Part shown: one piece after another, positions 1 through 39,909 of the stretch
How the letters are laid out: each line of letters opens with the position of its first letter
How positions within the stretch are numbered: position 1 is the first letter of the stretch
Assembly: GCF_944321625.1 (NCBI RefSeq)
Contig: NZ_CALUMA010000051.1
Coordinates: 1-39,909, forward strand
Length of the DNA: 39,909 nt
Direction: 5' to 3'
Source of the DNA: an uncultured Slackia sp.
GTDB lineage: Bacteria > Actinomycetota > Coriobacteriia > Coriobacteriales > Eggerthellaceae
Position numbers and translations under genes: made by a program
Notes under the pieces: generated by a model
The model's input: the letters and a program-made list of their open reading frames with translations, nothing else
Databases searched by the model: none
Told to the model about the DNA's origin: nothing

Positions 1-440
1 ATAATCGAGGCGGCCAGCAGGCTCATGCCCTGCACATGGAACACCTCGCGGATGAGCGGAACCAGCACCACCAGGCCGAAGAAGCCGTAAATAACCGACG
101 GGATGCCCGCCAGAAGCTCAACTCCGGGAGTAAGGATGGCCTTGACGCGCGGGCTTGCGAAGCGGGACAGGTAGACCGCAGCGAACAGGCCGACAGGAAT
201 GCCGATGATCAACGCGCCGATAGTGGCATACACGCTGCCGATGATCATAGGCAGGATGCCGTACTGATCGGCGGCGGGGCGCCACGTGGTGCCGCCCAGG
301 AACTCGAAGATACCGATCTCACCAATGGCGGGAACGCCGCTTGCGAAGAGGAAGATACAAATCAAAGCCACTGCGAGGATAGAGATCCCCGCAGCGGCCG
401 TGAAAAGCACCTTCGCAACAGTTTCTTTGATGCTTTTCAT
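1..440 (-). CDS. pstC: Phosphate ABC transporter permease PstC (partial, runs off window start)
   Basis: Inner-membrane permease subunit of the high-affinity phosphate importer PstSCAB. Reading the minus strand from the ATG at 440 gives a short basic N-terminus (MKSIKETVAKVLF), a first membrane segment rich in Ala/Ile/Leu, the FEFLGGTTWRP-type periplasmic motif of PstC, a second membrane segment (GSVYATIGALIIGIPVGLFAAVYL is seen in pieces), and the ELLAGIPSVIYGFFGLVVLVPL stretch typical of PstC/PstA. About 146 N-terminal residues are visible; the family is usually near 300 residues, so half is missing beyond the window. It starts 27 bases after the pstS stop and is presumably co-transcribed with it. 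PstC is preferred over PstA because of its position directly after pstS and the N-terminal motif. The homology call is confident. Confidence 0.9.
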   Translation of the reverse strand, partial: MKSIKETVAKVLFTAAAGISILAVALICIFLFASGVPAIGEIGIFEFLGGTTWRPAADQYGILPMIIGSVYATIGALIIGIPVGLFAAVYLSRFASPRVKAILTPGVELLAGIPSVIYGFFGLVVLVPLIREVFHVQGMSLLAASI

Positions 441-467
441 AATGGTATGAAGCTTGTCAGGCGCGCG

Positions 468-1391
468 TTAGGCGAGCTCGGACCAGTCGGTGACGTTGCC
501 CAGGAAGATCTCCTTGACCTGGTCGGAGGTCAGGGCGGAGATGGGGTTGTCGTTGTTCACGATGATGGCGATGCCGTCCTGAGCGATCACGGTGGCGGAA
601 ACGCCCTGGCTGGTCTCGGAGTCCTTCAGCTCACGGGAAGCCATGCCCAGGTCGCACACGCCCTCGATGGCGTTCTGAACACCGGTGGAGGAGTCGGACT
701 GGTTGACCTCGATGGTCACGTCAGGGTTGATGGCCTCATAGGCATCGGCGAGGGCCTCCATGACCGGGGTCACAGAAGAGGAGCCGGCCACGGACACGGT
801 GCCGGACAGGCTGTCGGAAGAGGACTCATAGGCGCCTTCCTCGGAGACGGCAACGTAGCCTTCCTCCTCGACGATGGCCTGGCCATCAGCGCTCATGATG
901 TAGTTCAGGAAGTCCTGGGCGAGGTCGGAGACCTCAGAGCCGGTCACCACGTTGAACGGACGAGAAACCTTGTAGGAGCCGTCCTTCACGCCCTCGGCGG
1001 AGGGGGCAACGCCGTCGATTTCGACGCCCTTCACGGAATCGTCCATAGAGCCCAGCGAGATGTAGCCGATGGCGTTGGGGTCGCCGGCAACGGTGGTCAT
1101 CATAACCGCGGTGGAGTTGGTGATGACGGCAGAGGTGGTGGTCAGGTCAACGTCGTTGTCATCCACAACGCCAAACAGCTCGGTGAAGGCGCCGCGGGTG
1201 CCGGAGCCGTCCTCGCGAGAGATGACGGAGATGGCGCCGGAGGGGCCTTCGGCGGTGCTTTCGGAAGAGCTGGAATCGGCGCTTCCGGAGTCGCTCGAGC
1301 CACCGGAGCAGCCGGCGAGCGCGAACATGCCGAATGCGCACACGGCAGCCAGAGCAAGCGCAAGCAGCTTGGTCTTCTTTGCTTTGATCAT
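468..1391 (-). CDS. pstS: Phosphate-binding lipoprotein PstS with permuted domain order
   Basis: Surface lipoprotein that captures phosphate for the Pst importer. 307 residues. The N-terminus is a lipoprotein signal (basic MIKAKKTK, hydrophobic core, LAGC with the lipidated Cys at 28), followed by a Ser/Gly/Asp-rich linker. The start at 1391 is chosen because AAAGGA lies 8 bases upstream and the signal peptide begins there; an in-frame ATG 26 codons upstream adds non-signal residues. The SREDGSGTRGAF phosphate-binding motif and the IGYISLGS segment, normally in the second half of PstS, come first here. The block VAGSSSVTPVMEALADAYE through DQVKEIFLGNVTDWSELA, normally N-terminal, comes last. 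The protein therefore looks circularly permuted relative to E. coli-type PstS. Similar order is remembered from some Clostridia, so it may be a subfamily trait. Confidence 0.92.
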   Translation of the reverse strand: MIKAKKTKLLALALAAVCAFGMFALAGCSGGSSDSGSADSSSSESTAEGPSGAISVISREDGSGTRGAFTELFGVVDDNDVDLTTTSAVITNSTAVMMTTVAGDPNAIGYISLGSMDDSVKGVEIDGVAPSAEGVKDGSYKVSRPFNVVTGSEVSDLAQDFLNYIMSADGQAIVEEEGYVAVSEEGAYESSSDSLSGTVSVAGSSSVTPVMEALADAYEAINPDVTIEVNQSDSSTGVQNAIEGVCDLGMASRELKDSETSQGVSATVIAQDGIAIIVNNDNPISALTSDQVKEIFLGNVTDWSELA

Positions 1392-1495
1392 CGGTGAGAA
1401 TCCTTTCGTCTCGGGTGTTTGTGCGCCCCTCATCGAAGTTCCCTCCCTCGATTCGGTCCCTACGCGCACGAGTCTTTTGGAACACCGAGCGAAAC

Positions 1496-1525
1496 TTTAC
1501 AAACCGACACCCAAGCCATTGTCAG
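1496..1525 (-). promoter_or_regulatory. Possible pstS promoter
   Basis: On the minus strand CTGACA (5 of 6 matches to a -35 box) is followed after 18 bases by TGTAAA, about 105 bases upstream of the pstS start. No clear repeated Pho box was recognised. The match is weak and rests on consensus comparison only. Confidence 0.25.
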
Positions 1526-1548
1526 GCACTCGTCAAATCAACGTAAAG

Positions 1549-2406
1549 TCAGACTGTCGCCTCCGCCGCTTCCACCACGTGCTTCATGAGCACGCTCGTG
1601 GTCACGCCGCCGATGCCGCGGGGCACGGGCGTTATGGCGCCCTCTTCGCCGAGCATGTCGCAAGCTGCATCGAAATCGGCGTCGCCGCACATGACGCCCG
1701 CTGCGTCAAAGTTGATACCCACATCGAGCACCGTTTGCCCTGTTCGGAAGCACTTCGCTCCATAGGCGCGGGCTCGGCCCGTCGCGAGCACCACGATGTC
1801 GGCGTCGCGAATGGCGGCCGCTACGTCATCAGTGCGAGAATGGCAAAGCGTAACCGTAGCGTTGCGTTCCATAAGAAGCATGGCGACCGGACGCCCAATC
1901 ACCAGGCTGCGCCCTACCACTGCGGCGCGCTTGCCCGCGATTTCAGTTCCGTAATGGTCGAGCATCTCAAGGCAGGCAGTCGCCGTGCAAGGAGCAAACC
2001 CTTCGCCGCGACCGGAGAACACACGCGCGAGTGACCCAAGCCCCGCACCATCCACGTCCTTCCGCGGGTCGAGAGCATCGCAAGCAGCCTGCTCATCGAG
2101 ATGAGCCGGCAAGGGGCGAAACATCAGGCAGCCATGGATGGATTCATCGGCATTCACCTGGGAGATCGCATCCATAAGACCCGCCTGCGAAACATCAGCA
2201 GAAAGCACTATGCGACGCACCGCGATTCCCAAAGATTCAGCACGCTTAAGCGCCGTGCGCTCGTACGACATGTCATCGGGTCGCTCCCCCACGCGCACGA
2301 TGGCAAGCGTCGGCGCAACGCCACGTTCCGCTAGCGCCTCGACACGTCCCCGCAGATCAGCGGCAATCGCATCGGTCACCGGTTTTCCCAAAAGCAATGT
2401 TGGCAT
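1549..2406 (-). CDS. folD: FolD-family methylenetetrahydrofolate dehydrogenase (cyclohydrolase residues altered)
   Basis: Cytosolic enzyme of one-carbon metabolism that oxidises 5,10-methylene-THF to methenyl-THF with NAD(P) and, in bifunctional members, hydrolyses it to 10-formyl-THF. 285 residues, normal family length. Visible motifs are SYERTALKRAESLG (folate site), KDVDG at about 117-120 and the Rossmann segment VVGRSLVIGRPVAMLL with TVTLCHS. The start at 2406 is preferred over the ATG at 2424 because GGGGGAG sits at good distance before it. Oddity: aligned to E. coli FolD, the Tyr is kept (Y48), the position of catalytic Lys56 is Ala52 with a Lys two residues on, and the position of Gln98 is Phe96 (CLMFRPLP instead of LVQLPLP). 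The cyclohydrolase activity may therefore be weak or absent. It follows fchA and fhs on the same strand, but a terminator and 600 bases separate it from fchA. Confidence 0.9.
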   Translation of the reverse strand: MPTLLLGKPVTDAIAADLRGRVEALAERGVAPTLAIVRVGERPDDMSYERTALKRAESLGIAVRRIVLSADVSQAGLMDAISQVNADESIHGCLMFRPLPAHLDEQAACDALDPRKDVDGAGLGSLARVFSGRGEGFAPCTATACLEMLDHYGTEIAGKRAAVVGRSLVIGRPVAMLLMERNATVTLCHSRTDDVAAAIRDADIVVLATGRARAYGAKCFRTGQTVLDVGINFDAAGVMCGDADFDAACDMLGEEGAITPVPRGIGGVTTSVLMKHVVEAAEATV

Positions 2407-2460
2407 GATTCGCTTCTCCCCCATGCATCTCGTTTTGTATTGAGCGACACAATAGCCGTT

Positions 2461-2484
2461 TGGTATAAAAAACGCCTTATGTGC
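2461..2484 (+). repeat. Motif copy 1, inverted partner of copy 3
   Basis: The 24 bases starting TGGTATAAAAAACGCC match the reverse complement of 2653-2676 with 2 mismatches. It lies closest to folD. Confidence 0.7.
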
Positions 2485-2506
2485 TAACTTTCGATGCCCT
2501 CAGTAA

Positions 2507-2527
2507 GAAAATCGCCTTATATGCGTG
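2507..2527 (+). repeat. Motif copy 2
   Basis: Contains GAAAATCGCCTTATATGCG. It has the same orientation as copy 1, and its core is 40 bp from the core of copy 1. Confidence 0.65.
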
Positions 2528-2650
2528 CCGCCAACTCACCTTAAAATGCAAACGCAAATTAGCGCACCAACATGACCAGGCATTATGCGATTCTATGAAG
2601 CATTGGAAGGGCAGCAATCACACACTTCATCGCATTTGGGCCTCGTTTTC

Positions 2651-2679
2651 CATGCAAATAAGGCGATTTTTATACCACG
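2651..2679 (-). repeat. Motif copy 3
   Basis: The reverse complement contains GGTATAAAAATCGCCTTATT, nearly identical to copy 1 over 24 bases. Opposite orientation to copies 1 and 2. Confidence 0.7.
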
Positions 2680-2691
2680 ATACCCCAAATC

Positions 2692-2717
2692 ACACAAATA
2701 AGGCCATTTTTAGAAAC
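2692..2717 (-). repeat. Motif copy 4
   Basis: The reverse complement contains AAAAATGGCCTTATTTGTG. Its core is 40 bp from that of copy 3, mirroring the spacing of copies 1 and 2. Confidence 0.65.
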
Positions 2718-2887
2718 GAACCCTCAAAACCCGCTCAACACAGAGCGGCAGGGCGGATATTTACCGAGAAAGACCAAGGATCAAGGGGGAAAGCATGGAA
2801 GAAGGGCCGCCCGCGCGAGCGGAGAGATAATAGTTGGGCGTCACAAAGTGTTGGTGACATCAATCATGGGCGCATAAAAGTGACGGC

Positions 2888-2919
2888 ATGAAAGGCGCCG
2901 CCAAATTGCGGCGGCGCCT
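2888..2919 (-). terminator. Rho-independent terminator after fchA
   Basis: A perfect 10-bp GC-rich stem (arms 2893-2902 and 2910-2919, 7-base loop) is followed on the minus strand by TTT. It lies about 95 bases downstream of the fchA stop and separates fchA from the folD promoter region. Confidence 0.6.
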
Positions 2920-3014
2920 CATGGGATTGCCTCTCGGAAACAAGCCCTCAGAGAAGCCAAAAAGGTTGCAAACTATAGCGCAGCCTGGGAGAACCCGTGG
3001 GCAATCGGATGCTG

Positions 3015-3638
3015 CTACTTGCCGCTCACCTCGTGGCGTACGTAATCGTAGAGCACATCGGCCTGATACGAGAACGACTTCACCAGGTCTTTCGCCTCGC
3101 GCTCAAATGCTTCGGCGGTCTGCAGGTCATCCATCATGGCGGTGTTCACATACACGTTGAGGGCCGCCGCCTCCATAGCACCCTTCGCAAGCGCGACAGA
3201 AGCACCCACGTCGGACAGCGCCAAACGCGAAGCGTTGTGCGCCATGAAGTCATCCAGTTCGATGACCTTCGCGCAAATGCGCATAATCTGAAGCGGAACC
3301 TCGCATGCGCCGAGCAACGCCTTCTGCCCCGCGTCATGGCGCAGTTGACGCTGCATCGGCGTGCCTTTGGGCATCTTCCACGTGCGCGCCAGCGCCGAAA
3401 ACGCCTTGGCGTCGTCCTCCACCAGATGGAGCAGATCCTCGCGACATGCCTTGAGCTGGGAAAGAACGCCCTTAAGGTCGTCCTGCACCGCAGCATACTG
3501 CTGCTTGCCCAGTGTGAGATTGCCCACCATGGAGCCAAGCGCCGCAGCAAGCGCGCCCGCATAGGCGCTCGCCCCGCCGCCCCCAGGCGTGGGGGCGGCA
3601 GAAGCAACCGCCTCTATGAATTTCCTATCGGGCACCAT
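3015..3638 (-). CDS. fchA: Cyclodeaminase-family methenyl-THF cyclohydrolase (FchA-like)
   Basis: 207-residue protein of the formiminotransferase-cyclodeaminase C-terminal family (FTCD_C). The PTPGGGGASAYAGALAAALG motif near the N-terminus and an all-helical remainder identify it. In acetogenic and purinolytic clostridia such stand-alone proteins act as methenyl-tetrahydrofolate cyclohydrolase or formimino-THF cyclodeaminase. No glutamate formiminotransferase gene is next to it, while fhs is directly upstream, so the cyclohydrolase role in the formate/THF pathway fits better (inference). AAAGG lies just before the ATG at 3638. It is separated from fhs by 237 bases that hold a long hairpin, and could be transcribed from the fhs promoter. 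The family is certain; the exact reaction is less so. Confidence 0.88.
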   Translation of the reverse strand: MVPDRKFIEAVASAAPTPGGGGASAYAGALAAALGSMVGNLTLGKQQYAAVQDDLKGVLSQLKACREDLLHLVEDDAKAFSALARTWKMPKGTPMQRQLRHDAGQKALLGACEVPLQIMRICAKVIELDDFMAHNASRLALSDVGASVALAKGAMEAAALNVYVNTAMMDDLQTAEAFEREAKDLVKSFSYQADVLYDYVRHEVSGK

Positions 3639-3720
3639 CGCCCCTTTCTAGCCGATAATGACAACGGCAGCAACAACTGAACTGGCCGCATATGCCGCAA
3701 GCATCAAAAAGTCAGCGAAA

Positions 3721-3816
3721 AGCGCTCCGGTGCCCCAGGTTGGCGTGATGGCGGAGGCGTAGCGTACTTTGTACGTGAGCCTCCACCAGCGCGACAAGAT
3801 GGGGCGCCCGAGCGCT
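3721..3816. repeat. 96-nt imperfect palindrome (long hairpin) between fhs and fchA
   Basis: The outer arms AGCGCTCCGGTGCCCC and GGGGCGCCCGAGCGCT pair at 14 of 16 positions. Inner arms (3736-3757 against 3779-3800) pair at about 16 of 22. The tip is GCGTAC TTT GTACG. The whole element folds as one hairpin on either strand. It lies 60 bases past the fhs stop and 82 bases before the fchA start. It has no T-run, so it is not a classical terminator; it could be a REP-type repeat, an mRNA processing or stability element, or a small inserted element. Confidence 0.65.
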
Positions 3817-3875
3817 TTGCAGCGTCGCAGCGCCTCATGCGAGCGGTGCGCAGGCTGGCAAGCCAGCGCAACCGC

Positions 3876-5564
3876 CTAGAACAGTCCCGTGATCTTGCCG
3901 GTCTCATCCACATCGATGTGCACAGCGGCGGGGTCTTTGCCCAGGCCAGGCATGGTCATGATGTCGCCCGTGAGCGCCACCACGAAGCCGGCGCCCGCCG
4001 ACACCTTGACGTTACGCACCGTGATGCGGAAGCCGCGCGGCGCACCCAGCAGCTTAGGATCGTCCGAGAAGCTGTACTGGGTCTTGGCCATGCACACCGG
4101 CATACCGCCGAAGCCCAAATCCTCAAGCTGGGCGAGCTGCTTCTTGGCGTTGGGCGTGAAGTCAACGCCGTCGGCGTGGTAGACGCGCGTGGCGATGGCC
4201 TCGATCTTCTCGGCCAGACTCGCGTCGTCGGGATAGCAGAACTCGAACGTGGAAGCGCTGCGGCCCTCGGCGTCGCCCTGCTCGCACAGGCGCACAACCT
4301 CTTCGGCGAGCGCCATACCACCCTCGCCGCCGCGCGCAGCCACCTCGGAGCGAACGGCGTCGACGCCCAGCTCACGGCACTTGCGCTCGACAAGCTCGAG
4401 CTCGGCATCGGTGTCGTGCGGGAAGCGGTTGATGGCAACCACGCAAGGGAGCTTGTACACGTTGGTGATGTTGTCCACGTGCTGCAGCAGATTGGGCAGG
4501 CCGGCCTCAAGCGCCTCGAGGTTCTCCTCGGTGACCTTCGCCTTGGGCACGCCGCCGTGATTCTTGAGCGCGCGCACCGTGGCAACCACCACAACCGCGT
4601 CAGGCTTGAGTCCCGCAAGGCGGCACTTGATATCCAGGAACTTCTCCGCACCCAGGTCAGCGCCGAAGCCTGCCTCGGTCACGCAGTAATCGCCCAGCGC
4701 CATGGCCATACGCGTAGCCATGATGGAGTTGCAGCCGTGGGCAATGTTGGCGAAGGGGCCGCCATGCACGAACGCGGGCGTTCCCTCAAGCGTCTGGACC
4801 AGATTGGGCTTGAGCGCGTCCTTGAGCAGCGCGCACATGGCGCCTTGGGCATGGAGCTGACCAGCGGTGATGGGTTCATCATCACGCGTATAGCCCACCA
4901 CGATGCGAGCCAGGCGCTCCTTGAGATCGGTTATGCTCGTGGCCAGGCAGAAGATGGCCATGATCTCGGATGCCACGGTGATATCGAAACCGTCCTCGCG
5001 CGGCACGCCGTGCGCCTTGCCGCCCAGGCCGCACACGATGTTGCGCAGCTGGCGATCGTTCATGTCCACGCAGCGCTTCCAGGTAATCTTGCGCACGTCG
5101 AAGCCGAGTGCGTTGCCCTGCTGAATGTGGTTATCGATCATCGCGGCAAGAAGGTTGTTGGCCGCGCCGATGGCGTGGAAGTCACCCGTGAAATGCAGGT
5201 TGATGTCTTCCATAGGGATGACCTGGGCGTATCCGCCGCCTGCAGCGCCGCCCTTGATGCCGAAGACGGGACCCAGGCTGGGCTCGCGCAGCGCCGCCAC
5301 GACGTTCTTGCCAATCTTGCGCAGGCCGTCGGCCAGGCCCACCGTGGTAGTGGTTTTGCCCTCGCCCGCGGGCGTGGGGTTGATGGCCGTCACCAGAATC
5401 AGCTTGCCGGGCTCGTGCGGATGGTCGTTCAGCAGGTTGTAATCGACCTTGGCCTTATAGTTGCCGTACATCTCCAGATATTCCTGCGGAACGCCGGCGC
5501 GCTCGGCAATCTTGGAGATATGCTCGGGGGTTACGGACTGGGCAATTTCAATGTCGCTCAACAC
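3876..5564 (-). CDS. fhs: Formate-tetrahydrofolate ligase
   Basis: Cytosolic ATP-dependent ligase making 10-formyl-THF from formate and THF, the entry step for formate into one-carbon metabolism. 562 residues, matching the usual 556-560. Visible are the P-loop [33 protein letters not shown], the HFTGDFHAI segment and the C-terminal [10 protein letters not shown] motif. The open frame extends much further upstream, but homology begins at [24 protein letters not shown] at 5564 preceded by GGAAGGAAGG is the best start; the adjacent TTG is possible. fhs is divergent from a two-component system and is followed by fchA and, further on, folD. Together they form a formate-to-methylene-THF route. Confidence 0.95.
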
Positions 5565-5912
5565 TTCGGGCCCTTCCTTCCTATGGAGACGGCGGCGTCC
5601 GGTCGCAAATGCGCCCGACCTGCGCAACGCAGCCGGGCACGAACGAAAAGACGCACAATTATTGGGATTGCCCCATTGTACATGTCGCCGCCTTTCCCGC
5701 CACGCTGCCGGGACGTTTCCCTGATAAGCGGCAAGAAAACCCCGGATGCGGCAGGCCCGGCGCCGGGACGTCGTAGAGCAACGGCGCGGCAACCGTTTTA
5801 CGGAAGCATCTCCATGCGCGACGCGAAACGCGAGGTCGCGTGCTATGATGCTGAAAAACAGGCGCGCGGCACATCGTGCCGCCGCTCCACGAATCCAACC
5901 GAAGGACACGCC
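5565..5912. promoter_or_regulatory. Divergent promoter region between fhs and the response regulator
   Basis: 348 bases without a gene. For the minus strand (fhs leader) TACAAT near 5692 is a possible -10 box, and the leader can fold a GC-rich hairpin (arms GCCCG and CGGGC around 5610-5640). For the plus strand TATGAT near 5843 is a possible -10 for the response regulator. No strong -35 boxes are seen. The fhs leader was inspected for a ZTP or THF riboswitch and none was recognised. Confidence 0.35.
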
Positions 5913-6605
5913 ATGAACGAAGAAGCTGAGTCCATCCTCATCGTCGACGACGAGCAATCCATCACTGATTTCGTTTCCTACAGCCTCATGAAAGAGGGCT
6001 TCCGCGTCGATGTGGCCGCAAACGGCGAAGACGCGCTTGCGCTTGCAATGCGCAAAAAGTACGACCTGTTCGTGCTCGACATCATGCTGCCCGGCATGGC
6101 CGGCTACGAGCTGTGCCGCCGCCTGCGCGCCCGCACCACGGCGCCCGTGCTGTTCCTTTCCGCGCGCGACACCGAGCTCGACAAGGTCGTGGGCCTGGAG
6201 ATCGGTGGCGACGACTACCTGGCGAAGCCCTTTGGCGTGCGCGAGCTCATCGCCCGCGTGCGCGCCCTACTGCGCCGCGGCACCCTGGACTCCGCATCCG
6301 GGTCCGGCGCCCTTACCGCCGCAGGCATCACGCTGGACGAAGACCGCCACACCGCCGAGGGCCCGCAGGGTTCCATCGACCTGACCCCTCGCGAGTTCGA
6401 GCTGCTTGCCGCGCTCATGAAGGACGCCGGCAAGGTGGTCACGCGCGAAGAGCTGCTGCGCGAGGCCTGGGGCTGGGAGTACATCACAGAGACGAAGACC
6501 GTCGACACGCACATCAAGCGCCTGCGCGACAAGCTTTCTGCCGCAGGGTTCGATGCCGGCGTCATCGAAACGGTGCGCGGTTACGGCTACCGCCTGCGCG
6601 CATAG
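5913..6605 (+). CDS. OmpR/PhoB-family response regulator
   Basis: 230-residue cytosolic transcription regulator. The N-terminal receiver domain shows the acidic pair in ILIVDDEQ, the phospho-acceptor Asp in [10 protein letters not shown], the conserved Ser/Thr in LFLSARD and the Lys in YLAKPF. The C-terminal winged helix has [28 protein letters not shown] and [14 protein letters not shown] with [14 protein letters not shown] lies 6 bases before the ATG at 5913; an open frame running far upstream is the opposite strand of fhs. The histidine kinase starts 28 bases after the stop, so the two form an operon and very probably a cognate pair. The stimulus is unknown. The pst genes are nearby, but no sequence evidence makes this PhoB. 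Confidence 0.93.
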
Positions 6606-6633
6606 CCTCGCGAGCTAGGGTACGGCCTGTTCG

Positions 6634-7671
6634 TTGAAACGCCTCCAAACATATTTCGCTATATTGACCGCCATCTTCGCGGTTGCCGGCGCCGTCGTGG
6701 CGCTGATGGCCATTGCGCTCTTCGACACGGGCAACCCCCTGGTCATCGTCTGGATACTGCTGACCGGCGGCACCTTCGTGTTCATCATTTCGCTCATCAT
6801 CGGGCACTACATGGCCGAGCCTTTGGTGAACCTCCATCGCAGAGCGCAGGCGGTGTTCGAAGGCGATGCCACGGTAGACATCAAACCCGAAGGAAAGCTC
6901 TACGAGGCCGACCTTCTTGCGGAGGATTTCGCCGCCTTGAGCGAGCAGAACAAGACCAAGATGTCCGATTTGGCCGTGCAGCAGAAACGTCAGACCCAGT
7001 TCATCAGCGATGTGGCGCACGAGCTGCGCACGCCGCTCACCGCCATTCGCGGCAATGCCGAAACCATGATGGACCCCGATATGCCGCCTGAGCTGCGCGA
7101 ACGATTCTGCCACACCATCATCAGCGAATCCGAGCGCCTCACGCGCATGGCGAACGACCTGCTCACGCTGCAGCATGTCGAAGAAGGCACCGACCAGACC
7201 AGCTGGCGTCGCGTGAAGCTGCACGACGTGGTTGCCGATGTCGCGGATGCGCTGGGCCCGCTGATCGAAGAGCGCGGCGGCACACTCACTGTGACGGGCG
7301 AAGCCCCCGACGTGCTGGGCAACGCCGATCGCCTACAGCAGGTGGTATACAACCTGGTTGCCAACGCATCGCGCTTCATCGGCGAGGGCGGCCACGTGAT
7401 TATTCGACTCGAAGGCCTGGCCGACCGGTCGGTCATCAGCGTGCTGGACGACGGCCCGGGCTTTGGCACCATCGATCCCAAACTCCTGTTCACGCGCTTC
7501 TTCCGCGGCGACAACTCGCGCGCCCGCAACACCGGCGGCACGGGCCTGGGGCTCGCTATCGCCAAGAGCATCGTGGAGGCGCACGACGGCACCATCGAGG
7601 CGCTGAACCGCGCCGAAGGCGGCGCCTGCTTCATCGTGACGCTTCCCAGCATTCACGAGCACATCCGCTGA
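6634..7671 (+). CDS. Membrane sensor histidine kinase
   Basis: 345 residues. Two membrane segments lie close together (about 8-30 and 37-57) with almost no external loop, so sensing is probably in or near the membrane. A HAMP-like linker follows, then the HisKA box FISDVAHELRTPLTAIRG with phospho-acceptor His129, an N box (YNLVANASRF), a G1 box (DDGPGFG) and a G2 box (GGTGLGLAI). The start is a TTG at 6634: an in-frame stop lies 6 codons upstream and no ATG precedes the first membrane segment. The ribosome site is weak (AGGG about 15 bases away), so expression may depend on coupling to the response regulator upstream. Confidence 0.92.
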   Translation: MKRLQTYFAILTAIFAVAGAVVALMAIALFDTGNPLVIVWILLTGGTFVFIISLIIGHYMAEPLVNLHRRAQAVFEGDATVDIKPEGKLYEADLLAEDFAALSEQNKTKMSDLAVQQKRQTQFISDVAHELRTPLTAIRGNAETMMDPDMPPELRERFCHTIISESERLTRMANDLLTLQHVEEGTDQTSWRRVKLHDVVADVADALGPLIEERGGTLTVTGEAPDVLGNADRLQQVVYNLVANASRFIGEGGHVIIRLEGLADRSVISVLDDGPGFGTIDPKLLFTRFFRGDNSRARNTGGTGLGLAIAKSIVEAHDGTIEALNRAEGGACFIVTLPSIHEHIR

Positions 7672-8080
7672 TACGAGAAGGGGCTCGATACGAGCCGGAG
7701 GAGTTCCCGCAAGCGCGAAAGTCACTTCCAAAGAGATGCCGTTTGCAAAAGATGGCGATATGCTGCAGTTTGCAAGCAGCACACAGAGTAGTCGTGATTT
7801 TTAACTATCGTTTCCCCAGTTCACAAGGCCGCCAAAAATCGGATACTTGCGATGAGCGGTAAAAACTGCAGCATATCGCCATCTTTTGCATCTGTCCCAC
7901 ATTTTCACGCGTATGTCGCATGTTTGTCGTCTGCGCCAAATACTTGAAATCGTGCGATGGCATAAATCCCGCCCGCTCTCTACAATGGCGCTTCGATGGT
8001 GCAGTGCGCGCATCGGCATAACGGCGCAGTCGCGGACGCCACAAGCGTGGGTCGCGACCACAGGAGTAGAGAGGGTTACC
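7672..8080. promoter_or_regulatory. Gap between histidine kinase and MFS gene
   Basis: 409 bases. It contains the 28-bp inverted repeat and, after it, the stretch leading to the MFS gene. A frame open from 7886 is not a convincing extension of the MFS protein because it lacks membrane character and the ribosome site sits before 8081. No clear promoter consensus was found. Confidence 0.35.
7744..7890. repeat. Perfect 28-bp inverted repeat enclosing 91 bp
   Basis: Bases 7744-7771 (beginning TGCAAAAGATGGCGATATGC) are the exact reverse complement of 7863-7890. The 91-bp centre holds no gene. The element lies in the 409-base gap between the histidine kinase and the MFS gene. With a 91-base loop it is unlikely to be a simple terminator; a small non-autonomous mobile element or paired protein-binding sites are the main alternatives. 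No target-site duplication was evident. Confidence 0.8.
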
Positions 8081-9349
8081 ATGGGCGAGTCGGGCTATCG
8101 CGCGTTTTTCCATACTCAGCACGTTCCGCAGCTCGCGCTGTCCATGGTGCTGGCGCGCCTGCCCGTAGGCGTGGTGACCATCGTGCTGGTGCTGTTCGTA
8201 AGCACGCGTTACGGCGCCACCGTCGCCGGCCTGTGCACCGCCGGTTTCACCATCGGCATGGCATGCCTCGCTCCTGTGTTCGGCAAATTCGTGGACAAAG
8301 GATATGGCCCCGTCACGCTGCGCGTGCTTGCCGTGGTCGAAATGATAAGCGTGCTTGCCCTGGTGGCATTGGTACTTGCCCAAACGCATTTCGTGCTGGC
8401 AATCGCGGCATCGTTCTGCTGCGGGGCGTTCATGCCTCCCATCGCGGGCGTTACGCGATCGCTGTGGCCCAGCATGCTGGACATGAGCATGATCGCCACC
8501 GCTTACAACTTCGAAGTGCTGGTTATCGACGTGCTCTACGTCACCGGGCCGCTTCTTGCCAGCATCTTCGTAGCGATAGGCGCGCCGGAAGCGGGCCTGA
8601 TTTCCACCACCGCCGCGTCGCTCGTGGGCACCTTCATCCTCGCGTCGCTCGAACCGGTCAAGAATCACGCGCAGCGCAACCGCACCCGCCGCGCCCAGGC
8701 AACGCAATCCGCCGACGCGTCCGCCGTCCCCGCGAAGGTGCCCTTGCTCACCTTCGCCGTGATGCTTCTGCTTTTGGCCGCGCTCATGCGTCTCATGTTC
8801 AGCGGCTGGCTGGAAACCATCATTCCGCTGTTCTATAACGACATGGGGCAGGCGGCGTTGGGAAGCATCGCCATCTCGGCATGGTCGGTGGGCTCGGTGC
8901 TAGGCGTCGTCCTGTTCCACCGCTTCCAGCCCAACCCGCGCACAATTGCACCTGTCAAACAAATGGCGCTGTTCACCGGCATCTTCATGGCGGTGTCGAT
9001 CCTGGCGGGCTTCGGCGTGAACGGGTTTGCCATCATGTGCGTGCTGATGGTGCTCGTGGGCGCATCCGGAGCGCCGGTGGACAACCTTCACTACCAGCTG
9101 GCAAGCACCCTTTCGCCGCAGGAGCGCCAGGCCGAGATGTTCTCATGGCTCAACACGGCGTCCAATGTGGGCATCGCCGGCGGAGCGTTCTTCGCGGGAC
9201 TCTGCGCCGACTACGTGGACTACGGCATCGCGTTCTTCCTGCCTTCGATCTGCCTGGTGCTCTCGTTCGCGTTCACGGCGGTGCTCATGGTGTCGCAAAG
9301 CGGACGCAGGCCCAAGATGATTCGCAGGCGCAAGGCGTCGCAGGCGTGA
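8081..9349 (+). CDS. Major facilitator superfamily transporter
   Basis: 422-residue integral membrane protein with about 12 predicted hydrophobic segments, in the size range of MFS drug or metabolite exporters. A motif-A-like loop is visible between segments 2 and 3 (APVFGKFVDKGYGPVTLR). A central hydrophilic loop near residues 195-225 is rich in Arg, Gln and Ala. The C-terminus is basic (SGRRPKMIRRRK). The start at 8081 is chosen for GAGAGG just upstream and because the mature sequence MGESGYRAFFHTQHVPQLALSMVL begins the first membrane segment. Substrate unknown. It appears monocistronic, with 214 bases before the next gene. Confidence 0.85.
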   Translation: MGESGYRAFFHTQHVPQLALSMVLARLPVGVVTIVLVLFVSTRYGATVAGLCTAGFTIGMACLAPVFGKFVDKGYGPVTLRVLAVVEMISVLALVALVLAQTHFVLAIAASFCCGAFMPPIAGVTRSLWPSMLDMSMIATAYNFEVLVIDVLYVTGPLLASIFVAIGAPEAGLISTTAASLVGTFILASLEPVKNHAQRNRTRRAQATQSADASAVPAKVPLLTFAVMLLLLAALMRLMFSGWLETIIPLFYNDMGQAALGSIAISAWSVGSVLGVVLFHRFQPNPRTIAPVKQMALFTGIFMAVSILAGFGVNGFAIMCVLMVLVGASGAPVDNLHYQLASTLSPQERQAEMFSWLNTASNVGIAGGAFFAGLCADYVDYGIAFFLPSICLVLSFAFTAVLMVSQSGRRPKMIRRRKASQA

Positions 9350-9563
9350 AGCCCCTAGACACGCGTTTCCCAAAACGCGAATCATCCCGCACTGCACTCC
9401 ACGCTTGAACCCCTCCGGAACAAATGCCGGCCTCGCGCATACTCCGAGAGAGACGAAGCGAGAAATAAAACCGACTTTCGCGTATGCGACAATGTGTTCC
9501 CATGCCATAATTGTTGCTTACGCGTGATGCAAAAGATCAATCTCAGCAAAGGATTCAACCACT

Positions 9564-10106
9564 ATGCTTACCATCGAGAAAGTAAAAGGAAGCTTCGTCG
9601 GCAGTACGCGCAAGCTGTACCACTCGTCCTTCGCAGAATGGGAGCGCATTCCCTTCTGGTCGCTTCGACTGCGCAGCCTGAAAAAGGACATGGACCTGTT
9701 CGCCTTTTGCGACGATGGAGCGTTCTGCGGCTTCGCAAGCCTGACCGTGAACGACAAGGCGGCGTACATCCAGTATTTCGCCGTGGAGAAAAGCCTGCGC
9801 GGGAAGGGCATCGGGGGCGAAGCGCTCAAGCTTCTCGCCGAGCATTACGACGAACTGCCCCTGGCGCTAGACATACCCGCAGTGCTTCCAGGCACCGAGG
9901 GCGCCAAGCAGCGTGCCCGCTTCAAGAAGTTCTATTTGCGCAACGGATTCAAGGAATCGAGCTTCGGCTACAAAGACGGCGGCGTAGTGTACGAAATCTT
10001 TACTCGTGGGGAGAAGCGCGAAAAAGAGGATTACGCCAAACTCATCAACATGCTCGCCTTCGGCCTGACCAAAATCAGGGTGCGCAAGGTAGACGAATTG
10101 AAGTAA
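9564..10106 (+). CDS. GNAT-family N-acetyltransferase
   Basis: 180 residues, cytosolic. The acetyl-CoA binding motif A is clear (IQYFAVEKSLRGKGIGGEAL, with RGKGIG as the R/Q-x-x-G-x-G signature), followed by a motif B-like FKKFYLRNGFKE. Acceptor substrate unknown. AAAGGA about 10 bases before the ATG at 9564 supports the start. The C-terminal 30 residues are basic and extend past the usual GNAT fold. A terminator follows at 10218-10247, so it is probably a single-gene unit. Confidence 0.85.
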   Translation: MLTIEKVKGSFVGSTRKLYHSSFAEWERIPFWSLRLRSLKKDMDLFAFCDDGAFCGFASLTVNDKAAYIQYFAVEKSLRGKGIGGEALKLLAEHYDELPLALDIPAVLPGTEGAKQRARFKKFYLRNGFKESSFGYKDGGVVYEIFTRGEKREKEDYAKLINMLAFGLTKIRVRKVDELK

Positions 10107-10217
10107 GGCGTTATCCGCCACGCGCTGCCCGATGCGCCCGATGGGGCTCTTCGACTCAAGGTAGGTTTTAGCTTCGACGCGGATGGCGCTGCAATGGAGC
10201 AAGGCGCCATCCGCGCA

Positions 10218-10247
10218 AAAGAGAGTCGCTATTCGGCGGCTCTCTTT
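10218..10247 (+). terminator. Rho-independent terminator after the acetyltransferase
   Basis: A 12-bp stem with one G-U pair (AAAGAGAG...CTCTCTTT) and a 6-base loop, ending in TTTATTT. It also insulates the following toxin-antitoxin promoter. Confidence 0.75.
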
Positions 10248-10249
10248 AT

Positions 10250-10278
10250 TTGCATTACGTAATGCACACAGATATACT
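10250..10278 (+). promoter_or_regulatory. Toxin-antitoxin promoter with palindromic operator
   Basis: A perfect 16-bp palindrome TGCATTACGTAATGCA (10251-10266) overlaps the -35 area. TTGCAT (10250-10255), 17 bases, then TATACT (10273-10278) form a promoter. The position fits autorepression by the ribbon-helix-helix antitoxin encoded next (inference from family behaviour). Confidence 0.65.
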
Positions 10279-10344
10279 GGACGGAGACGGTCGCAATCCC
10301 GCGCGGCACTCGCCGCCCTATCGCATCAGTCGAAAGGAGCCATC

Positions 10345-10638
10345 ATGGCCCAGGCGTCCACGTTGAACATCCGACTGCTCGATTCGCTCAAAACGCATGG
10401 AAATCAGGTGCTTGCGCGTGAAGGCATCTCGGTATCCGAGGCCGTACGCAAGCTTTACGAGTATCTCGAACGCGAGCAAAAAATGCCTGAATGTCTGATG
10501 GAAAACAGTCAGAGCGACATCTACGATCAAAGACGGTCCGCCTTGAAGAAATTTGCAGGGTGCGCCCCTTTGCCGCAAGGTTTCACGTCAGATGACGTGC
10601 GACGCGAGCGCCTGGCTCGAAAGGGGCTGGAAGTATGA
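10345..10638 (+). CDS. RelB/DinJ-family antitoxin
   Basis: 97 residues. The N-terminal LNIRLLDSLKTHGNQVLAREGISVSEAVRKLYEYL is the ribbon-helix-helix DNA-binding and dimerisation fold of RelB/DinJ antitoxins; the C-terminal half is charged and would wrap the toxin. AAAGGAG 7 bases before the ATG at 10345 sets the start; a longer open frame upstream would run through the promoter and is rejected. The stop overlaps the toxin start (ATGA), so the pair is translationally coupled. Expected role: neutralise the PIN toxin and repress its own promoter through the palindrome at 10251. Confidence 0.85.
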   Translation: MAQASTLNIRLLDSLKTHGNQVLAREGISVSEAVRKLYEYLEREQKMPECLMENSQSDIYDQRRSALKKFAGCAPLPQGFTSDDVRRERLARKGLEV

Positions 10639-11081
10639 AAGTCTGCTTCGACACGAATGTCGTTATCGACATCGCGGGTAAAACTGACTGGTTTTTGGAT
10701 TCGTACGCCTCTTACGACGTCGCGCTACTACGCAAATTCGACACATGCATCACTGCGGCATCCACCACTGATATCGTCTACGTACTGCACAGGCGCGGCA
10801 TGAGCGCAAAAGAATCGAATGAGCAGCTGCCGTCGCTTTTCTTCATGTTCGACGTTTTAGATGTGACGGAGTCGGACTGTCGCCGCGCATACGAGAACAG
10901 CATAGCCGATTACGAAGACGCCCTTATTGCCGAATGCTGCGCCCGCAACGGAGTTGACATCATTGTCACCCGCAACAAAAAAGATTTCAAAACCTCACCC
11001 GTACCAGCACTCACGCCGCAGGAATTCCTTGATGCGTATAAACCGGAAAACGTGGAATACGACATGGTTGAGCTGAGATAA
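10635..11081 (+). CDS. PIN-domain toxin (VapC-like ribonuclease)
   Basis: 148 residues. The acidic catalytic set of the PIN fold is visible: Asp6 in VCFDTNVVID, Asp46 in STTDIVYVL, Asp95 in the YEDALIAECC motif and Asp117 after VTRNKKDF. Family members cut tRNA, rRNA or mRNA. The gene overlaps the antitoxin by 4 bases. It is unusual that the partner is RelB/DinJ-like rather than a VapB-type antitoxin; RelB/DinJ more often pairs with RelE/YafQ. The target is unknown. Confidence 0.87.
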   Translation: MKVCFDTNVVIDIAGKTDWFLDSYASYDVALLRKFDTCITAASTTDIVYVLHRRGMSAKESNEQLPSLFFMFDVLDVTESDCRRAYENSIADYEDALIAECCARNGVDIIVTRNKKDFKTSPVPALTPQEFLDAYKPENVEYDMVELR

Positions 11082-11094
11082 CAGCAATAGGCTG

Positions 11095-11850
11095 CTATCC
11101 CACGCGGCGCCACTTGGTTAGGCGACGTTCGGCGATGTCGAAAAACTCGTACAGGATCACGCCCAGCAACGCCATGGCGATGATGCCGGCAAACATCTTG
11201 GGGTACGCGAGCAGCGCCCATGCATCCACAATGAAGTAGCCAAGACCGGTAGACCCCGCCAGGCTTTCGGCGAAGAACAGAATGGCTACCGCCGTGCCGC
11301 TGGAGATGCGCAGCGCCGTGAACAGCTCGGGCAGCGTGGCGGGAACAATCACGTGGCGATACACGTCAAGGCGCCCCGCACCCAGCGAGCGCATGGACAT
11401 CACAGCCTGCTCGGGCACGCTCTGCGCCGCATCACGCACCGTGACCAGCACCTGAAAGAAGATGGTGATAGCGATGAGCGTGATCTTGGGCGCATCCGCC
11501 AAGCCCATCAGCACGATGAGCACCGGCAGCAGAACAACCTTGGGCAGCGGATAGAGGAAGTACAGCACGGGAGCGAACACCGCGTCGACGCGCGGCGAAC
11601 GTCCGCAGGCAAGCCCTAGCGGAATGGCGAGCACCGTGCCGATAAGCATGGCCGCCACCACGCGATACAGGCTTACCAGAAACGCCGGCCATAAGTCGCC
11701 CGCGTACTGCACCACCATGGGGAATGCCTCGGCGGGACCCGGCAGCGCGGCGTTGTCCACGAGCATGGCCGTCACCTGCCAACCGGCGAGGATGAACACG
11801 ATGGCCAACGCATAGCCTATAAGCTTGCGCGCGATTCCGTCCTTACGCAT
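11095..11850 (-). CDS. ABC transporter permease, SsuC/TauC type
   Basis: 251-residue inner-membrane permease with about six hydrophobic segments and the cytoplasmic EAA loop (MRSLGAGRLDVYRHVIVPATLPELFTALRI) of the nitrate/sulfonate/taurine/thiamine-precursor importer family. The start at 11850 has an excellent GGAGGAGG site and overlaps the ATPase stop by 8 bases; an upstream in-frame ATG would run deep into the ATPase gene. Last gene of a MATE-ATPase-permease operon. No substrate-binding protein gene is present in the window, so the substrate cannot be deduced. Confidence 0.9.
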   Translation of the reverse strand: MRKDGIARKLIGYALAIVFILAGWQVTAMLVDNAALPGPAEAFPMVVQYAGDLWPAFLVSLYRVVAAMLIGTVLAIPLGLACGRSPRVDAVFAPVLYFLYPLPKVVLLPVLIVLMGLADAPKITLIAITIFFQVLVTVRDAAQSVPEQAVMSMRSLGAGRLDVYRHVIVPATLPELFTALRISSGTAVAILFFAESLAGSTGLGYFIVDAWALLAYPKMFAGIIAMALLGVILYEFFDIAERRLTKWRRVG

Positions 11851-12727
11851 GGCACACCTCCTCCGAGCAAGCGGCTGACGTGCCAGGAGCATCGGACGCG
11901 TTCGCGAAGTCGGAGGCGCCGGACTCGGCTGACGCATCGGTGCCTTCCCCCGCGGCACTGCCCCGCAACACCTCGCGCAACTGGCGGCAGCGCTCGAAGA
12001 ACAGCGGATCGTCGCGCCAATCGTCGGCGCACATCTCAGAATTGTAGAGCGTGAACGCGATGCGCCCCGGGCGCGGCGTCATCACCACCACGCGCTGGCC
12101 CAGAAACACCGCCTCTTCAATAGAATGCGTGACCAGCACCTGCGCGTAGCCGCTCTCGCGCCACGTGCGCTTGAGCATGTTCTGCATCTCTTCGCGAAGC
12201 AGCGCGTCCAATGCCGAAAGGGGCTCATCCATCAACAGCAGATCAATGTCGCACGCAAGGGCGCGAGCCATGGCCAGGCGCTGACGCATACCGCCCGAAA
12301 GCTCGGCGGGGTACGCCTTGGCAAAATCGGACAGCCCTACGCGCGCAAGGGCATCCGCCACGCGTTCGCGGCGCTCGCGCTTAGATACACGGCGAACCTG
12401 CAGGCCAAGGCCGGCATTCTGCTCCACCGTTTTCCACGGCATCAAACCGAAATCCTGCAGAATGAGGCCCGTCTCGAGCCGAGGACGCGTGACAACGGCG
12501 CCGTCAACGAGCGCGGCACCCTGCGTAGGCTTGAGCAGCCCGCACGCAATCAGGAGGCTGGTGGATTTACCGCAGCCCGAAGGCCCCAGAATGGCGACGG
12601 ACTCCCTCGGAGCCACTTCCAGACTCATAGGCCCAAGCGCCTGCGTCTTGCCGCGCGCGCCGTCATAGACCTGCGATACGCCCTCAAGTGAAAGCTTGGG
12701 AACGGTGGGGGTACTCGCACTCGTCAT
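11843..12727 (-). CDS. ABC transporter ATP-binding protein, SsuB/TauB type
   Basis: 294 residues, cytosolic ATPase of the importer. Walker A GPSGCGKST, Q loop ILQDFGLMPW, signature LSGGMRQR, Walker B LLLMDEP with D-loop SALD, and switch His in VTHS are all present. The C-terminal 60 residues (after RCRQLREVLRGS) are a low-complexity Ser/Ala/Glu tail not found in typical SsuB. The ATG at 12727 begins 3 bases after the MATE stop, with a weak ribosome site, which suggests coupled translation. Confidence 0.92.
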   Translation of the reverse strand: MTSASTPTVPKLSLEGVSQVYDGARGKTQALGPMSLEVAPRESVAILGPSGCGKSTSLLIACGLLKPTQGAALVDGAVVTRPRLETGLILQDFGLMPWKTVEQNAGLGLQVRRVSKRERRERVADALARVGLSDFAKAYPAELSGGMRQRLAMARALACDIDLLLMDEPLSALDALLREEMQNMLKRTWRESGYAQVLVTHSIEEAVFLGQRVVVMTPRPGRIAFTLYNSEMCADDWRDDPLFFERCRQLREVLRGSAAGEGTDASAESGASDFANASDAPGTSAACSEEVCHA

Positions 12728-12730
12728 GGT

Positions 12731-14230
12731 TTATGCCGCCTTGGGCGGATACTCGCCCGATGCCTTCTGGTCGGCGATGCGGCGATTAATCTTGCGCATC
12801 TCCACGATGAGGAACACGAGCACGGTGAAAATCGCCAGGAAGTCCGAAGCCGGCACCGCGCAGTACACCGCATCGAGCGAGTCGATCATCGGCAGGATGT
12901 GCGGCAGCGTTTCAGGGAAGATCAGCGTCAGCGGAATCAGGAACAGAATCTGGCGCGTGAGCGACAGGATGATGCTCTTGGCCGGCTGACCCGTAGCCTG
13001 GAAGTAGTTGGAGCCCACGATCTGGAAACCGATGATGGGCAGGAAGATCAGGTTCACGCGCAGGGCGAACGCCGCGAGCGCCACCAGCTCAGCATCGCGA
13101 ATGCCGAAGAAGTTGATGACCTGCGGGGCAAAAATCATGATGAGCACCCACATGACCGTACCCAGAATGGTGGCAAAAATGATGCCCACGCGCAGAGTGG
13201 TCTTAACGCGCTCCCACAGGCGGGCGCCGTAGTTGAAGCCCAGAAGCGGCTGCACAGCGATAGACACGCCGATCAGCGGAAGAATGGTGAACATGGCGAC
13301 GCGTCCCACAACGCCAATGGCTGCCAGCGCGTTGTCGGCGCCGATGGGGTCCATAGCACCATATGTGGCAAGCGCGTAGTTGGTGACCACCATGGATACG
13401 GCGGAACCGATCTGGATGGCGAACGACGCGGTGCCCAGCGAGATGATGCTGCGGCACAGCTTTGCCTTGAGCGGCAGGTACTTGCGGCGCAGGCGGATGG
13501 GCACGTTGGGGGTCTTGGTGAAGTACCAGATAACGGTGCAGCAGCTGATGAACATGCCGCACACCGTCGCCCATGCGCTACCGGCAACGCCCATGCCCAG
13601 ACCAAGCACGAAGATGGCGTTGAACACCGTGCATCCCACGGCGCCGATGAGCATGGTCATGAACGCGCGGTTGGGGGCGCCGGCGGTACGGATGAAGTTG
13701 TTCAGGCCCATACCCACAATCTGGAACACGCAGCCCAGGCTGATGATCTGGATGAACTCGCGCGCATAGGGGCGCACGTTATCGGTAGCGGAAGAAAGCG
13801 TCATGAGCGGCTCGATGAACGCCGGAACATGCGCCAGCACGGCCAGCGTGAGCGACACGATGATGCCCAGCACGGCGGTGTTGCCCAGGATGTTCTCGGC
13901 CTCGTCGTGCTTGCCTTCGCCCAAGCGCAACGCGCACAGTGCGTTACCGCCGGCACCGATAAGCATGGACAACGCCATGAACACGGTCATGATGGGGCCG
14001 GCGACGGTCACGGCGGTCAGGCCGATTTCGCCCGCGCCATGGCCCAAGAACACCGAGTCGATGAGCTGGTAGGCGCCGTTGACCAGCATACCCAGGATGG
14101 CGGGGATAGCGAACTCTACCACCAGCTTGGGAATGTTGCCCGTGCCCATGCGGGTTACACGCTCGTTCTCCTTTTTCGCGTCGCCAGCGACGGGCGCGCC
14201 CTGATTCTTTTCCGCGATAGCTTCGCTCAT
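12731..14230 (-). CDS. MATE-family multidrug/metabolite efflux transporter
   Basis: 499 residues with about 12 hydrophobic segments and the duplicated MATE architecture. The first half starts with NIPKLVVEFAIPAILGMLVNGAYQLIDSVFLGHGAG, typical of the DinF/NorM-like MATE group; the second half has FNYGARLWERVKTTLRVG. It exports cationic compounds by H+ or Na+ antiport in known members; substrate here unknown. Start at 14230 with GAGAGG about 11 bases upstream. It is the first gene of a compact operon with the ABC ATPase and permease, an unusual combination of an exporter with what looks like an importer. Confidence 0.92.
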   Translation of the reverse strand: MSEAIAEKNQGAPVAGDAKKENERVTRMGTGNIPKLVVEFAIPAILGMLVNGAYQLIDSVFLGHGAGEIGLTAVTVAGPIMTVFMALSMLIGAGGNALCALRLGEGKHDEAENILGNTAVLGIIVSLTLAVLAHVPAFIEPLMTLSSATDNVRPYAREFIQIISLGCVFQIVGMGLNNFIRTAGAPNRAFMTMLIGAVGCTVFNAIFVLGLGMGVAGSAWATVCGMFISCCTVIWYFTKTPNVPIRLRRKYLPLKAKLCRSIISLGTASFAIQIGSAVSMVVTNYALATYGAMDPIGADNALAAIGVVGRVAMFTILPLIGVSIAVQPLLGFNYGARLWERVKTTLRVGIIFATILGTVMWVLIMIFAPQVINFFGIRDAELVALAAFALRVNLIFLPIIGFQIVGSNYFQATGQPAKSIILSLTRQILFLIPLTLIFPETLPHILPMIDSLDAVYCAVPASDFLAIFTVLVFLIVEMRKINRRIADQKASGEYPPKAA

Positions 14231-14260
14231 GCTCTGGTTGCCTCTCTTGCCGTGATGTCA

Positions 14261-14306
14261 CCGGATGTATCCGGATATGTACGTTGAAAAGGCCGCGAAT
14301 GCGGCC
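14261..14306 (-). terminator. Terminator and repeat region before the MATE gene
   Basis: GGCCGC-ATTC-GCGGCC followed by TTTT on the minus strand (14287-14306) is a short terminator for the biotin ligase operon. Next to it, 14261-14280 holds two direct copies of CCGGAT(A/G)T, including the palindrome TATCCGGATA at 14268-14277, a possible operator for the MATE operon. Confidence 0.45.
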
Positions 14307-14374
14307 GGATGATCGTCGCCGATGCAGCGACTACGAAATTGTTATTGTAAAGAGGAAAAAGACGGAGGGAAACC

Positions 14375-14402
14375 CCTTTGCCGCAGAACAGCGGCGCAAA
14401 GG
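14375..14402 (-). terminator. Possible additional hairpin downstream of biotin ligase
   Basis: CCTTTG and CAAAGG arms plus an inner CCGC/GCGG stem with a 2-base bulge. Only a short T-run follows on the minus strand, so termination efficiency is doubtful. Confidence 0.35.
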
Positions 14403-14466
14403 CTCCGCGTCCACAAGTTCTCCAAGCTGACCCGAAGGGGCATCGCTGGCGATTCGAGAGAGGCGC

Positions 14467-15018
14467 TTACATTTCTTCAATCTCGTGCGCAATCGCCGCG
14501 AGCAAGGCATCGAGCAACGCATCGAGGTATTCCTTGCTCGGAACGCCAAGACGGCCTTCGGCCAAATCGACCAGATAGGCAGGCACGTTGCGACCGTCGG
14601 TCTCAATGGGGCGGTCAGGATGGAACACGTTCACGCCGCAGCCAACCACCACGCAACCGTCGCGCGCCTCCAACGAGATGCCGCAGATTTTGCCCGCGTC
14701 GCACACCACGTCGTTAGGATGCTTCACGCGAATCGAATCATCGTCGACGCCGCACTCCATGCGCACCACGCGGCACACCGCACGAGCGATTGTGGGACTG
14801 AGCTGCGGCCATGCGTTTTGCGGAAGCGACGGGCGCAGCAGCAGCGAGAAATACAGACCACCCTCGGGGCTCACCCACACGCGGCCCCACTGCCCGCGCC
14901 CCTGCTTCTGATTGCGCGCGACCACAACCGCACCTTCAGGGGCTCCCTGAGCGGCAAGCCCCCACACGTCGTCATTCGTAGATGCGGTTGTCTCTTTGCA
15001 TAGGATGGAAAAATGCAT
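14467..15018 (-). CDS. Biotin-[acetyl-CoA-carboxylase] ligase, minimal form
   Basis: 183 residues, cytosolic; attaches biotin to carrier proteins via biotinyl-AMP. Visible motifs are ETTASTNDD near the N-terminus, GRGQWGRVW (the family GRGRxGRxW adenylate loop) and KHPNDVVCDAGKICGISLE (family KWPND, here with His for Trp). There is neither an N-terminal helix-turn-helix nor the usual C-terminal SH3-like domain: the protein stops soon after the catalytic core. The start at 15018 shares one base with the stop of the upstream kinase gene (TAATG), indicating coupled translation. The long frame extending into the kinase gene is rejected. A lipoate-ligase role is less likely given the biotin-type motifs. 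Confidence 0.82.
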   Translation of the reverse strand: MHFSILCKETTASTNDDVWGLAAQGAPEGAVVVARNQKQGRGQWGRVWVSPEGGLYFSLLLRPSLPQNAWPQLSPTIARAVCRVVRMECGVDDDSIRVKHPNDVVCDAGKICGISLEARDGCVVVGCGVNVFHPDRPIETDGRNVPAYLVDLAEGRLGVPSKEYLDALLDALLAAIAHEIEEM

Positions 15019-15899
15019 TACAGAAGATCCGTGACTTTGCCCAGGAGCAGCTCGAAGCTCACGCCGCGGTTCTTGAAGTCGGGCTGCTTGGCGGACACGA
15101 TCATGGCGTCGTGCGTCAAATCGCCCGCGAACGTCACGGCTTCGGCCAGCGGACGGCCAGCCATAACGGCAGCCAAAAGGGCGCTCGCGTACAGGTCGCC
15201 CGTGCCATGCAGCATGTAGGGCAGATACTCGTTCTTCGCCTCGAAGAAGGCGCAATCGCGACCAGCCACAAAGTTGCGGATCATGCCGTCGCCGCGCTGG
15301 ATGCCTTTGAGCACCACGTTCTTGGCGCCCTTGTCCAGCAACGCGCGCACGATGCGCTCCGCCTCGGCGTCATCGATGTTCACGCCGCCCCACTCGTCGC
15401 CGATGGGCTCGCCCAGGATGATAGCGGCCTCGGTGAGGTTGGGGGTCAGGATGTCGGCATCGGCCGCAAGGTCAGCCATGGCCTGGCACAGTTCGGGCGT
15501 GTAAGTGGGATACACCTTGCCGTGGTCAGCCATCACCGGATCCACCACGCGCAGCGCGTCAGGGTACGTCTCGTAAATGCCGCGGATGATGTCCACCTGC
15601 TCGGGCGCGCCGAGAAAGCCTGAATACACGGCATCGATTTCCACGCCGATGCCCTTCCAGGCGTTCAGGTAATCGGGCAGGATGTCAGTGGTGTCATGCA
15701 TGTACCAACCGGGAAACGCCGTATGGCTGGAGAACAGACCCGTGGGCACGGGGCACACGTCGCAGCCCGCGGCAGAAAGCACGGGGATGGCCACGCCCAG
15801 CGAGCATTTGCCGTAGCCGCACAAATCGTGCACGGCGGCGACGCGCGGAATATAGTCGCCCTCGCGCTGATAGAGAACCGTTTCGGTAGCGTTAGCCAT
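15018..15899 (-). CDS. Pyridoxal/pyridoxamine kinase (PdxY-like)
   Basis: 293-residue cytosolic kinase of the ribokinase superfamily that phosphorylates B6 vitamers. Evidence: VAAVHDLCGYGKCSLGVAIPVLSAAGCDVCPVPTGLFSSHT at the N-terminus as in PdxY/PdxK, VVDPVMADHG, ILTPNLTEA and the catalytic GTGD anion-hole motif (HGTGDLYASAL). AAGGAG 8 bases before the ATG at 15899 supports the start. First gene of a two-gene unit with the biotin ligase. A hydroxymethylpyrimidine kinase role is possible but fits the N-terminus less well. Confidence 0.88.
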   Translation of the reverse strand: MANATETVLYQREGDYIPRVAAVHDLCGYGKCSLGVAIPVLSAAGCDVCPVPTGLFSSHTAFPGWYMHDTTDILPDYLNAWKGIGVEIDAVYSGFLGAPEQVDIIRGIYETYPDALRVVDPVMADHGKVYPTYTPELCQAMADLAADADILTPNLTEAAIILGEPIGDEWGGVNIDDAEAERIVRALLDKGAKNVVLKGIQRGDGMIRNFVAGRDCAFFEAKNEYLPYMLHGTGDLYASALLAAVMAGRPLAEAVTFAGDLTHDAMIVSAKQPDFKNRGVSFELLLGKVTDLL

Positions 15900-16005
15900 A
15901 CTGCATGCTCCTTACTACGTTTGCACTTGGGATATGTCGCAACGCTTGCGCGGCGCTCGGTTGACGCATGCGCGGCGCCCGGCCGAACCATCCCCCAAGT
16001 GCTAC

Positions 16006-16029
16006 AAAGCCGGCCAATCGACCGGCTTT
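16006..16029 (-). terminator. Terminator between the DUF4143-type ATPase and the pyridoxal kinase
   Basis: A perfect 8-bp stem AAAGCCGG/CCGGCTTT with an 8-base loop. It reads as a terminator for the minus-strand ATPase gene that ends at 16121; the stem itself supplies the T-run. Confidence 0.6.
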
Positions 16030-16120
16030 CAACTTTCGTGCGGTGCCTATATTACGCGGCACGTGTTTCCCGCGCATGAACACATCCCGAAATCACGCAA
16101 TGAGCATGCAGGGCGGCATT

Positions 16121-17428
16121 CTACGCCCCCAAGCTCGTCAGAGGCGCCACGCATACGCCGCTCGGCAACCGATAGGCAAAATCGGTCTTTCCTACGAGCA
16201 CCAACATGAAGCTCGGCTCCGGGTTGCGAGCTGCGGGGTTCGCCGCAACCTTGTCACGCAAACGGAGCAAACTCTTTTCCGCCTCGGGCACTTTGTTTGC
16301 GCCGAGCTTGATTTCAATCGCGCCCCACCTGCCGTCACGCAACTCAATAATCGCGTCGACTTCAAGCCCATCCGAATCGCGGTAGTATCGCAGCGCATCG
16401 GGCTGAGCCCCCTGCATCGCCGAGGCATATACGCGCAAATCGCGAAGACACATCTCTTCGAAAAGTTGCCCAAATAGCTGCAGATTCCCCATGAGCATTT
16501 CCGGGCTTGCACCCAAAAGCGCCGCCGGAAGCGATGGATCGGCAAAGCCGTGTTTTGGCTTGGTACGCAAGCGTCGGGGCGATTTGATGGGGGCATCCCA
16601 TCCGTGCAAGTCGCAAACTACATAACGACCAATGAAATAGTCGAGAAACGCCCGCATCCTGCGCTCTTCGGCATCGGAAGAATTCGAGATGGGCTCGTCA
16701 TTCATGTCTTTGGCCAGCGTCTTAAGCGTAACCGGGCTTCCTATGTTGCGCGCAAGCGACCGGAGAAATTGCCGCAACTCCCGCTCGTTACCGGGAGCTG
16801 CATCGTCCTGCTTGGCAAAAAGAGCATCAAGATACTGCGGCGGCACGATAAGAGCCGTTTCATCGTCAAGGTCCAAGGCCGCCGGCCATCCGCCCCTGCA
16901 CGCAAGCCTTGCAAGCTGGTTAAGGTCGGTTTTTACCGGACCACCAGAGAAGTTGCCCTCAAACAGTCTAGAAAGAGAAATCGCCCCATCCGAATTACCC
17001 GACTCATACAAAGACATGGGCCACATCTTAAGCCTAGATATTCGACCCGAACCCGTATGGCGAGTTTTGTCGTGAGAGGGACGCGAGGATCCCGTAAGAA
17101 TATAAAGCCCACGGCGCCCACCCGCCTCGTCAATTCTATTACGAACAGCGTCCCACGTTTCAGGTACCTCCTGCCATTCGTCTACGACGCGAGGGGCATC
17201 GCCATTCAAAACCGCACCGATGTCCATTTGGGCAAGCTCACGCGCCTGGGGATTGTCGAATGTAACCCGGCTATTGCCATGGGCGCGAGCGGTCCACGTT
17301 TTGCCCGACCACATTGTGCCCGCAATTTCTACAGCCCCGAACGCTTTCAGATGGAGCTCCACCGTAGAGTCAATAAGTCGAGGCCAATACGGCATGCCAT
17401 CAATTGTTTTTTTGATTGCTCCACTCAT
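16121..17428 (-). CDS. AAA-type ATPase with DUF4143/PD-(D/E)xK-like C-terminal domain
   Basis: 435 residues, cytosolic. Walker A GTMWSGKT (37-44), Walker B-like RVVDEWQEVP (80-89) and a sensor LTGSSRP form the AAA_14-type core. A middle helical region follows, and the C-terminal part has VDAIIELRDGRWGAIEIKLG, the D...ExK arrangement of a PD-(D/E)xK nuclease-like fold. This is the architecture of the widespread DUF4143 family, whose function is unknown and which is often found as multiple, mobile-like paralogues in gut actinobacteria and Bacteroidetes. It is preceded by two 41-bp direct repeats containing a -10 box. The start at 17428 is the first ATG. Terminated by the hairpin at 16006. Possible roles (defence, regulation, selfish element) are not established. 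Confidence 0.85.
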   Translation of the reverse strand: MSGAIKKTIDGMPYWPRLIDSTVELHLKAFGAVEIAGTMWSGKTWTARAHGNSRVTFDNPQARELAQMDIGAVLNGDAPRVVDEWQEVPETWDAVRNRIDEAGGRRGLYILTGSSRPSHDKTRHTGSGRISRLKMWPMSLYESGNSDGAISLSRLFEGNFSGGPVKTDLNQLARLACRGGWPAALDLDDETALIVPPQYLDALFAKQDDAAPGNERELRQFLRSLARNIGSPVTLKTLAKDMNDEPISNSSDAEERRMRAFLDYFIGRYVVCDLHGWDAPIKSPRRLRTKPKHGFADPSLPAALLGASPEMLMGNLQLFGQLFEEMCLRDLRVYASAMQGAQPDALRYYRDSDGLEVDAIIELRDGRWGAIEIKLGANKVPEAEKSLLRLRDKVAANPAARNPEPSFMLVLVGKTDFAYRLPSGVCVAPLTSLGA

Positions 17429-17455
17429 ATAAGACCAACTTGCTCATCTGGTAAA

Positions 17456-17542
17456 ACCGAAAATATCGACAGTTTTACCCCGAAAATATCGGATTGATTA
17501 TACCGAAAATATTGGCAGTTTTACCCCGAAAATATCGGATTG
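17456..17542 (-). promoter_or_regulatory. Two 41-bp direct repeats with promoter upstream of the ATPase gene
   Basis: Units 17456-17496 and 17502-17542 differ at only 2 of 41 positions. Each unit holds two CCGAAAATAT(C/T) boxes around a GTTTTACC segment, giving four boxes in all. Between the units, on the minus strand, lies a perfect TATAAT (17502-17497) about 70 bases upstream of the ATPase start; the -35 region falls inside the upstream unit and does not match consensus. The layout suggests a regulator binding both units and controlling the ATPase gene, possibly the ATPase itself. Confidence 0.7.
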
Positions 17543-17670
17543 GCAAACGCATGCCCAGCTTCGTGGGAGCTTTTCCAAGCCTTCCAGGGAGCAGAGCATA
17601 CCCCGCCCTCGCAATAGAACGCGCCTAGACATGGCAATGGTCGAGCAGCAAATCTGAATCGTCGAACAGC

Positions 17671-19278
17671 CTACTTTTCGGAATTCTCTAGCAGAGAAAT
17701 CAAATCCTGGCGCGAGTGAACGCCGGTCTTTGCGTAAATACGATCTGTGTGGGTCTTGATGGTGCTGTACGCCACGCACAGGTCATCTGCAATCGCTTGT
17801 AAACTGCGACCACGAGCAAGCTGCCCCAAAACTTCAGTCTCGCGCGCGGAAAGCCCATAGCGGGCAGCCACGATAGAGCATCGCTCGTCAAGTATCGCGT
17901 TGAACATTTCGGAAAGATTGAGTTTGGCTGCTTCCTCAATGGTAACTTTGTCGGACTTTGCCGCACGCTTGCCCGACTTGCGTTCATCCTGATGCCCTAA
18001 AGACAACGCCACGCCAATGCCGGGCGACATTGCGTTCTCCATAACGATGAACAGATACACAATGAACACCATCACACCAACTAGGAGCATGGAAGAGCTG
18101 GAGCCGAAATTCATGCCTAAAAACGTTCCTGCCAGAAGGCCCACGTTCATACAGGACTTACCCAAGCCAAATACCAGAGGAGTAGGCGCACTCGTGTTTG
18201 CCGCCAAATCCGTCAGGCTAGCCCACACATAAATTTCCAGCAGGGTATATCCCGACATGATGACCACCGACGCCAAGGTCTCCTGTCCCGCAGATAAAAA
18301 AGGAAGCAAAAGCAGGCCTGCCGCCATGAGCGGTACCACAAATTTATACGCCAGGTCTATCTTTGTTTCGCCGAAGAGCACGATGCTCGCCACCGCCAGC
18401 ACCACCAACACAATGGCTACTCCCGAAAACATTGCCTCCCCGATACCGCCTGTAGATGCAAAAGGCAATGCCGCTGTGTAGCCGCGCATAAAGCCAGGCG
18501 CCAAGCAACAAATTCCAACAAAGATTAGGAAGCGTACCGATATGGCTCCGCGAATGACACCCATCCGGCTCTTCTTTGGGGCAGTAGCGCCACCAAGATC
18601 GACACTTTCCGCACGGCTCATGGCATCGGTTGATTGCTCGGCCTCCCGTACCTCTCCGCTATGACTCATGCGGATGCTCAGATGATAAAAGGCAACAGAA
18701 ATGACAGGCAGTAGCATGGTAACAACAATGCCGGCCAAACGAGGGAGCATGCAGATAAGCAGGTAATAAAGAACGCCTACGGCCAAAGATGTCGGAATGG
18801 TGCGCTGCTTGGCAGAGGCGGGCGGAATGTCGCGATACGCATCTGCCCAAAGAAGGAGTAGCCCCGCAGTACCAACGCCGGATAAAACGGCAGCAGTGTA
18901 CACCCACATCGTGGGCAATAACTGCCCGAAGAAAAACCCAATGGTCCCCAAAACCGTTAATGCCGCAAACAGAGGTCCAAGACGGCGAAAAGCGCGCGAA
19001 GTCAACCAAAGAGAAAGCAAACCCAGCGCCACCATCGCCAGGCCATTTGAGAGCGCATTAAGAAGCCAACTTGAAAGACCCAGAGATTCGGGCATCGCAC
19101 CGAAAAACATCGTGGAGAAGAACGCCACATGGACCCAACCCCAGCATGTGCCAAAACCAAGGCAATGTATGAGCATCCATTCGCTAGAGTAAGATTTTTT
19201 GGACATTTCGGCGGCGCCGGAAGCACCCGAGGCTGCTTCATTGACTATGATTCCATTTTTACTAGTTTTATCAGGCAT
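17671..19278 (-). CDS. LuxR-family regulator with multi-pass membrane sensor domain
   Basis: 535 residues. The N-terminal part (about 30-430) has roughly a dozen hydrophobic segments split by a hydrophilic loop near 235-270. A linker follows, and the C-terminus is a LuxR-type helix-turn-helix (YGLSARETEVLGQLARGRSLQAIADDLCVAYSTIKTHTDRIYAKTGV). Such membrane LuxR proteins are greatly expanded in Eggerthellaceae and usually stand beside a respiratory-type reductase they are thought to control in response to its substrate. Here the gene is divergent from the flavoprotein at 19462. The start at 19278 (GGGGGA upstream) is preferred over an ATG at 19440 that would overlap the neighbour's promoter; a start near MSKKSYSSEW is also possible. 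Confidence 0.9.
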   Translation of the reverse strand: MPDKTSKNGIIVNEAASGASGAAEMSKKSYSSEWMLIHCLGFGTCWGWVHVAFFSTMFFGAMPESLGLSSWLLNALSNGLAMVALGLLSLWLTSRAFRRLGPLFAALTVLGTIGFFFGQLLPTMWVYTAAVLSGVGTAGLLLLWADAYRDIPPASAKQRTIPTSLAVGVLYYLLICMLPRLAGIVVTMLLPVISVAFYHLSIRMSHSGEVREAEQSTDAMSRAESVDLGGATAPKKSRMGVIRGAISVRFLIFVGICCLAPGFMRGYTAALPFASTGGIGEAMFSGVAIVLVVLAVASIVLFGETKIDLAYKFVVPLMAAGLLLLPFLSAGQETLASVVIMSGYTLLEIYVWASLTDLAANTSAPTPLVFGLGKSCMNVGLLAGTFLGMNFGSSSSMLLVGVMVFIVYLFIVMENAMSPGIGVALSLGHQDERKSGKRAAKSDKVTIEEAAKLNLSEMFNAILDERCSIVAARYGLSARETEVLGQLARGRSLQAIADDLCVAYSTIKTHTDRIYAKTGVHSRQDLISLLENSEK

Positions 19279-19461
19279 TATAGTCTTTGTCCCCCGAAAC
19301 AGCCCACATGCAAATGTGCGCGACCCCTCCAAAATCCACCGCCCTAGACGATAAATCAGAAGACGGCTTTTCCGTATAGTAAAGCACGTCATGAAGACTG
19401 GCAAATGGCTGGTCAAAATGACTGGGAAAGCGTTAGCCAAACGCGATTCAAGGAGGGAATC
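19279..19461. promoter_or_regulatory. Divergent control region, LuxR regulator and flavoprotein
   Basis: 183 bases. It contains the inverted repeat CACAT-GCAA-ATGTG (19305-19318), a plus-strand -10-like TATAGT near 19374 with no good -35 (as expected for an activator-dependent promoter), and tandem CTGG(T)CAAAATG-type repeats at about 19393-19420. These are candidate LuxR binding sites. Confidence 0.4.
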
Positions 19462-21036
19462 ATGGCAACCATCAATCTTTCTCGTCGTAACTTCCTGCGA
19501 GGCGCAGGTGTAACCGCTGCCGCAGTAGCGGCCGCCGGCATGCTGTCGGGCTGCGGACCCCAGTCCGCGGGAGACGGCTCAGATGCCCCCGCAACCGAAA
19601 CCTCTACGACAACCTACGAGCCCGCCGAAACCATGGATGTGGACATCGTTGTGGTTGGCGGCGGCGCCTCCGGAGTTGCCGCTACCGTTCAGGCGGCCGA
19701 GCTCGGCGCGAACACCCTCTTACTGGAGAAGAACAGCAAGTGCGGCGGCAATGGGCAGCTGACCGAGGGCATGTTCGCCCTCAATTCCCAGATGCAGAAA
19801 GACCAGGGCACGAGCAACGATGTCACGTTCCGCCAGATCATCTCTGCTGAACAGGAATTCTTCAACTACCGCATCAACGCTCTGCTGTGGAAGGACATGG
19901 TCGAGGCTTCCGGCGACGACATCGACTGGATGGCATCCCACGGCGTTAAGTTCTCCGGCGTAATCGACAATTACCACGGCCTGGGCAAATTTGACTGCTT
20001 CCACTGGTTCGAGGACGGCAAGGGTTCCAACTACATCGACCCCATGGTGGCAAGCGCCGAATCCCTGGGCGCCACCGTTATGACCGAGACCTCCGCTCTT
20101 GACTTGATCATCGACAACGGCCAGGTCAAAGGTCTGTATGCCGAAAAGGCGGACGGCTCCATCCTGCAGGTTAACGCCAAGGCCGTCATCCTCTGCTCCG
20201 GCGGCTATGCCCAGAATGAGGAAATCATGCTGGAGCGCGGCTGGGATTTGACCTATTCCACCAACAACGGCATCGAAGGCCACGACGGTGACGGCCTGCG
20301 CATGGCAATCTCCGCCGGCGCTAACGACGTTTCCCGCGAGCGCTGCTTCCTGCGCGAGGCCTACTCTTACGGCATCGACTTCTTCGCCACCATGTCCCAG
20401 ACCATCCATCGCGGCGGCCCCGTCCTGTGGGTCAATGAAGATGCCGAGCGCTACACCAACGAGAACTGCGGCCACTTCGTTCCCCAGTGCGTCGGCAACG
20501 CCGTTCACACTCAGAACGCCTCCTACCAGATTATGAGCCAGGAGATCATCGATTACTTCGTACAAGCCAACGACTATCCCGAGCTGACCGCCGACCTGGA
20601 CGAGGCTGCGGAAGCGTGCCCCGGCGAAAACTTCTATAAGGCCGACACTATTGCCGAGTTGGCCGAGAAGCAGGGACTGGATGCCACGACTCTGCAGGCG
20701 ACGGTCGAGCGCTACAACGAGCTGTGCGACAAGGGCGAAGACGACGACTTCGACAAGGAATCCGAGTTCCTGATCCCCGTGAAGACCGGCCCCTTCTACA
20801 TCATGCGTCAGGACATGGCGTTCTGGACCTCTATCGGCGGCATCGACTCTAACCGTAAGATGGAAGTCATCACCGCCAAGGGCGAGCCCATCCCCGGTCT
20901 GTACTCCGCCGGCACCGACTGCTGCAACCTGTATCGCGAGACCTACACCATGTCTATCCCCGCATCGTGCAATGCCAATAACTGCTACTCCGGCCGCACC
21001 GCTGCGAAGAACGCTTATGAGACCTGCGTGAAGTAG
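19462..21036 (+). CDS. Tat-exported, lipid-anchored FAD-dependent reductase (fumarate/urocanate reductase family)
   Basis: 524 residues. The N-terminus has a twin-arginine motif (SRRNFLRG) followed by a hydrophobic stretch and a lipobox-like LSGC, so the protein is probably exported folded and membrane-anchored. The FAD-binding Rossmann motif is VVVGGGASGVAATVQAAELGANTLLLEK; a C-terminal FAD segment is IPGLYSAGTDCCN...SGRTAA. It belongs to the flavocytochrome c/fumarate reductase flavoprotein superfamily. There is no haem or FMN-binding domain, so an external electron donor is needed. It is unusually Cys-rich, with five Cys in the last 42 residues. The start has AAGGAGGG 5 bases upstream. Substrate unknown; in this family substrates include fumarate-like acids, urocanate, steroids and plant or drug compounds. 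Confidence 0.9.
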   Translation: MATINLSRRNFLRGAGVTAAAVAAAGMLSGCGPQSAGDGSDAPATETSTTTYEPAETMDVDIVVVGGGASGVAATVQAAELGANTLLLEKNSKCGGNGQLTEGMFALNSQMQKDQGTSNDVTFRQIISAEQEFFNYRINALLWKDMVEASGDDIDWMASHGVKFSGVIDNYHGLGKFDCFHWFEDGKGSNYIDPMVASAESLGATVMTETSALDLIIDNGQVKGLYAEKADGSILQVNAKAVILCSGGYAQNEEIMLERGWDLTYSTNNGIEGHDGDGLRMAISAGANDVSRERCFLREAYSYGIDFFATMSQTIHRGGPVLWVNEDAERYTNENCGHFVPQCVGNAVHTQNASYQIMSQEIIDYFVQANDYPELTADLDEAAEACPGENFYKADTIAELAEKQGLDATTLQATVERYNELCDKGEDDDFDKESEFLIPVKTGPFYIMRQDMAFWTSIGGIDSNRKMEVITAKGEPIPGLYSAGTDCCNLYRETYTMSIPASCNANNCYSGRTAAKNAYETCVK

Positions 21037-21110
21037 TTCCGACTATCGGTTTCTTAGGACAATCCCTGGCCTGAGTCGGCCCTCCCTCAACCAAGCCAGC
21101 CCCTCCCCAT

Positions 21111-21141
21111 GCCCGCGAGCCAGAAGGCTCGCGGGCATTCT
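21111..21141 (+). terminator. Rho-independent terminator after the flavoprotein
   Basis: A perfect 11-bp stem GCCCGCGAGCC/GGCTCGCGGGC with an AGAA tetraloop, followed by ATTCTT. Located 74 bases past the stop codon. Confidence 0.85.
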
Positions 21142-21170
21142 TGCGCATCGTCTGAACAAGAAGAATTTGA

Positions 21171-22328
21171 CTACTCGGGCAGGCCCGCCACCAGAGCGAA
21201 CACGGTGTCACCAGCCAGGATGAGTTCGTCGCCAGGATGAATTTCTATCGCATCAGACACCACAAGTTCCGCGTCAATGCGATCGTCGGGCTCAACCTCA
21301 ACGATTGATTCCTCAGTTTTGGACCCGTCTCCGCGCTCGGGCTTGCTGCCCTCACTTCGCTCGATCTCGTTCTCGGACGCACCATCACTTGCGAGCTCAG
21401 CTTCGCCATCCGCGTCCTGGGCATCAACGTCTTGCACAGCACCCTTCGATTGCCCCTTCTCCCCCTTCGGCGGAGCGACCACGGTTTTGCTGCGATCGAC
21501 ACCGTTTATTACCACGGTGCCGTTGCGCGATCCCAAATCCTCAACGAACCAACGGCCCTCTTCGTCGCACCATATATGCGCATGGCGGCCCGACACGCGC
21601 GGACCCACGTTAGTAATATCATCCTCACCCAACGCGAGCGCACCAATCTCAACGCCGTCGCCTTCAGGCGACACCCAGTGGGCGCTTCCTTTCACGTAGC
21701 CGTCCACCACGCGAACCAGACCCAAGGCAAAAGGCGCACCAGCAATCCGACCCGACGCCTCTTGGGCATCGCCGAGCGTTGCGGCGGGCGTCGTGGCAAG
21801 ATTGTCCCCATGAATCGATCGCGCATAGTTGACTGCGAACTGAGCAGCAGCGCGCACATTCGCCGTGCACCCCGCTGCAACGAACAGCGTCATGGCAATT
21901 TCCACGCGCTCATCGTTGGTGTAGCCCGCCCCGCCGATAAGCCGCGCAAGCACGTTGTCGTACAGCGCCACATCCTGGTGCGCAGCCGAAAGCGCCTCCT
22001 TCATCATGGTGCCGCCATCGCCCACGATGAAGCCCAGAATCTGCTCGCTTGACAACGCACGCTTTTCGCGCGCCTTAAGACGCGCCACGATGCGCAGCGA
22101 CGACACGCCGAAATCGCTGAAATATCTGTCCTGCAATGAGCCTACCGGCGCATGCACAATAAACCGCGATACCCATGTCCGGTCGCTTACGCGACTCGCA
22201 GGACTGCGCCCGTCCGCCAGGGGCTTGCCCGAGAGCACCAGCGAAGCGAGTTCCTTGTAGCTCATGCCGCCGTATTTCTTCATGGCGGCAAACAGCGCGC
22301 CGCACGGGGTGAGGTGGGCTTCCGTCAT
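21171..22328 (-). CDS. FHA-domain protein with interrupted FHA fold
   Basis: 385 residues, cytosolic by prediction (no signal or membrane segment). The N-terminal 200 residues are of no recognised family. A phosphothreonine-binding FHA domain begins near 225: VSGRHAHIW (246-253) and DLGSRNGTVVING (264-276) are the Arg/Ser-His and Asn-Gly signature. The fold is then broken by about 75 acidic, low-complexity residues (283-358) before the last strands resume at IHPGDELILAGDTVFALVAG. The start overlaps the kinase stop (ATGA) and has AAAGGA upstream. Third gene of a coupled operon with a Ser/Thr kinase and an exported protein; it probably binds phosphorylated targets of that kinase (inference). 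Confidence 0.85.
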   Translation of the reverse strand: MTEAHLTPCGALFAAMKKYGGMSYKELASLVLSGKPLADGRSPASRVSDRTWVSRFIVHAPVGSLQDRYFSDFGVSSLRIVARLKAREKRALSSEQILGFIVGDGGTMMKEALSAAHQDVALYDNVLARLIGGAGYTNDERVEIAMTLFVAAGCTANVRAAAQFAVNYARSIHGDNLATTPAATLGDAQEASGRIAGAPFALGLVRVVDGYVKGSAHWVSPEGDGVEIGALALGEDDITNVGPRVSGRHAHIWCDEEGRWFVEDLGSRNGTVVINGVDRSKTVVAPPKGEKGQSKGAVQDVDAQDADGEAELASDGASENEIERSEGSKPERGDGSKTEESIVEVEPDDRIDAELVVSDAIEIHPGDELILAGDTVFALVAGLPE

Positions 22329-24304
22329 GATTCGTCCTTTCCGGTTTGAGGGGCGTCGCCATCCTGAGAGGTCTCGTCGTCCCGGGGACTCTCGTAGGTT
22401 TGCGAAGAATCGTCATGCGATGGGGCTGCGACGGACGTTGAATGCCCAGAAGCAGCTTCGTCAATTTTGGCGAGCCCTGCCGGCGCTTCAAGCGCAAGGG
22501 TCTTATCATCTTCGCCCTCGGGCAAGCCCGTCCGCTTGGGCTTGCGCGGCGTGGGAAGCGCCACAGCCAAGGTGTAATCCACCACAAGCGGGCACCATCC
22601 TGCCGCCACCGCCGCAAACAATGCTGCCGCCAGTCCACGCCACACGCCCAGCGATTCGGTGGAGATGCTCAGCAAGGCAGCCACGCCCGCGAGAGCGCCC
22701 AGCGCAAGAAACGCGCTTCCGCGAACGAAACCACGGAATGTGCCGGAATCACGCCACCTACCCAAAAATCCTAATACGCCAGGCACGGCAAGCGCGGCAG
22801 AGACGACCGCCCCGTTCACGCTTCCCGCCCACGCAAGCGGCCCCAAATCGAACGAAATATGCGCACCGTGAGCAAGCAGACCCGTTGCGCACACGACGAT
22901 AATCCATACCGCGGCAGACGCGGCTTTCGCTGCCGCCTTCACTATCGCGCGCAGCTCCATCGCCGACACGGCAGATCCTTGCGGTTCGCCATCAAGCATG
23001 CACGGCAAAAGCGGCTCGCCCGCAAGCGAACGCTCAACGTTTTCAGCGTACTGGCGACAGAATGCCGAGAGGGCGCCATGCATCTGGCGCGCAGTCGGAC
23101 GCGCCCCTTGCGGCACCGCAAGGCACTTAGCCAATAGCTCCGCAAGCTGGGCATCAACGTAGTCGAGGGCATCTCGTACGTCCTCGGCGTCGGGTCTTGA
23201 CGACATGCCGCCCGCCGAACGCTCCACCATAACCGCGACTTCCGGCTCATGGAGAAGCACAGCGTCTAGGTCGGCGGCGGGATTATGCGCCATGACGGGA
23301 ACCGCCGGCTCTTGTTCCGTCTTTACGCGATACGGAGAAACCGCTTCGTCAGAATCTGCGCCCACCAGGTCAAACGGGGGACGCCCGCACGCCAGGTGAT
23401 AAACCACGCTTGCCGCAGCATACACATCGATCGCAGGAGACTTACGCAAGCGCTCCAGATCGGGAACATCATCCGTAAGCATTTCGGGCGGCGCGTAATT
23501 CGCCGTAGCCTTGCGGGCCACCATGTTCTGGCGAGTGAACGAAACACCCTCGTCCATTGACGCCGATGACCCGAAATCGACCAAACAAAGTTCGAAGGCG
23601 CCCTCATCTGCCTGCTCGAGAACCGAAAGGCGCGAGGTGCGCACCATTACGTTGCCCATAGACACATCGCGGTGCACCATGCCGTCTTGAATCAAGTCCA
23701 TACGCATAAGCAAGTCGAACAAATCGCGTCCGATGCGCGCAGCGGTCAAAGGCGGCACGCGCCCTTCGTCATCGGCGGCGAGCAATCGACAAGCCTGGGC
23801 GAGCGTCTGCCCCTCAATCCACTCCATGACAATCGCCGGAGCACCATCCACCAGCCCGAATCCGTACAGACGCGGGAAACCCGCCAAGCCCGAAAGCGCC
23901 CGATGGCATTCGTATTCTTGGCGAAACGCCCGCTTGAGTGATTCCGCATGGCGTTCATACTCTTCGTCGTCGGTCGAATCCACGCGCTCGGGAAGCACGA
24001 GCGTCTTAAGCGCAAACGCTTCGCCCATGGCATTGGTCGCACGCGCAACGCGCCCAATGCCGCCACGACGAACATGCGCCTCGTCCACGAAGAGAGTTAC
24101 GAAACGACGCAGGTAGGCATCGCGCTGCTCGCCATCGAGTGCAACAGGCGACTCGAATTCCTCGATATGGACCAGGCGCATGCCACGCTCAGAGCGCTCA
24201 ATAGCTTCAGGCTGCGCCTCAAGCTCGATGACGGAATCGATGCCGTCGCGAGAATCGTCGTGACCGCTCATGCCGTTTTCCGGCCCTCCGAATCGCCGGC
24301 TCAT
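22325..24304 (-). CDS. Membrane-bound Ser/Thr protein kinase (divergent)
   Basis: 659 residues. The kinase domain spans about 65-390: glycine loop RRGGIGRV, Lys100 in FALKTLVL, catalytic loop HRDVSMGN (211-218, with Asp213 and Asn218), DFG (DFGSS) and an APE-like YAPPEM. HRDVSMGN differs from the common HRDLKPEN. After it come about four hydrophobic segments (about 455-590) and a hydrophilic acidic tail rich in Ser, Asp and Thr. No PASTA repeats are present. Start at 24304 with AGGAG 8 bases upstream, overlapping the previous stop (ATGA). Its partners are the exported protein upstream and the FHA protein downstream. Likely role: phospho-signalling at the membrane; target unknown. Confidence 0.9.
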   Translation of the reverse strand: MSRRFGGPENGMSGHDDSRDGIDSVIELEAQPEAIERSERGMRLVHIEEFESPVALDGEQRDAYLRRFVTLFVDEAHVRRGGIGRVARATNAMGEAFALKTLVLPERVDSTDDEEYERHAESLKRAFRQEYECHRALSGLAGFPRLYGFGLVDGAPAIVMEWIEGQTLAQACRLLAADDEGRVPPLTAARIGRDLFDLLMRMDLIQDGMVHRDVSMGNVMVRTSRLSVLEQADEGAFELCLVDFGSSASMDEGVSFTRQNMVARKATANYAPPEMLTDDVPDLERLRKSPAIDVYAAASVVYHLACGRPPFDLVGADSDEAVSPYRVKTEQEPAVPVMAHNPAADLDAVLLHEPEVAVMVERSAGGMSSRPDAEDVRDALDYVDAQLAELLAKCLAVPQGARPTARQMHGALSAFCRQYAENVERSLAGEPLLPCMLDGEPQGSAVSAMELRAIVKAAAKAASAAVWIIVVCATGLLAHGAHISFDLGPLAWAGSVNGAVVSAALAVPGVLGFLGRWRDSGTFRGFVRGSAFLALGALAGVAALLSISTESLGVWRGLAAALFAAVAAGWCPLVVDYTLAVALPTPRKPKRTGLPEGEDDKTLALEAPAGLAKIDEAASGHSTSVAAPSHDDSSQTYESPRDDETSQDGDAPQTGKDES

Positions 24305-25365
24305 AGCCCAACTCCTGCGTTCACCTTTTCGTTATATTCTGCCAAAAGCGGTTCGGCCTCGTTCAGACCGTCGATAATCCACTGCCACTGCGAGGCTAGG
24401 TCATTGCCAGCGCTCCAGCTTGACCCCCATGCGCCGGACAGTTGCTCAGAATACCTAAAAAGAAGCATGAAGAGGTTGATGAGCTTTCCCGCCGATGACT
24501 GCCATTGGGAATCGTCCTTGTAGGCCATACTGTTGTGCAAAGACCCCCAATCGCCGCCCATCTCGCTCTTGAGCACCTCGGCCTGCCCCTTCAGTGTTTC
24601 TCTTTCATCAATCGAGATTGCGAACATAGGCGCTGCATCGCCGCCCACGAAGTATGAGCGCAGCTCCATCACGCGCGTTGCGTATCCATTCAGCCTGTTG
24701 GCATAGCCAATAAGCAGCTGATGATAGGCCTCCTCTTCTTCGGGAGCGGGCCCGTCGGGCTCGGGCGTAGGCTCAGGCTCTGGCTCGGGACCTTCGGGCT
24801 TGGAATCATCCGAACCCGGCTCATCCGGATTTGGATTCGGCTCCGAATCAGGCTTCGCATCGCCTTCAGCATCGTTTTGACCCTTGTTGCTATCGGCGTT
24901 TCCAGAGGAGCTGCCACTTTCGGCATCCTCACCGTCTTTGTTTCCATCCTCGCCGCCGGTATCAAGTCCGGCTGAACCCTGCAGGGTGCCACTCACAACA
25001 GAGCTGAGGGATGAAAGCCCGCCGACGCTCGATACTACGCCCGATGATGAACCGGCAGCACCGCCGCTTGAAGAACCCTCTTTCGCATCCGCTTCTTCTT
25101 GGGAAGACCCGCCAGCGCCTATCAGCTCTCCGAGCACGCTGGTTATCAGCCTTTGCGAGCCGACAGCAGGATTTGCGGGGGCCTGAATTACCGCCGCAAT
25201 GGTATCGGACGACATGATGAGCCCCGGGACCGCAGCCGCATACACCACCGATCCGAGCAAGAGACATGTGAGAGAGAAAACGGTGAGGCCCGTAAGTGCC
25301 GGCTTCAATGAGCCACGACGCCTGCGCCGCGCAGAAAGCACGCGACCTTCAAGCTTTTTCGTCAC
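24301..25365 (-). CDS. Membrane-anchored exported protein of unknown function
   Basis: 354 residues, no family recognised. It has a very basic N-terminus (SARRRRRGSLK), one strong hydrophobic segment acting as signal anchor (about 25-50), then a Ser/Gly-rich region and an acidic Pro/Glu/Asp-rich linker (about 140-225, with PEPEPEPTPEPDGP). The C-terminal domain of about 125 residues is helical and Trp-rich (DWGSLHNS, SQWQSS, GAWGSSW, SQWQW). The start is a GTG at 25365 with AAGGAG 9 bases upstream; an ATG 13 codons earlier lacks a ribosome site. First gene of the coupled trio with the kinase and the FHA protein, so it may be the external sensor, effector or substrate of that kinase (inference). 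Confidence 0.75.
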   Translation of the reverse strand: MTKKLEGRVLSARRRRRGSLKPALTGLTVFSLTCLLLGSVVYAAAVPGLIMSSDTIAAVIQAPANPAVGSQRLITSVLGELIGAGGSSQEEADAKEGSSSGGAAGSSSGVVSSVGGLSSLSSVVSGTLQGSAGLDTGGEDGNKDGEDAESGSSSGNADSNKGQNDAEGDAKPDSEPNPNPDEPGSDDSKPEGPEPEPEPTPEPDGPAPEEEEAYHQLLIGYANRLNGYATRVMELRSYFVGGDAAPMFAISIDERETLKGQAEVLKSEMGGDWGSLHNSMAYKDDSQWQSSAGKLINLFMLLFRYSEQLSGAWGSSWSAGNDLASQWQWIIDGLNEAEPLLAEYNEKVNAGVGL

Positions 25366-25866
25366 GACCCCAATCTCCTTACAACAACGCGCGCGTCGCG
25401 CCAAACACCTCTACGTTACGCCGCATACCCTCAGCCCAGAAAAGAACCCTCCCCAAGCGGAAGAAGCGTGCACGCTGCCCCGCCACGAAACGTCTTGCGC
25501 GCATCGTCGGTAGCCACGCGTATACCGCCCCAGATGCGCAAACGCCTTATTCCGGCAGGCGGAGAAACTGCGCTATTCTACCGCGCGACAGGCTTTGCAC
25601 GACGCGGCGTAATGTCATTTTTCGGCAATCTGACGGCAAAGCAAAACGAACGTAAGCGACGGCTCTTTCTCGATGCGGCGCCCACGCGTTTTTACGAAGC
25701 TTCTTCCGACGGCATCTCCCCCGATTTGATCGATATCCCAACGCCCAAATCGTCGCCGCGCACACCCTCGTTAGCCCACATTGTTTCAAAATCGCGGTAT
25801 GCCGATTCGGAGTGCGATAATGCCCCTTGAGATGCTGCGCACCGCAGAGACAAGGCAGGAATAAGC
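25366..25866. promoter_or_regulatory. Divergent intergenic region of 500 bp
   Basis: It separates the exported-protein operon (minus) from the hybrid histidine kinase (plus). Open frames here (for example at 25612, starting MSFFGNLTAKQ) have no ribosome site or family match and are not called. GATAAT near 25816 may be a -10 for the hybrid kinase, but no -35 was found. Bases 25540-25551 (AAACGCCTTATT) resemble the core of the folD-upstream motif but lack its AT-rich flank. Otherwise nothing was recognised. Confidence 0.35.
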
Positions 25867-28743
25867 ATGGCAAATCAAGACGAACACGTTTTGGACGCCC
25901 AATCAACGGAACTGACCAGCGCACCGCTGGAAGGCCCCACCGCACGTGATGACGCCCAGGCGAACAAGGAAAGCGGTGCCGCGCCTTCAACAGGCGGCAA
26001 ATCACAATCGACAGCCCGCGGCACCAAGCGCAAGGCCCCGCATACCTCGCCTGTGGTTCGCAGCGTGATCAATACCGCGGTCCTGGTGGCGGTGTTCGCT
26101 CTGGTCGCCCTGTTCAGTCTGAACCTGCTGCAAACCAAGCTGCTAGAAAACGCCCGCCAGATGGGCGACGCGCTGGCGCACAGCTACGCCATCGAGGAAG
26201 AGAACAACGCGCTCGTGTACCAGCAATTCGCCTTGCTGGAAGCCGAATACTTTGAAGGCTACGTAAACGCCGGTTGGACCGACGAAGAGCTCACCGCTTG
26301 GCTTCAGCAGCTAGGCACGAACATGACCGCCGCCACGCCCGCGACGGCGCTTTATCCGTACGCCGTGGTCAACGGCCGCTTCATTTCTTCCGACCCAGAC
26401 GATAAGTTCTCCGGCGATGCCTACAAGGACGCCCCGTGGTACACCCTTGCGGTTAAGAACCCTGAGAAGGTGGTATTCACCGATGCCTACACTGACCACA
26501 TCACGGGCAAAACCGTGATCACCATCGCCATCGCGATAAACGACACTCCAGACATCTTGGCCTTCGACATCCACCCCGATGCATTTGGCACCAAGGGCGC
26601 GAACCCCATCAGCCTGCCCGCGGATTCCTCCTATTACCTGTGCGACGGCAGCGGAACGCTTTTGTACTGCGATTCTGTGCTTTTCGAGGGGCAGGCACGC
26701 GAAGACTACATCAAGCAGGTGCTCGCCGGCATCAGCGCAGGCGAGTTCGAAGCGATCGACTCCTCCGTCGTCGACCCCAACGGCAACGTCCGCGCCGTGT
26801 ATTATCACATCGCCGATAACGGCTGGATTTCCATCGTCACCGTGCCCTTCAGCACGCTTCTGGGCGACCTGCGCGCCTTCACCATCGGATTCGGCATCGT
26901 GTTCGCGCTGCTGCTGGCCCTCACCATTTGGCAGGGTGTGCGCAATTACCGCAGCAATAAGCTGGTCGAACGCACCAACGACACCGTTCGCGTGCTGGGC
27001 AATTCGTACTACGCCATCTATCGCGTCAACCACCGCCAAGGCACCTACGAGATGACCAAGGGCTCCGACTATGTGCGCAGCCGTCTTCCCGCCACCGGCT
27101 CGTACCAGGCGCTCATCGACTGCGCGCTCGCCGTCATCGAGCCCAAAACGCGCGATATGTTGGCCAGCAACTTCTCGCTCGAGAACGTGCGGTCGCTGGT
27201 GGCGCGTGGCGTGCGCGACTTTGGCGGTGATTTCCTGCGCCTGTTCGGCGATCGCTACCTGTGGGTGAGCGTGCGCCTGCTCATGGACGAATCGCTGAGC
27301 AGCGAAGAGGCCGTGCTGTGCTTCCGCATCGTGGACGACGAGAAGCGCGCCAACCTGCAACGCCTGCAGCTCATGGAGGATTCGCTCGACGTGGCACGCC
27401 GAAGCCAGAAGGCGCGCAACCGATTCTTCAGCTCCATGTCGCACGACTTGCGCACGCCGTTGAACGCCATCATCAACCTGAGCCAGCTTGCTGAGGTGCA
27501 CGCCGACGACGTCCAGGCGACCCGCGGCTATCTGGAAAAGATCCGCACCTCGGGATCGCAGATGCTTGCGCTGGTGAACGATATTCTGGATGTGTCGCGC
27601 CTGGAGGAAGGCGACGCGCTGCGCATGGAGTCGACCGTATTTGACCTGGGGCAATGCGCCAAATCGTGCGTCGGAACATTCGAGGCGCAGGCGCGACGCG
27701 AGCGCAAGTCGCTCACGTGGAGCGTGGATGTGAAGGATTCCCTCGTGCGCGCCGATGCAAACCGCCTCACCCAGGTGATGAACAACCTGCTGTCCAACGC
27801 CTTGAAGTACTCGGACGAAGGGGCGTCGGTAACGCTTGAGGTGCGCCAAGCGACGTGCGGCGAACGTCACAATTCATACCAGTTCATCGTCTCCGACACC
27901 GGCATTGGCATGTCGCCCGAGTTCATGGAGCGGATATTCATCCCTTACGAGCGCGAAACCACATTCAGCTCGCGCAACGTGACCGGCACGGGGCTGGGCA
28001 TGCCCATCGTGAAGAGCATCGTCGACCGCATGGACGGCACCATAACGGTGGAGAGCGAACTGGGACAAGGCTCCACGTTCACCGTGACGGTGCCGCTCGA
28101 AAGCGCGAATTACACAGATGCCGAGCGGGACGAAAAGGACGGTACGGAAAAGCTCCACGAACCTGTGGAACCCGACAGCGTGCACGGTGCCGATGCGCAA
28201 ACACCCACGTTCACGGGCAATGTGCGCCTCGGCATGTTCGCCGATGACACCCACGCCTTCGATACGGCAGGCAACAGTTCGTCCGATGGCCACGATTCAG
28301 CGAACGACCAGGGCGAAGGCGCTCCGTCCGACGACGTGCTTCAGGATGCTCGCGTGCTGATGGCGGAAGACAACGAAATCAATCGCGAGATTGCCGTCGA
28401 AATGCTTTCCATGCGCGGCGTCCGAGTCACCTGCGCCGCTGACGGCCAAGAAGCTGTGGAGGCGTTCGCCGCCAGCGAACCAGGGGCCTTCGACGCGATA
28501 CTCATGGATATGCAGATGCCGCGCATGGACGGCTGCGATGCGGCGCGGGCGATTCGCGCCATGGGGCGCAGCGATGCTACGACCATCCCCATCATCGCAA
28601 CCACCGCGAACGCCTTTGCCGAAGACATCGCCGCCACTACCGAAGCGGGCATGAATGCGCACGTATCGAAGCCCATCGATTTCCAGGCGCTTTTCAACGT
28701 GCTCGAAGAGCAGATAACGCGCTATAGAGACACCGCCAACTAG
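25867..28743 (+). CDS. Hybrid sensor histidine kinase with dCache sensor and receiver domain
   Basis: 958 residues. Order: cytosolic N-terminal tail rich in Ser/Thr/Ala (1-62), membrane segment (about 65-88), large extracellular dCache-type domain (about 90-330, with [17 protein letters not shown] and [20 protein letters not shown]), second membrane segment (about 338-358), a short PAS-like region, HisKA with His526 ([14 protein letters not shown]), HATPase (N box [12 protein letters not shown]1 DTGIGM, G2 TGTGLGMPI), a hydrophilic linker and a receiver domain with Asp881 ([11 protein letters not shown]) and KP at the end. There is no HPt domain or DNA-binding domain, so the output partner is elsewhere. 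Cache domains usually bind small extracellular metabolites. AGGA lies about 7 bases before the ATG at 25867. It appears monocistronic. Confidence 0.93.
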
Positions 28744-28776
28744 CTAGACGGGCGGCAGCAACGGTTCGCTGCGGAA

Positions 28777-30162
28777 CTACTCCCCTGCGGCCGCTTTGCC
28801 GCCCTTGTTCACGACGAGCGAATGCGCGACGCCGATCACGGCGGCGACCAGCGCAGGAACGAGCCAGCTCAAGCCGATATCGGCCAGCGGCAGCATGTCG
28901 AACGGCAGCCACGCGCCCGCGAAGAACGCGTCGCGCACGCTTACGATGACGCTTTCCACGGCCACCACGCCCACGACCCATTTCCACACGTACGGGACGC
29001 GGTCGCACGCCGAATGCAGCATGCCCATAATCACCAGCACGATGGCGGCGGGATACAAGGCGTTCAGCAGCGGCACCGAAAACGTGAGGATGGCCGTGAG
29101 GCCGAAATTGGACACCACGCACGAGAACACGGCGAACACCGCCGCCCATGCCGCGTACGGCAGCTTGGGGAACGTCTCGGCGAAATAGGTGGAGCAGCAG
29201 CTGATAAGACCTGTGCACACGTTGAGGCATGCAATGAAGAAGATGGCCGCGATGATGACCGTGCCCACCAGGCCAAAATGGCCGGTCGCAGCAGCCGTAA
29301 GCAGCTGCGCGCCGTTCTGGGCCTCGGGCATATAGGTAGCCGTCGCCACGCCCACGAAGCCGAGTCCGCAGTAAATCAGCAGCATCAACACGCCGGCCAC
29401 CACGCCAGCGCGCGAAATCTCGAACGCCACATCGCCGGGCTTTTCCACGCCAAACGAGCGAATGTTCAGCGCGATGACGATGCCAAAGTTGAGAGCCGCC
29501 AGCAGATCCATGGTCTGATATCCGTTGAGGAAGCCCTGCACCGCCGCCGCATTGTCGTACGGCGCACGCACCGGCGTGGGCTCGCCCAGCGGAGCGACAA
29601 TCGACGACGCCACAATGATGACGATGAGGATGATGAGCGCCGGCGCGCAGATGCGGCCCAACACCTGGGTGAGTTTGCCGGGACGCATGGCAAGCGTGTA
29701 GGCAATCGCGAAGAACGCCACCGAGAACGCGATGGACGCCACGTTCAGCGGCACGCTCTCAGGCAGAAGCGGCGCCAACATCTCGAACGATGTGGACGAG
29801 GTGCGCGGGATGGCAAGGCACGGGCCGATAGACAGATAGACCAGCACGGTGAATACCAGTGCGAAACGGGCATTCACGCGGCCGGCGAGCTTGGGCAAAT
29901 CGCCCGCAAGCGCCACAGCCACGATGCCCAGAACCGGGAATCCGATAGCCGTCACCAGGAATCCGATCATGGCAGGCACGGCGGCCTCGCCCGCCTGGGC
30001 ACCCAGGAGCGGCGGCAGAATCAGATTGCCCGCCCCGAAGAACATCGAGAACAGCGTCATGCCTACGAGCAGGCTCTTCTTCAAATCAAGACGAGTACGG
30101 CCCGCCTGTTGTGCGCCACTCGACGCCTGCTGCATGCCCTGCGCCATCGCCCCTTCAGCCAT
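28777..30162 (-). CDS. brnQ: Branched-chain amino acid transport system carrier protein
   Basis: 461-residue Na+-coupled Leu/Ile/Val symporter of the LIVCS family, near the usual 440. The N-terminal LLVGMTLFSMFFGAGNLILPPLLGAQAG is diagnostic, as are the GFLVTAIGFPVLGIVAVAL and IPRTSSTSFEM segments. About 12 hydrophobic segments are visible. AAAGGGA 7 bases before the ATG at 30162 sets the start. A complete terminator hairpin stands only 15 bases upstream of the start codon, so expression probably depends on read-through of a leader. The stop lies 33 bases from the convergent hybrid kinase. Confidence 0.93.
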   Translation of the reverse strand: MAEGAMAQGMQQASSGAQQAGRTRLDLKKSLLVGMTLFSMFFGAGNLILPPLLGAQAGEAAVPAMIGFLVTAIGFPVLGIVAVALAGDLPKLAGRVNARFALVFTVLVYLSIGPCLAIPRTSSTSFEMLAPLLPESVPLNVASIAFSVAFFAIAYTLAMRPGKLTQVLGRICAPALIILIVIIVASSIVAPLGEPTPVRAPYDNAAAVQGFLNGYQTMDLLAALNFGIVIALNIRSFGVEKPGDVAFEISRAGVVAGVLMLLIYCGLGFVGVATATYMPEAQNGAQLLTAAATGHFGLVGTVIIAAIFFIACLNVCTGLISCCSTYFAETFPKLPYAAWAAVFAVFSCVVSNFGLTAILTFSVPLLNALYPAAIVLVIMGMLHSACDRVPYVWKWVVGVVAVESVIVSVRDAFFAGAWLPFDMLPLADIGLSWLVPALVAAVIGVAHSLVVNKGGKAAAGE

Positions 30163-30177
30163 GTGCATCCCTTTCGC

Positions 30178-30204
30178 AAAAAAGCTCCCGCACAAGGCGG
30201 GAGC
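30178..30204 (-). terminator. Terminator hairpin in the brnQ leader (attenuator candidate)
   Basis: GCTCCCGC (30184-30191) and GCGGGAGC (30197-30204) form a perfect 8-bp stem with a 5-base loop, followed on the minus strand by TTTTTT (30183-30178). The brnQ ribosome site begins 2 bases later. A -10-like TATCAT lies at 30233-30228, so the hairpin would be transcribed in the brnQ leader. It also ends the larC transcript. Confidence 0.75.
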
Positions 30205-30301
30205 GAGGTTCCTCTTGAAGCGGAGGCATGATACCACAACGGCTGCTGGAACGATTCGTCACTCACATCTCGGAAGCGATGCGATATTGCTTGACGCCCC
30301 T

Positions 30302-31621
30302 TTAGTCGAACGCTCGCATCACGAATTGATACGCCTCCTGATAAGTCATGCCGTTATCAGACGCCGCAATCGCCTGCGCGCTTGATGCCGCGACCACCGC
30401 TTCGACGCTATCGTGCTCAGGCGTAATGCGAACGCGGCCATCGGGAAGCGTGACTTTTTTGGCACGGACCTCGCCGTAAGGCGTGCTGGCGCGCAGCTCC
30501 TCACGCGGAAGCACCGTGCGCCCCATGGCGGTGCGCCTGATGCCGATGGTGGTGGTATGCGCGAACAGCTCCGCCTCCATGGCGGGAATGTCGTCCTGCA
30601 TGCAGATGACTTGGATCTGATACGCCGGGCGATTCTTCTTCATGAACACAGGCATGAAGTGCGCCTCGCGAGCCCCTGCGGCAAACAGGCGCTCCATCAC
30701 GAAGCCCAGCGCCTCGCCCGTGCAATCGTCCACGTCGCATTCGAGCTTCCAGATGTGCGACTCGCGAACCGAACCAGCACACGGCCTCGCCCCGTCGGTC
30801 GCCTCTTCGATAATCATCGCGCGCAGAAGGCTGGGTACTGCATAGGCACGCTTGCCTGCGCCCAACCCCACACGCTGCACCGTGAAACACTCGGGCAACG
30901 TGCTGCGCGTGCGCACGGCGACGGTAAGAGCGGCGCCGGTAGGCGTGACGAACTCGCCCTGCGCATCCATGATCGAAAGCGGGATGCCTGCCTCGGTGAC
31001 GATGTTGGACACGGCAGGCACCGGCACAGGCAGCACGCCATGCTGACAGCGCACCGAGCCGCGGCCCTCGCACAGGCGTTCCACCACCACATCATCAAGC
31101 CCCAGGTCATCGAAGCACACAGCGAACGCCACCACGTCGACGATGGAGTCCACCGCACCGACCTCGTGAAAATGGACCTGGTCAATCGACACGCCATGCG
31201 CCTTCGCCTCGGCACGTGCGATGATGCCGAAGATGCGCAGGGCCAGGTCTTTGGCGCGGTCGGTTATATCGGCCGCGCGGATGATGGCCTCGATTTCCGG
31301 CATGCCGCGGTGCTCGTGATGATGACTGCGAGCGTGCTCGTGTGCGCCGTGCTCATGGTGATGATTGTGATCGCCGCCGCCGTGCAAGTACACCATGTCG
31401 TGGTCGTGATTCTCGTGCACGGCGTCCAGCACCACGTTGAAATCACATGCGTCGAGGCCCGCCTTCTTCACGCGCGACACACGCGCCTCGAATCCGTCGA
31501 CCGGCAGGCTTGCGAGCGCCTTCTGCAGCTTTTCCTCACTCGCACCCAAATCAAGCAGCGCCGCCACGGCCATATCGCCGCTGATGCCCGCCGCACATTC
31601 CAAATACATCATTCGTCCCAT
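30302..31621 (-). CDS. larC: Nickel insertion protein LarC
   Basis: 439 residues. LarC inserts Ni into pyridinium-3,5-bisthiocarboxylic acid mononucleotide in a CTP-dependent step, completing the nickel-pincer cofactor of lactate racemase-family enzymes. N-terminal MMYLECAAGISGDMAVAALLDLGA, the FHEVGAVDSIVDVV motif and EFVTPTGAAL are family hallmarks. A His-rich stretch (about 69-104, with HNHHHEHGAHEH and HHHEH) fits nickel binding or storage. The gene is one uninterrupted frame, whereas in Lactiplantibacillus plantarum a programmed frameshift is used. Start at 31621 with AAAGGA upstream; MMYLEC three codons on is an alternative. Co-oriented with larB, larE and a MerR gene; no larA target enzyme is in the window. 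Confidence 0.93.
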   Translation of the reverse strand: MGRMMYLECAAGISGDMAVAALLDLGASEEKLQKALASLPVDGFEARVSRVKKAGLDACDFNVVLDAVHENHDHDMVYLHGGGDHNHHHEHGAHEHARSHHHEHRGMPEIEAIIRAADITDRAKDLALRIFGIIARAEAKAHGVSIDQVHFHEVGAVDSIVDVVAFAVCFDDLGLDDVVVERLCEGRGSVRCQHGVLPVPVPAVSNIVTEAGIPLSIMDAQGEFVTPTGAALTVAVRTRSTLPECFTVQRVGLGAGKRAYAVPSLLRAMIIEEATDGARPCAGSVRESHIWKLECDVDDCTGEALGFVMERLFAAGAREAHFMPVFMKKNRPAYQIQVICMQDDIPAMEAELFAHTTTIGIRRTAMGRTVLPREELRASTPYGEVRAKKVTLPDGRVRITPEHDSVEAVVAASSAQAIAASDNGMTYQEAYQFVMRAFD

Positions 31622-31676
31622 AGAGTCATCCTTTGCAGCTATCGTTCGTGCTCCGCAGATTGTTGGCGGCAGTCAA

Positions 31677-31785
31677 AGAGTTCGTAAGTCCAAAATAATG
31701 GCAGAGCTCTGACCAGGTATTATATAGTATATCGCCTGGTCAGAAGGCCATTTGGAAACGCCAAAATAATCGAGTTGCGAACTCT
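31677..31785. repeat. Nested inverted-repeat element between larB and larC
   Basis: The outer 16-bp ends (starting AGAGTTCG at 31677 and its complement ending at 31785) match at 13 of 16 positions, the first 8 perfectly. Inside is a perfect 9-bp inverted repeat CTGACCAGG/CCTGGTCAG (31709-31717, 31735-31743) around a 17-base AT-rich core with a minus-strand TATAAT. The 10-mer CCAAAATAAT occurs twice (31690-31699, 31761-31770). It could be a small MITE-like insertion or an operator-promoter for larC; no target-site duplication was clear. Confidence 0.65.
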
Positions 31786-31835
31786 CACGCGCCACTTTGA
31801 GCTCGACACCGAACGCTTCGCACCATGAACCGGGC

Positions 31836-32561
31836 TCACGCCTCTTGCGCACGCTCCGCGGCGCGCTTGCAGGCATGGTCGATGAGCGCCGCCTGATAGC
31901 CCGCGCCGAATCCGTTGTCGATGTTCACCACGCTCACGCCGCTCGCGCAGGAATTCAGCATGGACAGCAGCGCGGCGATGCCGCCCAGGCTCGCACCGTA
32001 CCCCACGCTCGTGGGCACCGCGATGACTGGACATTTTGCCATGCCGCCCACCACGCTGGCAAGCGCACCCTCCATGCCGGCGACCGCCACCACGCTGCTC
32101 GCACCCGCAATATCATCCGCGTGCGAAAAGAGCCGATGAATGCCCGCAACCCCCACGTCATACAGACGCACAACGCGGCTGCCCAGCATCTCGGCAGTCA
32201 CGGCCGCCTCCTCGGCAACGGGCAAATCGCTCGTGCCCGCGCAGGCAACGCACACGTAGGCGTCGCCGTCCGACTCGGGCAAACCGCCCACGATGCCGAG
32301 ACGCGGCGTCTCACGATATTCGAACACGTCAGCATCGCACGCCGCCAAAAGCGCCTTGACCTCAAAAGCTTTCTCAGAATCGAGGCGCGTGATCAGCACG
32401 CGCGTCTGCCCCGCATCGCGCAGCGCGGTCACGATGCCAGCAATCTGATCGGCAGTTTTTCCTTCGCCGTAAATCACCTCGGCAACACCGGTGCGCTCCT
32501 CGCGCTGCGTGTCCGGCTTGGCATAGCCCAGGTCTATGTATCCTTCTGGCATGTCGGTCAT
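31836..32561 (-). CDS. larB: LarB, nicotinic acid adenine dinucleotide carboxylase/hydrolase
   Basis: 241 residues. LarB carboxylates the pyridinium ring of nicotinic acid adenine dinucleotide and cleaves it to the biscarboxylic mononucleotide, the first step of nickel-pincer cofactor synthesis. The PurE-like C-terminal half is clear: [45 protein letters not shown] and [40 protein letters not shown]. The N-terminal [26 protein letters not shown] is also typical. Start at 32561; a second ATG three codons on is possible, and the ribosome site is weak for both. An AT-rich 80-base gap separates it from larE; 214 bases with an inverted-repeat element separate it from larC. Confidence 0.94.
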
Positions 32562-32564
32562 CTC

Positions 32565-32660
32565 TATACTTTCTATTAGTAACTTACTATCTATTTTAAG
32601 TCTTAATACCTAATAATACTTACTAGCTATTCTGATTCTACTAACATATAGATAGCTGCA
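32565..32660. other. AT-rich patch at the larE/larB junction
   Basis: About 95 bases with very low GC inside a GC-rich genome. Two 16-base direct repeats, ACTTACTATCTATTTT (32582-32597) and ACTTACTAGCTATTCT (32618-32633), differ at 2 positions. The last codons and the stop of larE lie inside it. It may provide a larB promoter (minus-strand TAAAAT and TATTAT are present) or be the scar of a deletion or insertion. Confidence 0.6.
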
Positions 32661-33306
32661 TTCCTAATGAGTGCGTCACTTGGCCAAGCGATTCGCGCGT
32701 TAGCGGCTCTCCAGGTGGCACCTTGGTGGCAAAACACGAGAAATTGGGCTTATCGGCCGTGGACAGACTCATGGCTCGCGACGCCGCACGCACATCGTCC
32801 TTCGTGAACCCCGCCTCACGAAGCGGAGAACGCACGCCCAGTTCCGCAAGCGCACGGAAGCCAGGTCGGTTCGCGGGATCATCAGTCGCGTTCGTCCCAT
32901 CAAGCAGCACGCGCCGTCCATCCCGCTCCATCGCCGCAAGCACCTGGCCGAAGATAAACCGCTTGCACAGGTAGCACCGATCGGGCGGATTCGCGCACAC
33001 GTCGGCCTGCGAGAGAATGTCGGCGCGTATCAACTCGAATTCCGCACCCGTCTCCTCAACGACGCGCCGCGCATCCTCAAGCTCAAACGGCGCCTGGAAC
33101 GCGGTCATCACCATGTACGCCTTCACGTCCAGCCCGGCGCGACGCATGACGGCCAGCAGAAACGACGAGTCGCACCCACCGGAAAACGCCAGGCCGTAGC
33201 GCTCGTCGGGACTAAGCGAGGCCACCGCATCCTCCCAGGAGAGCTCGCCGCCGAAAGGGACCGACGCGTCGCTACCCTCCGTAACGCTTTGGAGCGAGGC
33301 GCTCAT
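32641..33306 (-). CDS. larE: LarE sulfur transferase, C-terminally truncated
   Basis: 221 residues; LarE proteins are usually about 270. ATP-dependent enzyme that converts the two carboxylates of the pyridinium precursor to thiocarboxylates. The PP-loop SGGCDSS (42-48) is intact. Cys111, Cys114 (RCYLCK) and Cys191 (SCFATK) match the three-Cys type thought to carry a [4Fe-4S] cluster rather than the sacrificial single-Cys type. The frame ends about 30 residues after Cys191, in the AT-rich patch, so roughly the last 50-70 residues are missing. It may still work, or be decaying. The start at 33306 shares a base with the MerR stop (TAATG) and is preferred over an ATG 10 codons upstream. Confidence 0.88.
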   Translation of the reverse strand: MSASLQSVTEGSDASVPFGGELSWEDAVASLSPDERYGLAFSGGCDSSFLLAVMRRAGLDVKAYMVMTAFQAPFELEDARRVVEETGAEFELIRADILSQADVCANPPDRCYLCKRFIFGQVLAAMERDGRRVLLDGTNATDDPANRPGFRALAELGVRSPLREAGFTKDDVRAASRAMSLSTADKPNFSCFATKVPPGEPLTRESLGQVTHSLGMQLSIC

Positions 33307-33743
33307 TACGCCTGCCCCTCGCCGCACGAATCGCACAAACGCGAACCGGGCTGCGCAGGTTCCGCACCAGGACGCATGCTCTTCTCCGCCTCGAGAATGA
33401 TGGTCTCGTAGTTCGCAATCTTGTAATTCAAGCGGTCGAGGCCCGCCTGCAGATCAGCAATGCGCTCACGCACCAAATCGCGCTGCTCCTCGAGCAAGGC
33501 CTTGCGCGCGGGAGCCGTCTCTTCGCCCTCGTCGAACAAATCCATGTACTCGATCAGAGCCTCGATGGACACGCCTGCCGCACGCATGCACTTCAGGAAC
33601 TCGATGGTGCTGCAGTTCGTCTCGTTATATTCGCGAATGCCACTCTCGGTGCGCGGCACATGACGCAGCAAGCCAACACGCTCGTAATAGCGCAGCGTAT
33701 CGGCCGAAATGTCGTAGCGCTTGCTCACTTCGGCGATTTTCAT
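33306..33743 (-). CDS. MerR-family transcription regulator, probable regulator of the lar genes
   Basis: 145 residues. N-terminal MerR helix-turn-helix MKIAEVSKRYDISADTLRYYERVGLL with wing residues ESGIREY, then a long coiled-coil dimerisation helix (ALLEEQRDLVRERIADLQAGLDRLNYKI). The C-terminus ends SRLCDSCGEGQA, a Cys-x-x-Cys pair that could bind metal or sense thiol state (inference). The ATG at 33743 has AAAGG 8 bases upstream; a longer upstream frame would run through the promoter and is rejected. The stop overlaps larE, so it is the first gene of the lar operon. A typical MerR promoter stands upstream. Confidence 0.88.
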   Translation of the reverse strand: MKIAEVSKRYDISADTLRYYERVGLLRHVPRTESGIREYNETNCSTIEFLKCMRAAGVSIEALIEYMDLFDEGEETAPARKALLEEQRDLVRERIADLQAGLDRLNYKIANYETIILEAEKSMRPGAEPAQPGSRLCDSCGEGQA

Positions 33744-33891
33744 ACTGACACCTTTCCCTTGGCGCTCGACGCATGACGCGATGCAGGGGTTGCAGCGCAC
33801 CGGCGCTTTTACCACCAACGCCACAAACAGTCGCACGCACCCGCGACAGGCCCCGCAATGCGACACCGCAACCCGTTCGCTCTTTGGCTGC

Positions 33892-33922
33892 ATTGAACCA
33901 CTTAGAGTGGACTTCAGGTCAA
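33892..33922 (-). promoter_or_regulatory. MerR-type promoter with 19-bp spacer
   Basis: On the minus strand TTGACC (33922-33917), a 19-base spacer and TTCAAT (33897-33892). The spacer carries an imperfect dyad CTGAAGT/ACTCTAAG as in known MerR operators. The over-long spacer is the hallmark of promoters activated by MerR proteins through DNA untwisting. It lies about 150 bases before the merR-larE-larB genes and probably drives them. Confidence 0.72.
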
Positions 33923-34114
33923 GGAGATAAAAGAAATCCTCCAATTTTCATGCCCCTACGGCAATCATGGACCGCAGCAACTGCATTTTGCCGGCCGACA
34001 ACCGGCCCAGCAGCTTATTCAGTCAGAACTACGCCGAGAATAAGGCTTCGGGCCGTGTCGCCCTTTCGCCAAACCGCACGCAAACTGCCATAAACCAGCG
34101 GGTCACGCCATTCG

Positions 34115-35215
34115 TCAGGCGTTCACCTTGCATGCGACCGCATGTGCCAGCGATTCAATGAACGCCGCATCGGCGCCAAGAGCGGGGATGTAAGAGAATC
34201 GAGCGCCTTCATTCCCAAACCGCTCGCACTCTTCCGCGAAATGCCGCGCAGCAAGATCTCCCACCTCGTGCAACGTTTCCAGGCAGTCCGCCGAAAAGCC
34301 GGGGCACACCACGGCGACGTTTTTGGTCTGCTCCTTCGCCAGACGCGACAAAACCGGCTCCAAAAATGGCCCGATCCACGTGCGGCTGTCGAAGCGCGAC
34401 TGGTATGCCAAGCGCACATCGCCACGCGGAATGCCCAGCTCATCGGCCAGGGCGCGCGCTGTAGCAAGGGTCTGTTCGGGGTACGGGTCGCCCGTCTTGG
34501 CGTGCGACATAGGAATGGAGTGGAATGAAACCACCAGCTTGGAGCCAGGCGCATAATCCCATGAACGCCTGATAGACGACGCAAGCGCCTTCAAATAGCC
34601 CGGGGCATCCCAGTAATGGCCGATGCGCACAATGCGCGGCGCGTTCGCGGTCGGGGCTGCGGCCGATGTCGGGGAACCCGCAGTGCGCAGAGCATCGCCA
34701 TTCGGCGCCGCGTCTTCCCTATTCCCTCCTTCAGGCGCATGCCCATACACGCGCGCAAATGCACGGTCGAATTCTTCGAAGCACGTGCCGGCGCACGATT
34801 TCGTATATTGAGGATACAGCGGCAGCACGACAATCGTGTCAGCACCCGCATTGCGCAGCTTCACCAAGGCCAGCTCGGTCGAAGGATTGCCGTAGCGCAT
34901 ACCAACCTGGACGGTCACCGGTTCGCTGATGAGTTCGCCCAACCGGGCCTCAAGCGCATCACGCTGCTCAAGCGAAGTCTTGATGAACGGACTGCCCTCA
35001 GGCATCCATATTGCCTGATAAAGCGGCGCCGTGCGCTTGGGTCGATTCGGAAGGATGAACAGGTTCAGAATAGGCTGCCACAATGCGGGCGGCATGTCGA
35101 TCAAATTACGATCGGAAAGAAACTGCTTGAGATAGGGCCTGATAGCCTCGGGCGTCGGCTCGTCCGGAGTACCTGTATTCATAATGAGAACGCCGAGCAC
35201 TGTCATCCCCTTCAT
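34115..35215 (-). CDS. hemH: Ferrochelatase
   Basis: 366 residues; the family is usually 310-340. Inserts iron into a porphyrin at the end of haem synthesis (protoporphyrin or coproporphyrin; the choice cannot be made from sequence by eye). Motifs: GVLIMNTGTPDEP at the start, PLYPQYTKSCAGTC, the catalytic His in VVSFHSIPMSHAKTGDPY, the AYQSRFDSRTWIGP segment and the conserved Glu in CPGFSADCLETLHEV. A roughly 35-residue Ala/Pro/Gly-rich insert (about 157-195) explains the extra length. Two ATGs three codons apart compete as start (35215, 35206). No other haem-synthesis gene is adjacent. Confidence 0.92.
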   Translation of the reverse strand: MKGMTVLGVLIMNTGTPDEPTPEAIRPYLKQFLSDRNLIDMPPALWQPILNLFILPNRPKRTAPLYQAIWMPEGSPFIKTSLEQRDALEARLGELISEPVTVQVGMRYGNPSTELALVKLRNAGADTIVVLPLYPQYTKSCAGTCFEEFDRAFARVYGHAPEGGNREDAAPNGDALRTAGSPTSAAAPTANAPRIVRIGHYWDAPGYLKALASSIRRSWDYAPGSKLVVSFHSIPMSHAKTGDPYPEQTLATARALADELGIPRGDVRLAYQSRFDSRTWIGPFLEPVLSRLAKEQTKNVAVVCPGFSADCLETLHEVGDLAARHFAEECERFGNEGARFSYIPALGADAAFIESLAHAVACKVNA

Positions 35216-35471
35216 CCCAAAAGTCAGTAAACGCCTCGCGCTATGGCATTTCGTACGAAAGCGATAACGCCGCGCCGAGGCGAGAGCATCCGGAAACTAA
35301 CTTAGCACACACGATGCGCGCCCGCACAAAGGAGTCAGAAACCTCAACAGCGGCGCGCGTTTTACCGCAACGAACGTACTGCCATCGCGTCGCGCGTGGC
35401 TTTAGCAAGAAGTGCCGACCGTCCAATACGTCGGCACCCATGCGCCGAGAAGCGACCGGCACGCAGCCTTC

Positions 35472-37382
35472 TCACCTTCTGCGTGTGGGATGCTGCCGTC
35501 TATCGCGTGGAGCATAGCCGTCCGGCACGTCGCCATAAGGGTCCCAATCGCGTTCCGGCAGGTCGGGGCGCAGCGGAACGCCGGCCACGGAGGCGCACAC
35601 AACAATCACTACGCAGGCAACAAGCACGGGAATGACGTCGGCAAAGTCGATGACAGCGCCCATGCCTTCCAGAGCGCCGCCCGCCGCACAGCCCGCCAGC
35701 ATGGTCACGCCCGCAACAACCGCGCCTGCAATAGCCCAGGGCCGGCTTCCCCGGCCGCAGAACAACGCGAGCAACGCAGCGGCGGCCACCCATGACACTG
35801 CCTGAATCCACATCGACGGATCGCCCAGAAGCGCCAGCGCATTTGCCTGCATGTGGTTGGAAAGCTGCCCGTTCACGAACACGTTCCACCCGGTCAGCGA
35901 CATGCTTCCCGAGCATGCGAGCACAAAGGCGGTCAGGGCCGAAAACGCCGCCGTGGCAGCGGCGCCCGGAACGCGCAGGAAATATCCCGCCAAAAGCGGC
36001 GCAAGGGGCCCCAGGCCAAACGCCCCCAGCGCGACCCCGGAAACGCCCGCGCCCGCCTGCGCGTGTCCTCGCCGGCCGACAAACGCCCACCAGGCAACCC
36101 CGGCGACAAGAAACACGGCTCCCAGAACGTACGCTTCGTTGGCAAACAGCGCAGCCGCAAGCGCGATGATGGCGACGGCCGCCCCCGCAGCGGGAAGCAC
36201 GATTGCTGCCACGATGCACACGGCAAGCACCGCCCAAAACGCCGGGGTCTCGCGCCCGGCCACCGTGTAGAGCGCAGAAATATTCGTTGCCGCCTCGAAC
36301 GCGATAAATCCGCAGGCAGCAGCGGCCCACAGGCGGAACAACACCGCCTGCGCACGCTCGTCCAAGCGATCCATGAGGCTCACGCGTTCGCGCACATAGC
36401 GCGGCATGGGCTCGGTGGCATCGTCTTCCTCGGCGTCGTCGCACGCCTCACCCACCAGCACCGCAAGCTCGCGCATGCCGCGACGCGCGTCGCCCAGATG
36501 CGGCATGAGCGCGTCGGCGAACAGCGCCACCGAATCGAAGCGGTAGTCGCGCTCGATGGCGAGCGCCCCGAAGATGGCCTCGTCGGCTTCTTCGTCGATA
36601 TCGTCGCGCACGACGGAAGGAATCACCAGCTCGGCTTCTTCAATCGCCACCTCCGCTTCATGCAGCGTTTCGGCGAAAAACGGGTTGTCGCCCGTAAGCA
36701 TTTCGTAGGTCAGCGCGGCAAGCGCCCACTCGTCGGTGCGCACGTCGGGCGCCTCGAGGCGCATCTGCTCGAGCGGCATGTAGCCGATGGTGCCGCCCGC
36801 CGCCTGGCCGAATCCCGCTTCGCACGACAGCTGCGCCAGGCCGAAGTCGGACACCTTCACCTGCCCCTGGCGGTTGATGAGCACGTTATCGGGCTTGATG
36901 TCCAGATGCAGAACCTGATTGGCGTGCGCCTTGGCCAATGCATCGGCCACCGCATCGAACACGCAGGTGGCAATGTTGAGAGGAAGCGGGCCCGCGAACT
37001 CGCGCATGAGGTCGGTCAGCGTGATGCCGTCGACGTACTCCATGATGAGATACGCCGTGGCGTTGCGGTAATCCACCTCGAAATCGTACACGCCCACAAT
37101 ATGGTCGCCGGAAAGCAGTGCGGCCGTGCGCGCCTCGGCAAGACCAGGAATGTCGCGCGGCGCCTGGCGCGCATCATACGCAGCCCCCGGCGCCTGAGCC
37201 GCATACGGCCCGCGCGCGGCGTTCGGCCCCTCGCAGGCCCCAACGACAGACGGATCCCAATGCAGCATTTTGATGGCCACACGGCGCTGGATACGCGTGT
37301 CCCACGCCACCTGTACCACGCCATATCCGCCACGACCCGCCTCTCCGAGCGGGCGATATCTGTTCAAGATGAGATTTTCCAC
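35472..37382 (-). CDS. Membrane Ser/Thr protein kinase (non-RD type)
   Basis: 636 residues. The kinase domain spans about 8-310: glycine loop GRGGYG (16-21), Lys38 in VAIK, an unusual 35-residue Ala/Pro/Gly insert after beta-3 (about 43-78), catalytic loop HLDIKPDN (159-166), DFG (179-181) and PLEQM in place of APE. The Arg before the catalytic Asp is Leu, so activation-loop phosphorylation control is likely absent (inference). After an acidic stretch come about eight to ten hydrophobic segments (about 350-600) and a basic tail. There are no PASTA repeats. The start is a GTG at 37382 with AAAGG 8 bases upstream. Divergent from fhaA-fhaB-PP2C, which probably act in the same phospho-signalling circuit. 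Confidence 0.9.
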   Translation of the reverse strand: MENLILNRYRPLGEAGRGGYGVVQVAWDTRIQRRVAIKMLHWDPSVVGACEGPNAARGPYAAQAPGAAYDARQAPRDIPGLAEARTAALLSGDHIVGVYDFEVDYRNATAYLIMEYVDGITLTDLMREFAGPLPLNIATCVFDAVADALAKAHANQVLHLDIKPDNVLINRQGQVKVSDFGLAQLSCEAGFGQAAGGTIGYMPLEQMRLEAPDVRTDEWALAALTYEMLTGDNPFFAETLHEAEVAIEEAELVIPSVVRDDIDEEADEAIFGALAIERDYRFDSVALFADALMPHLGDARRGMRELAVLVGEACDDAEEDDATEPMPRYVRERVSLMDRLDERAQAVLFRLWAAAACGFIAFEAATNISALYTVAGRETPAFWAVLAVCIVAAIVLPAAGAAVAIIALAAALFANEAYVLGAVFLVAGVAWWAFVGRRGHAQAGAGVSGVALGAFGLGPLAPLLAGYFLRVPGAAATAAFSALTAFVLACSGSMSLTGWNVFVNGQLSNHMQANALALLGDPSMWIQAVSWVAAAALLALFCGRGSRPWAIAGAVVAGVTMLAGCAAGGALEGMGAVIDFADVIPVLVACVVIVVCASVAGVPLRPDLPERDWDPYGDVPDGYAPRDRRQHPTRRR

Positions 37383-37483
37383 CCGTATGACCTTTCAATT
37401 ACAATTGGCGCTTATTATAGTTGGTTGGTTACTATATTTGCTTAGGCTCTCAGACCATAAACGCAGAAAGGCTTGAGTCGACC
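37383..37483. promoter_or_regulatory. Divergent promoter region, kinase and fhaA
   Basis: About 100 AT-rich bases. Minus strand: a perfect TATAAT (37419-37414) for the kinase. Plus strand: TATATT near 37433 as a possible -10 for fhaA. A CAATTAC-AATTG palindrome (about 37396-37406) and a TTGG-TTGG tandem lie between. The -35 boxes are poor. Confidence 0.45.
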
Positions 37484-39040
37484 ATGGGAATCTTCTCCAA
37501 GTTCGAAGGCAAGATGGAAGACACCTTCGAAGGTGCCGGCGGGATGCGCAACGCCCCCATCTCTCCCGTCCAGATTATGAAAAAGGCGGAAAAGCAGATG
37601 AGGCGCGAAAAGATGGTGAGCGCCGGCAAGCAATACGCCCCCACCCTCTACACCGTGCTGGTGAACCCCGATGACGATCAGCGTCTGTTCGGGTTCTACC
37701 CCACGCTGGCAGGCGAGTGCGAAACGCGCCTTGCCGCGTCCGCCGCATCCGACGGCCTGTCCATGGACGGCCAGCCGCTCGTGCGCTTCATCGTGGACGA
37801 GGGTCTCAAGCATGGCAAGTTCGACGTGATTGCCGAAGTGGTGAGTGCGCCCATCATCGAGCAGCTGCGCGCAGAAGAAATGCAGCGCTACGGCATGGGC
37901 GGCTCCAACCCCGCGCCTGCGCAGGCCGACCCGTATGCCCAGCAGCCTTACGGCCAGCAGGCCTACGGCGCCCCTGTCTACGGCAGCGGCCAGCCTCGCG
38001 GCGCGCAGCAGCAATTCGGAACTCCCGCCCAACAATCTTACGGCGCCGCCCAGGCGCCCTACGGCGCGCAGCCCTATGGCGCCGCCGCGGCAAACGACCC
38101 CTACCATCAGGGCGGAGCGTATCCCGCTCAGGCAGGTCAGGGCGCATACCCTGCACAAGCGCCTCAGGGCGCGTATCCCTCGGGCATCTCCGTCCCCCCC
38201 GTATTCGACGCGGAGCCGGCGGCCAAGCCTCCCCTGCCTTACGTTCCCGAAGAGGAGATCGATCGTTCCGTAGACTACGGCGAATACACCTTCAACAGCA
38301 AGAACTTCGCCGATTATCGCGAGGAGGAGCAGAGCGCGCAGCAGCCTGAGCGTCATGAGGCCGGCACGTTCTCCGACGAGGAGCCCCTGCCCGGCGCCGA
38401 CGGCTCGGCGATGCAGGCTAACGAGGCGGGCCAGGCGGACGAGAACGCTCAGCAGGAAGCGTCCGCCGCGCAGGCCTCCGGCGCCCCTCAGCAAAATCCT
38501 TACGCCCAGGCGGCACAGCAGCCCGCAGCCTATGACCAGTACGGCCGCCCCGTGCAACCGCAGCAGATGGGCGCGTTCCCGCAGGCTCCTGCCGCAGGCG
38601 CCTATCCCGCCGGCATGGGGGCCTACCCCGCTGCCGGCGCCATGGCGAATCCCGCATACGGCGCAGCGGGCGCTGCCGCCATGCAGGGCGTTCCTCACAC
38701 CGTCGCGTTCGCGGCGGGCGCAGGCCAAGCCGCCCCGGTGCCCAACCAGGCGATGGTGCGCGCACACCTCATCGACATCGCATCCAACCGCTCCTACGAC
38801 CTGGCCACCAACCGAGTGCTGCTGGGCCGCGAAACCGGCAACGACATCGTGATCAACGACCTCAACGCCTCGCGCCAGCATGCACAGATCGAATTCGAGC
38901 CCCAGGGCATCTGGGTCATCACCGACCTGGGGTCCACCAACGGCACCCTGGTCAACGGCATGCCCGTGCAACGCCGCGGCCTGACCGACGGCGACCGCAT
39001 CACCCTAGGCGTCACCGAGTTCGTATTCACGCTGCGATAG
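37484..39040 (+). CDS. FhaA-like protein: N-terminal DUF3662-type domain, disordered linker, FHA domain
   Basis: 518 residues. The N-terminal domain (about 1-130, MGIFSKFEGKMEDTFEGAGG then YAPTLYTVLVNPDD) matches the FhaA/DUF3662 arrangement of Actinobacteria. A linker of nearly 300 residues is rich in Gln, Pro, Tyr, Gly and Ala, with repeated PYGQQAYG-type and GAYPAQA units. The C-terminal FHA domain has LLGRETGNDIVINDLNASRQHAQIEF and DLGSTNGTLVNG. In mycobacteria FhaA binds phosphorylated partners in cell-wall synthesis. ATG at 37484; AAAGG is 13 bases upstream, rather far. Followed after 9 bases by fhaB. Confidence 0.88.
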   Translation: MGIFSKFEGKMEDTFEGAGGMRNAPISPVQIMKKAEKQMRREKMVSAGKQYAPTLYTVLVNPDDDQRLFGFYPTLAGECETRLAASAASDGLSMDGQPLVRFIVDEGLKHGKFDVIAEVVSAPIIEQLRAEEMQRYGMGGSNPAPAQADPYAQQPYGQQAYGAPVYGSGQPRGAQQQFGTPAQQSYGAAQAPYGAQPYGAAAANDPYHQGGAYPAQAGQGAYPAQAPQGAYPSGISVPPVFDAEPAAKPPLPYVPEEEIDRSVDYGEYTFNSKNFADYREEEQSAQQPERHEAGTFSDEEPLPGADGSAMQANEAGQADENAQQEASAAQASGAPQQNPYAQAAQQPAAYDQYGRPVQPQQMGAFPQAPAAGAYPAGMGAYPAAGAMANPAYGAAGAAAMQGVPHTVAFAAGAGQAAPVPNQAMVRAHLIDIASNRSYDLATNRVLLGRETGNDIVINDLNASRQHAQIEFEPQGIWVITDLGSTNGTLVNGMPVQRRGLTDGDRITLGVTEFVFTLR

Positions 39041-39049
39041 GAGCCTGCC

Positions 39050-39463
39050 GTGATCGACGTCATTCTTCTCCTGGGGCGTCTGCTGTTTGTGGCTCTGCTC
39101 TATCTGTTCCTATTCGCGCTCATGAAAACGGGCATCGGCCTGGTCAAAGGCCAGCGCGCCAAGGAAAAATCATGGTATGTGTCCGTTGAGCGCGGCCCCA
39201 AAGAGCTGCGCGGCGTGCGCATGGCCGTGCGCGGCCCCGTAATCGTGGGACGCGCGCCAGGCGCCGATATCGTCATTGGCGCAAGCTATGTCTCGGGACG
39301 CCATGCCCGCTTTAACCTTATGGGATCCAACCTTTTCGTAGAGGACCTGGGATCCACCAACGGAACCGCCGTCAACGGACGCCTCATCGCCGAGCCCGTC
39401 GCCCTGCGCGACGGCGACGTGGTGAACGTGGGCGACGTTGCCATGCGCGTGAGGTTTGAATAA
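39050..39463 (+). CDS. FhaB-like membrane-anchored FHA protein
   Basis: 137 residues. One N-terminal membrane segment (VILLLGRLLFVALLYLFLFALM), a short linker and a C-terminal FHA domain with VGRAPGADIVIGASYVSGRHARF and DLGSTNGTAVNG. This is the FhaB (FipA) layout found next to the PP2C phosphatase and PASTA-kinase genes in Actinobacteria. The start is a GTG at 39050, after AGGAG; the stop overlaps the phosphatase start (TAATG). It would bind phosphothreonine on kinase targets at the membrane. Confidence 0.88.
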   Translation: MIDVILLLGRLLFVALLYLFLFALMKTGIGLVKGQRAKEKSWYVSVERGPKELRGVRMAVRGPVIVGRAPGADIVIGASYVSGRHARFNLMGSNLFVEDLGSTNGTAVNGRLIAEPVALRDGDVVNVGDVAMRVRFE

Positions 39464-39909
39464 TGTCCGCCGCCAAGGCGCCCAAGGCGCAGCGCGGCCG
39501 CCACGCAAAAGGCGCGATGCTCTCGTACGGCTCGCGGACAGACGTGGGCCTGGTGCGCGATCACAACGAAGACAGCCTGACCGTAACTCCGCCCCTGTTC
39601 GCCGTGGCGGATGGCATGGGAGGCCATGCGGCCGGCGAAGTGGCGAGCGAAGTGGCCATCCAGTCGCTCGTCGTCCACGCCCCGCACACGGCCGACGGCG
39701 ACGACCTCGCCCGCGCCGTGGTGGAGGCGAATCGCGCCGTCATCCGCGCCGCGCGCGAGGGGCTGGGGCGCCAGGGCATGGGCACCACGATGACCGCCGC
39801 CGTGCTGGACGGCCCTCGCATGGTCATCGCGCAGGTGGGCGATTCGCGCGCCTACCTCTTGCACCAAGACCGCCTGCAGGCCATCACGCGCGACCACTCC
39901 CTCCTGGCC
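39463..39909 (+). CDS. PP2C-family Ser/Thr phosphatase (partial, runs off window end)
   Basis: 149 residues visible. The metal-binding motifs of PP2C are clear: YGSRTDVGLVRDHNEDS, FAVADGMGGHAAGEVAS, GMGTTMTAAVL and AQVGDSRAYLL, followed by the start of the RDHSL motif. It opposes the Ser/Thr kinases, as PstP does in mycobacteria. Coupled to fhaB by a one-base overlap. In related genomes rodA, pbpA and a PASTA kinase follow; that part is outside the window. Confidence 0.92.
   Translation, partial: MSAAKAPKAQRGRHAKGAMLSYGSRTDVGLVRDHNEDSLTVTPPLFAVADGMGGHAAGEVASEVAIQSLVVHAPHTADGDDLARAVVEANRAVIRAAREGLGRQGMGTTMTAAVLDGPRMVIAQVGDSRAYLLHQDRLQAITRDHSLLA

What the first reader, a model, noticed from the sequence alone, without database searches (positions are those of the whole stretch)
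32565..33306. LarE cut short at an AT-rich patch
Seen: larE ends about 30 residues after its third cluster Cys, without the usual C-terminal region. The stop lies in about 95 bases of very AT-rich DNA with 16-bp direct repeats. larB and larC are intact. Inference: deletion or insertion scar with loss of the end of larE, or a shorter functional LarE type. Either would matter for nickel-pincer cofactor synthesis.
Basis: partly seen in the sequence, partly recalled or inferred. Interest (0 to 1): 0.55.

Follow-up and report, generated by a model that had tools for sequence, protein, structure and literature searches.

The report
Naturally short LarE sulfur-transfer enzyme
The gene does not look broken: many related gut bacteria carry the same shortened version of an enzyme that helps build a nickel cofactor, and it lacks the part thought to hold its substrate, so it may work in a new way.

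Summary
larE (32641-33306, minus strand) ends 30 residues after its third cluster cysteine and has no counterpart of L. plantarum (Lp) LarE from residue 208 on. A complete LarE of the same short form occurs in 33 of 120 genomes (own plus 119 relatives); 36 short proteins form one clade (support 100/98). It groups with a LarE subtype that is full-length in Bacillota and archaea and usually lies beside larB and larC. The short gene is under purifying selection (dN/dS 0.13-0.29 in four close pairs). The ATP loop and the three cluster cysteines are kept in 36 of 36; homology ends before Arg212/Arg214, and Arg181 and Glu200 are kept in only 2 of 36 each. Positions 180, 212 and 214 are the proposed phosphate contacts. 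Three relatives whose only LarE above cut-off is short carry an NPN-dependent isomerase (group 22). Best reading: a functional [4Fe-4S] LarE variant that holds its substrate differently. No LarA-type user was found in the window's own genome. The AT-rich patch is larE-larB junction DNA, where most relatives have the start of LarB. Activity is untested.

The parts
32641..33306 (-). larE, short form, 221 aa from ATG (alternative GTG at 33336, 231 aa); stop codon 32641-32643
   Evidence: TIGR00268 165.7 bits, profile 10-193 of 259; ORF
33166..33183 (-). PP-loop SGGCDS (residues 52-57 of the 231-aa numbering)
   Evidence: S52 G53 G54 D56 S57 invariant in 38 aligned LarE and in 36 of 36 short forms
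32965..32976 (-). CxxC (C121, C124), cluster ligands 1 and 2
   Evidence: invariant in 38 of 38 and 36 of 36 short forms; role by analogy with T. maritima LarE, PMC9283937 passages
32734..32736 (-). third cluster Cys (C201)
   Evidence: invariant in 38 of 38 and 36 of 36 short forms
32562..32660 (.). AT-rich patch: 3' end of larE plus larE-larB intergenic DNA, with imperfect 22-nt direct repeats; single copy in the genome
31836..32561 (-). larB; lacks an N-terminal segment of about 25 aa seen in most relatives
   Evidence: NF033503 274.3 bits; N-termini compared
30302..31621 (-). larC with both LarC1 and LarC2 domains
   Evidence: TIGR00299 192.8 bits, NF052512 141.8 bits; PF01969 425.2 bits
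33306..33743 (-). MerR/NmlR-type regulator directly upstream (start at 33743 inferred); its stop overlaps the larE ATG
   Evidence: NF041849 146.9 bits, below its cut-off of 175; MerR Pfam domains; a gene of the same cluster next to larE in L047, L049, L050, L057, L059
31677..31785 (.). palindromic hairpin between larB and larC
   Evidence: arms 31677-31702/31760-31785 and 31708-31724/31728-31744; folding z -4.56

Best explanation
larE encodes a naturally short, working LarE: a PP-loop ATP pyrophosphatase with a tri-cysteine [4Fe-4S] site that puts sulfur into the pyridinium dicarboxylate made by LarB, before LarC inserts nickel. Its last 60-75 residues were lost once, in a lineage now found mainly in Eggerthellaceae. 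With them went Arg212 and Arg214, and Arg181 and Glu200 are no longer conserved, so the proposed phosphate-binding side of the active site is gone. I infer that the short enzyme still adenylates the carboxylate and passes sulfide from the open iron of the cluster, and that the substrate is held differently, by other residues or by a partner such as LarC or LarB. Shown here: conservation, single origin on the tree, purifying selection, retained ATP and cluster motifs, larB and larC in the same genomes, co-occurrence with NPN-dependent isomerases in five other genomes. Inferred: activity, cluster content, product, and how the substrate is held.
For: 33 of 120 genomes have a complete LarE of this short form, 29 of them above the model's cut-off; all 33 have LarB and at least part of LarC. 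36 short proteins form one clade, support 100/98. dN/dS: window versus L059 larE 0.15/1.15, about 0.13 (larB about 0.08, larC about 0.14); three other close larE pairs give about 0.17, 0.24 and 0.29. PP-loop residues, CxxC and third Cys kept in 36 of 36 short forms. The AlphaFold model is confident (pLDDT 89.3) and aligns to Lp LarE residues 3-207 at Z 22.5 and to [4Fe-4S] LarE 8cnz at Z 22.4. No C-terminal remnant in the short loci, best 5.5 bits, against 67-102 bits in four full-length control loci. Of 67 full-length sister-type loci, 61 hold larB, 56 larC and 54 both. In G017, G020 and G062 the short LarE is the only one above cut-off and a group-22 NPN isomerase is present (491, 462 and 495 bits, cut-off 400); in G020 the order is LarC-LarE fusion, larB, isomerase. 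K190 and H206, at the LarA cofactor spacing, are invariant in the 14 aligned LarA-type proteins, group 22 included. R. badeniensis and Gordonibacter An230 carry a short LarE and a LarAH6-type malate racemase (576.7 and 569.8 bits, cut-off 500).
Against: The residues proposed to bind the P2CMN phosphate (Ser180, Arg212, Arg214 of Lp; PMC9283937 passages) are absent or changed. No LarA-type user was found in the window's own genome nor, in 30 of 33 short-LarE genomes. LarC2 was not found in 25 of 26 short-LarE genomes outside the genus (the exception, G034, has it with its second, full-length LarE), so the pathway there may differ. In 15 of 32 short loci of relatives larB is not in the fetched stretch. 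No activity was measured. A second LarE was not looked for in R. badeniensis and An230. dS is near saturation in the window-L059 pair.
Confidence: 0.72

Rival explanations
1. The short LarE is catalytic but works on another substrate, or makes another product, than P2CMN to P2TMN; its genomes make a different pincer-like cofactor or a different thiolated compound.
For: Homology ends before Arg212/Arg214; the Arg181 position is R in 2 of 36 short against 45 of 46 full forms, the Glu200 position E in 2 of 36 against 45 of 46. LarC2 not found in 25 of 26 short-LarE genomes outside the genus. No LarA-type user found in 30 of 33.
Against: Five other short-LarE genomes carry NPN-dependent enzymes by family model. 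LarB and LarC are retained, in the window's genome with LarC2.
Confidence: 0.17
2. The missing C-terminal function is supplied in trans or by fusion: LarC, LarB or another protein completes the substrate site. (This can hold together with the best explanation.)
For: LarC1 core fused in frame to the short LarE in G020; GNAT domain fused to the short LarE in L039, L042, L045, L080 and L082.
Against: The LarC fusion was seen once and the GNAT fusions in a few relatives; most short forms (33 of 36) have only 8-61 residues after the Lp Leu193 position. No separate C-terminal piece in the window's genome (that empty search had no positive control of its own).
Confidence: 0.25
3. Deletion or insertion scar: a pseudogene or damaged larE.
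For: The stop lies in unusual AT-rich DNA with imperfect repeats.
Against: Same ending in a whole clade, purifying selection, no remnant of the lost part. Of eight relatives whose larE-larB junction was read, seven have GC 0.56-0.70 there and only L059 is AT-rich (0.34 over 62 bp), yet all have the short LarE.
Confidence: 0.03
4. Assembly or sequencing error.
For: Draft genome of 124 contigs; reads not available.
Against: Nearest relative L059 (77% identical) has the same ending; 31 further genomes have the short form.
Confidence: 0.01

Closest known systems
[4Fe-4S]-dependent LarE (Thermotoga maritima; solved entries 8cnz, 8cp3, 8cp4)
   Same: PP-loop SGGxDS, CxxC plus distant Cys, same fold over the shared part (Z 22.4 to 8cnz)
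   Different: lacks the C-terminal region with the Arg212/Arg214 equivalents
Sacrificial LarE of L. plantarum (5udq and related entries)
   Same: same fold over Lp residues 3-207 (Z 22.5)
   Different: tri-Cys site instead of the single sacrificial Cys176; no equivalent of Lp 208 onwards, which includes Asp231 and Arg228 at the three-fold axis (PMC7118094 passages)
Full-length LarE subtype of Bacillota and Thermoplasmatota (e.g. Acidaminococcus provencensis, L110)
   Same: closest relatives outside the clade (43-55% identity); 54 of 67 loci hold both larB and larC
   Different: keep about 60 more residues with the FRVR motif; Arg at the 181 position in 29 of 29

Membership tests
LarE (TIGR00268) | score above the curated cut-off | tested here: met
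   165.7 against 150 bits; of the 33 short forms 29 pass, 4 do not (G010, G029, G060, G015)
LarE (TIGR00268) | SGGxDS ATP-binding loop | tested here: met
LarE (TIGR00268) | CxxC-C cluster motif (Fe-S type) | tested here: met
   C121, C124, C201 in 36 of 36 short forms
LarE (TIGR00268) | C-terminal region with substrate-phosphate residues Arg212 and Arg214 | tested here: not met
   protein ends at Lp 207; R32 and R34 of A5 (their equivalents) invariant in 23 of 23 full-length C-termini. I therefore file it as a variant of LarE, not as a canonical LarE
LarE (TIGR00268) | sulfur transfer to P2CMN | not testable with these tools
   needs enzyme assay
NPN biosynthesis pathway | LarB and LarC beside LarE | tested here: met
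   window order larE-larB-larC, both above cut-offs
NPN biosynthesis pathway | a LarA-superfamily user in the genome | tested here: not met
   PF09861 0 matches; group-22 protein none; mixed LarA profile gives only a DUF362 protein, 16.6 bits. About 15% of genomes analysed have larB/E/C without larA (PMC11796402 passages)
Pseudogene or deletion scar | reading frame broken relative to close relatives | tested here: not met
Pseudogene or deletion scar | relaxed selection | tested here: not met
   dN/dS about 0.13 for window-L059, 0.17-0.29 for three other pairs

The most novel reading that the evidence does not exclude
The short LarE, together with the LarC forms without the LarC2 domain found in most of its carriers, marks a second route to a nickel-pincer-type cofactor in which the phosphate-handling parts (Arg212/Arg214 of LarE, the LarC2 part of LarC) have been shed, so that the pathway handles a differently held, differently substituted or phosphate-free pyridine precursor, used in part by proteins outside the LarA superfamily. 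The window's own genome, which still has LarC2 but no LarA found, would be an intermediate.
Probability: 0.12. Interest if true: 0.75.

Novelty: new variant of a known kind. Interest (0 to 1): 0.45.

Why it matters
LarE thiolates a small-molecule cofactor, in the Fe-S type through a [4Fe-4S] cluster. A conserved form without the proposed phosphate-binding region is a natural deletion test of which parts are needed. It also bears on the open question of what uses the nickel-pincer cofactor in organisms with larB, larE and larC but no larA: this clade offers genomes with only a short LarE above cut-off, some with a recognisable user (group 22) and many without one found. Named carriers such as Adlercreutzia muris, A. 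caecimuris, A. hattorii and Rubneribacter badeniensis make it testable.

Tried and rejected
AT patch as a mobile scar: one copy in the genome (the other four matches are 14-24 bases), no promoter-like hit in it, no unusual RNA fold (z -0.43), no Rfam match in the window at gathering thresholds. Leftover C-terminus in another frame next to the short genes, or elsewhere in the own genome: none. LarA under another name in the own genome: the best hit of a mixed LarA profile (16.6 bits) is a DUF362 protein. Three other weak PF09861 hits looked at (in G065, where it passes PF09861's cut-off, and in G111 and G108) are DUF362 proteins with ferredoxin domains; rejected as LarA. The aldo/keto reductase near larE in many genera (cluster 2, 19 loci; Pfam) as a partner: in the own genus it is away from larE or not in the stretch, so I treat it as shared gene order. 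Link between LarC2 loss and short LarE: not one-to-one, since several full-LarE relatives (e.g. G023, G027, G041) also have a small LarC and the Atopobiaceae MAG L085 has short LarE with a full LarC.

Rows left out and weak points: the tree used 36 short, 29 sister-type (27 of 67 named loci plus L072 and L073) and 17 canonical sequences (16 of 30 fetched, plus L066). L064, L104 and L139 (cut at contig ends), L067 (fragment) and eight named short loci (L079-L083, L092, L093, L101) were left out. L068 gave no hit. The first automatic labels called L073, L153 and L157 short; they were corrected by eye. The tree does not settle whether the short clade lies inside or beside the sister type (weak inner support), and its bootstrap had not settled (0.982). 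L066 (G092) and L067 (G106) are short LarE-like frames outside the clade that I did not resolve. In the short tails the alignment (Glu200 position) is uncertain.

Papers: PMC9283937, PMC11796402, PMC11770544, PMC7583248, PMC7118094, PMC12611868 and PMC13329287 were seen as abstracts in listings and as passages only. Searches for a report of a short LarE or of lar genes in Eggerthellaceae found none; this covers only the held library. PMC5576804, PMC6093250 and PMC10806937 are not held.

Full report
What is there. On the minus strand the window holds, in order, a MerR-type regulator, larE, larB and larC. larE (32641-33306) scores 165.7 bits to the LarE model but stops at profile position 193 of 259. 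Its last residue corresponds to L. plantarum (Lp) LarE residue 207 (structural alignment of model 29-231 to 3-207; sequence alignment). The genome has no other LarE above cut-off.

It is a clade, not an accident. In a search of 120 genomes (own plus 119 relatives) 80 had a LarE above the cut-off. After fetching the loci with short matches I count 33 genomes with a complete LarE whose LarE part ends shortly after the third-cysteine motif; 29 of these score above the cut-off and 4 below. After the position of Lp Leu193, 33 of the 36 short forms in the tree have 8-61 more residues and three run on in frame into a GNAT domain. One further short match runs into a contig end (L064) and two short frames fall outside the clade (L066, L067). 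The nearest relative, L059 of the same genus, is 77% identical and ends at the same place. A maximum-likelihood tree of 82 LarE, built on 163 columns of the shared part, puts 36 short forms in one clade (100/98); shortness needs a single change. The short clade joins a sister type that is full-length (together 100/100); whether it lies inside or beside that type is not settled. Of 67 such full-length loci 54 hold both larB and larC.

It looks functional. dN/dS between window and L059 is about 0.13 for larE, 0.08 for larB, 0.14 for larC, with dS near saturation for larE; three other close larE pairs give about 0.17, 0.24 and 0.29. The PP-loop residues and the three cysteines are kept in 36 of 36 short forms. 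All 33 short-LarE genomes have LarB and at least part of LarC; larB lies in the fetched stretch in 17 of the 32 relatives' loci and elsewhere in the other 15. A profile of the lost C-terminal part finds it in four full-length control loci (67-102 bits) and in none of the short loci above 5.5 bits. In G017, G020 and G062 the short LarE is the only LarE above cut-off, and each has a nickel-pincer-dependent isomerase of group 22. In G020 the genes follow each other: LarC core fused in frame to the short LarE, larB, isomerase. Two named genomes, R. badeniensis and Gordonibacter An230, have a short LarE fused to a GNAT domain and a LarAH6-type malate racemase by NCBIfam (576.7 and 569.8 bits, cut-off 500). 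Whether these two also have a second LarE was not tested.

What is lost. In full-length LarE six positions of the C-terminal side are invariant in the 23-row alignment: equivalents of Lp R181, L193, E200, G207, R212 and R214 (numbering from the alignments). In short forms the R181 position is R in 2 of 36 (45 of 46 in full forms) and the E200 position is E in 2 of 36 (45 of 46); homology ends before R212 and R214; L193 is kept in 35 of 36. Among window residues 40-217 only three positions that are at least 93% conserved in full forms fall below 60% in short ones, and the R181 position is one of them. [quoted passage not shown] the 180 position is T in 18 and V in 16 of 36 short forms. So the ATP and cluster sites are kept and the proposed phosphate side is gone. 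The three-fold-axis residues Asp231 and Arg228 (PMC7118094 passages) are also absent, so the oligomer may differ (inference); by that paper a D231R variant kept activity and a hexamer-like profile.

Mechanism. I think the short LarE adenylates a carboxylate of LarB's product and transfers sulfide from the open iron of a [4Fe-4S] cluster, as proposed for T. maritima LarE, with the mononucleotide held by other residues or by a partner. K190 and H206 are invariant across the 14 LarA-type proteins aligned, group 22 included; their spacing of 16 equals that of the cofactor lysine and nickel-ligand histidine named in PMC12611868 (passage). This argues that the end product in the group-22 genomes is still a pincer cofactor. 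LarC2 was found in 6 of the 7 short-LarE genomes of the window's genus (in the seventh LarC is cut at a contig end) but in only 1 of 26 outside it; the Atopobiaceae MAG has a full LarC, and some full-LarE genomes also lack LarC2, so the two losses are not strictly linked.

No user found at home. The window's genome has no LarA-type protein by three searches. PF09861 above 100 bits occurs in 12 of 120 genomes, none with a short LarE; group 22 occurs in 5 of 120, three with a short LarE. The mixed LarA profile was run on 71 of the 120 genomes only. Of 46 further genomes reached by locus, 2 of 6 with a short LarE and 18 of 40 with the full sister type have a LarA-type match above 150 bits. That larB, larE and larC occur without larA in about 15% of genomes analysed is already in print (PMC11796402 passages).

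The AT patch. It is the lowest-GC 95 bp of the window, single copy, with imperfect repeats rarer than in shuffles. It is the larE-larB junction. In 92 of 95 LarB frames of fetched loci an N-terminal segment precedes the core; the window and L059 lack about 25 residues of it. Any loss at this junction therefore more likely hit the start of larB, in an ancestor shared with L059, whose junction is also AT-rich but less so (0.34 against 0.24). Its cause is unexplained.

Verdict. A conserved short variant of LarE, unusual in what it lacks. Activity is the missing test.

Noticed in passing
31677-31785: Nested palindrome between larB and larC, folding far better than shuffles (z -4.56); the inner-arm pattern occurs once in the window and, among 194 loci, only in two that overlap the window. 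Possibly an operator or a small hairpin element.
   Followed up: partly
31836-32561 and L059:6815-7564: LarB of the window and of its nearest relative lacks the N-terminal segment that 92 of 95 LarB frames have.
   Followed up: partly
L043:5473-8972: In-frame fusion of a LarC core to the short LarE, followed by larB and an NPN isomerase of group 22.
   Followed up: partly
L039, L042, L045, L080, L082, L083: Short LarE in one open frame with a C-terminal GNAT acetyltransferase domain (Pfam in L039, L042, L045, L080, L082; L083 by resemblance).
   Followed up: partly
L034:7702-8262, L044:7571-8119, L191:5202-6104 and others: LarC forms without LarC2, some also without the N-terminal part, in genomes with short and with full LarE.
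   Followed up: partly
33306-33743: MerR/NmlR-type regulator with a C-terminal CDSC motif overlapping the larE start; a candidate metal or redox regulator of the lar genes.
   Followed up: no
L066 and L067: Two other short LarE-like frames outside the clade (other families of the order), unresolved.
   Followed up: no
L038 and L073 (one genome, G034): One genome carries both a short LarE and a full-length LarE, the latter with its own larB and larC.
   Followed up: partly
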